Part shown: positions 1 to 40,022 of the stretch, piece after piece | How positions within the stretch are numbered: position 1 is the first letter of the stretch | Layout: the number at the start of each line of letters is the position of its first letter | Source of the DNA: a virus | IMG/VR virus record: IMGVR_UViG_3300044844_000901 | Coordinates: 1-40,022 of that record | Strand: one strand, 5' to 3' | DNA length: 40,022 nt | Translations under genes and position numbers: made by a program | Notes under the pieces: model-generated | Told to the model about the DNA's origin: nothing | What the model saw: only the letters and a program-made list of their open reading frames with translations | The model's database searches: none

Positions 1-136
1 GCCGAGATTCATCAAGCGCAGCAGCTTCGGCAGCACCTTCTTCACCTTGTCACGATCCCGCTTGTCCTTCTCGCCGAGAATGCCCGCTTTCTCCAGCTCG
101 CGATTAAACACCGCCTTGCGCTCCCGGTGCCAGGCG
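1..136. repeat. Terminal overlap, left copy (circular assembly)
   Basis: The first 136 bases are repeated at 39887-40022 with a single difference (g at 127, t at 40013). One large gene reads in frame through the join, so this is most simply the overlap left by assembling a circular or circularly permuted genome of 39,886 bp. The difference changes one residue (His versus Gln) and could be a population variant or an end-of-contig error. A true physical terminal repeat inside a gene is less likely but not excluded. Confidence 0.85.
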
Positions 137-3100
137 CGGTCCAGCTCGTTGGTCAAATCCAACCGCTGCTCCATTGTCAGATCCTTCAGCCGCTCATCGA
201 GCATGAGGCGACGGTAAATCTCCCGCTGCCGCTCCCGTTGAGAGCTTGGCATGTCCATGAAGATGTCCGCCCAGCTCATGCCGGGGGCGATCTTATCCTT
301 CAGCGACTTCAGCAGTTTGGCCAGTGCCGGGCTGTCCTTCTCCAGCAGTTTCGCCTTCGCCGCGGCATCCGCCTTGGCCTGCGTCGCCTGCTGCTGCGCC
401 TGCCATTGCTGCATCGTCTCGCCCAGCGCCTTCCATGCCAGTGCTCGACCTTGCGCCCAGGCCTCCGGGGAAATGCCGGCCGCATCCGCCTCTTCATCCC
501 AGACCTTCATCACCGCCTCCATGGCCTTTTGAGGATTGCGCAGCGCTTCCGCCCGCACATCCACCTGCCGTTGGCCGCTGCGGTCCATGCGTGTCGTCAG
601 CGTCTGGCCATAGCCCGCCTGCTCAAAGCCACGCTGCACCGCCTGCTTCACCATGCCCGGCGCATAGGCCACCGTCGGCGTGGCGGGCATCAGCTCATTC
701 AACCGTTTGTCCGCCTGCGTTTCACTCAGGCCCGTCTCGATCAGCATCGCACGCACCTGCTCACGGCCTGCCTTCCACGCCTCCTCAAACAGCGGAGCCT
801 CCGCCACCTGATCCACAAACGTGCGTGCCAGCAGCTCGCCCATCTTCAGCGTTTCCGGCTTCAGTGCCTCGCCCTTCACCGCCGCGCCCAGCGTGCGCTT
901 CAGGCTGGCCACGAGGGCCGCCAGTGCCGTCTGCGTGCCCGGTTTTACCTCGCGACTCTTCGCCCGCTGCATCAGCGCCCGCGCCACATCGTCGATCATC
1001 TGTTGCCGCTGCGTTTTGCCATTCACCAGCCCGGCTACGGCCTGCGCCAGCGTCACCCGCGGCTGCAAACGCGACCCCATCACCGCCGACAGGATGGCCT
1101 CGACGCGTTCCGTGATGTCGATGTCCGCCTTCTCAAGGATGGCCTTCACCTTCGCGACCACACCACCCGCCCCGCCTTCATAGCGCTTGTTCATCACCGC
1201 ATCGGCACGGTCCACCAGGATACCCTGCGCCGCCATCACCGGGGCGATGGGCCGCAGAATCGTATTGTTCACTACGCCGCGTTGACGCAGCGCCCGCGCC
1301 GGATCGGCAGACAGATATTCCCTCGTCCACACACGAGCCATCCGCTGCGCCTGCACATGCGCCGCCAGCTTCCCGGCCTCCGTCTTCGCCTGCTCGCCCT
1401 GCATGGTCAGGCGCGAGATAAGTGTCGCCGCCGCAAACTCCGCCGCATCCAGCGGCAGCGGCACCGCCCGCGAAGCAAACGCATCCACGGCCGCCTCATT
1501 GCTGAGCGAGTCCAGCCACGCCGACGCCTCCGCCGCCACATCCACATCCGCGCGCGGTCCATTGATCACGCGCTGCGCCGCATCCGGACTGGCAAAACGG
1601 CTCTGCGTTTCATTGGCTCCGGCCGCCACAAACCCCATCTCTGCGCTTGGGCGCAACCGGGATGTCGTGCCGCCAAAGCGCACCTCGCGACCCTGCACCT
1701 GCGCCTGCACGTGTTGCCACAGCCCGGCCAAATACTGCCGGATCGCCTCGCCAAAACGTTGCACCATCGCCGCGGCAAAGGCAGCGGCATTCCGCACGCC
1801 GCGCGCCACCAGATCCAGCGCCTCGTTCACGATGTCCACATTCAAAAAGCCCGCCGTCATCCCGGACGGATTCAAGCCCGTGCCCAGGCCACTTGCTTTA
1901 GCCACCTCCTCAGCACTCATTTCGATGCCGCCATTTTGTAGCTGGGCCATGATGCGATCAGAAGCTGCGCGCCGTGCAGCTGCGATAGAATCAAACCGCC
2001 CCTGCGCCTGATTGGCTTGGCCCTCGCGCGTGGCTGCGCCCAGCTCGGCCAGCACATCCGCGCGCTGCGGGGCCGCCGTCTCGCCGCGATTGCGTGGGCG
2101 GGTGCTCGGTGCTACGTCCAGCAATGCGCCGCCGCTGGTTTCCCCGATTGTCTGCCCGCCCGATGCCTGGCCCGATGTGGCCCGGCTGGCTGGCGCTGGC
2201 GTTGTGGCTCCTGACGTGGCTGGCGGCGTGGTGGTGGCGGTAGCCGCATCTGTCGCAAAATCCTCAACCGTCTGCCGCGGCTGCGGCTTGAACTCATCCA
2301 CGAGGATGCCGCCGCGATTCTGCGCGTCGAACTGCATCAGGCCAAAGCGCTTGCCGTCCTCGATCACCACGTTCGTGAGGTAGCCGTCCTCGTTGTATTC
2401 CACATTTTTCACCACGGCTTTTTCGCCATCGATCGTCATGCGGTCACCGGGCACGATCTCATCAAAAGGCACTTCCTGCGCAGCGGGTTTCTTAGCCAGC
2501 TTTGTCTGCGACTTCTCAAAATCGACCACGCGCTTTTCCTCCTGCGCCAGCGCTTTGTCACGCGCTTGGAATTGCACCCGGTATTGCTTCCGCGCCGCGA
2601 TCCCATCCTGCACCGCGGCAAAGTAAGCATCCGCCGACGGCTCGGGAATGAGGCCCGCATCAAAGGCCCGCTGCGCCACGCTATCCGGATTGCCGCCCTG
2701 TTTAGCGCTCGCCACAAATTGCCGCCAGTAATTCGGCAGCGGATTGCGCTTCAGCGATTCATACTCTGGCAGTTTGCGATCTTCCGAAAAGCCCGGTGGC
2801 AGGTAAATGGGGTTCTCATTGGCCCAGTCGAGAATGTCCCGGCTACCCATCGGGCTGTCCGGAATCAACGGCATGCCGCGCGCCTTCGCATCCAGCATCC
2901 GCATCTCCGCCTCCTTGGCCTGGCGTGCCTCCTCGATGCGCTGGCTCTCCGCAATCTGCGCCGCCGTGCGTGCATCCGGCACATTCGTGAGGATCGGCTG
3001 GCGAGTCGGAGCAGCAGAAGGAGCCGGATTAAGGTCTGTCACATCCGCCGCCGTCAGCGGTCCCAGATCCTCCGCCTCCAGCCCGGGCACCAGCGGCGCC

Positions 3101-4329
3101 ACATCGACCGTGCCCGCGCGCTGCGCGATGCCCGGCAGCGGCGAGACAAAGGAGCCAGCGGCAGGAGTCGAACCTGCACCAGTCCCTGCATCCGGCACCG
3201 TTTGATCGGCCGGGGGCATTGGGACAGTCCTGTCATTTACGCTGGCATTCTCGGGAGTCGTCGTCAGCGCGCGCTTCGCCGCCGTCACGCCCGCGCCTAC
3301 CCCGGCGAGGCCGAGACTGGCGATGACGCTTTGCTTGGCGATTTCGCGACGCTGTTCCCACGTCATGTTGGGATCGTCCATGAAAGCGCTTACTTGCTCG
3401 CCCGCCGTTTCAGCCGCCACGCCGCCGGCCAAAGCCGCGCCGCGCTGCATCAAATTGCGTCCGCCGGTGATCGCCAGCTTGCCCGCGCCCAAGGAAAACA
3501 CCGTGCCCGCCAGCTCCGCCGGATCGGTCGCCTCGCTGATATACTGCTCATTGCCCGGGAAGCTGCGGCCCAGCGCGCTGTTTTGCGTGATGTCTTGCTT
3601 CGCCGCGCGGATCATCTCCTGCCCCGGCGTGCGCAGCACCGCGCTGCGCAGCGCATCCCAGCTCTGCGGGCTCCGCGTGAGCAGGTAATCATTCAGCAGC
3701 GCCGCGTTGTCCGGATTCGCCAGCAGATCATTCTGCTGCGCCCAGTTTTCGTCCTCGTAATACTTCGCCTGCTTCGCCTGCACCGCCTGCGCACGATCAT
3801 CCAGCCAGCCCTGCACGCCTTTTGGGTGATCAAAGAAAGCACCCTGGTCGATCTCCGTGCGCAGCGCCGCGAGCTCGGTGTCCACCGGCTCGGCATCCTT
3901 GAGCAACTTGTCCGCCACACCCGTGGCCAGCGCCGCCGCATTCGCCGCAAAGGACTTGCCCAGCGTTTTGCCTGGCATCTGCGCCTCCAGTCGCGAGCCA
4001 CCGCCCGCCGCATCCCGAGGAGCCGCCACCGGAGACAGACCGGCCACACCGACGCCTGCCGTTTTGATGGCATCCTTCAGCGTATCCACCACCACGCCAC
4101 CGGCCCAGGCCGCCTTCTCGCCCAGCGTTTCGCTGTCCGCGATCTGCGTCCGCGTCTGCTGCGCCAGATCCCCAAACGTGCGCCATTTCTCCGGCGTCCA
4201 TCCGCCATTGTCGGCTACCCATTGTCCAGCCGTGCCGATGGCGCGTTCCGCCACGGTCTGCCGTTGATCAAACGGCAGCGCTTGAAACTCCGCGTCCGTA
4301 AGCATGTCCTCAATGTCTGCCGGTGTCAT
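1..4329 (-). CDS. Giant virion/polyvalent protein, N-terminal part (residues 1-1443 of about 2130)
   Basis: Starting at the ATG at 4329, this frame is open to base 1 and continues in the same frame from 39886 down to the TAA at 37823, giving 2130 residues. I see no enzymatic motif in this part. It is alanine- and glutamine-rich and mostly helical in look, with glycine/alanine-rich hydrophobic patches around residues 250-350, Pro/Thr/Ala-rich linkers and long charged helices. Proteins of this size at the 3' end of a podovirus-like structural operon are usually internal virion or ejection proteins, or large polyvalent proteins carried in the capsid. That role is inferred from size and position. 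It follows the repeat-rich virion gene ending at 4406 and precedes a dNTP-hydrolase-like gene across the junction. Confidence 0.8.
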   Translation of the reverse strand, partial: MTPADIEDMLTDAEFQALPFDQRQTVAERAIGTAGQWVADNGGWTPEKWRTFGDLAQQTRTQIADSETLGEKAAWAGGVVVDTLKDAIKTAGVGVAGLSPVAAPRDAAGGGSRLEAQMPGKTLGKSFAANAAALATGVADKLLKDAEPVDTELAALRTEIDQGAFFDHPKGVQGWLDDRAQAVQAKQAKYYEDENWAQQNDLLANPDNAALLNDYLLTRSPQSWDALRSAVLRTPGQEMIRAAKQDITQNSALGRSFPGNEQYISEATDPAELAGTVFSLGAGKLAITGGRNLMQRGAALAGGVAAETAGEQVSAFMDDPNMTWEQRREIAKQSVIASLGLAGVGAGVTAAKRALTTTPENASVNDRTVPMPPADQTVPDAGTGAGSTPAAGSFVSPLPGIAQRAGTVDVAPLVPGLEAEDLGPLTAADVTDLNPAPSAAPTRQPILTNVPDARTAAQIAESQRIEEARQAKEAEMRMLDAKARGMPLIPDSPMGSRDILDWANENPIYLPPGFSEDRKLPEYESLKRNPLPNYWRQFVASAKQGGNPDSVAQRAFDAGLIPEPSADAYFAAVQDGIAARKQYRVQFQARDKALAQEEKRVVDFEKSQTKLAKKPAAQEVPFDEIVPGDRMTIDGEKAVVKNVEYNEDGYLTNVVIEDGKRFGLMQFDAQNRGGILVDEFKPQPRQTVEDFATDAATATTTPPATSGATTPAPASRATSGQASGGQTIGETSGGALLDVAPSTRPRNRGETAAPQRADVLAELGAATREGQANQAQGRFDSIAAARRAASDRIMAQLQNGGIEMSAEEVAKASGLGTGLNPSGMTAGFLNVDIVNEALDLVARGVRNAAAFAAAMVQRFGEAIRQYLAGLWQHVQAQVQGREVRFGGTTSRLRPSAEMGFVAAGANETQSRFASPDAAQRVINGPRADVDVAAEASAWLDSLSNEAAVDAFASRAVPLPLDAAEFAAATLISRLTMQGEQAKTEAGKLAAHVQAQRMARVWTREYLSADPARALRQRGVVNNTILRPIAPVMAAQGILVDRADAVMNKRYEGGAGGVVAKVKAILEKADIDITERVEAILSAVMGSRLQPRVTLAQAVAGLVNGKTQRQQMIDDVARALMQRAKSREVKPGTQTALAALVASLKRTLGAAVKGEALKPETLKMGELLARTFVDQVAEAPLFEEAWKAGREQVRAMLIETGLSETQADKRLNELMPATPTVAYAPGMVKQAVQRGFEQAGYGQTLTTRMDRSGQRQVDVRAEALRNPQKAMEAVMKVWDEEADAAGISPEAWAQGRALAWKALGETMQQWQAQQQATQAKADAAAKAKLLEKDSPALAKLLKSLKDKIAPGMSWADIFMDMPSSQRERQREIYRRLMLDERLKDLTMEQRLDLTNELDRAWHRERKAVFNRELEKAGILGEKDKRDRDKVKKVLPKLLRLMNLG

Positions 4330-4361
4330 AAAAAGTGCACGTTGGGATTACGATCATTCAT

Positions 4362-4387
4362 CATTCGTCATTCTGGTTTCGTCATTC
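4362..4387 (+). repeat. Dispersed 26-bp intergenic repeat, copy A
   Basis: A pyrimidine-rich stretch built on CATTC(G/C)TCATT, a TGGTTTC core and a final TCATTC lies in the gap between the 618-aa protein gene and the giant gene. It matches 35541-35566 at 23 of 26 positions on the same strand. Both copies lie between genes. The function is unknown; such strings recall bacterial interspersed repeats. Confidence 0.6.
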
Positions 4388-4401
4388 CGTGCGCAGCACG
4401 G
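4387..4401 (-). terminator. Hairpin after the 618-aa gene
   Basis: CCGTGC and GCACGG form a perfect 6-bp stem with a GCA loop, 5 bases beyond the stop codon at 4406-4408. On the minus strand no T tract follows it, so it may be a pause, processing or weak termination signal rather than a full terminator. On the plus strand it is followed by GGTTTT. Confidence 0.4.
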
Positions 4402-4405
4402 GTTT

Positions 4406-6262
4406 TCACTGCATCAGCGACTTCCACGCAGGCACCTTCGCCGCGCCTGCTCCAGCGCCGCCCTGCTGCGCATCCGGCACGCCATCGCCATCCAGATCCA
4501 GTTTGGAAATCATAAAGCGACCCGTGGCCGGATTGTAGCGCGGATAAAAGCCGCCCGTCACATTGCCGGCCGCGTCGTAGGTGTATTGGATGCCGCTGGG
4601 GGCTTTCGGTGTCGCGCCGCCCATCGGCTCCATCCGCGTCTTTGGCTGGCCCGTCACGCTCCAGCCCGGATTTGGCGTCTGCTGCATTGGTGGCAGCTTA
4701 CCCGCGCCCGGGCCCGTCGGCACCATCAGGCCCGGCACGCCCTGCACGGGCGCGTAAGACGTAGATTTAGGCTTGTTGACCGGCAGCGTGCCCATAGGGC
4801 GACCGTCCACACTTGGGATGCCGTAATCCGTGCCCGGGATTAACTGGAAGTTCACGTTTGGTTGACGATTACGAGCTTCTGTTTGCGCCGCTTGCTCGGC
4901 GGCGGCCTCCGCCGCGCGGCGCTCCGCTTCGAGCTGCTGCTGCTGCGCAAAGTTTCGCTCATCGCGCTGGTTCATGGCGTTCTGCTGTTCGCCAAACATG
5001 ATTTGTCCTTGCTCAAAATTTGCTGCATCACGCTGATTTATGGCCTGTTGCTGCTGGCCAAACATGGCTTGGCTTTGCTCAAAGTTAACGGTATTTTGCT
5101 CACGAGCAAAATCTTGTCCCATCTGCTGCATGCCAAAACGCAGCAATGCGGACGGATCGCCGCGGCGGCGCATTTGCTCGGCAATGCGCATGGGATCATT
5201 TGCGCTGCGACCGATCGGGCGCACACCGCGATTGGCCAGGCTGCCGGTGCTGCCTACCAACTCACCATACGGACGGTTTTGCGGGGCTTGAGCGATGCGG
5301 CTGCCATTGTTAAAAGGCATCGGGCTAGCGGCCATCGTCGGCATGGTCTGCGGCATCGAGCCAGCAGGAACCGGCGGGCGTGCCGGCATCTGATTGGGCG
5401 CGGTCATCGGTGGCAGCGTCGTGCCCGGTCCCGTGCCCGGCTGCCATTTCGTGCTCCCGCCCGGGCCCGCCACCAGCATCCCGGTTGAGGGCTGCATCGG
5501 CGGCATGGGCGCGCCCTGTCCCGGCATGGTCTGCGGCATCGAGCCAGCAGGAACCGGCGGGCGTGCCGGCATCTGATTGGGCGCGGTCATCGGTGGCAGC
5601 GTCGTGCCCGGTCCCGTGCCCGGCTGCCATTTCGTGCTGCCGCCCGGGCCTGCCACCAGCATCCCGGTTGAGGGCTGCATCGGCGGCATGGGCGCGCCCT
5701 GTCCCGGCGGCGTGGTCTGCGGCATCGAGCCAGCAGGAGCCGGCGGCCCCACAAAGCGACTGCCACCCGTGCCAAAGCTGCGCGGATCCACGCGCGGTGC
5801 TTGGCCCACCGCCTCGCGCATGATGTCACCATACACCCCGCTGCCATCGCCTACGGCACGGCCGCGCGAAGGATCATCCTGCATGGCTTTACCAAAGAAC
5901 ATTGTGCGGCTTTGTCCATCAAAGGTTGAAGGCCGTCCATTCACAGGATTCAGCGCGGAATTGGGCACGATTGTCCCCGGCGTGGAGGGCACCATCAGCT
6001 CCGGCCCTCGCTCGCCGACCACATACGCGCGGCCCGGACGCACCGGCCCGCCCTTCGCGCGGAAACCGCCAAACAGCACGGGGGGAATGCCGCCTTGCGT
6101 CGGCTGCATCGCGCTGGGCATGGCTCCCGTTGCGGGATCACGCAGGAACGGATTCAGTGAAAACATGACAGGCCCGCCGCCGCCCGTCTTGGCGTTTGCC
6201 TGGGCTTCTTGGTTTTGCTGGTGCCAGCGAAACATGGCGTCGGTTTGAGAAACGGCACTCAT
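4406..6262 (-). CDS. Repeat-rich virion protein with a tape-measure-like motif
   Basis: This 618-aa protein has a glycine/proline block at about residues 50-85 containing GGPVRPGRAYVVGERGPEL, a sequence type common near the C-terminus of tail tape-measure proteins. There follow two near-identical 61-62-residue repeats rich in Pro, Gly, Met and Thr (roughly residues 175-300, with a third partial copy), then Gln/Asn-rich segments spaced about 21 residues apart (NFEQ, QQQ, NQRD). The C-terminus has a DLDGDGVPD stretch that resembles a calcium-binding loop. It lies between the collagen-like gene and the giant gene in the late operon. A structural role is likely, but a true tape measure would be far more helical. 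The ATG at 6262 has no Shine-Dalgarno. Confidence 0.75.
   Translation of the reverse strand: MSAVSQTDAMFRWHQQNQEAQANAKTGGGGPVMFSLNPFLRDPATGAMPSAMQPTQGGIPPVLFGGFRAKGGPVRPGRAYVVGERGPELMVPSTPGTIVPNSALNPVNGRPSTFDGQSRTMFFGKAMQDDPSRGRAVGDGSGVYGDIMREAVGQAPRVDPRSFGTGGSRFVGPPAPAGSMPQTTPPGQGAPMPPMQPSTGMLVAGPGGSTKWQPGTGPGTTLPPMTAPNQMPARPPVPAGSMPQTMPGQGAPMPPMQPSTGMLVAGPGGSTKWQPGTGPGTTLPPMTAPNQMPARPPVPAGSMPQTMPTMAASPMPFNNGSRIAQAPQNRPYGELVGSTGSLANRGVRPIGRSANDPMRIAEQMRRRGDPSALLRFGMQQMGQDFAREQNTVNFEQSQAMFGQQQQAINQRDAANFEQGQIMFGEQQNAMNQRDERNFAQQQQLEAERRAAEAAAEQAAQTEARNRQPNVNFQLIPGTDYGIPSVDGRPMGTLPVNKPKSTSYAPVQGVPGLMVPTGPGAGKLPPMQQTPNPGWSVTGQPKTRMEPMGGATPKAPSGIQYTYDAAGNVTGGFYPRYNPATGRFMISKLDLDGDGVPDAQQGGAGAGAAKVPAWKSLMQ
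5341..5745 (-). repeat. 183-bp in-frame direct repeat
   Basis: A 183-bp unit beginning GCATGGTCTG recurs at 5341 and 5524, with a third partial and slightly diverged copy from about 5708. The unit length is a multiple of three, so the repeat expands the protein by 61 residues without breaking the frame. Near-identity of the units implies recent duplication or homogenisation. Confidence 0.85.
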
Positions 6263-6307
6263 AAGGGAATGTGATGGTTGAGGTGGAGTCTATCTGAAAA
6301 ACCAATG

Positions 6308-6970
6308 CTACGCCACGCCTTTTATCTGGGCGATGGCATCTTCTAACGATTCGATTCGAGCCAGCAGCGTGTTCTGTGAAATCTCCCGCCACTGCGCCTT
6401 GGCCGCCTCAGCTTGCTGCGGCGTTTTGGTCGGCATGCGCCAGTGCTCGCAGTGCTTGGGAACGCCCACGATGAGGTCAAAGCGCCCGCACTCACTCACA
6501 AAGCGCACTGGCTCCACCAGTTCGTCTTCCAGCCACGGCTCAATGGGCTCGCCATGCGGCACCAGGTCCAGCCATTGCCCCTGCGTGCCTTCCACAATGC
6601 CGACGGCTTTGGTCCCGTGCGCATTGGTGCGGATGCTGTCACCGCCTTTGGGGCCCGCTGGACCCTCGGGCCCCGGTGGCCCCTGCTCACCGGGGGCTCC
6701 GTCTTGGCCGTCAATTCCGTCTGCGCCGGGCGCTCCGGGGGCTCCGTCTTGGCCGTCAATTCCGTCCGCGCCGGGCGCTCCCGGGGCCCCGTCTTGGCCG
6801 TCAATTCCGTCCGCACCCGCACGCCCGCGCCGCGTCGAATCATCCAACGAACGGACGCGATTCGGCACCGTCAGTCCGCCACCAAACGCGGATGCGCTGG
6901 CCGCTTGCGGCAAAGCCTCGGTCAGCGAAGGCCGCGCCCGCGCCGTGGTGAATCGCTCGGCATGCGTCAT
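6308..6970 (-). CDS. Collagen-like fibre protein
   Basis: This 220-aa protein has an N-terminal head of about 55 residues, a Gly-X-Y collagen-like segment (repeating [15 protein letters not shown], then [16 protein letters not shown]) and a C-terminal domain of about 110 residues ending in a predicted helix. Phage collagen-like segments form trimeric shafts of tail fibres or head decorations. The start at 6970 makes an ATGA overlap with the upstream gene's stop, which favours it over the in-frame start at 7036. The C-terminal part would be the trimerising or receptor-facing tip. Assignment to a fibre is inference from composition and neighbourhood. Confidence 0.8.
6691..6814 (-). repeat. 45-bp tandem repeat encoding collagen-like triplets
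   Basis: GTCTTGGCCGTCAATTCCGT recurs at 6701, 6746 and 6791, an exact 45-bp period (15 residues, five Gly-X-Y triplets). Copy number changes would lengthen or shorten the shaft in frame. Confidence 0.85.
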
Positions 6971-7785
6971 ACCGCCGCCCCCAGGATGCGCCGCGCGCCA
7001 CGCGGCGGGTTGACCCATTGATTCGTCAGCCGCCACATGCCGCCCACCGGCTCATGCCGTTGGTCAAACAAATGACGCTTCCACTTCGGCATCGGCGTCT
7101 GCGGGAACACCGTCTTGCCCGTGAGCACGAGCGGATTGTTCACCGTGCCCAGGCCGGACACCGCGCGCCCGCTCGTCTGCGTCTCGGGGAACTCCACCAA
7201 GCCATGCAGGCAGTCGAGATCCACGTCGAGGTTGCGGCCCTGCCACTGCAAGCGCGTGGTCACCTGCGTTTCCAGCACGCCCATCTCCTCCCGCGTGAAC
7301 GGGCGATGCGCCACAAACACTTCCGTCTCGATCTCGCTGGCATACATGCCGCCGGGCAGCAGGTGCATGCGACCAAACAACCGAGGCACCTGCACCGACG
7401 TGCCTGGGCCCGTCTCAAACGTCAGCGGCTGCGTGTCGTCCTCCAGCGCACCGAGCTGAATGAGGCACGGCTTCCATGGAAACGGCTGCGTGTCCGGATG
7501 GCTCAGGCTGGGCACCGGCGTGGCGATTTCCGCCGCGCTGCGTTCCGGCACAAACAAAAACTCGTGATACCCCGCAGATCCGTCCTGATCCGAGCTGAAC
7601 ACGTAGCTGCCAAACTCATCCAGCCGGATGCGGCCGGGGAGCTGGCATTCCAGATACGTCGTCTCCAGCGGCGTCGGCATGATCGCCTGGCGCAGCTTGC
7701 TCTTCGGCACGCGGAAGCGCAGCGCCAGCACCCCGGGGATGGGCGAGGCGACGGGCTCGGCGATTTGGACTTCTTGCGGATCCAT
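6967..7785 (-). CDS. Hypothetical virion protein, 272 aa
   Basis: I do not recognise a family. The protein is soluble-looking and beta-rich, with many aromatic and proline residues and no membrane segment. The C-terminus is basic (ending ARRILGAAV). It lies between a 248-aa probable structural protein and the collagen-like protein, with a 4-base ATGA overlap to the latter, so it is probably co-translated with it. A tail or fibre-attachment role fits the position. The ATG at 7785 lacks a Shine-Dalgarno. Confidence 0.75.
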
Positions 7786-7807
7786 GAGAGGGGAGGAAAA
7801 AGGGAAA

Positions 7808-8554
7808 TTACGAGGCCGTGCTCGAACCGGTGCGCACGAGCTGCACCTGCGGACTCTTGCGCAGCAGGGTCACCGCACCCGTCGAGGCCACCAGCAGCCA
7901 CCACGTCGTCCACAGCGGCATCGGACGCGGCGGCGTGCCCTTCACGCTGTCGCTGATCTTCGGCGTGATGGCGGTGGCGGACAGCTTCACGGCCGTCTGC
8001 GCCGTCGTGCCCGCGCCGATGGGCAGCACGCTCACGCTGTCGGGCGTCAGCACGACGCCCGGCTGCGCCGCCACCGGATCGACCGCTTTGTTCGTCGTCG
8101 GCCCGCTGCTGGTGTATTCGCCGTGCGCATTCCAAGCCGCGCCGGTGTGGCCAAACTCGTTGCGGTAGGTGCTGCCATTCGCATCCACCATGGGGATGCC
8201 GATGGCATTCGCGCCGCGGGCTGAGCCCGTCATGCTGCTGGCCGTGGCCGTGGCGTTGGCATTGGCCGCGCTCACCGTCCAGGTGCCCGTGGCCGTATCA
8301 AACGCAGGCGCATGCGCCACGATCACCGTGCTCGATTTGACCGCGTGAATGAAAGCGCCCTGCGGCAGCGTCGCTATGTGCAAGCTCATGCCGGGGAAAA
8401 GCCCCGTCGTGCTGGCCACCGTGACTTCATTGCTGCCGCTGGAAGTGGAAACGCTGGTCAAATCAACCACGTCGATGATGTTCGGGATCTCCGGCGTGAC
8501 GTAAGCGCCGTTCTCCTGGTCGTAGAGTCGAAACTTGGAATAAGTGGTGGGCAT
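7808..8554 (-). CDS. Hypothetical structural protein, 248 aa
   Basis: This is a Ser/Thr/Ala/Gly-rich, beta-strand-looking protein with a VTVASTTGLFPGMSL stretch of the kind seen in phage fibre or head-fibre proteins. Near residues 215-230 there is a tryptophan-rich hydrophobic stretch (MPLWTTWWLLVAS) that could be buried core or a short membrane-interacting segment. It sits immediately downstream of the amidase and upstream of other late structural genes. The function is not identified. Confidence 0.75.
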   Translation of the reverse strand: MPTTYSKFRLYDQENGAYVTPEIPNIIDVVDLTSVSTSSGSNEVTVASTTGLFPGMSLHIATLPQGAFIHAVKSSTVIVAHAPAFDTATGTWTVSAANANATATASSMTGSARGANAIGIPMVDANGSTYRNEFGHTGAAWNAHGEYTSSGPTTNKAVDPVAAQPGVVLTPDSVSVLPIGAGTTAQTAVKLSATAITPKISDSVKGTPPRPMPLWTTWWLLVASTGAVTLLRKSPQVQLVRTGSSTAS

Positions 8555-8607
8555 GATCGGGATCGGGTAAGTTGTTCACGCTTCAGCGTGTGGTTCGGGA
8601 AAAGGGG

Positions 8608-9174
8608 TCACTTCGCAAAAGCCTCATGCAGCACAGCGGCGATGTTTTGGCAGGCCAGCAGCATCAGCTTTTCATCGAGCATCTTGGCGCGGTCGCCTGC
8701 GTGGTCGATGAAACCGAGCTCGATGAGCCAGCAGTTCGGGAACTCCATCACCGCAAGGCTCTTGTGCTGGCTTTCCTGCTCCGTCTTCACGCCGCGCGAC
8801 TTCGTGCCCAGTGCGCTGCACACGGCGGCGTTCAGTTTCTCGGCGAGCGCCTTGTCCTCGGCACCGCGGTAAAACGTTTCCGTGCCGTTGGCCAGCCCGC
8901 TGGCGGCATTGCAGTGCAGGCTGATCATGGCCGTGCCGCCGTAGGCCCGGGCGATGTCATCGCGCCGCGACACATGACAGGGATCTTGCCGATCGCGCCG
9001 CGTGCGCACCACCTGGTGGCCCATGCCCTTGAGCACATTGCGCAGTTCATTGGCCCACGCTAGAGCGATGTCTGCCTCCTGCACCCCAGCCGCCACCGCG
9101 CCCGGATCGTAGGTGCCGCGCGTGCGATTGCCCATGCCGTGGCCGGGATCGAGGATGAAAGTGCAGGTTTTCAT
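8608..9174 (-). CDS. N-acetylmuramoyl-L-alanine amidase (endolysin)
   Basis: This 188-aa protein is a stand-alone Amidase_3 domain that cleaves the bond between MurNAc and the peptide stem of peptidoglycan at lysis. Expected zinc ligands are His12 (DPGHG), Glu33 (EADIAL) and His87 (SLHCNA), with the catalytic Glu152 in LIELGF. All four are present. There is no signal peptide and no separate wall-binding domain, so release would depend on a holin; the 41-aa membrane peptide and the 154-aa membrane protein upstream are candidates. The ATG at 9174 is preferred over an upstream TTG at 9186. Confidence 0.93.
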   Translation of the reverse strand: MKTCTFILDPGHGMGNRTRGTYDPGAVAAGVQEADIALAWANELRNVLKGMGHQVVRTRRDRQDPCHVSRRDDIARAYGGTAMISLHCNAASGLANGTETFYRGAEDKALAEKLNAAVCSALGTKSRGVKTEQESQHKSLAVMEFPNCWLIELGFIDHAGDRAKMLDEKLMLLACQNIAAVLHEAFAK

Positions 9175-9189
9175 AAAAGGGTTCAAAGT

Positions 9190-9540
9190 TCAGGCTTCGT
9201 TCTTCGGCATGCTCGCCGCTTTCTCCCGCTCCTCGCGGGCGAGGCGTTGCAGCTCGCGCGCTTCGGTCCAGAGCGTGTCCGTGCGGGAATACTTCAGCGC
9301 GTTTTGGAAATCGCTCCAGCGGCCTTGGATTTCATCGCGCTTGTCGCGCGCTCCGGCGTCGTAGATCGACTCCGCCGCGTCGCTCACGGTGGCGTTTTCT
9401 GGCAGCGTGATCAGGATGTCCCGCGCGCCGAGGCTCAGCATCCACATCACCGCGCCGTCATGCGCCCGCGAATGGCCCAGGCACTCAAAACCGAGCGCGG
9501 TGAGCAGGTGCGAGACAGCAGATGGAGCGGGTGAACTCAT
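9190..9540 (-). CDS. Hypothetical protein in the lysis group, 116 aa
   Basis: The family is not recognised. The N-terminal half looks like a small alpha/beta fold (LLTALGFECLGHS, then GARDILITLP) and the C-terminal half is a charged helix (EARELQRLAREEREKAAS) that could form a coiled coil. The start makes an ATGA overlap with the stop of the 41-aa membrane peptide, and the gene ends 15 bases before the endolysin start. It may be a lysis accessory protein, but there is no motif to prove it. Confidence 0.7.
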   Translation of the reverse strand: MSSPAPSAVSHLLTALGFECLGHSRAHDGAVMWMLSLGARDILITLPENATVSDAAESIYDAGARDKRDEIQGRWSDFQNALKYSRTDTLWTEARELQRLAREEREKAASMPKNEA

Positions 9541-9662
9541 GGCTTTTTGGATGCGTAGTAAAAGCTGCCGACCACCAGCCCGATCATCACGGCGATGGCC
9601 AAAATGATGCGAGCCCCAGCTTCAGGCAGGGGCAGGTCAGCGAGTTGGAAAAGCAGTTTCAT
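9537..9662 (-). CDS. 41-aa single-pass membrane peptide (holin candidate)
   Basis: This short gene begins at the ATG at 9662, overlapping the hydrolase stop by ATGA, and ends with an ATGA overlap into the 116-aa gene. The peptide has a short amphipathic N-terminus (MKLLFQLADLPLPEAGAR), one hydrophobic segment (IILAIAVMIGLVVGSFYY) and a basic tail (ASKKP), a positive-inside arrangement. The tight coupling on both sides supports that it is translated. Location next to the endolysin makes a small holin or pinholin-like role plausible. Confidence 0.7.
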   Translation of the reverse strand: MKLLFQLADLPLPEAGARIILAIAVMIGLVVGSFYYASKKP

Positions 9663-10306
9663 GCTGGCAAAAGGTCGTCGTGTTGCAGGATTTCGCGCAC
9701 CGTGCCCGGCAGCGTGAGGCCACCGATCCACGTGCTGTGTCCATAGTGGTGCCGCGAGTGATCAAACACGCGGCCCGGAAAGCAGTCAGCCAGCGCTTTG
9801 CCGCGCAGGCCCAGCGATCCGAAGCCCAGGCCAACAAAATTGAGCAGCTTGGCCGACAAACCGGCCGCTTGCAGCGCCTTGTCATTCGCGCTGCCGTAGA
9901 TGTGCACGCGACGAATCGCGCCACACTGCACCGCCTGCGCGAAGTCTGCATCCTCCGCCGCTGGCGCGATGAGGTGGACGCTGTCGAGTCGCAGAGTCGG
10001 GATCTGTTTCTTGGCCGCCGCCAGCGCCACGCGCGCGATGAGGTCGCAGCCGTTGCTGTGCCCGATCATCCGCACGGTCCAGCCGTCCTCCGCGTAACCG
10101 AGCGCCTTGTGCAGCAGCTTCTCCGCGCGGCGCGTCTGGAACAGCCGCCGCGTCAGCGCCGTCGTGTAATACTCGAATTTCTCCGGCTTTACGTAGTCGG
10201 GCGTCTGCCGGTTCAGCAGCGTTGCAGCTTCATCCACCCAGCCGTCCGTCTGCGCCGGGTTCGTGTGGATGCCGTTCAGGATGAAATAGACGACGCGACG
10301 GCTCAT
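9659..10306 (-). CDS. Alpha/beta-hydrolase (lipase/esterase-like) in the lysis group
   Basis: This 215-aa protein has an N-terminal VVYFILNGIHTNP strand-turn (oxyanion region) and a nucleophile elbow GHSNG with Ser84, typical of serine hydrolases. Candidate acid and base residues lie in the NDKAL and HHYGHST regions of the C-terminal half. There is no signal peptide. In phages such hydrolases near an endolysin can act as LysB-type esterases on outer-layer lipids; whether that applies here is inference. A strong GAGGAGG Shine-Dalgarno precedes the ATG at 10306, which also overlaps the previous stop (ATGA). Confidence 0.75.
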   Translation of the reverse strand: MSRRVVYFILNGIHTNPAQTDGWVDEAATLLNRQTPDYVKPEKFEYYTTALTRRLFQTRRAEKLLHKALGYAEDGWTVRMIGHSNGCDLIARVALAAAKKQIPTLRLDSVHLIAPAAEDADFAQAVQCGAIRRVHIYGSANDKALQAAGLSAKLLNFVGLGFGSLGLRGKALADCFPGRVFDHSRHHYGHSTWIGGLTLPGTVREILQHDDLLPA

Positions 10307-10767
10307 GGCGTGGCCTCCTCGCATTCAGGTTGGAGCTTGGCTGCCACCTTTCCGCCAGATTCGGCGGGATTCGGAATGATTCGGAACCCTGCGGAAATGC
10401 GCCAGCTCTTGCCATCCTTCTCGGGCATCGGCACGATCTGGCCGCGCGCGATGTAATTCAGCACCGTGCGCTCGTCGCAGCCCTCGCGAGTAGCCACATC
10501 CTTCGTAGTTAGCCACGTTTTGGCGCTGTCCACCATCTCGGTGTCCGCCCCCGCGCTGCCCATGTTGATGCTGTTGGAGATGTTGCCCTTGCCACCGCTT
10601 TGCATCGCGATTTGCATTTTCATCACGGCAATGTCGCGATCATGAGCGAGGATGGTGTTAACCGTCCAAACAAAGAACAACGGAGCCGCCCACAGAGAAA
10701 TTTTGAATACCCACCCATGAACCGTCCCGAGTTTAATAATTTCTTGGTTGTCGTCCATAATGCTCAC
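10303..10767 (-). CDS. Membrane protein with C-terminal helix-turn-helix domain
   Basis: This 154-aa protein starts at a GTG (10767) that overlaps the previous stop as GTGA and has an AAGGGGGA ribosome site upstream. Residues about 20-36 form one membrane segment (ISLWAAPLFFVWTV), followed by a short amphipathic helix (DRDIAVMKMQIAM) of the sort seen in phage holin-like proteins. A linker then leads to a MerR/excisionase-type helix-turn-helix (WLTTKDVATREGCDERTVLN, then IARGQIVP and SWRISAGFRI). Joining a membrane anchor to a DNA-binding-type fold in a lysis group is unusual. It could be a holin or antiholin with a regulatory or protein-binding wing. Confidence 0.75.
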   Translation of the reverse strand: MSIMDDNQEIIKLGTVHGWVFKISLWAAPLFFVWTVNTILAHDRDIAVMKMQIAMQSGGKGNISNSINMGSAGADTEMVDSAKTWLTTKDVATREGCDERTVLNYIARGQIVPMPEKDGKSWRISAGFRIIPNPAESGGKVAAKLQPECEEATP

Positions 10768-11168
10768 GACATTCCCCCTTCTGTTAAAAAGCCTGCCGCG
10801 ATCATCTCGGCGTAAGTCTTGCTCTGATCTTTGAAGAACTGCGGAAAGGCATCCCAAGCGGCCATTGGCATACCTCGGTTTGCGTCAATGAGCGAAGTCA
10901 AATCAGGTATCGTGTTGGCTGGTAGGTGTCCGGCAGTTACCCATGGCTGCAAAATTTTAGCCACTTCATCCACGGAGGCTTCCGGGTGAATCGTAACGAC
11001 AAACTCCGTATCCACCGCCAACCAACGCTTCGGCGGGTCTTGAAGATCATCTACCCATCCAAACATCTCGCGGGTGTCGTTTGCCGTGCGTAAATGCACT
11101 GGGCGGGCTAGCCCCCAAAGGGCAATAGTCAAGTCGGCTGCGGTAGGTGATGGGACGTAACGGATCAT
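10764..11168 (-). CDS. Hypothetical protein, 134 aa
   Basis: The family is unknown. The sequence looks like a compact globular protein with Trp-rich turns (LWGLARP, MFGWVDDL, RWLAV) and a C-terminal helix. It overlaps its neighbours by 4 bases on both sides: ATGA with the tail-fibre-like gene upstream and GTGA with the membrane/HTH gene downstream. Directly after a fibre gene, a fibre chaperone or assembly role is possible but not shown. Confidence 0.7.
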   Translation of the reverse strand: MIRYVPSPTAADLTIALWGLARPVHLRTANDTREMFGWVDDLQDPPKRWLAVDTEFVVTIHPEASVDEVAKILQPWVTAGHLPANTIPDLTSLIDANRGMPMAAWDAFPQFFKDQSKTYAEMIAAGFLTEGGMS

Positions 11169-12067
11169 GTGCCAAAGTAAGTTTGTTGATTGGCAGTGAT
11201 GGCCGCAACGCTTGAAGCGCGTTCACCTGTCCATAGAATACCTTCTGCCCAGCATGCGCCAGCGGCGATTGTTCCTGAGATTGTCGCGCCAGCATTCCAG
11301 AATCCATATCCAGCAAAGTTAAACGTCGGCGTGTAAGCTGCCGCCAATGTTGGAGTGCCATTTTTGTAAACCGTGGTGTTACTAGCACCAATCACGCACC
11401 CCGCTGAAACCAACGTGCCGGATGTGGTTGCAATGGCGTTGCCCCGCGACCCAAAAGCGACAAAAGGCTGCATCGTGGTGGCACTGCTTTCGTAAAGCAA
11501 AATGGCTCCGTTGGGGGCAAACGAGGTGCTTGGATTCCCCACTTGCCCATGGTAATTGCCAATTCCAACTGGAGATACCACACCCGCATAAGAAACAGCA
11601 GTGGGTGTTTGAGCAGCAAAACTGGCGGCGTAACCAACGGTGGCAGCTGGAGGCACTTCAATCATTGGAAGTCCATTTTTCACGATGACAGCGCCCGCAT
11701 TATAAATGCGCCCTTGGTTCGCCGCTGCTGCGGTGAGATTGCTCGCAATGCCGAATTGGTTATAAATCGTGCTGACAAAGCCTGTGGTGCCACTGCAAAA
11801 GCTGGCAATGCTGGCGACATCCAAAATACCATTGAAGGCATTGATGTCTAACTCTGCGTTATCGGAACTGCGCCGCACACGGATCAACGCACTCGTGTAA
11901 GATGCCACCAAACGCCTCGCCACACTCCACGCGCCACTCAGGCCAGCCGTAAAGGCGTCCAGCGCACCCACAAACGCCGCCCCGCCCGGAGCCGTCCCAA
12001 ACCCCAGGAACCGCTGACGGGCCAGCGGGTTCACCAGTTGCGAAGGACTGCGGAGCAAGTGCGTCAT
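11165..12067 (-). CDS. Tail fibre-like protein with a concanavalin-type (arabinofuranosidase-B-like) domain
   Basis: This protein of about 300 aa opens with a short basic leader and then AWSVARRLVASYTSALIRVR followed by RSSDNAELDI, a block typical of the LamG-like domain related to the catalytic part of fungal alpha-L-arabinofuranosidase B and often found in phage tail fibres. The rest is Ser/Thr/Gly-rich beta structure. The likely role is host-surface glycan binding; hydrolytic activity cannot be judged. The ATG at 12067 is chosen; an in-frame TTG at 12079 is an alternative and would overlap the previous gene. Confidence 0.75.
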   Translation of the reverse strand: MTHLLRSPSQLVNPLARQRFLGFGTAPGGAAFVGALDAFTAGLSGAWSVARRLVASYTSALIRVRRSSDNAELDINAFNGILDVASIASFCSGTTGFVSTIYNQFGIASNLTAAAANQGRIYNAGAVIVKNGLPMIEVPPAATVGYAASFAAQTPTAVSYAGVVSPVGIGNYHGQVGNPSTSFAPNGAILLYESSATTMQPFVAFGSRGNAIATTSGTLVSAGCVIGASNTTVYKNGTPTLAAAYTPTFNFAGYGFWNAGATISGTIAAGACWAEGILWTGERASSVAAITANQQTYFGT

Positions 12068-12071
12068 GAGG

Positions 12072-12392
12072 TCAGGCAAGCACGCGTTTCCAGGCGATGT
12101 AGTTGGCGGTGCCGCTCATGGCGGCGACACTGACGACGCCGACGTAATCGGTGACGTAGATGAAGCCTCCCTTGCCATCATCGGCGGCCGATCCGGCTTG
12201 GAGGATGACGTTGAAGCTGGTCGTGCTGGCGGTAGCTCCGAACTTCACCGCAAGCGCGGCGTCGTCGAGGTTCTGGATGAAACCGACTTCGCCTTTGGCG
12301 AGGGTGAACACGGTGCCGTCAGCGGTGGCTTTGGCGTAGTTGCTGGGGACGCCAGCGCCTTGGAAGTTTTTGGTGTCGATGGTGGTCTGCAT
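12072..12392 (-). CDS. Small structural protein, 106 aa
   Basis: Starts with MQTTIDTKNFQGAG at the ATG at 12392, 5 bases after the stop of the 227-aa gene. Composition (Thr/Ala/Gly/Val, alternating strands such as FNVILQAGSAADDGKGGFIY) suggests a small all-beta virion protein, for example a decoration or fibre-associated subunit. Longer starts upstream would lie inside the previous gene in a different frame and are rejected. No family recognised. Confidence 0.75.
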   Translation of the reverse strand: MQTTIDTKNFQGAGVPSNYAKATADGTVFTLAKGEVGFIQNLDDAALAVKFGATASTTSFNVILQAGSAADDGKGGFIYVTDYVGVVSVAAMSGTANYIAWKRVLA

Positions 12393-12397
12393 AGCGG

Positions 12398-13081
12398 TCA
12401 GCGGATGGCTGGGGTGTGCCGGGTGGCGATTTGATTGAGATGAGTATCGAGCAGGCGCTGGATGCTTTGGCTGGTCTGCTCCTGGCCATCGGTGCGGAGA
12501 TAGGCCTGCACGACGGCTTGCCGGACGGGGATGTTGAGGAAGCCGGGCACCTTGACGATGGCCCACTTACTGGCGGCCAGATCGGTGGCAAAGGTGCCGC
12601 TGGTGTGCGCGGTGAGGCAGTAGTAGCAATCGTTGCCTTCGAGCCGCACATCGCCGACGACATACGGGGTGCCGGTGGCCCAGGCGGTGCTGGAGAACAC
12701 GGGCGGTGCCTCGATGTGCGCGACCCACAGCGTGGCATCGGTCACGGTGTCGGGCACGATGATGTCCGTGCCGGCCACGTCATACTCGCGCGGCGTGGGG
12801 TTGCTGCTTTTCCACGGGTGCTCTTTGGTGACGCCGAGCACGTGACACACGCCCCAGTAGCCCGCGCCAACGGCATTCAGATCAATGACCTGCGAAGTCA
12901 CCGTTTCGGAGGTGGCTTTTCGCAGTTCGCGCCAGCCGTCGAGATTCCACGGATAGGCGTAATCGAGCGCCGTGTTGATGTAGGAGGTGAACCGCGCATT
13001 GAGCGTGGAGTCCTGCGCGCTGAGCAGGCCTGCGTCCTCGATGCAGCCGTCACGCAGCGTTTTGAAAGCGACGCCATTCAT
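12398..13081 (-). CDS. Head-tail connector/tail tubular-like protein, 227 aa
   Basis: The N-terminus (LRDGCIEDAGLLSAQD) and length resemble gatekeeper or tail-tubular-A adaptor proteins that dock below the portal. In the middle a WATGTPYVVGDV...YYCLTAHTSG block resembles a carbohydrate-binding module (ChtBD3/CBM5_12-like) inserted in virion proteins. The C-terminus is helical with repeated Gln/Thr. The gene lies four genes after the capsid, a usual place for adaptors. The start overlaps the preceding gene by ATGA. Confidence 0.7.
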   Translation of the reverse strand: MNGVAFKTLRDGCIEDAGLLSAQDSTLNARFTSYINTALDYAYPWNLDGWRELRKATSETVTSQVIDLNAVGAGYWGVCHVLGVTKEHPWKSSNPTPREYDVAGTDIIVPDTVTDATLWVAHIEAPPVFSSTAWATGTPYVVGDVRLEGNDCYYCLTAHTSGTFATDLAASKWAIVKVPGFLNIPVRQAVVQAYLRTDGQEQTSQSIQRLLDTHLNQIATRHTPAIR

Positions 13082-13509
13082 GCAGCCACCCCCATTCCGT
13101 ATTTGCTGCCGAGCACGAGCTGCGGCGCGGTGCCGCGTGAGGTATCCATGTCAGGCGTCCAGCCGCTGCGCGGTTGCGCACTTTGATACTTGACCACGGT
13201 CTGCGTGTTCTTCTTGGCGTAGTCGCGGCGAAATTCGTCCTCCGCCCACACGTTTTGACAGCCGAGTTCATTCCGGCCTTTGTTCAGCCAGTAGAAGTAG
13301 GAATTGGAGTCGATGCTGCTGGAGATGTAACCCAGGCCATCGACGGCGGCGCTGCGGGCATGGCCCACTTCAGCGCGGCTTTGCTCCTTCTGCATGGCCC
13401 AGTGCTTCTGCAATTCCCAGCCCGTGCGAAACTCCCGCTCCACAGCAGCCACCAGCGAGGGTCCACCCTGCGCGTGCAGCTCGGCAATGAGTTCTTCGGA
13501 GTCAAACAT
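13078..13509 (-). CDS. Hypothetical head/connector protein, 143 aa
   Basis: The N-terminal half is helical and charged (MFDSEELIAELHAQGG...VEREFRTGWELQKHWAMQKE); the C-terminal half is loop-rich (QPRSGWTPDMDTSRGTAPQL). It lies between the probable decoration protein and the connector-like protein and overlaps the latter by 4 bases. No family recognised; a head-completion or connector role is suggested only by position. Confidence 0.75.
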   Translation of the reverse strand: MFDSEELIAELHAQGGPSLVAAVEREFRTGWELQKHWAMQKEQSRAEVGHARSAAVDGLGYISSSIDSNSYFYWLNKGRNELGCQNVWAEDEFRRDYAKKNTQTVVKYQSAQPRSGWTPDMDTSRGTAPQLVLGSKYGMGVAA

Positions 13510-13568
13510 GAGTCAGGAAAGGCAGAAGGTAGGAACAAAGAACAACGAACAAGGAACCGCCTTCACCC

Positions 13569-13602
13569 CTGCTGCGGCCCGGTTTGATCCGAGTCGCAGC
13601 AG
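13569..13602 (-). terminator. Inverted repeat in the gap after the 165-aa gene
   Basis: CTGCTGCG and CGCAGCAG form an 8-bp stem around an 18-base loop, in a 141-bp non-coding gap that also holds a second hairpin at 13624-13647. No T tract follows. It may act in transcript processing or partial termination. Confidence 0.3.
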
Positions 13603-13623
13603 GTTGTGCTGTGAGGCGTTGGG

Positions 13624-13647
13624 TTTGCCGTCAGGATCGACGGCAAA
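13624..13647 (-). terminator. Hairpin directly after the 165-aa gene
   Basis: TTTGCCGTC and GACGGCAAA form a perfect 9-bp stem with a 6-base loop, 3 bases beyond the TAA stop at 13651-13653. Position fits a terminator or RNA-stabilising end for the abundant capsid/decoration transcript. Confidence 0.5.
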
Positions 13648-13650
13648 GCA

Positions 13651-14148
13651 TTAGATCAGCGCGGCCACGTCGATGATCCGCAGGAAGATCTCGGCGACGC
13701 CTGCGGTGATGTCCGACGGGGCTCCGGTGCTGCCCTGCGTGGTGAAGCGGCATTGCAGCGTGGCAGCGCTGGTGCCTTCGACCTTGTTGGCCGTGACACA
13801 GCCAGCGGCAGCGGTGAGCTGAGTGTCGCTCTTGCAGCTCGCGGCGGCGAGGGCCAGCGCGGTGTTGCTGCTGGTGCCGACGCTGATCGTGAGCGTGCCG
13901 GTAGTGGCGAAGGCCGTGGGGACGTTGACCGCCACGCGGTCCACCTGGTAGCGGGCCGAAGTGGTGCCGAGCGTGACCGTGACGGTGTCGCCCTGCGTGG
14001 TCCACGAGGAGTTGTTGAGGATGTCGAACGGCACGCGGAAGGCGTGCGTGAAGCCGGTCTGCGCGGCGACTTCTGCCGAGAGAACGGCGATCTTGACGCC
14101 ATTGCTGGCGCTGGTGGCGGTGGAGAGGGTAACTGCTTGGTCAGCCAT
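13651..14148 (-). CDS. Capsid-associated (decoration-like) protein, 165 aa
   Basis: An alanine/threonine/valine-rich all-beta-looking protein with low charge, encoded immediately after the major capsid gene and separated from it by a strong hairpin. Order and composition suggest a head decoration or capsid-stabilising protein. An AAAGGA ribosome site precedes the ATG at 14148 by 7 bases, one of the few clear ribosome sites in this arm, consistent with high independent translation. No family recognised. Confidence 0.75.
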   Translation of the reverse strand: MADQAVTLSTATSASNGVKIAVLSAEVAAQTGFTHAFRVPFDILNNSSWTTQGDTVTVTLGTTSARYQVDRVAVNVPTAFATTGTLTISVGTSSNTALALAAASCKSDTQLTAAAGCVTANKVEGTSAATLQCRFTTQGSTGAPSDITAGVAEIFLRIIDVAALI

Positions 14149-14200
14149 AAAGGTGTCCTTTCAAAAAGTGGGTGAAAATGAATCTGCGAGGGGAAGAAAT

Positions 14201-14229
14201 CCGGGGCCGCGCTCGTCACGCGGCCCCGG
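14201..14229 (-). terminator. Strong hairpin terminator after the capsid gene
   Basis: CCGGGGCCGCG and CGCGGCCCCGG pair as a perfect 11-bp GC-rich stem around a 7-base loop, starting 8 bases after the capsid stop codon. The minus strand continues ATTTCTT, a weak T-rich tail. It probably reduces read-through from capsid into downstream genes. Confidence 0.7.
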
Positions 14230-14237
14230 TGTCAGGG

Positions 14238-15233
14238 TTAGCTGTCGGCGGTAGCGGCGAACTTCGCGAGGCCGAGCGGGTTCTTGACCGCGAGGCCGAA
14301 GATGGCGCTGATCACACCACGTGGGCCGCCGTCCAGGTCAGGCAGCGCCTTGTAGGCCCACTGCTTGTTGAACTTGAGTTCCATCATGGAGGGGTCGATG
14401 GCGTAGCCGCGGCGGGCATCGGCCGCACCGGCGGAGAAACCGAGCCAGTTGGACAGCACGAGGTCGTAGGTGCCGAAGTCACCGGTGAAGCTCTCGATCG
14501 TGTCGCTCCACTTCGAGCCCTGGCCGCGATTGGTCTGGGTGATGGCGGTGAAGTTGGACACGGTGGGCGAGTAGCCGACCATTTCGGTGAAGCGGGCCTT
14601 GAGGCTGGTGCCGCACACGAACATGTAGGTGCCGCGTTTGCCGGTCTGGGCATACTGGCTCTTCATGACGTTGTTCACCACGGCGCGGGTCACGCTGGCA
14701 AGCGCGGTGGCGTCGATGCTGGCGGAGGGCGTGCGGAAGGCGGAGGGCACCGGAAGCACGGCTTGCGCGGTGCTGAGCGCCCACTTGCCGAGGCCGCGCG
14801 TCTTGTAAGGCACCGTGCCGTTGTCGGCCTGCGCTTCGTTGTCGCTGCCGAGAGTGGCTTCGACATCGCGTTTGCACTCGATGGTCTTCTTGGCGATGGC
14901 ACCGGCCATTTCGGATGCGAGGCCGGCCACGTCGGACACGTCCTGCGCCATCTCCGTGACCATCGGGGTGCGGCGCACCTTCTGGACGTAGTTGGAGAGC
15001 AGGCCGCGATTTTCGGCGGCGTCTTCGTAGGTGCTCACGTCGGCACCATCGACAACGCCGTCGGTGCTCGGGGTGGCATAGCTGTCGGCCTGCCAGTCAA
15101 AGCGGGTCTTGACGGCGGCTTTCCCTTTCGGGATGGCGGAGAGCAAAGGATAGTCCTTCGCGTCGATGTTGTAGATGGCGTCGGCGAGGTCTTCGCGGCG
15201 TCCCACTTGGGTGCGTTCAAAGGTGGCGGGCAT
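14238..15233 (-). CDS. Major capsid protein (SU10/DUF5309 type)
   Basis: This 331-aa protein begins with the block GRREDLADAIYNI (residues 11-23) followed by KDYPLLSAI, the signature N-terminus of SU10-type (DUF5309) HK97-fold capsid proteins. The rest shows the mixed alpha/beta pattern of the family, including an A-domain region and a C-terminal Ala/Leu-rich stretch. It forms the icosahedral shell. It follows the scaffold gene and is followed by a strong terminator-like hairpin, as expected for a highly expressed late gene. Confidence 0.92.
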   Translation of the reverse strand: MPATFERTQVGRREDLADAIYNIDAKDYPLLSAIPKGKAAVKTRFDWQADSYATPSTDGVVDGADVSTYEDAAENRGLLSNYVQKVRRTPMVTEMAQDVSDVAGLASEMAGAIAKKTIECKRDVEATLGSDNEAQADNGTVPYKTRGLGKWALSTAQAVLPVPSAFRTPSASIDATALASVTRAVVNNVMKSQYAQTGKRGTYMFVCGTSLKARFTEMVGYSPTVSNFTAITQTNRGQGSKWSDTIESFTGDFGTYDLVLSNWLGFSAGAADARRGYAIDPSMMELKFNKQWAYKALPDLDGGPRGVISAIFGLAVKNPLGLAKFAATADS

Positions 15234-15294
15234 GATCTTGGAAAAGGTGAAGTTTGAGGTTCAGGTTTTCCGCAAAAGGTCCGGGTCTCACAGG

Positions 15295-16551
15295 TCAGGC
15301 GGCATGCTTCAGACTGGCGACCGTGTTTTGCGCGAGGCTCATGGCGAGACTGGCAAAGGGTGCGGAGGCGTCAGAGGCAGATGCCTGGCGGCGAGCAGGC
15401 GGCGGGGGAGCAGGCGGGGCGACTTTCTTGGCGACGCTGGCGGCGGCGGGTTTGCTGCTGCCTTTCTTCACGAGTTCATAAGCACCGCTTTCGAGCAGCT
15501 TCGCCACGGCGAGGCGGCCCAGAAGAAGGGCGCGCTGCGGGCTCAGGCTGATCTCGGGATGCTCGGACTCGATCTCTTTCACGAGGGCATGGCGGCTGCT
15601 GGTGGCATCGAGCACGAAGGGATACTTCCTGCTGGCGATGGCCTTGGCATCGGACTCCTTGGCCAGGCGGTCCTTCAGCACGCTGCGGGCTTTGTCGGCC
15701 TGCTTCAGTGCTTTCTCCATCTGGCGGCGGTATTGGCGCACCTGCTGCGGGGTGTATTCCACCTCGTTGCCTTGTGCGTCATTGCCGGTGTAGCCTTCCT
15801 GCTCGTGATCCTCGGCCCACTCTTTGGCTGCCTGCCATTGCGCTTCGAGCTGGGTCAGATCCTGCTCCGTTTTCACGGCCTCGAATCCTTCCGGCATGCC
15901 GTAGAGCGGCGTGCCTGCTGTGGTGCCCTGGCTTTCCAGCTCCTGCACACGGGCTTGGATTTTCTCAAGCTGCTCGCGCAGTTCGCGGTTTTTGGCCCGC
16001 GTCTTGAAATTGTCCTTTTCCAGTGCCTTGAGCTTGGCGGCGGCTTCCTTCGTGTCCTCGGGAGCGTCGTCATTGTCGCCTGCTTCCCCGTCGTCCGCAT
16101 CGTCGTTGGATTCGTCAGCATCCGATTCGTCCTCGGCGGTCACCTCGGCAGACTCATCCTCATCGTCGGGCAGGATCGCATCGCGGTCCTGATTGGTCCC
16201 GTCCGTGTTGTTGGACTCATCGGCGTCATCGGTTCCCGCGTCGTCGTCATCGTCGGCTGTCGAGGTGACAGGTGGAGACTTCGGTTTTGCGGCGGCTTGT
16301 GTCGGCTGGCTTTTGGCCTTGGCCTTCACCGGCTCTGTCTTGACTCCTTCCGCTGCACCCATCGCGGCCAACTGCTCGGCAACCGTGTGGCCGGCAAGAG
16401 ACTCAAAAATGGACAACGGAGATCCGCCAGGACCGCCCTGAACGCCAGCTTCTACGGGTGCGTTCGAGCCCGTGCCGCCTGCGGAGGCGACATCACCACC
16501 TGCCGAGCGGGCAGCCGGTGCGTTTGGAACCGCATAAGATGAGATGAACAT
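15295..16551 (-). CDS. Scaffolding protein
   Basis: This 418-aa protein sits between portal and capsid. Residues about 99-168 are extremely acidic (runs of Asp and Glu), residues about 169-207 form a charged coiled coil (KLKALEKDNFKTRAKNRELR), and the C-terminus is basic and Pro/Ala-rich (KKGSSKPAAASVAKKVAPPA), matching the usual scaffold layout with a basic capsid-binding tail. It would direct capsid assembly inside the shell and then leave. The start at 16551 (MFISSYAVP) is preferred to an upstream one; no clear ribosome site. Confidence 0.85.
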   Translation of the reverse strand: MFISSYAVPNAPAARSAGGDVASAGGTGSNAPVEAGVQGGPGGSPLSIFESLAGHTVAEQLAAMGAAEGVKTEPVKAKAKSQPTQAAAKPKSPPVTSTADDDDDAGTDDADESNNTDGTNQDRDAILPDDEDESAEVTAEDESDADESNDDADDGEAGDNDDAPEDTKEAAAKLKALEKDNFKTRAKNRELREQLEKIQARVQELESQGTTAGTPLYGMPEGFEAVKTEQDLTQLEAQWQAAKEWAEDHEQEGYTGNDAQGNEVEYTPQQVRQYRRQMEKALKQADKARSVLKDRLAKESDAKAIASRKYPFVLDATSSRHALVKEIESEHPEISLSPQRALLLGRLAVAKLLESGAYELVKKGSSKPAAASVAKKVAPPAPPPPARRQASASDASAPFASLAMSLAQNTVASLKHAA

Positions 16552-16620
16552 AAGACGTGCGCCCTGCGCACGCCGCCACTGCATCACACCACCTGCCTGC
16601 CGACAATCTCACGCGCTCCG

Positions 16621-16670
16621 AATCTGACACGATCTGCCGCAATGTGAGGCGATCTGAGGTGATGTGCGGC
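16621..16670. repeat. Five 10-bp phased imperfect repeats
   Basis: The 50 bases between the 101-aa gene's stop and the scaffold leader divide exactly into five 10-mers with consensus (A/G)AT(C/G)TG(A/C)(C/G)(G/A)C: AATCTGACAC, GATCTGCCGC, AATGTGAGGC, GATCTGAGGT, GATGTGCGGC. A sixth, looser copy (AATCTCACGC) starts at 16605. Phasing of one helical turn would put all copies on the same DNA face, as in iterons or operator arrays. This may be a protein-binding array for packaging, replication or late control. Confidence 0.65.
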
Positions 16671-16976
16671 TCAGTTTTCCGCTTTGGCTTCCAGCTTTTT
16701 CCGTGCCGTGAGGCGGATGATGTCTGCTCGCAAGTCCTTCAGGTATCGCGCCGCGCCGCTGGCCTCATCGCGGATGCGCGGCTCTTGATTGCGCACGGTC
16801 ATCTCCGCATGCGCTTCGCCGATGAAACATTCCAGCAAGCTCATCACGGCCCGCATCTCCCGCGTGTCATGCGTGGCTTCGAGTGCATCCGCAATCTGGC
16901 CTTCGGTCAAAGGACCGGCCTCCATGCAGGTTTCAATGAGCAAGCGTTTGGCTGGGCGTTTGGCTGGGCGTGGCAT
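16671..16976 (-). CDS. Hypothetical protein between portal and scaffold, 101 aa
   Basis: A small mostly helical protein with a basic N-terminus (PRPAKRPAKRL) and charged helices; the segment LTEGQIADALEATHDTREMR looks like a winged-helix or HTH-like turn. It starts 9 bases after the portal stop and ends next to the 10-bp repeats. It could be a DNA-binding or head-assembly accessory. No family recognised. Confidence 0.7.
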   Translation of the reverse strand: MPRPAKRPAKRLLIETCMEAGPLTEGQIADALEATHDTREMRAVMSLLECFIGEAHAEMTVRNQEPRIRDEASGAARYLKDLRADIIRLTARKKLEAKAEN

Positions 16977-16984
16977 GAGATCAA

Positions 16985-19264
16985 TTATTCAACAACAGGT
17001 TTGAAACCGGTGCGCCCGACCTGCGCATTTTCCGTGCGCTGCTGCACGGCAAACTGGAAGGCGGCCATGCGACGGTTGAGCATCTCGGTGAACATGCCAC
17101 CGGCGGCGTAGGCTTGGGCCACGGCGGGGTTCTTCTGCATCTGCTCTTGATCCACCTGCAAACGGGTGGCGGCATCCATGCTCTCGGTGACGGTGGGCTC
17201 CACGCCGGTGAGCAGCATGGCGATGGCGGCCTTCTCTTCCTCAGCCTCGGCGGCATTGCGCTCGCTGAGGCTGCCGGTGACCAGATCGGCCAGGCCGGGG
17301 TCGATGTTGTTGAGCAGCCACGACACGACGGGCACCGTGGGCACCTGACCGGCGACACCGGGGATGCTGAAGGCATCTTTGAGAGCGGACCAGCGCTTTT
17401 GAAGATACTCCATGTCGAGGCTCTTCACGTCAAACTCGAGCACGAAATCGAAGCTGCCTGCGATCTCTTCGCGGGTGACCTGGAAGGGCTGCGCACCATT
17501 GCCGAGCACCCGGCTGACATAGAGCGGGTCCATGAACTGCTGATCGAGCGCAAGGATGCGGCGCAGGATCTCACGCTCTTCCATGAGGGCTCCGGCGACG
17601 ATCCATTGCTGGTGCATCTGCACCTTCGCCACGTCGATCTCGCGGTGATGCAGGCCGAGCAGATTGGCCACGTCTTTGCGGATCTCGTTGGCATCGAGGA
17701 TCGTGCCTTGATCCAAGGGCGGCGGGCGCATGTAGTCGGCATCGCCGCCAGACTCGACGGGCAGCTTCGTGCCGGGCTCGTAGTCCCAGCGGGCACCACT
17801 GCCAGCACGGCGGCCCGTGACCTTGACGATGGGCATGGTGGCAAAGCTCGTGCGGTCCATGCTGGCATCGCGCGTGCTCTTGAGCAGGTATTGATGCGTG
17901 CCAACCATTTCCGGCACGCCGCGGCTCTCAAACAACGGGCGTGCCTTGTATTCACGACGCAGATCGACGTAGCAGCCGCCGTCAAAGTAGTAATCGAGCA
18001 AGCGGTTCACGAACACGAGTTCCTTGTCCGCTTTGCGGCGATCCTTGCCGACCAATGACGGATGCAAGATCAGCTCTTGCACGGCAGGATAGCCTTCCTC
18101 ATCGACGGTCTGCACGGTGATGCGAAGCACCTCATACCAGGTCTGCTCGCGGTTGCGATAGCGGGCGGTGAAGGTGTCGCGGGCGGGCTCGTTCAGGATG
18201 CGCTCGACACTGGCGGCGGTGGTATTGAGCACGGCAGAGGTATCGACAACGGGCTTCGGTCCCATGTCCAGCAGGGCGTCGATGGCTTCCTCGTTCCAGC
18301 CGTCGGTCTTGGCTTTGGCTTTGATCTCAGGTTCGGTGTATTGCTCGACGTGCGCCACCCACGGAGCGCGGTCCACCTGTCCGCACCAGTGCGGGTAAAA
18401 CACATCAATGCCGGGCAGGTAGGCGCGGACGCAGGGTTTGCCCGGTTTGCGGTAGGGTGCCGTGAAAGTCACGCTGTCCTCGGTGCGCAATTCACGCGCC
18501 ACACGCCGCGCCCGCACGGGCGAGAGCAGCGGGTGACGGCGGCGGATCATCGCAACGATGGGCGCGACATCTTCCGCCCGCAGCAAGTCGTTGAGCTCAG
18601 CCTCGGCAGCATCGGCAATGGCGAGCTGCTGCTCAGGCGTGAGCAGTTCGCCATCGGCGTCGATGGGCTGCATGCCCGCCTCGGCAGCTTGCAGACGAGC
18701 CTCGGCGAGTTTGGTTTGCGTGTGATCTTGCACCAGATCCTCAATGCTGAGCGTGACCTGCGCCGTGCCCATGCGCTGCTCCCAGCCGACGTGCATCACG
18801 GCATGGCCCCAGGTGTGCTTGATCTGCCGGGCGAAATTGCGCTCGCGCCACAGCTCGGCCCGCAGGCGTTGCCGCGTTTCGTATTTCATCAGCGTCTCGA
18901 CCTTCTTGGAAGCGGCCGCATCGCTGGCCTCCATGGCGATCACCTGCACCTTGGCGCTCTCGATCGCCAGCATCTCCAGCATGGTGAGCTGGTCGATGGC
19001 TTCGCCCGCCAGATGCACGCGGGAATCGGCGGAGCCCTCGAAGGGGAACACCTTTTTGCCGTAGTTTGCGGCATGCTTGCGCCCATCCTGCGACTGCCCG
19101 GCCCAAACGGCCAGCGCGGTGCGTTCATGGTCCTGCATGTCCTGAATCCACGGCCCCAGATCGGTGAGCGAAAGCGTCATCTCGTCGATCACCCAAGTGG
19201 GATCGAGCGTTTCATCGGAGGCGACGACGTAGGTTTCGCCGGTTTCGAGGTCGGAAGTGAGCAT
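16985..19264 (-). CDS. Portal protein
   Basis: This 759-aa protein follows the terminase group and precedes scaffold and capsid, the conserved portal position. Its N-terminal helices (WIQDMQDHERTALAVWAGQS), the mixed beta wing and the long C-terminal helical, Gln-rich barrel region (about 690-750) fit P22/SU10-like portals. The dodecamer forms the DNA entry vertex, binds terminase and sits on the tail adaptors. Residues around 480-500 (KVTGRRAGSGARWDYEPG) look like the wing-stem region. Start ATG at 19264. Confidence 0.85.
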   Translation of the reverse strand: MLTSDLETGETYVVASDETLDPTWVIDEMTLSLTDLGPWIQDMQDHERTALAVWAGQSQDGRKHAANYGKKVFPFEGSADSRVHLAGEAIDQLTMLEMLAIESAKVQVIAMEASDAAASKKVETLMKYETRQRLRAELWRERNFARQIKHTWGHAVMHVGWEQRMGTAQVTLSIEDLVQDHTQTKLAEARLQAAEAGMQPIDADGELLTPEQQLAIADAAEAELNDLLRAEDVAPIVAMIRRRHPLLSPVRARRVARELRTEDSVTFTAPYRKPGKPCVRAYLPGIDVFYPHWCGQVDRAPWVAHVEQYTEPEIKAKAKTDGWNEEAIDALLDMGPKPVVDTSAVLNTTAASVERILNEPARDTFTARYRNREQTWYEVLRITVQTVDEEGYPAVQELILHPSLVGKDRRKADKELVFVNRLLDYYFDGGCYVDLRREYKARPLFESRGVPEMVGTHQYLLKSTRDASMDRTSFATMPIVKVTGRRAGSGARWDYEPGTKLPVESGGDADYMRPPPLDQGTILDANEIRKDVANLLGLHHREIDVAKVQMHQQWIVAGALMEEREILRRILALDQQFMDPLYVSRVLGNGAQPFQVTREEIAGSFDFVLEFDVKSLDMEYLQKRWSALKDAFSIPGVAGQVPTVPVVSWLLNNIDPGLADLVTGSLSERNAAEAEEEKAAIAMLLTGVEPTVTESMDAATRLQVDQEQMQKNPAVAQAYAAGGMFTEMLNRRMAAFQFAVQQRTENAQVGRTGFKPVVE

Positions 19265-19285
19265 GGCCGTGCGGGCAGGAATGGA

Positions 19286-19519
19286 TCAAAGCAGCCCAAA
19301 CTCCCGCAGCACAACGGCCTCATCATAGCGGTAATTGCCCATGGATGGCAAGAGGATTCTAGCCGGGCTTTCCTGCCGGCAGATGATCTTCCGCGCCGTG
19401 TGCTCGCCAATCCGAGCCCGCCGCGCATGCGCCATCACCTCCGCCCAGGTGATCAAGGTTTTCAACGCGGGCTTGCTTGGCGCTTTGGCGGCAGCGGTGG
19501 GTTTTGGGGTGGTGGTCAT
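19286..19519 (-). CDS. Small helix-turn-helix-like protein, 77 aa
   Basis: After a low-complexity Lys/Ala/Pro leader (residues 1-20) the protein has a compact HTH-like unit (TWAEVMAHARRARIGEHTAR, then KIICRQ) and a short wing (GNYRYDEAVVLREFGLL) resembling excisionase/MerR-type domains. It lies between the large terminase and portal, with a 4-base overlap to the 54-aa gene. It might be a packaging or regulatory DNA-binding protein; it is too short for most small terminases. Confidence 0.7.
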   Translation of the reverse strand: MTTTPKPTAAAKAPSKPALKTLITWAEVMAHARRARIGEHTARKIICRQESPARILLPSMGNYRYDEAVVLREFGLL

Positions 19520-19680
19520 GGCTTTGTCGAGGTGGAATTGCGGTAAGCGATCATGGCGTCGGCAGTGCGGTGCAGCATCAGTGGATCGTGCCCATGACGG
19601 TCTTCCATTGGGCGATCAATGCGACCGACTTTCCACGGCTCGCCGTAGTCGGATGTTGGTGTTGTTGGTGTGTCGTTCAC
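19516..19680 (-). CDS. Small hypothetical protein, 54 aa
   Basis: Starts at GTG (19680) with an AAGGAGA ribosome site 11 bases upstream and ends in an ATGA overlap with the 77-aa gene. The start lies 28 bases after the terminase stop. The sequence (YGEPWKVGRIDRP...LMLHRTADAMIAYRNS) resembles the many short phage proteins that begin with an E/GPW motif and end in an Ala-rich helix, whose function is unknown. Confidence 0.6.
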   Translation of the reverse strand: MNDTPTTPTSDYGEPWKVGRIDRPMEDRHGHDPLMLHRTADAMIAYRNSTSTKP

Positions 19681-19708
19681 AGTCTGATTGTCTCCTTGTT
19701 TGATTGTC

Positions 19709-21649
19709 TCAATAACTCCCGCCCCTGACGATCTCCAAACCCGCGGGCGGCACATGCTCCGGCCCGGCGAGGCAGAAGTAGCGCCACACGTCCACGGGGT
19801 CTTTGCAGGCTTCGTCTTTGCGTTTGGTCTGCTCGGCGTAGTCGGGGATCGTGAAATTCTGCAAACCAAAAATGGTGTTGGTGCATTCGCGGTTCACGCG
19901 GGCTTTGGGCTGCATGAGGATGGTGGTGGCGAAGGCATCGCGCACGAGGGCGAGCCCTTCCTGCACGCGCACACCTTCGGGCACGAGGATGGTGAAGCCA
20001 TTGGGCAGGTCGTAGAACTCCTGCTGGATGGTCGCTCCGGTGGCTCCGCTCTTCCACTGGCTCCAACGCGGATCGCCATACGTCTCGAACGGCTCGGCGC
20101 ACAGGATGGCATCGCCGCTTTTCACGGGATGCTGCACGGTGCGGCCCTGCCACTCGCCGCCGGTTTCCTTCATCTTCTCCAGCAGGCGATGCCGCATCTG
20201 CCACACCAGCTCGGCATACTGCTCGAAGTTCCAGCCGAGACGCAGCTTTTGCGCCGGGCCTTCGTCGCCATTCATGCGGTCCTTTTCGCTCATCACAGCC
20301 CACGGGCCGGGCATCATGTCGTCGATCGCAATGCTTTCACACGGCCATTCCTGCGCCTGCCAGAACCGCCCCATCGGATCGACGATGAACCAGCCGATGA
20401 AAAACGGCTTGGCCTCCGCGCCGTCGATGATCTCGTAGAGCGTGCCATCGCGAGGCAGGTCTTTCCAATCGCACAGGTGCTGCTCCGGTTTCCACACGGC
20501 CTCGAACTCGCTGCGGCTGGCGGCCTCGGCGTCGCCGTAGAGCTTGATGCGGACGGTCTTCTCATCGGCTCCAGCGTAGTCCTTGGAGAGCTGGGGATAG
20601 ACGTTGACGTATTTGTTCGCGGCGGTGTGCAGGTAACAAACCAACCGGGTCGGCTCCAGCGGATACGCGATCTTGGGCACACGCGGATCTTTGCAGCCGC
20701 CCTTCGCCGCCAGCTCGGGGGCAATGACCTTGAACTTGTCGGGCTTCACCGCGCCCTGCATGAAGTAGCGCACCGTCGGCGTAAAGCCTTCCTCGGGCGT
20801 GTAGGTGATGAGATGCACGCCGTGCATGAGCGCCCCGAGCAGCTCGCCATGCGGCCGTTTGGCACCGGGCACGCCATCCGCGAGCGGCACGAGGTAGCTT
20901 TGCAGCGCCAGCATTTGCTTCCGATGCTCATCGCGCTGCGTTTCGATGGCTCGCGACGCGAGACGATCCTTCAGCGCTTTGACGTGATCGACGGGAATGC
21001 CTTCATCGGACCACACAAACGTGAGCGCGTAGCCCCGGAAGCTCTCCAGTTCCTGCGTGAAGAAACGAAACTGCACCATGCCGCCGCCAGTGTAGCGCTC
21101 GCCATTGGCCCCGGTGACGATGAGGTAACGGCTGAACTGGTTGTCGGTGAACTTGCCGCCGCTGAACTTCGCCTTCTGGTGCTTGTCCTGCTTGATCTTG
21201 CCCGCCGCACCGCCCAGCGCCTCGGGCGGCAGAAAGGACTCGATGGGCTTCTGCTGAAGGTTTTGCGAGTCCTCCTCGCGACGGCTCATGCAGAACACCG
21301 TGGCCTTCTGCGCATGCTTCCAATGCTGCACCGCCAGCGAGGCCGCCACATGCGTTTTGCCCGCACGAATCCCTCCGCTCACCAGCACCTCCAGAACGCG
21401 CCCTGGATGCTCCAGACGCTTCCGGCACAGCTCCAACAAGAACAGCCACCAATCCTGCGGCACCCAGCCCTGATCCAGCGGTTGCTCCGCCATCTCGCGA
21501 ATCGCATCCGCCCGCGCCGCCACCGCCTCCGCCGCGCCTTCCTCGCCCAGCACCAGCAACTCATCCAGCGCCAACGGCTCAATCACCGGATGCGCCTCTT
21601 GCCCTGCATGCAGAGCTTCAATGACAAGCTGGGTGTCGGGTGAGATCAT
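19709..21649 (-). CDS. Terminase large subunit
   Basis: This 646-aa protein is the DNA-packaging motor. The N-terminal ATPase has a Walker A loop SGGIRAGKT (residues 91-99) and a Walker B strand LTFVWSDEG (209-217) with catalytic Glu. The C-terminal RNase H-like nuclease starts near residue 419 with GWFIVDPMGRF (Asp424) and ends with CKDPVDVWRYF. It cuts concatemers and pumps DNA through the portal. A small subunit is not obvious nearby. Confidence 0.93.
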   Translation of the reverse strand: MISPDTQLVIEALHAGQEAHPVIEPLALDELLVLGEEGAAEAVAARADAIREMAEQPLDQGWVPQDWWLFLLELCRKRLEHPGRVLEVLVSGGIRAGKTHVAASLAVQHWKHAQKATVFCMSRREEDSQNLQQKPIESFLPPEALGGAAGKIKQDKHQKAKFSGGKFTDNQFSRYLIVTGANGERYTGGGMVQFRFFTQELESFRGYALTFVWSDEGIPVDHVKALKDRLASRAIETQRDEHRKQMLALQSYLVPLADGVPGAKRPHGELLGALMHGVHLITYTPEEGFTPTVRYFMQGAVKPDKFKVIAPELAAKGGCKDPRVPKIAYPLEPTRLVCYLHTAANKYVNVYPQLSKDYAGADEKTVRIKLYGDAEAASRSEFEAVWKPEQHLCDWKDLPRDGTLYEIIDGAEAKPFFIGWFIVDPMGRFWQAQEWPCESIAIDDMMPGPWAVMSEKDRMNGDEGPAQKLRLGWNFEQYAELVWQMRHRLLEKMKETGGEWQGRTVQHPVKSGDAILCAEPFETYGDPRWSQWKSGATGATIQQEFYDLPNGFTILVPEGVRVQEGLALVRDAFATTILMQPKARVNRECTNTIFGLQNFTIPDYAEQTKRKDEACKDPVDVWRYFCLAGPEHVPPAGLEIVRGGSY

Positions 21650-21714
21650 GGGGTAATGGGGATGTTTCCGGTTTTGCGGGTATTATGCGGAATGGTGGTT
21701 GGAATAATTACCGT

Positions 21715-21912
21715 TCAGCATATGCGGCCACCCCGCGTTGGAGGCGACTGAGCCGGGAGCGATTCAGTGCGCTCGACGGTCTTCTTTGTGCGTTTATTGA
21801 ATACCGTTTGAAGGTGTTCCTTCACCACGGCGGTTTGTGCTTCGGTCAGTGCTCGGGGGTTTTGCACCTCAAACAAGCCTTGCAGCCAATAACAAAAGTT
21901 TTCGGGGGTCAT
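21715..21912 (-). CDS. Conserved small phage protein, 65 aa
   Basis: The N-terminus MTPENFCYWLQGLFEVQNP and the following helix (LTEAQTAVVKEHLQTVFNK) match a short hypothetical protein type seen in many tailed phages. The function is unknown. It lies just upstream of terminase, after a 143-bp gap in which I see no other feature. No ribosome site is visible at the ATG at 21912. Confidence 0.75.
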   Translation of the reverse strand: MTPENFCYWLQGLFEVQNPRALTEAQTAVVKEHLQTVFNKRTKKTVERTESLPAQSPPTRGGRIC

Positions 21913-22055
21913 AATGTGATAAGGTTGATGTTTGGACTTTGATGCTGAACAAAGAAAATGCAGGCCGCGGCTCGAAGATCATCTGTCGTGCAAATCAGGC
22001 TTGGCGCTCGCCGTCGCCTGATTTTCGACGGTTGGCGTGCATTTCCCTTCACAGT

Positions 22056-22460
22056 TCAAAACGGGATGTCATCGTCCTCCATGCCGTCGGCCATGGGTGC
22101 CTCGCTGCCGCCGGTCACGGGCGAGCCTGCGGCGGGGCGGGCGGTGCGCTGGCCACCAAGTTCAAACTCACGGGCATTGCCGAGGAAGTGCAGATTGGGA
22201 GGCTGCGGGCTTTCGCGCTCGGCTTTGGTGGTGCTTTCTTTGATCCAGTGCGTGTTTCCATACTCGTCTTTGCCGTCCTTGTTGGGCACGATGTCAATGG
22301 AAAGGCCGAGCTTGCCCGATTTCTCGGAGCGACGGATGCGCGAGTCCTTGAGCACGATGACAAGGCATTCCTGCGGCGTGCCAGCGCGGTCTTTGATCTG
22401 CATCAGATGCGCTCCTTGCAGCTTGGCGGGGTCAATGTAGGCGTTGAGTTTGTTGGGCAT
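22056..22460 (-). CDS. ssb: Single-stranded DNA-binding protein (SSB-like)
   Basis: This 134-aa protein has an N-terminal beta-rich domain (about residues 1-100) and an unstructured Gly/Ala/Pro linker that ends in MEDDDIPF, the acidic DDDIPF tail typical of bacterial and phage SSBs and used to dock replication partners. The OB-fold domain is not closely familiar, so it may be a diverged type. It follows DnaB by 36 bases in the replication group, which supports the role of protecting ssDNA at the fork. Confidence 0.7.
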   Translation of the reverse strand: MPNKLNAYIDPAKLQGAHLMQIKDRAGTPQECLVIVLKDSRIRRSEKSGKLGLSIDIVPNKDGKDEYGNTHWIKESTTKAERESPQPPNLHFLGNAREFELGGQRTARPAAGSPVTGGSEAPMADGMEDDDIPF

Positions 22461-22496
22461 GGTGGGTGTCGGTGTGGTGTGTGGGTTGTGGGTGAA

Positions 22497-24161
22497 TCAA
22501 TCTTTGAAATCGGCGTCCCAGCCGTCGTCGGTGCGTTTAGATTTGCCGGAGGGTTTGCTGCGGGGCTCTTTCTTGGGCACGGCGTAGCTGCCAAACTGCC
22601 AGTCGCGCCAGTCGGTGCTGTTGAGTTTGGGCATGCGGCTGCTGAACCAGGTGCGCCAGTCCTCGAAGCGCATATGGAGCTCGGGTGTCGGGCCGCGGCG
22701 ATTCTTGCGGACGTAGATTTTGGCGTCCTGCTCGTAGTCCTCGCGGGGCCAGCCGCCGTCTTCCTCGCCGTATTTGCCACCGCTGCTCCAGCATTGCGGG
22801 TTGCGCTCGCGACGCGGCTCGACGGCATCGGCCCAGCCTTTTTTCTTCTCCTCGCTGAGCGTGTGCCAGCCGAAGAAATACGGGTCGCGATGCAGCATCC
22901 AAACGTGATCGGCATACCACTCAATCGCGGCGCTGCCGCTCAGATCGGCGAGCACGGGCGGCTTGCCTGCGTTGCGGTCGGTTTCGCGGTTGAGCTGCAC
23001 CATAAGCAGCACGGTGAGCTTGTAGAACTTTTTGACGAATTGCAGCGTCTCCATGACCTCGACCAGTGCCTCGCGCTCGTCTTTGAGGCCGCGCTTGCTG
23101 ACGGCTTTGATGAGGTGCAGGTGATCGACGACGATCCAGCGGATGCCGTGCTGACGTTTGGCTACTTGCACTTGGCTGCGGATGTCGGCGGTGGAGATGG
23201 CGGAGCCGTCGGAGATGAGCAACGGCGCGGTTTGCACCTGGCGCACCTTCCCCTGCATGGCGTCTTGGTCGGCGCGGGAGAACATGCCGGTGATTGCTTT
23301 GCTGGTGTCGATGCTGGCACCGCCGAGAATGATGCGGTCGTAGAGCTGCACGCTGCTCATTTCGGCGGAGAACACGAGCCCGGGCACGTTGCGCTCGACG
23401 GCGAGGTTGTGGATGAGCGTGGTCGCCATGGCGGTCTTGCCCTGGCCGGGACGGCCCGCGATGACGACAATTTCGCCCTGTGCATCATCGAGTCCGTGCA
23501 CGGTTTGATCGAGCTCCAAGATGCCGGTTTCGAGGCCCATGATCTTGCCACGATTCGCGATGGTCTGCTCCGTGCGCTCGACCCAATCAATCACGCCGCG
23601 CCGCGCATGCACGGGGCCGGTGGAATACTCGCCGGAGGCTTGCAGCGCCTGCACGCATTCAAACACGCGGCTCTCCGCGCGACCGACCACGGCCGTAATG
23701 TCTTCGTCATTCGTTTCCGTGCCGTGATGCAAGCACTCGTCAATGCTTTCGGCGCAGGCGTGAATGGTCTGCCGCAGCGCCCATTTCTCACGCATGATGT
23801 GCACGTAATGCGGATAATGCGCGGCGATCGGTGTGAAATCGTAAAGCTCGCTTACGTGCGCAGCGCCGCCCACTCGCTCGAGCTTTTCCTGATCACGCAG
23901 CCGGTGTGTCAGAGACACCGGTTCCACCGGCAGGTTTTTATCCAGCATGTCCAGCATGACCTCGAACAAGGTGCGGTTGCCCGCGTGGTAAAACGCCTCG
24001 GCCGGCAGCTTGGCGCGCACTTCGGCGATGCGTTCGGGATCTTGCATGAGGCAGGACAGCAGCCCTTTCTCTGCCTCATCGGAGAAGGGAAGGGCGCGGT
24101 TGATTTTGGCCAGCCGCTCCTCGGTGGTCACGGCGCGGTCTTTGGCAGGTTGATCACTCAT
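22497..24161 (-). CDS. dnaB: Replicative DNA helicase, DnaB family
   Basis: This 554-aa protein has the DnaB N-terminal domain (residues ~25-125, SDEAEKGLLSCLMQ) and the RecA-like C-terminal motor. Walker A is GRPGQGKT (236-243), Walker B is WIVVDHLHL (342-350, Asp346), and MVQLNRETDRN (388-398) is the H3-like loop. A long C-terminal extension after ~430 includes AKIYVRKNRRGPTP and a basic tail. It unwinds DNA at the fork. The ATG overlaps the methyltransferase stop by ATGA. No separate loader or primase was recognised; the YdaU-like protein may help recruitment. Confidence 0.92.
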   Translation of the reverse strand: MSDQPAKDRAVTTEERLAKINRALPFSDEAEKGLLSCLMQDPERIAEVRAKLPAEAFYHAGNRTLFEVMLDMLDKNLPVEPVSLTHRLRDQEKLERVGGAAHVSELYDFTPIAAHYPHYVHIMREKWALRQTIHACAESIDECLHHGTETNDEDITAVVGRAESRVFECVQALQASGEYSTGPVHARRGVIDWVERTEQTIANRGKIMGLETGILELDQTVHGLDDAQGEIVVIAGRPGQGKTAMATTLIHNLAVERNVPGLVFSAEMSSVQLYDRIILGGASIDTSKAITGMFSRADQDAMQGKVRQVQTAPLLISDGSAISTADIRSQVQVAKRQHGIRWIVVDHLHLIKAVSKRGLKDEREALVEVMETLQFVKKFYKLTVLLMVQLNRETDRNAGKPPVLADLSGSAAIEWYADHVWMLHRDPYFFGWHTLSEEKKKGWADAVEPRRERNPQCWSSGGKYGEEDGGWPREDYEQDAKIYVRKNRRGPTPELHMRFEDWRTWFSSRMPKLNSTDWRDWQFGSYAVPKKEPRSKPSGKSKRTDDGWDADFKD

Positions 24162-25161
24162 GCGTTGATTTGGTTAAAGGTTTGCCATGCGAGCCGCACC
24201 ACTGCCGGAACTTGTCCGTTGCCGAGGCACCGCAATCGGTCCACCCGAGCGGCCACCCCATCAGCCACTCGACCCACGTCGGGTTCAGCGCACCACCAGC
24301 CACCGCATTTAGCGGCAGTGCATTCCGCTCCATCTGAGCAGGACCGCCGTTGTTGCTCGCATCCTGCACCGTTGGCGTTGGTAGCATCTTGACTTGAGCA
24401 GACAACTTGGCCTCGCCTCGCGAGTTCCACTTCCCTGTTTTGCGGTCCACCGCATCGTCCGCCACTGGCGTCTGCCAGAGTTTGTAATGCCTGTTTGGAT
24501 TGCCCCGCACCGCTTGGATCAAATCGCCGCGTCCACCTCTCTCTCCGTCGCTGCTGCGCACCGTTGGCCACATCGCCACCTGCCCCAGCAGGCTCGCACG
24601 CTTGGAGCCATCGCGTTGATTGTGGTGCGTGCGACCATTCGCATCCTGCGCCGTCGGCGTCTGCCACGTCTCTTCGCCATCCCATGATCCAGATTCGTTT
24701 CCGTCGGTGTGGAGCTCCGGCATCATCAGCTCCCAGCACTCCCCAGATCGCATCATACCCCAGCGAGGCCAAGTTCCCGAGAACTGTTCCAAGCCCCCGA
24801 ACAGTGAGCATTGGCGAGTTCTCCACGAGCACGTATCGCGGTCCCACCTCACCGATGATCCGGGCCATCTCCACCCACATCCCACTTCGCTCCCCATCGA
24901 TGCCCGCTCCTTTGCCAGCGCAGGAAATGTCCTGGCAGGGAAACCCGCCAGAAACCACGTCAACACGGCCTCGCCATGCACCTCCGTCAAAGGTGCGCAC
25001 GTCATCCCAGATGGGAAACGGCTCCAGGCATCCATCGTTTTGCCGTGCCACAAGCACGCTTGCGGCATAGGCATCCCACTCCACAGCGCACACGCAGCGC
25101 CATCCCAGGAGCTTCCCTCCGAGAATGCCACCACCAGCGCCCGCGAAAAGAGCCAGCTCAT
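24154..25161 (-). CDS. Overlapping second frame within the methyltransferase gene, 335 aa
   Basis: A complete frame in the +1 register covers nearly the same bases as the methyltransferase. It begins at ATG 25161 (MSWLFSRALVVAFSEGSS) and ends at 24154, past the DnaB start. It is rich in Trp/Pro/Thr/Gln with recurring WQTPTAQDANGR, WQTPVADDA and LPTPTVQDASNN motifs and ends near LNPTWVEWLMGWPLGWTD. From general memory, proteins of this type are annotated in other phages. An AAGGAGG ribosome site lies 8 bases before this ATG but only 4 bases before the methyltransferase GTG. It may be a genuine overprinted gene or a recurrent misannotation. Confidence 0.4.
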   Translation of the reverse strand: MSWLFSRALVVAFSEGSSWDGAACALWSGMPMPQACLWHGKTMDAWSRFPSGMTCAPLTEVHGEAVLTWFLAGFPARTFPALAKERASMGSEVGCGWRWPGSSVRWDRDTCSWRTRQCSLFGGLEQFSGTWPRWGMMRSGECWELMMPELHTDGNESGSWDGEETWQTPTAQDANGRTHHNQRDGSKRASLLGQVAMWPTVRSSDGERGGRGDLIQAVRGNPNRHYKLWQTPVADDAVDRKTGKWNSRGEAKLSAQVKMLPTPTVQDASNNGGPAQMERNALPLNAVAGGALNPTWVEWLMGWPLGWTDCGASATDKFRQWCGSHGKPLTKSTHE

Positions 25162-25165
25162 TCAC
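24158..25165 (-). CDS. DNA (cytosine-5) methyltransferase
   Basis: This 335-aa protein carries the C5-methyltransferase motifs in order: I FAGAGGGILGG (residues 7-17), IV GGFPCQDIS with the catalytic Cys, VI VLVENSPML (ENS where ENV is usual), VIII APHRRKRIWIMG, a variable target-recognition region with VADADGAGCE-like repeats, and X LRCLGNGQVPAVV. It transfers methyl from AdoMet to cytosine, probably protecting phage DNA from restriction. The GTG start at 25165 overlaps the previous stop (GTGA). There is no partner endonuclease nearby, so it is an orphan enzyme. Confidence 0.9.
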   Translation of the reverse strand: MNELALFAGAGGGILGGKLLGWRCVCAVEWDAYAASVLVARQNDGCLEPFPIWDDVRTFDGGAWRGRVDVVSGGFPCQDISCAGKGAGIDGERSGMWVEMARIIGEVGPRYVLVENSPMLTVRGLGTVLGNLASLGYDAIWGVLGADDAGAPHRRKRIWIMGWRRDVADADGAGCEWSHAPQSTRWLQACEPAGAGGDVANGAQQRRRERWTRRFDPSGAGQSKQALQTLADASGGRCGGPQNREVELARRGQVVCSSQDATNANGAGCEQQRRSCSDGAECTAAKCGGWWCAEPDVGRVADGVAARVDRLRCLGNGQVPAVVRLAWQTFNQINA

Positions 25166-26142
25166 GCCGCCTCCTTCCCATGCTGAGCGAGCCAGCGGCG
25201 GACCTGTGCTTTGTCACTGGCGACCATTTGCGGCCAGCCGGGCACGGTGCCCTCCCAGCCATCGCCCCAAAGAGCGGTCATGGCCTGCTCGTAGCCGTCC
25301 GGCGGAAGCTCCACCGTGAGCGGCGGCGCTTCTTTTTTCGCGCCAAAGCTATCCGAGAAGGCTTGGAAGGGTGTCTTGCCGCGCAGATCACCACCGCGAT
25401 CCTGCTCCTTGGCGAGCCAGTTGGTGACGAACTTGCGCCAGTTGCTCTTGCGAGCCTTGGCCTTGTTCGCCTTCAACCACTGCTCCATGGCAAGCATCTG
25501 CCGCCGGATGTCGCAGGCCGGGTAAGCGCCAGCCAGCTCGTCCATGAGCGTGTCCGTGAAGCCCGTCCAACCCGTGTCCGGTGCCCAGGCCAAGTCTTCC
25601 ACCGCCGCCCCCCTTTTCTTTTTTTCGCCAGAACCTTCTGGGGTGGCTGCGGCGGAGCCTTCGGGATCATCGGCCGTCGGCTCAGCACCGTGAGGTGCGA
25701 GCAAGAGTAGATTGGTTGCTGGTTGTTGGTTGTTGGTTGTTGGAACGTGCGCGCGAGGCATTGCATTCGACTCTGCATTTTGGATGCGTTCGCTATGCGT
25801 CTGCATTGCGTCCGCATTGCGCCTGCTCTTCCAACTTTCGTCTGCTGCCTTCTTGGCTTTGGCCTGCTTGTCGCGGAAATCAGCGATCTCTTCCAGCACG
25901 CGTTTCTGTGTCCAGCCGGACTGCTCGCGGGTGAAAAATTCATCGCGAACAGCCAACACGGCCTTCTGTTCGGCCTTGTCGAAGGCTCCACAAAGCCGGA
26001 AAAGCACCTTTTCATCCTCGGGCAGCGGCTTTTCGGAGGCATAGCACCAGTCGAGCATGAGGGTGAAAGCGCCGTGCTCCAGGATGGAGAGGTGCCGAGT
26101 GTCCTTGGCGTAATCGCCGATGTGTCTCCAATACTTGTGCAT
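25162..26142 (-). CDS. YdaU/DUF1376-like replication protein
   Basis: This 326-aa protein opens with HKYWRHIGDYAKDTRHLSIL and MLDWCYASEKPLP, the hallmark of the DUF1376 (YdaU) domain found in phage replication modules. A charged helix follows (residues ~95-115), then a low-complexity linker with KKKRGA, and a C-terminal helical domain ending RRWLAQHGKEAA that could recruit helicase. The start at 26142 makes a TGATG overlap with the previous stop and fits the family start. The linker contains an A AAA AAG heptamer in frame at about 25619-25625. Confidence 0.8.
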   Translation of the reverse strand: MHKYWRHIGDYAKDTRHLSILEHGAFTLMLDWCYASEKPLPEDEKVLFRLCGAFDKAEQKAVLAVRDEFFTREQSGWTQKRVLEEIADFRDKQAKAKKAADESWKSRRNADAMQTHSERIQNAESNAMPRAHVPTTNNQQPATNLLLLAPHGAEPTADDPEGSAAATPEGSGEKKKRGAAVEDLAWAPDTGWTGFTDTLMDELAGAYPACDIRRQMLAMEQWLKANKAKARKSNWRKFVTNWLAKEQDRGGDLRGKTPFQAFSDSFGAKKEAPPLTVELPPDGYEQAMTALWGDGWEGTVPGWPQMVASDKAQVRRWLAQHGKEAA

Positions 26143-26449
26143 CAGGGCAGGGGAGTGAAGTGTTTCTCGAGCCAAGCGCGGCTCATGACGCCATGGCCGC
26201 CGGTGTCGAGGTTTTGGTAATCGACGGTGCCGCGGGTGACGTAGGTGAGGCGGACGCGCGTGCCCGTGGCATCACGCCAGATGGCACGCACGACGGGAAC
26301 AGCGGCGGATCCAGCACGTCGAACACGCGCCGGTTTTTTTTGATCATGGCCGGCCACGGGAGCCGTTGCCGATACAGGGTGCGCCAGAGCGTGGTCGGCT
26401 TGACGCGGAGATTGGCGGCGGATTCGCGCACCCAGGCGGTGAGTTTCAT
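26142..26449 (-). CDS. Small HTH protein interrupted by a frame change at an A8 tract
   Basis: From ATG 26449 the frame gives an HTH-like N-terminus (MKLTAWVRESAANLRVKPTT, then LWRTLYRQRLPWPAMIKKNR) that turns into low-complexity nonsense after NRRVFDVLD. The -1 frame, open from 26456 to 26142, carries the natural-looking C-terminus (WRDATGTRVRLTYVTRGTVD, SRAWLEKHFTPLP). The two meet at AAAAAAAA (26334-26341), where the heptamer A AAA AAC sits in the reading frame. A -1 slip or one extra A would give one protein of about 103 aa. So it is either programmed frameshifting or an indel. An ATG at 26456 (other frame) overlaps the previous stop. Confidence 0.6.
26334..26341 (-). promoter_or_regulatory. 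A8 slippery tract (A AAA AAC)
   Basis: Eight A residues on the minus strand sit exactly where the reading frame must change by -1 to join the HTH N-terminus and the C-terminal segment. Homopolymers are also prone to replication or sequencing indels, so a mutation is an alternative. Confidence 0.5.
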
Positions 26450-26452
26450 AGC

Positions 26453-26728
26453 TCATAGAGTTTTGTCGGCTTTGACAATGATTTGCCGCTCGATGATCTT
26501 GGCCGCGGCCTGGGCAAAGGCGGTGACGGTGGCCTCAAAGGCTTGCTGCATGGGGCCGTAGCTTTTGCTGGCATCGCCAGAGAAGCAGACGGTGCCTGCC
26601 TGCGTGATGTTGATCGTGGCCATGGGCCAAGGCTCAAGCACGCGGGTCTGCGCATTCGGTTTGTGCCGGAGCACCTGAATGGTGAACTCAGGCGGTGAGG
26701 AGTCAGTTGGGGAGTCGTTGTCGTTCAT
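26453..26728 (-). CDS. Hypothetical early protein, 91 aa
   Basis: A small mixed alpha/beta protein: Asp/Ser/Pro-rich N-terminus, then strands EFTIQVLRH and ATINITQAGTVCFSG, then a long amphipathic Ala-rich helix (QAFEATVTAFAQAAAKIIER). The stop overlaps the ATG of the next frame by ATGA. No family recognised. Confidence 0.7.
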   Translation of the reverse strand: MNDNDSPTDSSPPEFTIQVLRHKPNAQTRVLEPWPMATINITQAGTVCFSGDASKSYGPMQQAFEATVTAFAQAAAKIIERQIIVKADKTL

Positions 26729-26737
26729 GGGGAAAAT

Positions 26738-27040
26738 TCAAAGCAAATGACCATGGGTGCGCTGCATGCGGGCGTGCTGCTGGCGCATGCGCTCCTCGCA
26801 GGCGGTTATGGCGTTGGCACAAGCCAGCGCGCCGCATTTGGCGACGGCGAGCTCCATGCTGAGCGCCAAGCGCTCGGTTGGGCTCACATCGGGATCGGGC
26901 AGCAAATCGCGGATGACGCGGATCTGCTCGCTCCATTCGTCCAGCTTGGAGCGCTGGTGCAGCAGCTCGTGCACGGGACGCTCACGCACGGCCGCGGTGG
27001 CCGGTGCGGTGTCCCAAAGGCTGACGGTGGCCGTGCTCAT
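26738..27040 (-). CDS. Hypothetical helical protein, 100 aa
   Basis: Starts at ATG 27040 with an ATGA overlap to the preceding gene. It is almost entirely helical with a heptad-like charged middle (HQRSKLDEWSEQIRVIRDLL) and two cysteines in a CGALACANAITACEE stretch. The function is unknown. A -1 slip at the A8 tract just upstream would fuse the preceding 225-aa protein to this one. Confidence 0.75.
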   Translation of the reverse strand: MSTATVSLWDTAPATAAVRERPVHELLHQRSKLDEWSEQIRVIRDLLPDPDVSPTERLALSMELAVAKCGALACANAITACEERMRQQHARMQRTHGHLL

Positions 27041-27714
27041 GCCGCGCCCCCCTTTTTTTTGGGTTTGTCCTGCCAGCCACAAGGCTGCTCCATGCAATCG
27101 CGCGGCTGGGCAAGCCAGCACTGCGGGCATTTCCACTCCGGCACCGGTCCTTCAAACACCAGCGCGCCGCCCTTTTTTTTGCGGCAGGCCAAAACAGCCG
27201 GAAGCGCAAGCGTCGAGCAATCCAGCCCAGCCGCTACCTGCACCAGCACGATGGCTCCGGTGCGGATCTCGCGCGCCAGCAACTGGCCTGCATCGGTGAA
27301 CGCGGCGGCATGGACATTGACAAAATTTTCTGTGACCTCGAATCCGATTATAGGGACGCCGGCCGTCGTCGCGACCGACCCCCGCCCCCCCTCGTTCAAA
27401 ACCACCGAGACCGCGCCGCCCAGGTCGGCCTTCTGCCCGGTCGAAGTGTGGCAAGAAGTGTGACATGGCGCAGTCAAGGCCGCATTTACGCAGGTAAAAC
27501 CGAAACGCACAGCGGATTCCGCATCCGCTGACGCCGTCACAGCAGCCGCGCCAGGCACCCGATCCGGCCCAGCGGCCACCGTCGCGACCGCCGCGCCCAT
27601 TGCCGAAACTTCCCCCGCCACACAATCCATCCCGGCATCCGGACCGGCCAGCGCAGCCTCAGCCACACACACATTGAGCGCGCCGGATTGCACCACATTT
27701 TGTGACGCAGTCAT
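27037..27714 (-). CDS. Hypothetical protein with a C-terminal Cys cluster, 225 aa
   Basis: Starts at ATG 27714 (ATGA overlap with the double-HTH gene). The first ~100 residues are Ala/Val-rich. A CHTSCHTS pair follows, then a mixed domain, and the C-terminus has WKCPQCWLAQ...CMEQPCGWQ, a likely zinc-binding knuckle. Two A8 tracts each give an A AAA AAG slippery heptamer in frame (CRKKKGG and KPKKKGG). A -1 slip at the first leads to an early stop; at the second it fuses with the 100-aa gene. No family recognised. Confidence 0.7.
   Translation of the reverse strand: MTASQNVVQSGALNVCVAEAALAGPDAGMDCVAGEVSAMGAAVATVAAGPDRVPGAAAVTASADAESAVRFGFTCVNAALTAPCHTSCHTSTGQKADLGGAVSVVLNEGGRGSVATTAGVPIIGFEVTENFVNVHAAAFTDAGQLLAREIRTGAIVLVQVAAGLDCSTLALPAVLACRKKKGGALVFEGPVPEWKCPQCWLAQPRDCMEQPCGWQDKPKKKGGAA
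27053..27060 (-). promoter_or_regulatory. Candidate -1 frameshift site A AAA AAG
   Basis: Near the 3' end of the 225-aa gene the frame reads CCC AAA AAA AAG GGG. Slipping back one base enters the frame of the 100-aa gene without an intervening stop, giving a fusion. The heptamer equals the E. coli dnaX slippery site. It may be accidental in a Lys-Lys-Lys-Gly motif. Confidence 0.4.
27173..27180 (-). promoter_or_regulatory. Second A AAA AAG heptamer
   Basis: An identical in-frame slippery string 120 bases upstream of the other, in the same gene. A -1 slip here reaches a stop after about eight codons, which would make a truncated form lacking the Cys cluster. Confidence 0.35.
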
Positions 27715-28103
27715 GCCGCACCTCCTTCCCCGCGCAGCAGTCTGATCACCGCGCTTTCCGGCACCAGGCAAGCCGATGACCGCGCCAGCCCGAGCTTCAC
27801 GCTCGACAGCCGACCCAGCCGCAACCATCCGCGCACCGTCTTCACCGGCCGATCCAACAGCGTCGCCACTGTCTCGACAGAATAGTGTGGCTCAATGCGT
27901 CGGCCCAAAAAAAGAAAAAGAGAGCGCCCTGGCAGCATCCAGCGGCCTGCCACCACTGAGCACCCCGGCACCAGGCCGGTCTGCGCCCAGCGCTCCACCA
28001 GCGACACCGGCACATCGAGCAGCGTCGCCACCTCAGCGGCCGACCAGCGCCCGTTCTGGAGCACCGCCGCAGCCGTAGGAGTGGAGAAAGCCCGCTTCGA
28101 CAT
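27711..28103 (-). CDS. Tandem helix-turn-helix protein, 130 aa
   Basis: Two related MerR/excisionase-type HTH units in one chain: WSAAEVATLLDVPVSLVERW (about residues 20-39) and YSVETVATLLDRPVKTVRGW (about 75-94), each followed by a short wing. Sharing of VATLLD-PV indicates internal duplication. It probably binds DNA as a regulator or excision/replication factor. The ATG at 28103 lies after a T-rich leader, with no ribosome site. Confidence 0.75.
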   Translation of the reverse strand: MSKRAFSTPTAAAVLQNGRWSAAEVATLLDVPVSLVERWAQTGLVPGCSVVAGRWMLPGRSLFLFLGRRIEPHYSVETVATLLDRPVKTVRGWLRLGRLSSVKLGLARSSACLVPESAVIRLLRGEGGAA

Positions 28104-28137
28104 GGTAAGAGTCAAAAAAAAGAAAAGGCGCGCCCGA

Positions 28138-28311
28138 TCACTTGCCGTCGGCATCGCCGCGGCCCTCACGTTCCCGCTTCCACTGCGCGTATTCGCGAAG
28201 CTCGAAATCCTCCGCGCGCCAATCGCGCTCAGGCAGCGCCAGAGCCGCCACCGCCGCTGCGCCCAGCCAGATCACCAGGAGAGTCAGCACAAAAAAAGCC
28301 GCCGCGATCAT
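28138..28311 (-). CDS. 57-aa single-pass membrane protein
   Basis: A short gene with a strong AAGGAGGT ribosome site 6 bases before the ATG at 28311, which overlaps the previous stop as ATGA. Residues 2-27 form one hydrophobic segment (IAAAFFVLTLLVIWLGAAAV), followed by a charged cytoplasmic-type tail (DWRAEDFELREYAQWKRERE). Early position suggests a host-takeover or exclusion-type membrane peptide, but nothing proves it. Confidence 0.75.
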   Translation of the reverse strand: MIAAAFFVLTLLVIWLGAAAVAALALPERDWRAEDFELREYAQWKREREGRGDADGK

Positions 28312-28505
28312 GGCCGACCTCCTTGTTTAAGGGGATGCCACAGCAAAAAAGAGCGCCGCACATTACCGCACGACTCCCGGACCTCGTAAGCCCGGGCCAC
28401 CGGGGCGCGGGAAGCACTCCCCAGCGCTCCCGCGCCCGTGGCCTCGACCTGCCGCTTGCCCTTGCGCAGAGCGGCGGAAATGCGTTGTTGCAGATCCGAA
28501 ATCAC
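28308..28505 (-). CDS. Small basic hypothetical protein, 65 aa
   Basis: Begins at GTG 28505 in a GTGA overlap with the previous stop and ends in an ATGA overlap with the membrane protein. The N-terminal helix (DLQQRISAALRKGKRQVEA) is basic and amphipathic. The downstream gene's ribosome site lies in this gene's last codons. The function is unknown. Confidence 0.6.
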   Translation of the reverse strand: MISDLQQRISAALRKGKRQVEATGAGALGSASRAPVARAYEVRESCGNVRRSFLLWHPLKQGGRP

Positions 28506-28705
28506 GCCGTCGTCGCCACCTCGCGGCCAGCGCCTCCCGTTTCGTGCTTCTTCATGCTCGCGGCAAAGCGCGTCTCCCATTGGAGCGCAGCCTTCGCCAC
28601 CTCCGGATTGCTATTGTGGCGGCGCACCTGCTCGCAGGTCTCCTTGAGGGCTTCCAGCACGATCAAATCGGGCGGCGTCGGGGGCGGAGTGTCGTCGTTC
28701 GGCAT
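28502..28705 (-). CDS. First gene of the leftward operon, hypothetical 67 aa
   Basis: Starts at ATG 28705 (MPNDDTPPPTPPDLIVLEAL). A Pro-rich leader precedes a helical region with conserved-looking CEQVRRHNSN and WETRFAASMKKHETGG. It is the promoter-proximal gene of the leftward arm. The function is unknown. An upstream in-frame start (28789) would run through the promoter region and is rejected. Confidence 0.65.
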   Translation of the reverse strand: MPNDDTPPPTPPDLIVLEALKETCEQVRRHNSNPEVAKAALQWETRFAASMKKHETGGAGREVATTA

Positions 28706-28731
28706 AGCGTTGAGAAAACGGATACGCCGAA

Positions 28732-28758
28732 GAATTACACAGGTTACCCCATAGTCAA
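28732..28758 (-). promoter_or_regulatory. Candidate leftward early promoter
   Basis: TTGACT (28758-28753) and TAATTC (28737-28732) on the minus strand lie 15 bases apart, 27 bases upstream of the first gene of the arm. Spacing is a little short for sigma70. The 189-bp region between the divergent genes must hold both promoters. Confidence 0.45.
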
Positions 28759-28796
28759 CCAAAAAGACGCAAACAACATTTTCCTGCAATTAATAC

Positions 28797-28862
28797 TTGC
28801 ACGCAACAATTCCCGCATTAATCTCCCCACGTGCTCATCACCGAGCACCGCGCCGCAAACGC
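28797..28862 (+). promoter_or_regulatory. Duplicated promoter/leader element, copy 1
   Basis: A 66-bp block begins TTGCACGCAACAA, continues CGCATTAA, and includes GTGCTC/GAGCAC (28831-28848), a 6-bp hairpin with a 6-base loop. It matches 30316-30379 with 8 differences including two gaps. Both copies lie about 80-90 bases upstream of plus-strand start codons, so the front probably holds the promoter or operator and the hairpin lies in the 5' UTR. Confidence 0.7.
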
Positions 28863-28894
28863 GAACTTCAAACCACATCACAAACAGCATCATC

Positions 28895-29779
28895 ATGAAC
28901 ATCCTCGGCTCCTACTCCTCCCACATCTCCCGTTTCGCTCGCACCCACACCCGCAGCAACGGCGCGGTCAATTACACCTCCCGCCAGCCTTTGGATCTCG
29001 ACCAGCTCCGCAGCATCGCCCCCAGCATCTTCGCCGAGCAGGCCCACAGCAGCCGCTCCGCCGTTTATAGCTACATCCCCACCAGCGAAGTCCTCACCAG
29101 CCTCATGCGCGAAGGCTTCCGCCCTTACGCCGTCATGCAAGGCGGCTCTCGCGACGAAGAAAAGCGCGGCTTCACCAAGCATCTGATTCGCCTCCGCCAC
29201 GACAGCCAAAAACTCGAAGTCGGCGGCAATCACAACGAGATCGTCCTGCTCAATTCGCACGACGGCACCAGCTCTTATCGCCTCATGGCAGGCATCTTCC
29301 GCCTCGTCTGCGGCAACGGCCTCGTCGTCGCACAAAACATGATCGAAGACATCCGCGTCCCTCACAAGGGCGATGTCACCGGCCAGGTGATCGACGGATG
29401 CGTGTCCCTCATGGAAAAGCTCCCCGAAGTCAATGAAAGCGTCCGCAGCATGGCCAGCATGCAGCTCACCGCAGGCGAGCAACGCGCCTTTGCCACCGCC
29501 GCACTCGTCGCACGCTACGAAGACAAAGCCGCTCCTGTCACTCCAGACCAGGTGCTTACCCTTCGCCGCCATGAAGACGCCGCGCCGACCATTTGGAACA
29601 CGCTGAACACCGTGCAAGAAAGCCTCATTCGCGGCGGCCTCCGCTACGTCCAGCGCGACGACAAAGGCCGCCGTGTGGCACGCCGCCAGACACGCGAGAT
29701 CGGCGGCATCGACCAAAACACCACCGTCAACCGCGCCCTCTGGGCCTTGGCCGAAGAGATGAAGAAACTCAAAGCCTAA
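28895..29779 (+). CDS. DUF932-like phage/plasmid protein, 294 aa
   Basis: First gene of the rightward arm. It has features of the DUF932/DUF945 phage-plasmid family: YIPTSEVLTSLMREGFRPYA near the N-terminus, then RLRHDSQ, EIVLLNSHDGTSSYRLMAGI and FRLVCGNGLVV, and a C-terminal ...NTTVNRALWALAEEM. The exact role of the family is unknown; members are common on plasmids and phages. ATG 28895 follows the duplicated leader element. No ribosome site. Confidence 0.8.
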   Translation: MNILGSYSSHISRFARTHTRSNGAVNYTSRQPLDLDQLRSIAPSIFAEQAHSSRSAVYSYIPTSEVLTSLMREGFRPYAVMQGGSRDEEKRGFTKHLIRLRHDSQKLEVGGNHNEIVLLNSHDGTSSYRLMAGIFRLVCGNGLVVAQNMIEDIRVPHKGDVTGQVIDGCVSLMEKLPEVNESVRSMASMQLTAGEQRAFATAALVARYEDKAAPVTPDQVLTLRRHEDAAPTIWNTLNTVQESLIRGGLRYVQRDDKGRRVARRQTREIGGIDQNTTVNRALWALAEEMKKLKA

Positions 29780-29837
29780 ACCCCACACGGGGGCCGCGCA
29801 TCCCACACGCGGGCAAACTTTTACCGCTCATCATCCC

Positions 29838-30245
29838 ATGTCCATTCCCCAAACACCTGCCCAGCCCGTCCGCATCAAAGCCGCATTCAGCCTCGTTTAT
29901 TACAGCGAGCAGCGCGCACACGATGTGCCGCGTGCCCGCGTTGCTTATCTTCTGCGCGCCGCCCGCAGTCGCGGCCTTGCCCACCGCCCGCGCTTACAGC
30001 CTAGCGGCGATTACCTCCTGCCCGATCTCGCGACCATCTTCCGCCGTCAAAGCGCGGCCCCCGTTCGCCCAGCGCGCAACCTCAGTTGTTGTTGCTGCGG
30101 TCAGCGCACCAAAGGCCGCCAATGGTGGAACAGAGACACCGGTTATGGCGTCTGCACCCCGTGCGGAAACGCCACAGCCCACAAAGAAGGCGAAGCCGCT
30201 GCGACCTCCTACTACGGCACGCGCGGCATTCATTGGGATCTTTAA
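29838..30245 (+). CDS. Small zinc-finger-like protein, 135 aa
   Basis: The N-terminal part is basic with an Arg-rich helix (ARVAYLLRAARSRGLAHRPR). The C-terminus has CCCCGQRTKGRQWW and then CTPCG, two Cys pairs spaced like a zinc ribbon. It follows the DUF932-like gene by 58 bases. It is probably a nucleic-acid- or protein-binding accessory factor; no family recognised. Confidence 0.7.
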   Translation: MSIPQTPAQPVRIKAAFSLVYYSEQRAHDVPRARVAYLLRAARSRGLAHRPRLQPSGDYLLPDLATIFRRQSAAPVRPARNLSCCCCGQRTKGRQWWNRDTGYGVCTPCGNATAHKEGEAAATSYYGTRGIHWDL

Positions 30246-30281
30246 CCCGTCAACAACGTCAACCAGGTCAACAACGTCACC
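30246..30281 (+). repeat. GTCAAC-type intergenic repeat, site 1
   Basis: Directly after the TAA: CCC then four 9-bp units GTCAACAAC, GTCAACCAG, GTCAACAAC, GTCACC. Related runs follow two other plus-strand stop codons (30659 and 33866). Confidence 0.7.
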
Positions 30282-30315
30282 GTCCGTCACCGTTAAACAT
30301 TTCAACAAATAATTA

Positions 30316-30379
30316 TTGCACGCAACAAATCACGCATTAAGCTCCCACATGCTCATCCCGAGCACTGCACCGCAAACGC
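30316..30379 (+). promoter_or_regulatory. Duplicated promoter/leader element, copy 2
   Basis: About 88% identical to 28797-28862, starting TTGCACGCAACAA and including TGCTC/GAGCA (30350-30364), the same small hairpin. It ends 24 bases before the ATG at 30404. The two genes are therefore probably co-regulated by the same factor, perhaps the phage repressor. Confidence 0.7.
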
Positions 30380-30403
30380 AACCACCACCTCACAAACACC
30401 GCC

Positions 30404-30658
30404 ATGACCACCGCCACCATCACCCGCATTGAAGACAACCACGGCATCAAAACCGCCCACCTGGAATGGTCCGGCCCAGACGACCACACTGTCGAAGATT
30501 TCGACCTCGGCCAACTCGGCCAACGCTGCACAGGCATCGGCCGCTCAACAGGCGGCAACCTGCGCGGCGGCTGGGTCATCTTGGAAGGCGAGTGCCAGCT
30601 CCACGAAGGCGACACCATCAGCCTGTTGGCCACCGAAACCGAAACCGAAGCCGCCTAA
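30404..30658 (+). CDS. Hypothetical small protein, 84 aa
   Basis: An acidic, beta-looking protein (TATITRIEDNHGIKTAHLEW, GGWVILEGECQLHEGDTISL) ending in a Glu/Thr tail. It has its own copy of the promoter/leader element, so it is probably an early or lysogenic gene. No family recognised. Confidence 0.7.
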   Translation: MTTATITRIEDNHGIKTAHLEWSGPDDHTVEDFDLGQLGQRCTGIGRSTGGNLRGGWVILEGECQLHEGDTISLLATETETEAA

Positions 30659-30685
30659 CCCGTCAACCAGGTCAACAACGTCACC
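30659..30685 (+). repeat. GTCAAC-type intergenic repeat, site 2
   Basis: Follows the stop codon as CCC then GTCAACCAG, GTCAACAAC, GTCACCC. Same family as 30246-30281, minus the first unit. Confidence 0.7.
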
Positions 30686-30696
30686 CAAACGCACAA

Positions 30697-30727
30697 AGCC
30701 CCCGGCGACCGCAAATCGCCGGGGGCT
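30697..30727 (+). terminator. 12-bp perfect hairpin
   Basis: AGCCCCCGGCGA pairs with TCGCCGGGGGCT around a 7-base loop. It lies between the 84-aa gene and the next start. There is no T tract, so it could be a rho-assisted terminator, an attenuator or an RNA-stability element. Confidence 0.6.
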
Positions 30728-30759
30728 CATCACAAACAGCGCCAGCATTCACCAACGCC

Positions 30760-31083
30760 ATGATCCCCCAGCCTAACACCAAAACCACCGCCCGCAAGCG
30801 CAGCCGCGGCCGTCCCGCCCTCCAGCAGCCCCGCCGCACCACGCTCCCGCGCGTCAGCGCCACCGCCCACGCCCACCTCCTCGCCTACGCCCAGGCCCAC
30901 CGCCTCAGCCTCGCCGACGCCCTCCAGGCCGCCATTTTAGCCGTTCCCAGCCCCGCCGCAGCCCCCAGCCAAAGCACCGAGGATCCACGGCCTCAAACCC
31001 CTCCACACACACACACCGGAGCTAAAAAGCCCCGCGCCCAAACTCAAAAGCCCGCACACCCTCCCGCATCAAAAAATTGTTGA
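30760..31083 (+). CDS. Basic protein with possible ribbon-helix-helix region, 107 aa
   Basis: A Lys/Arg-rich leader (RKRSRGRPALQQPRR) is followed by TLPRVSATAHAHLLAYAQ and a short Ala-rich helix (LSLADALQAAILAV), a layout reminiscent of ribbon-helix-helix or short HTH regulators, then a low-complexity Pro/Thr/His tail. The ATG at 30760 is just after the strong hairpin. DNA binding is a guess. Confidence 0.55.
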   Translation: MIPQPNTKTTARKRSRGRPALQQPRRTTLPRVSATAHAHLLAYAQAHRLSLADALQAAILAVPSPAAAPSQSTEDPRPQTPPHTHTGAKKPRAQTQKPAHPPASKNC

Positions 31084-31100
31084 AAACAACGATTTAATGC
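31077..31100 (+). promoter_or_regulatory. Probable operator/promoter of the repressor gene
   Basis: TTGTTGAAAACAA is an inverted repeat (TTGTT/AACAA), followed by CGATTTAATGC. It shares the TTG...CAAC...TTAA pattern with the duplicated leader elements and lies 14 bases before the ATG at 31115, fitting an autoregulated operator. Confidence 0.4.
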
Positions 31101-31114
31101 ACCAAGCTGGACGC

Positions 31115-31555
31115 ATGAGCCATCTATCCGTCCAACTCGAAGACTACCTTCAGCGCAACCCCACGCGCACCATCCTCAGCCTCGAAAACACCGCCGGCCT
31201 CAAACGCGGCACCATCGACAGCATCCGCCGCGACCAGCATCCGCGCCCCGAGCGCTTTGGCCAGCTCCTCCGCGCCGTCGATGACGAAACCGCCCGCCGC
31301 TGGCTCATCGCCTATTTGCGCGACGACTGCCCGCCCGACTACCTCCCGCGCCTCGAGATCACCATCGCCGCCATCGCCGAGTCCGATCCCGGCACCCTCC
31401 GCGAAGCCGTCACCGCCCACACCACCGGCCACATCGACACCAGCCCCGCCGCAGTTTTAGAAGCCTGGCACCGCCTCCAATCCGCCATCCAGGCCGACAA
31501 CTCCCTCGCCAAATGGTTCATCAAGACCGTCAACCTCATCCTCGGCGAAAAGTGA
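31115..31555 (+). CDS. Putative phage repressor (HTH), 146 aa
   Basis: The N-terminal ~65 residues form an XRE-like HTH (ILSLENTAGLKRGTIDSIRR, then HPRPERFGQLLRAV), followed by a helical C-terminal domain ending AKWFIKTVNLILGEK. It stands upstream of the small-gene cluster with an operator-like palindrome at its start, so a lysogeny repressor is plausible. There is no LexA-type cleavage motif. The ATG at 31115 is preferred to 31097, which lies inside the operator-like site. Confidence 0.6.
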   Translation: MSHLSVQLEDYLQRNPTRTILSLENTAGLKRGTIDSIRRDQHPRPERFGQLLRAVDDETARRWLIAYLRDDCPPDYLPRLEITIAAIAESDPGTLREAVTAHTTGHIDTSPAAVLEAWHRLQSAIQADNSLAKWFIKTVNLILGEK

Positions 31556-31687
31556 ACGACCAGGATCAGGCAACCCTGGGGCATAACCACGAAAGACACT
31601 CACCAGCCTCAAATACATGACCGAAGAAACCGACTCTCAAACTCCGACAAACCGACCCACTGGGTTGCCTGCATCCGCTGGTTCCGC
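31551..31687 (+). other. attC-like imperfect palindrome 1
   Basis: The 5' arm 31551-31576 (from AGTGAACGACC) and the 3' arm 31662-31687 (ending GGTTCCGC) are inverse-complementary over about 20 positions with small bulges: CAGGCAACCC pairs with GGGTTGCCTG. Total length is 137 bp. The 5' arm starts at the stop codon of the HTH gene, as attC sites do. The outer box GTTCCGC is not a perfect GTTRRRY. It may be a degenerate integron recombination site. Confidence 0.45.
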
Positions 31688-31982
31688 TTTCGTGGTCAAG
31701 CAGTTCGTTGAATGTCCAAACTGCGGCAAACTCTGGCTTTACGACGGTCACGCTGCTGATGTGTGCTGCGGCGGATGCAGCCACAACTTTTATGTGCCAC
31801 CGGACGCAATGACTCGCCGCTTGCACGAATGCGAATCTGTCTTGCGCTCAGTGGTGAAAAACGTGCCAATCATGGCAGCGGGCTTTGGAGGCACCTTGCT
31901 GCACTCGAAGTGCGTCGCGCTAGTCGGTGAGCAGAACGCCGAAGCTGTGGCGACGGCGAGCACTGAGGCCCCGCAACCGTGA
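31617..31982 (+). CDS. Zinc-ribbon small protein, up to 121 aa
   Basis: The core has CPNCGKLWLYDG then CCGGCSHNF, a classical two-knuckle zinc ribbon, followed by a helical tail. The first 25 codons (31617-31691) lie within the attC-like palindrome; a GTG at 31692 just after it (VVKQFVECPNCG) is a likelier start and would give 96 aa. A cassette-type gene is suggested by this layout. The function is unknown. Confidence 0.65.
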   Translation: MTEETDSQTPTNRPTGLPASAGSAFVVKQFVECPNCGKLWLYDGHAADVCCGGCSHNFYVPPDAMTRRLHECESVLRSVVKNVPIMAAGFGGTLLHSKCVALVGEQNAEAVATASTEAPQP

Positions 31983-32071
31983 CAGATAAATTTCGAGCCG
32001 TTGCCACCAGCGCATGGTTCAGGGCACGGCACCCCAGACTGCCGAAGTAGAAACCAAACGACAACGATAAC

Positions 32072-32383
32072 ATGGAAACCACGACACCAAACCCAGACCA
32101 GCAAGAAGCCTTTGTCTTCCAGACGAAGCAATGGCGCAAAGACCTCGATGAATGCCTCCAACGCCTCAAACAAGGCAGTGACAAAGGCTACACCGGAGAA
32201 CGTGCGCCAGACCATCCCGTGCGCTCATCGCGTGAACGCAGCCTCGCCGTGACCAAGATCGAGGAAGCAATCATGTGGCTCGGCATGGACCTCAAGGCGC
32301 AGAACACGCCGAATCCATACCCGCACAGCAAAGACCCGACATCGCTCGTGATCGAGCCGACGGCTGACGGACTGAAAATGTAA
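32072..32383 (+). CDS. Acb2/Tad1-like protein (putative anti-CBASS/Thoeris), 103 aa
   Basis: The C-terminal part SSRERSLAVTKIEEAIMWLG followed by MDLKAQNTPNPYP and EPTADGLKM closely resembles the helical hairpin found in the Acb2/Tad1 family, whose characterised members sequester cyclic nucleotide signals of CBASS and Thoeris defence. The N-terminal helix (QWRKDLDECLQRLK) is typical of the family's first helix. If right, it would protect the phage during infection. The assignment is from remembered family signature, not a search. Confidence 0.6.
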   Translation: METTTPNPDQQEAFVFQTKQWRKDLDECLQRLKQGSDKGYTGERAPDHPVRSSRERSLAVTKIEEAIMWLGMDLKAQNTPNPYPHSKDPTSLVIEPTADGLKM

Positions 32384-32396
32384 CGCCACCTGTGAC

Positions 32397-32434
32397 GGGC
32401 GCTCACGAAGTCCGAAAGACTAACGTGAGTGCCC
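32397..32434 (+). terminator. Long stem-loop before the attC-like site
   Basis: GGGCGCTCACG and CGTGAGTGCCC pair over 11 positions (one G-U), and AGTC/GACT extends the stem inside with a CGAAA loop. Its end overlaps the attC-like 5' arm by 4 bases. Possible uses: terminator of the Acb2-like gene or a second recombination-site palindrome. Confidence 0.5.
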
Positions 32435-32540
32435 TGAACGACAAGGTGAGACAGCCGAACCAATGATTCCCACGAACCAAAAACCTCCCGCGAATGAAAA
32501 CGTGGCAAGCACTCGGCTTGTCTCCATCGCCTTGTTAGGC
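32431..32540 (+). other. attC-like imperfect palindrome 2
   Basis: The 5' arm (32431-32458) reads GCCCTGAACGACAAGGTGAG then ACAGCCGA. The 3' arm (32513-32540) ends CCTTGTTAGGC, with the exact core GTTAGGC (GTTRRRY) at 32534. Arms are inverse-complementary with bulges, and CCACG/CGTGG (32470/32501) forms an inner stem, giving a 110-bp attC-type fold in the orientation expected for the Acb2-like cassette. A GCCTAAC box at 32796 mirrors the core at the end of the next gene. Confidence 0.55.
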
Positions 32541-32801
32541 TCAGTTTTTAATTTTATGATTACCGAATACCAACCCGAACTCTGGACGGTTCAGAAGGAT
32601 GACATATACGCCGCGATTCACGCGCTCGACGCTGGCCTTGAGCACACACGCTCTTTGCTCGGGGACCACGACGTTGCGCTCGGACGAACGACCCGCAAAA
32701 ACAAGATGTGGGCCGAGCAACTGGAGCGCGACGTTGAGAACATGGAGCGAACGCTCACCCGGCTTCGTAAATATGGACCGCATACGGTGCCTTCTGCCTA
32801 A
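32463..32801 (+). CDS. Cassette-like hypothetical protein, up to 112 aa
   Basis: Helical protein; the ATG at 32463 lies inside the attC-like palindrome, so the real start is probably the ATG at 32556 (MITEYQPELWTVQKDDIYAA), 15 bases after its end, giving 81 aa. It has a coiled-coil-like C-terminus (WAEQLERDVENMERTLTRL). The stop TAA is embedded in GCCTAAC (32796-32802), an inverse core box, after which IntI begins within 35 bases. The function is unknown. Confidence 0.65.
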   Translation: MIPTNQKPPANENVASTRLVSIALLGSVFNFMITEYQPELWTVQKDDIYAAIHALDAGLEHTRSLLGDHDVALGRTTRKNKMWAEQLERDVENMERTLTRLRKYGPHTVPSA

Positions 32802-32836
32802 CAGTTGAATTAACCCCACCTCCATTCTGAGTTATC

Positions 32837-33859
32837 ATGACAACCTCCGAATTCATCGAGCAAGTCATCTGTGCCGCCAAACGCGACCACAAAGCCCGCA
32901 AAACGTGGCAATGCTACGCAGGCTGGGCACGACGTTACGCCCTGTGGCTCCTCAGTCAGCCCGGCCTTCATGCAGCCGACTCAGAAACCAAAGTCAGCCG
33001 CTACCTCGCCCATCTCGCCACACGCCCCGGCGGCTGCTCACCCAAAACCCAGCAGCAGGCCCTCAACGCCCTCGTCTTCGCCTACAAGCACGGCCTCGGC
33101 ACCCCCTTGGGTCAAATGCCCGAATGGGTCAAACCACCCCAAAAACAGCGCCTCCCCGTCTGGCTCTCCAGCAGCGAATTCCAAGCCCTCGCCCATCATC
33201 TCGAAGGTCCCTGCCTTCTCATCGCCCAGATCATGTTCGGCAGCGGCCTCCGCCTCAACGAAGGCCTCCGCCTCCGCATCCGCGACATCGACCTCAGCGC
33301 CCGCCTCATTACCGTCCGCGGCGGCAAAGGCGACAAAGACCGCACCACCTGCCTACCCGCCAGCCTCATCCCCGTCCTTCAAGCCCGTTTCCAGCGTCTT
33401 GAAGCCCTCTGGCAAGCCGATCGCCGCCAAAACCTCCCCGGCGTCTGGTTGCCAGACTCCATCGCCCGCAAATACCCCCGCTATGGCGAAGACTGGCCCT
33501 GGCAATTCCTCTTCCCCGGCCGCCAGCCCTCACGCGACCCCGAAACCGGCATCATTCGCCGTCATCACCTCCACGAAGACACCCTCGCCAAAGCCCTCAA
33601 AAAAGCCGCCCAGCGCGCCCGCATCGGCAAACGCATCACCGTCCACACCCTCCGCCACAGCTTCGCCACCGCCTACCTCGAAAACGGCGGCAGCATCCAC
33701 AAGCTCAAAGAACTGCTAGGCCATGCTCATCTCGAAACCACCGAGCTCTACACCCACTGCATCCGCCAATTCGCCAGCGAAATCCGCAGTCCCCTCGACT
33801 CTCTGCCACAGCCAGCCTCCAACGTCGTGCCCTTCACCCCTCATCAACGCGCCGCCTAA
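32837..33859 (+). CDS. intI: Integron-type integrase (IntI-like tyrosine recombinase)
   Basis: This 340-aa tyrosine recombinase has an N-terminal SAM-like core-binding domain (residues 1-95) and a catalytic domain with Arg139 (GSGLRLNEGL), Lys164 (GGKGDKDR), His270/Arg273 (VHTLRHSFAT), His296 (LLGHAH) and nucleophile Tyr305. Between them lies the insertion diagnostic of integron integrases: RKYPRYGEDWPWQFLF and RDPETGIIRRHHLHEDTLAK (~210-252). IntI enzymes recombine attC sites. Here it is on the same strand as the cassette-like ORFs and follows a GCCTAAC box. Confidence 0.9.
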   Translation: MTTSEFIEQVICAAKRDHKARKTWQCYAGWARRYALWLLSQPGLHAADSETKVSRYLAHLATRPGGCSPKTQQQALNALVFAYKHGLGTPLGQMPEWVKPPQKQRLPVWLSSSEFQALAHHLEGPCLLIAQIMFGSGLRLNEGLRLRIRDIDLSARLITVRGGKGDKDRTTCLPASLIPVLQARFQRLEALWQADRRQNLPGVWLPDSIARKYPRYGEDWPWQFLFPGRQPSRDPETGIIRRHHLHEDTLAKALKKAAQRARIGKRITVHTLRHSFATAYLENGGSIHKLKELLGHAHLETTELYTHCIRQFASEIRSPLDSLPQPASNVVPFTPHQRAA

Positions 33860-33865
33860 TTCTTA

Positions 33866-33900
33866 CCCCGTCAACAACGTCAATGCAGTCAACAAAGTCA
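33866..33900 (+). repeat. GTCAAC-type intergenic repeat, site 3
   Basis: After the integrase stop: CCCC then GTCAACAAC, GTCAATGCA, GTCAACAAA, GTCA. Related to the repeats at 30246 and 30659. Confidence 0.65.
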
Positions 33901-33930
33901 TCCCCTTCGCCGCACTGCATCGCGCCGCCT

Positions 33931-34010
33931 AGTCTCCCAGTCTCCCAGTCTCCCAGTCTCCCAGTCTCCCAGTCTCCCAGTCTCCCAGTCTCCCAGTCTC
34001 CCAGTCTCCC
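33931..34010 (+). repeat. 8-bp tandem repeat, ten copies
   Basis: AGTCTCCC is repeated ten times without interruption (80 bp), ending 1 base before the ATG at 34012. The unit is not a multiple of three, so copy-number change would alter spacing or, if translation began upstream at 33883, the frame. It may be a phase-variable switch or a simple leader. Confidence 0.9.
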
Positions 34011-34011
34011 C

Positions 34012-34566
34012 ATGGACACCCCCGCTCTCCCCCTCGCCGATCTCCCCCCGCGTCCCATCGACGCCTGGCGCGAACACACCGCCAAAAACTGGAAGTCCAG
34101 CGACCCCGACTCCTACGCCGTCTGCATTGAGATGATCACCCAGCACGGCATCACCTCCATCTCCGATCTCCAGCGCGAACTCAAAACCCTCGAAATCGAC
34201 AAATCCCGCCAAACCATTGCCGCCCTCATGCGCAGCGAGTTCAGCATCGAGCAGCTTGCCGACCTCGCCGCCAAAAACGCCGCCATCGCCCGCCTTCAGG
34301 GCACCAGCAAAATGGCCGAGCTCATCCCCGACGCCAAAAAGTCCGACCTCATGGCCGTCTCCATGAGCAGCAAACTCGCCCACGACATCGAGCGCTCCCT
34401 CAACGGCATGCCCACCGAAATCAAAGCCGTCGTCACGATCAGCGCCCAGGATCGCTTAGCAGAGGCCCGCGCCAAAGCCGCCGCCGCCAAAGCCGCCGCC
34501 CTCGAACAGCAAAGCAGCACGGTCATCGAGGCCGAGATCCTCTCCACCGTCCCATCAAATGCCTAA
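34012..34566 (+). CDS. Hypothetical DNA-binding-like protein, 184 aa
   Basis: The start at 34012 directly follows the 8-bp repeats. Residues ~15-85 look like a helical N-terminus and HTH-like segment (ITSISDLQRELKTLEIDKSR), then helices with Ala/Lys/Glu-rich coiled coil (RLAEARAKAAAAKAAALEQQ). It resembles the size and style of some small terminase or regulatory subunits, but no motif decides this. Upstream in-frame codons run through the repeats and are excluded. Confidence 0.65.
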   Translation: MDTPALPLADLPPRPIDAWREHTAKNWKSSDPDSYAVCIEMITQHGITSISDLQRELKTLEIDKSRQTIAALMRSEFSIEQLADLAAKNAAIARLQGTSKMAELIPDAKKSDLMAVSMSSKLAHDIERSLNGMPTEIKAVVTISAQDRLAEARAKAAAAKAAALEQQSSTVIEAEILSTVPSNA

Positions 34567-34855
34567 TTCCATGCACGCCAACGATCAGCCCCCATGCGGC
34601 GATCTTGTTCCAATTCCCACGCCGAAACAGCGCGCGGCCAATCACCGCGCACTCTCAAAGCTGCATGCAGGAAATCGGTTCCGGCTCATGTTTGGCATGC
34701 CACTGCTCCCACAGCATGGACTCCGGCGCCGCTGCCTCCAATGCAATCGCGAATATGACTCGACGCTTTGCCAATGCCCCGACTGCCAATGCCAGATGTT
34801 TTGTGACCTCAACGCAAAAGAGCAGCAACCCGAAAGGAGCGCCCCAGATGCCTGA
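34559..34855 (+). CDS. Small protein with cysteine knuckles, 98 aa
   Basis: Contains CLQCNREY then CQCPDCQCQMFC, a dense set of Cys pairs suggesting a zinc ribbon or knuckle. The start overlaps the previous stop by 8 bases; ATG 34571 is an alternative. The function is unknown. It overlaps the next gene's start. Confidence 0.65.
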   Translation: MPNSMHANDQPPCGDLVPIPTPKQRAANHRALSKLHAGNRFRLMFGMPLLPQHGLRRRCLQCNREYDSTLCQCPDCQCQMFCDLNAKEQQPERSAPDA

Positions 34856-35126
34856 TCCAAAAACAAACTTGCCCGCTCCTGAGGGTTGCGCTGCCTCGCC
34901 TTGTTCGGCAGTTGGCGCAACTCACCACCACGCCTGCGCGTGCCGAGAAAAGGCTATGCTGGAAATCCTCGTGCTGGTTGAGCCGATCATGGAGGCATGG
35001 GCAAAATCTCACGAACTCGATGAGTGGCATTGTCGGGTGGAAGATTTGATAGGAACGGCCTACCCGAGTTTCATGTATCCGCAGAACGACCCTGATGAGA
35101 CAACCCCTGACCTAACCACAAAATGA
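34848..35126 (+). CDS. Hypothetical protein, 92 aa
   Basis: An AAAGGAG ribosome site 8 bases before the ATG at 34848 supports this start. The N-terminus is Pro/Cys/His-rich (GATHHHACACREK), followed by an amphipathic helical domain (MLEILVLVEPIMEAWAKSHE). Ends in an ATGA overlap with the next gene. No family recognised. Confidence 0.65.
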   Translation: MPDPKTNLPAPEGCAASPCSAVGATHHHACACREKAMLEILVLVEPIMEAWAKSHELDEWHCRVEDLIGTAYPSFMYPQNDPDETTPDLTTK

Positions 35127-35503
35127 CAACGAATACCAATGCACCCACGCCGGAGCTAGACGCTATCGAAGATCAAGACGCCCAAGGGGGTTGTCTCCAG
35201 CAGGCTTGTTCTTCTGTTTCGGAGACGCCTGAGACTGATGCCGCTCTAGTGGATCACATGCCAAAGGATGCCACCGAATGGTCAGAACATTATCTGTCGC
35301 TGAGTATCCATGCCAGAAAACTGGAACGCGAACGAGACGCCGCCAGAATCCCGATCTGCATCGGTAGGCCCATCATCGAGATACTTGCCAAAGAAGGCAT
35401 GTGGACCTCGATGAATGGCAACTCCGTTGTCGCTGCTGACTGCCTGTTCGGACGAAATCCCTATCAGGCGAACAAAGATTATCCAGAACACATTTCTGGA
35501 TAG
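35123..35503 (+). CDS. Hypothetical protein, 126 aa
   Basis: Last gene of the rightward arm. Long acidic N-terminus, SETPETDAA then a charged helix (HYLSLSIHARKLERERDAAR), a layout common to small phage proteins that begin with an ETPETDA-type motif. The function is unknown. Followed by an 84-bp gap and the convergent integrase gene. Confidence 0.7.
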   Translation: MTTNTNAPTPELDAIEDQDAQGGCLQQACSSVSETPETDAALVDHMPKDATEWSEHYLSLSIHARKLERERDAARIPICIGRPIIEILAKEGMWTSMNGNSVVAADCLFGRNPYQANKDYPEHISG

Positions 35504-35540
35504 CACCGGCAAAACCAGAAATACCGCCTCGGCGCTTCCT

Positions 35541-35566
35541 CATTCCTCATTTTGGTTTCCTCATTC
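35541..35566 (+). repeat. Dispersed 26-bp intergenic repeat, copy B
   Basis: Matches 4362-4387 at 23 of 26 positions on the same strand, in the gap between two convergent genes. Confidence 0.6.
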
Positions 35567-35587
35567 TGATTTCGACATTTGTTCCGC

Positions 35588-36844
35588 TCACCACTCCACC
35601 ACCGGAGCCTCGCCCGTCCAGGTCGCATAATAGCCCTCCGTCGTCGCCACCGAATCCCCCAGGAAATACGCCGCCGCCGCGATGCCGTGCGCCGTATAAA
35701 CGCGACTCGCGCTCAGCTTCCGCAGCTCATGGTTCACCTTCGAGCGCCCCGCCGGCACAAACGGCCGCAGCCACTCGCAATGATCCCGATAAATGAAATC
35801 ATAGCGGCGTGAATCCGTCCAGCCGTCACCGATCAAAAACCCCGCGCGCCCCTTCAGCAGCCCCTGGATCTCCGCATCCAGCGCCAAACGCCGCGGCCTG
35901 CCACCCTTCAACAGCCTGAAACCCGGCTCGCCACCCTCCGCAGCCCGAGGCCGCACATCCAGCCACGCCTTCCCCTCCGCCTCATTCCACTGCACCCAGC
36001 TCGCCCGCGCCGTCAGCAGCTCCGCATCCCGCAGCCCGAGGCGACGCAGCATGATGTGGCACAGGTAAAGCTCCGGCTCTTCCACCTTCAGCACCAGCGC
36101 CGCCGCATCCATCGCCGCCAGATTCTCCGTCGGCCACGGCACAAAATGCGTCGGCGGCGTCGGCAGCGCCGGAAACTTCCGCAGCGCATCCAGCGGAGGC
36201 AGCCGCAACCCCTTCAGGTGCCGCTCCACAATCCGCTCCTGAAACACACTCGCCGCATTCCGCAGCGTCGAATTTAGGCCCACATTCCCCGGCAGCGCAT
36301 CATGCCAATTCACGCCTCGGCCATCGCGGCCTTGTCCCACACTCACAAACCGCTCCAGCAGCCCGCGATTCAGCACCGCATCCAGCGCCACCGCATCCGG
36401 CCGCGCCTCATCCACCACCCGCGCCAGCCGCTTCAACGCTTCCAGATACCGCGCCCGCGTCCGATCCTCCATCACCTTATCCCCGCCCGTCACCGCCTCG
36501 CAAACATCCCCCACCGTCGCCATCGAGCCACGCACCAGCGCACCGGCCCCCAGCGCAAAACGCGCCGCCTTGATCTCCTCAATCCGCCGCAGCGCCACCC
36601 GCTCCGCATCCGCGATGTGCGGCCACCCGGTGGACTCCTGAAACCGCTCACCCTCCAGCTCAAAATCCATGCTCAGATTCGATGCCACCGTGCGCTTATA
36701 AAACCGCACCTTCACCCCCGCAATGCGTCGCTTCAGCGAAGCCGGCCGAGACGCCTTCACGCCCTGTGCAGCACCCGAAGGCACCAAAGAACCCGAAGAC
36801 ACGGCAGAGGAAAGGGCAGGGGAAGAGTCGTTGCGGTCGCTCAT
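35588..36844 (-). CDS. Prophage integrase (tyrosine recombinase)
   Basis: This 418-aa protein has the C-terminal catalytic pattern of phage integrases: Arg272 (GLRDAEL), Lys313 (LLKGGRPRR), His372/Arg375 in NHELRKLSASR, FLGDSVATTE (Asp397 where His is usual) and nucleophile Tyr405 or Tyr406 (GYYATW). The N-terminal ~220 residues hold the arm- and core-binding domains. It lies 149 bases from a tRNA-Leu-like sequence, the probable attP. ATG 36844 is taken as the start; a GTG at 36871 is an alternative. Confidence 0.85.
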   Translation of the reverse strand: MSDRNDSSPALSSAVSSGSLVPSGAAQGVKASRPASLKRRIAGVKVRFYKRTVASNLSMDFELEGERFQESTGWPHIADAERVALRRIEEIKAARFALGAGALVRGSMATVGDVCEAVTGGDKVMEDRTRARYLEALKRLARVVDEARPDAVALDAVLNRGLLERFVSVGQGRDGRGVNWHDALPGNVGLNSTLRNAASVFQERIVERHLKGLRLPPLDALRKFPALPTPPTHFVPWPTENLAAMDAAALVLKVEEPELYLCHIMLRRLGLRDAELLTARASWVQWNEAEGKAWLDVRPRAAEGGEPGFRLLKGGRPRRLALDAEIQGLLKGRAGFLIGDGWTDSRRYDFIYRDHCEWLRPFVPAGRSKVNHELRKLSASRVYTAHGIAAAAYFLGDSVATTEGYYATWTGEAPVVEW

Positions 36845-36884
36845 GTCACACTTTGTAACACCCAACGTCACACTCCGTCAAGCC

Positions 36885-36900
36885 TATATACGTTTATATA
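36885..36900 (-). promoter_or_regulatory. Palindromic AT-rich promoter/operator of the integrase
   Basis: TATATA and TATATA flank a 4-base CGTT spacer in an otherwise GC-rich region, 40 bases upstream of the integrase ATG. One copy may be the -10 box; the palindrome may bind a regulator. Repeated GTCACAC-like strings lie between it and the start. Confidence 0.4.
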
Positions 36901-36992
36901 CATCCCATTTACGCCTCAATTCGCCCTCCATCCACTCCCTCAAACCCGCCCAGCGCCAGCCCATTCCCCCACGTAAAGCCTACTTTCCCCAG

Positions 36993-37051
36993 TGCCGATG
37001 CCGGGACTCGAACCCGGAAGCCCTTCACAGAGCAGCGGATTTTAAGCCCGC
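36993..37051 (-). other. attP core: 3' half of tRNA-Leu(TAA)
   Basis: On the minus strand the segment gives an anticodon stem-loop (GCGGG, CTTAAAA, TCCGC; anticodon TAA), a short variable arm, a T arm CCGGGTTCGAGTCCCGG and a 3' acceptor strand. The 5' half (D arm, 5' acceptor) is absent, so it is not a working tRNA gene. Phage integration into tRNA genes carries such 3' halves to restore the host gene. The discriminator end is not CCA. Confidence 0.8.
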
Positions 37052-37089
37052 TGGCCGGTCAGGTGTAAAACACTGATTTCAAGGCAAAT

Positions 37090-37125
37090 GCACGCCCTCA
37101 AAACGGCCCGTGTCACAGGGCGTGC
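37090..37125 (-). terminator. Hairpin terminator at the end of the late operon
   Basis: GCACGCCCT pairs with AGGGCGTGC (9 bp) around an 18-base loop, 6 bases beyond the last stop of the leftward arm (37132). The loop contains TTTT and a small inner GCCC/GGGC stem on the minus strand. It separates the late operon from attP and integrase. Confidence 0.5.
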
Positions 37126-37131
37126 CACAGA

Positions 37132-37449
37132 TCAGGGGGCTTTGAGGGACTCCAAGGCTTTCTGGTAGAGGATGCCGTTCGTTTCGTGGAGTTCGATCCA
37201 CGTCATGACGGGTTGAGCTTGGCCTTGGGTCAGCATGGGCACGGCGACGAGGTTCCAGACGCGGCCGGTGGCGGAGTCGATGCGGAACATGGTCGGCTGC
37301 GGGGCTTGTCGATCGCTGAACGTCGGCACCACGCCCGAGGCGAGCTGATACCGATTCACCGCAATGCCTTCCGGGCTCGGCGGCGTGTTGTCTGCGGCAA
37401 ACAAGAAAGCGGCAGCCGTGAGGCAAAGGCAGGTGATCAGCGTTTTCAT
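37132..37449 (-). CDS. Secreted or membrane-anchored small protein, 105 aa
   Basis: Starts with a typical signal peptide (MKTLITCLCLTAAAFLFA, likely cut after FLFA) and a mature part of about 85 residues with alternating hydrophobic strands (GRVWNLVAVPMLTQGQAQPV). A Cys at residue 8 lies within the hydrophobic core, not in a lipobox. As the last gene before attP it could be a lysogenic-conversion or periplasmic accessory factor. No family recognised. Confidence 0.7.
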   Translation of the reverse strand: MKTLITCLCLTAAAFLFAADNTPPSPEGIAVNRYQLASGVVPTFSDRQAPQPTMFRIDSATGRVWNLVAVPMLTQGQAQPVMTWIELHETNGILYQKALESLKAP

Positions 37450-37471
37450 GGCTGCTAGTGTATCACGGCTG

Positions 37472-37804
37472 TCAAGCCACCCGCCGCGGCCGATTGTCCA
37501 CCAGCGTGCCCAACCGGGCGGCATCAAGCACGATGGCGCACCCGGCGGCCACATGCCCAAGGTGATGGGCTCCGCTCTCCGGGTCGATATCCTCGCCATC
37601 AAGCACGCGGTCGATGTGCCGACGCATGGCGCCGAGGTAGGTCATCAGTTCCACTTGATGCTCACGCCAGTTCCACGGGCCATACTTGGCCGCGCCCAGA
37701 CTCAACGCACCGGCCACCTGCTCGTTAAACACCGGCGGCAGGAGTTGAAGCTGCGGTTTCAGCGCACCGGCTACGCCTTTGGGATCGTGCGGGGAAATGC
37801 TCAT
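37472..37804 (-). CDS. DUF5664-like dNTP pyrophosphohydrolase (MazG-type fold)
   Basis: This 110-aa protein has the KPQLQLLPP opening and the GAAKYGPWNWR and HIDRVLDGEDIDPESGAHHL blocks of the DUF5664 (dATP/dGTP diphosphohydrolase) family, with acidic and His residues that coordinate metal in related all-alpha NTP pyrophosphatases. It may trim deoxynucleotide pools during replication. Some relatives serve in base-modified (diaminopurine) phages, but no PurZ-like enzyme is seen here. ATG 37804 is preferred over a GTG at 37813. Confidence 0.75.
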   Translation of the reverse strand: MSISPHDPKGVAGALKPQLQLLPPVFNEQVAGALSLGAAKYGPWNWREHQVELMTYLGAMRRHIDRVLDGEDIDPESGAHHLGHVAAGCAIVLDAARLGTLVDNRPRRVA

Positions 37805-37822
37805 GGCTGGCACACGTGACCG

Positions 37823-40022
37823 TTAATGCGTAGCTTGATAAGCTGCGCGGTCACGAATGCTTTTCGTGCGTTTGGTGATCAGATCACGCACACGTTCGGG
37901 ATCTTCGTTGGTCAGCTTCAATAAATCCGCGCCCTGCTGTTCAATGAACTGGCGATAGCCTTGGCCCGTCAACCGCTGGTAACGATCCTTTTCCACGGGA
38001 GTCATCGAGCGGCGGGTTCCATCGGCAAGCTGCACCACACGCACCCCAGTGCTGGGATCAGGCAAGTAAACATCCCGCTCATTGAGTTTGGCAAGCAAAC
38101 GATACGCTGGATCGAGCGTGCCCACTTGCATCACTCGGGAAAGAGGGCCGCGGTCGAGTTTGATGTCCTCGCCGAAAATATCCACACGTTTGCCGCTGCT
38201 GAGCTGGCGCACCACGGGCACTTCCTTGGTCCACTTCTGCCACCAGTCAGAGCTGACACGCAATTCAGGACTCACCACCATGTCGATGTCTTTGACCAGA
38301 CGCGGAACCAATCCGCCCACGGTTTGCGCAGCCCACTTGTTGAGATTGCTGGCCAGGCCGCTGGCCGGATCGGTGCTGCGAGAGTTTTCACCGAACACCG
38401 TTTGCAACCCTTGAAGCTGGGCCTTGTCGGTGAAACTCATGCCTCCTTGCACCAGTGAACTCATCAGCACATTCACGGCCCACGCTTCACTGTTCTTCTG
38501 CTTGAGCATGGCCGCCACCGTGTTGACGATGCCAGCAATGCCCCACTGCTGATAATTGAAACCGACCACACGGCCTTTGGAGTCCCGGCCCCAAACCGTG
38601 AAGGGTTGTTTGCCCTGCGCATACAACTGAGCTTTTTCCTGCGGCGTCTTGTCCTTCCATCCATCCTCGATGCCCTTTTCGTCGTCGTCATCATCAAAGG
38701 CCAGATAAAGGGCAAGGCCGACTAGCGCGCCAATCACCTGTTTGGCCGCAAGGATGTCACCCTGCGCACCCGTGCGACCCTGCTGGCCGACCGCATACGC
38801 ACCCACGACAGGCACATACGACAAATTGCGATTCAGCGCCTGCGCCAGCGTGCGGGCAAACTTGGTGCCTGTAATGGCTCGCGCCAATGGAGCGGTGCCT
38901 TGCAGCAAGGTCAGCACTTGCTGGCTTTTGGCATCCAGTCCCTCCCGCTTGCTCATGGCCTCCGCCTTGCGGGCCACCACGCCCACTGCGGCGTTCACGG
39001 CGTCCAGCAAACCACCGCCCAAGCCTGTTGGATCGCCTTGCAGCGCCGCCTGCCGGCCGATGGCAGTCGCCTCGTCGAGCACCTCCACTGGAATAATCTG
39101 CTCCAAAATCTCGCGCACGCGGGCATCTTCTTCCAATCGTTGCTGGCGATTTGTCGGAGCGACCCCCGCAGTCAGTTCCGTGCGGGCCTGTTGGCGGGCA
39201 GCCAGTTTGTCCGCTGGGAGAACCCGCAGCGCCTTGGCATACAAATCAGGATGCCGCGCCAAAGCCATTGCCTTGGCACCTTCCCGAGTGCTGGCAGAAT
39301 TAACATGATCCAGCGCCGTCAGCATTCGGCCGAAGAAAATCATAAAGCCGCCTGGAACCCTGCGCCAGCCGCCTTTGCGCCACATCTCCGCGCCCACATC
39401 GGATGCCAGTCGATTGCCACCTTCCAGCGCTTGTTTAGCCTCCAGTTCAAAATTGCGCATCATGCTCTTGTTGCCAGTGAAAACATGATCCATGGCTTCC
39501 ATAAAAGCCGAAGGCACACGGGCAAACAGCGATCCAAGCGCCCGCAGCGCCACATCCTTGTTGCCGGTTCGCAGTGCCGTCACCACGCTTCCCAGTCCGA
39601 CATCCTCGATGCCGTTGGCAATGCCAAGCCCAATGTCCACCAGCGTGCGCTCGCCTGACAACACGCTGGCCGTCCACCAGCTATCCAGCACCTGCCATTT
39701 GGTCGCACCAGTTAGTTCTTGCAGGCGCTCTACCAGCCGTTGCTCCAGTTTGCGGCGGGGCAAACCTTCCGGCGCAGCTTGAATCTGCTCCCCCAGCTTG
39801 CGCAGTTCGGCACCCTGGGCCGCGTCGATCTGGTTGATGCCGTATTCCTTGGCCAGCACTTCGCGAAACAGTTCACTGTTCAGCATGCCGAGATTCATCA
39901 AGCGCAGCAGCTTCGGCAGCACCTTCTTCACCTTGTCACGATCCCGCTTGTCCTTCTCGCCGAGAATGCCCGCTTTCTCCAGCTCGCGATTAAACACCGC
40001 CTTGCGCTCCCGTTGCCAGGCG
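37823..40022 (-). CDS. Giant virion/polyvalent protein, C-terminal part
   Basis: Continuation of the gene starting at 4329: after the 136-base overlap the frame runs through residues 1444-2130 to the TAA at 37823. The frame is also open to the right end of the window. The C-terminal part has long helices (RRKLEQRLVERLQELTGATK), a hydrophobic segment at about residues 1827-1840 (VIGALVGLALYLAF) followed by five Asp, and a C-terminal domain ending ITKRTKSIRDRAAYQATH. The single hydrophobic segment fits an ejection protein that inserts in the host membrane, but that is inference. Confidence 0.8.
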   Translation of the reverse strand, partial: AWQRERKAVFNRELEKAGILGEKDKRDRDKVKKVLPKLLRLMNLGMLNSELFREVLAKEYGINQIDAAQGAELRKLGEQIQAAPEGLPRRKLEQRLVERLQELTGATKWQVLDSWWTASVLSGERTLVDIGLGIANGIEDVGLGSVVTALRTGNKDVALRALGSLFARVPSAFMEAMDHVFTGNKSMMRNFELEAKQALEGGNRLASDVGAEMWRKGGWRRVPGGFMIFFGRMLTALDHVNSASTREGAKAMALARHPDLYAKALRVLPADKLAARQQARTELTAGVAPTNRQQRLEEDARVREILEQIIPVEVLDEATAIGRQAALQGDPTGLGGGLLDAVNAAVGVVARKAEAMSKREGLDAKSQQVLTLLQGTAPLARAITGTKFARTLAQALNRNLSYVPVVGAYAVGQQGRTGAQGDILAAKQVIGALVGLALYLAFDDDDDEKGIEDGWKDKTPQEKAQLYAQGKQPFTVWGRDSKGRVVGFNYQQWGIAGIVNTVAAMLKQKNSEAWAVNVLMSSLVQGGMSFTDKAQLQGLQTVFGENSRSTDPASGLASNLNKWAAQTVGGLVPRLVKDIDMVVSPELRVSSDWWQKWTKEVPVVRQLSSGKRVDIFGEDIKLDRGPLSRVMQVGTLDPAYRLLAKLNERDVYLPDPSTGVRVVQLADGTRRSMTPVEKDRYQRLTGQGYRQFIEQQGADLLKLTNEDPERVRDLITKRTKSIRDRAAYQATH
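39887..40022. repeat. Terminal overlap, right copy
   Basis: Same 136 bases as 1-136, differing only at 40013. See the left copy for interpretation. Confidence 0.85.

Follow-up and report, generated by a model that had tools for sequence, protein, structure and literature searches.

The viral genome analysed here very probably carries a resident phage integron, through which an integron integrase (IntI) captures cassettes and shuffles them in three arrays within one genome; shuffling by IntI is well supported by natural variation, in the absence of a recombination assay. Family membership of the integrase, attC-like anatomy of the intergenic palindromes, borders at G|TT and the presence of one and the same cassette at different loci across sister phages were all observed. 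According to the proposed mechanism, IntI would recombine folded single-stranded attC with attI, or attC with attC, at G|TT, so that small cassettes could be inserted, removed and shuffled at three places, i.e. beside intI, in array 2 and before the terminase. A first-pass annotation had proposed a gene-capture system carried by the phage, a claim which is supported by our analysis and turned out to be understated. Membership among integrons was judged by an integrase gene of the IntI family that carries the insertion specific to it, by foldable attC sites (imperfect palindromes R''..R' with strand asymmetry), by an attI close to intI into which insertion occurs at G|TT, by mobile cassettes exchanged at G|TT, and by the direction of the cassette genes, usually such that they can be expressed from Pc at attI.

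Phage genome and integrase

The window, by which we denote the whole stretch of 40,022 bases of an IMG/VR record, encodes an SU10-type major capsid protein, a DnaB helicase and a terminase-like protein and is therefore a tailed phage, with Verrucomicrobiota as the most likely host phylum. Searching 388 Verrucomicrobiota genomes for a host with the putative recombinase and the capsid protein yielded distant matches only (27–31%), so that the host could not be pinned down.

The intI gene (32837–33859, + strand) encodes 340 aa. Its product reaches 325.9 bits against TIGR02249 (cut-off 265), stays far under the cut-offs of all Xer models, and has Vibrio VchIntI4 as its closest solved structure (2a3v; 216.6 bits, E 5e-63). 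The alignment contains the IntI-specific insertion together with the catalytic residues R139, H270, R273, H296 and Y305, confirming the earlier designation as an IntI-type integrase with this insertion. A tree of 40 proteins unites the window IntI with two IntIs from related phages in a single clade (100/97), which is placed among Verrucomicrobiota IntIs with the Xer proteins outside; the phylogenetic check that had been suggested thus puts the protein inside IntI and not with Xer, and the intI criterion is met by TIGR02249, alignment and tree. Since the bacterial sample comes from a single phylum, complemented by two gammaproteobacterial phage-borne IntIs, nesting of the phage proteins in Verrucomicrobiota is partly due to sampling.

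A separate prophage integrase beside a tRNA attP, as inferred at first pass, could not be substantiated. Neither ARAGORN nor Rfam detected tRNA genes in the window, and the ORF at 35588–36871 (− strand) resembles a highly divergent tyrosine recombinase on visual inspection alone, with Arm-DNA-bind_2 below the cut-off (E 0.028) and an AlphaFold model which is unusable (pLDDT 41).

attC sites

Judged by sequence, the palindromes are attC sites, the folded bottom strand of which is the + strand of the window, with R' at the AACG end and R'' at the GTTAGGC end. On this strand the window sites start with AACG (AACC in attC6) and end with TGGTT or TTGTT, after which comes an AGGC- or CGGC-like box; stems differ in sequence between sites while their shape is kept. 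Two such palindromes had been noticed beforehand. Both exist and their arms pair, but the window holds six sites in three arrays, and the canonical strand is the other one; four sites (attC2, attC4, attC5 and attC6) and two arrays had been overlooked. attC1 (31555–31687, +) belongs to cassette A and opens array 1, with the stem AACGACCAGGATCAGGCAACCC..GGGTTGCCTGCATCCGCTGGTTCCGC and arms pairing as AACGACCAG..CTGGTT; its cassette and border recur in contigs L016, L018 and L105–L110. attC2 (31935–32023, +), the site of the cassette with an Acb2/Tad1-hairpin-like gene, has the border CAGAAC|G and matches an attC-like site of the Verrucomicrobiota genome G200 (74% identity over 90 bases). In attC3 (32437–32540, +; cassette B) the arms pair as AACGACAAGG..CCTTGTTAGGC, and the 3' arm is 85% identical over 48 bases to a site of genome G270 located 1.5 kb from intI. 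Array 2 contains attC4 (34811–34909, +; cassette C), with the border CTCAAC|G in comparison to L003 and L018, and the long-stemmed attC5 (35085–35214, +; cassette D). attC6 (22033–21944, −) lies in array 3, between a gene ending at 22056 and the terminase.

For an independent assessment, 43 reference sites from a Shewanella phage, a Vibrio phage and five Verrucomicrobiota chromosomes were used, leaving out the phage family under study; they align near-gaplessly and their pairs covary. A pair profile with free loop length, built from 38 of the 43, placed attC6 (25.0 bits), attC3 (23.2 bits), attC5 (21.7 bits) and attC4 (16.2 bits) at ranks 1, 2, 3 and 5 in the window. At least 20 bits were reached by three window sites, all in arrays, versus 0.27 on average per shuffled window, while attC4 is within chance if taken alone. 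attC1 and attC2 were not scored by this profile and rest on homology and anatomy. The pair profile was used in place of an Infernal cmsearch model with shortened loop, which is weak on long-looped sites and reached no more than 13 bits (E 0.71) for the window, but was significant for sites of L018, L021, L022 and L034 (E 0.0006 to 0.0025). A strict RYYYAAC/GTTRRRY search on the canonical strand missed known attC sites too and was replaced by a bottom-strand search. Reading the attC sites on the + strand, with cleavage at CTTG|TTCGGC, was ruled out because borders fall on AAC. With four sites in the top five of the profile, the attC criterion is met, and the comparison with an attC model proposed earlier came out positive in the form run here. 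attC sequences are furthermore common to phages and bacterial genomes of Verrucomicrobiota: besides G200 and G270, genome G134 has ATCAGGCGACGGCG...CGAGCCGTTGCCTGCAT in common with phage sites of L021 and L024.

Arrays and their ends

Array 1 (31555–32836, +) adjoins intI, array 2 (34811–35505, +) lies between a small zinc-finger-like gene and the putative recombinase gene, and array 3 (22033–21665, −) precedes the terminase. The 3' end of each of the three carries an attI-like site. Site 1 (32800–32836, −), between cassette B and intI, reads ..GGGGTTAATTCAACTG|TT on the − strand and has the border CTG|TT beside intI; window and L003 diverge exactly at AACAG, and the site adjoins the start of intI as in canonical integrons. 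The box GCCTAAC at 32796–32802, previously named the mirror box, does contain the stop of the following gene, but no third full attC is present there and the box constitutes the border between cassette B and attI-like site 1. Site 2 (35471–35520, −; AACAAAGATTATCCAGAACACATTTCTGGATAGC on the + strand) closes array 2, and site 3 (21661–21715, +; AACGGTAATTATTCCAACCACC..ACCCGCAAAACCGGAAAC on the − strand) closes array 3, matching site 2 in spacing and flanks, a form which is clearer in L099 at minus 8258.

Arrays 2 and 3 have at their 3' ends a common motif, roughly AACnnnGATTATCCAGAACACmTTTCTGGATAGCACCsGCAAAACCrGAAA, which also terminates arrays in L018, L020, L023, L032, L034 and L099; it marks the right-hand border and encodes a tail (e.g. 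NKDYPEHISG) with which the frame of the final cassette ends. Site 1 has diverged from this motif. That the conserved motifs are attI sites, as well as their function as such, is an inference.

Cassette exchange between sister phages

The contig L003 matches the window at ~95% identity along most of its length and contains unrelated sequence in place of 31560–32795 and 34815–35468. Further relatives were found by flanking genes and cassettes, all compared contigs being metagenome assemblies. Cassette D resides in array 2 in the window and in array 1 in L018, with 99.4% identity. The Acb2-like cassette of the window recurs in L016, where it is flanked on each side by a copy of cassette X, which occurs once in L018. 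Cassette A occupies array 1 of the window, L016 and L018, but array 3, before the terminase, of L019, L105–L108 and L110, with three different right-hand neighbours across the two arrays. An empty and a filled site can be compared directly at array 3, which reads GCACGCCAAC|CGTCG in the window and GCACGCCAAC|GACCAGG..cassette A..GAGCAGAAC|CGTCG in L110; in L019 the site is likewise filled by cassette A.

Of 19 borders compared, 18 fell on AAC, which is G|TT on the opposite strand, at a random expectation of 0.164 for each. As these borders are partly interdependent, the formal p-value of 1e-13 overstates the case; the pattern is plain nonetheless. The right end of cassette D, which was scored as the miss, does have AAC, with a substitution two bases before it. 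One border lies truly off AAC: L018 has a shortened cassette A joined to cassette D at CGAA, a junction which the automated count scored as AAC because of an AAC nearby. The comparison of related phages that had been called for thus revealed swapped ORFs with borders at G|TT, and by the empty and filled site, the moved cassettes and the border count the exchange criterion is met.

Cassette genes and their orientation

Array 1 is preceded by a conserved gene (31097–31555, +) with relatives at 10 loci, the TGA of which overlaps the first AAC border. The ORF of cassette A (31617–31982, +; 121 aa) is zinc-ribbon-like by eye and takes its last 13 aa from the next cassette. The following ORF (32072–32383, +; 103 aa) is a borderline match to the Acb2/Tad1-hairpin-like family PF24729 (28.7 bits, cut-off 27); the best solved chain reached E 0.1, and a fold search from a poor single-sequence model (pLDDT 64) gave no match and carries no information either way. 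Cassette B encodes 81 aa from 32556 (32556–32801, +), or 112 aa from 32463, with its stop inside the border GCCTAAC. In array 2, the ORF of cassette C (34848–35126, +; 92 aa) is followed by that of cassette D (35123–35503, +; 126 aa), which receives its last 10 codons (NKDYPEHISG) from attI-like site 2; L003 and L018 are without cassette C at this place. Cassette E (21715–21912, −; 65 aa, MTPENFCYWLQG..) has a stop overlapping AAC. In several cassettes the stop codon is made at the border (TGAAC or CTAAC), and start codons often lie inside attC loops, so that attC sequence is translated. We infer that the cassettes are exchangeable accessory genes, perhaps with a role in counter-defence.

The bottom strand that folds was assigned from training integrons and corresponds to the + strand in the phage, which places intI as in a textbook integron, with attI at its 5' end and the cassettes beyond. 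With the − strand as the canonical attC strand, the cassette genes are consequently inverted. Of 19 phage cassettes, 16 have their longest ORF on the attC bottom strand, versus 5 of 36 in other integrons (Fisher p 4e-7), and inverted sense holds for all cassettes of a recognised family: PAPS reductase (L018), DNA methylase (L021), HTH (L032) and the Acb2 hairpin of the window. The window cassette genes run toward attI, and the orientation for expression from Pc at attI is therefore not met. This orientation is usual, though not universal, and its absence is no bar to membership among integrons. Since the cassettes point along the phage transcript, we infer that they are read from phage promoters and not from a promoter at attI.

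Alternative explanations

That the phage IntI performs the recombination, and not an IntI of the host, is inferred. The phage could merely host a mobile cluster of cassettes with real attC sites, moved by a chromosomal host IntI, with the phage intI as a passenger or decaying relic. IntI scores above the TIGR02249 cut-off in 81 of 289 Verrucomicrobiota genomes, the phage attC sites resemble chromosomal ones of the phylum, and intI is truncated in some relatives, the catalytic core being lost in frame in L003 and only about the first 40 codons remaining in L018 and L020. The arrays of these phages still differ, and the deletions leave room for an IntI supplied in trans by the host or by co-infection. 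However, the window intI is intact with all catalytic residues and is identical in a second contig, L002, and the phage IntIs form a clade of their own and adjoin phage arrays in L021, L022, L029 and L034. We regard relocation by a host integrase alone as unlikely, yet a possibility to be kept in mind.

Phage genomes are mosaic and the CGAA fusion in L018 demonstrates that illegitimate junctions occur, so that ordinary mosaicism, i.e. homologous recombination at short conserved borders without an integrase, also has to be weighed. As a rule, however, borders have only AAC plus 0–3 bases in common, too short for homologous recombination to be a ready explanation. One cassette moves between unlinked loci on both strands, cassette X is duplicated within one array, and the attC stems are alike in shape and different in sequence, all of which renders mosaicism alone very improbable. 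The palindromes could also be transcription terminators or regulatory hairpins between small genes, as they are intergenic and fold, and attC sites can be weak terminators (PMC9892861). Against this, they lack a T-run, start codons lie within the hairpins, and the AACG and TTGTT ends are conserved while the stems are not. As the palindromes mark the edges of exchanged segments, the border data refute such hairpins as a full explanation, and we give this reading hardly any credence.

We therefore retain the resident phage integron with IntI-mediated exchange. A wider reading, in which a family of Verrucomicrobiota phages with an IntI clade of its own constitutes a viral integron lineage, with three attI-bounded arrays per genome and inverted cassettes read by phage transcription, trading accessory and possibly counter-defence genes among phages and with host integrons, is in our estimation as open to being wrong as right.

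Significance and comparison with known systems

Gene swapping in phages is usually attributed to recombination events occurring by chance. The phage lineage studied here apparently uses a single-strand recombination system, already known as such, as a device for gene exchange. If confirmed, this would account for a fast exchange of accessory genes in phages and would open a path in both directions between their genomes and the cassette pools of bacterial integrons; it would also break, in a way open to testing, the rule that cassette transcription starts from a promoter at attI.

Chromosomal integrons of Verrucomicrobiota (L082, L087, L090, L093) share with the phage integron the IntI family, the attC shape, part of the attC sequence and an array beside the start of intI. 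In contrast, their cassette genes are divergent from intI, whereas those of the phage run with it, and the three arrays per genome are a feature of the phage. In Treponema-type integrons (PMC3607928), intI and cassette genes are transcribed in one direction as observed here, but intI is transcribed toward the cassettes, while in the phage attI lies at the 5' end of intI and the upstream cassettes are transcribed toward intI. The virus Rctr41k (KX853513) is a phage with an IntI-like gene behind a run of small + strand ORFs; no convincing attC was found in it (best 16.3 bits in the pair profile), and its IntI-like protein is nearest to the phage IntI clade (86/81).

Phage genomes with integrons and CALINs, comprising intI, attI, attC and cassettes, were described by Qi et al. 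2023 (PMC9892861), along with assays showing phage attC sites to work with IntI1. The complete integrons given there fall into fragments of chromosomal integrons from the host, mosaics of class 1 and an inactive prophage, and methyltransferase cargo is found as in L021 here; a phage-lineage intI clade, a genome with three arrays or cassette exchange between sister phages is not reported in the sections consulted. Nor did the open-access literature searched contain a report of a lineage-resident multi-array phage integron with cassette exchange between sister phages. Phage integrons as such are thus already known; what we add, and what appears to be new, is an integron belonging to a phage lineage that has an IntI clade of its own, with three arrays in each genome, inverted cassette genes and natural exchange between sister phages.

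In a related phage (L032 contig, G006; L034), intI is located in the array before the terminase rather than in the one before the homologue of ORF 33883–34566. It follows from this different position that intI and its attI have themselves moved. Directly 3′ of intI in the window (32837–33859, + strand), TCTCCCAG is repeated in tandem in about 10 copies (33928–34007), and intergenic GTCAACAACGTCAACCAGGTCAACAACGTCA elements are found at 30242–30281, 30655–30692 and 33863–33900. Loss of intI was observed twice in sister phages, each time by in-frame deletion (L003, 10001–10480; L018, 13329–13464). Both deleted copies retain the N-terminus and the C-terminal ARAA-stop, the inner deletion ends differ between them, and the L018 remnant belongs to an IntI lineage other than that of the window.

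The attI-like site at 35471–35503 and its homologues encode a conserved peptide tail (NKDYPEHISG, NTDYPEHLSR or NKNYPDNISG), which closes the reading frame of the last cassette. This conservation suggests that the peptide itself may be under selection.

A 427-aa protein (35588–36871, − strand) that is conserved among sister phages resembles, on visual inspection alone, a strongly diverged tyrosine recombinase (HELR..Y); none of the family models searched against it scored above its own cut-off.

Among 289 Verrucomicrobiota genomes searched, 81 carry IntI above the TIGR02249 cut-off (265 bits), several with at least two copies. Separately, an L018 cassette (12410–13261) encodes a PAPS-reductase-domain protein resembling the BrxP, DndC and SspD models.
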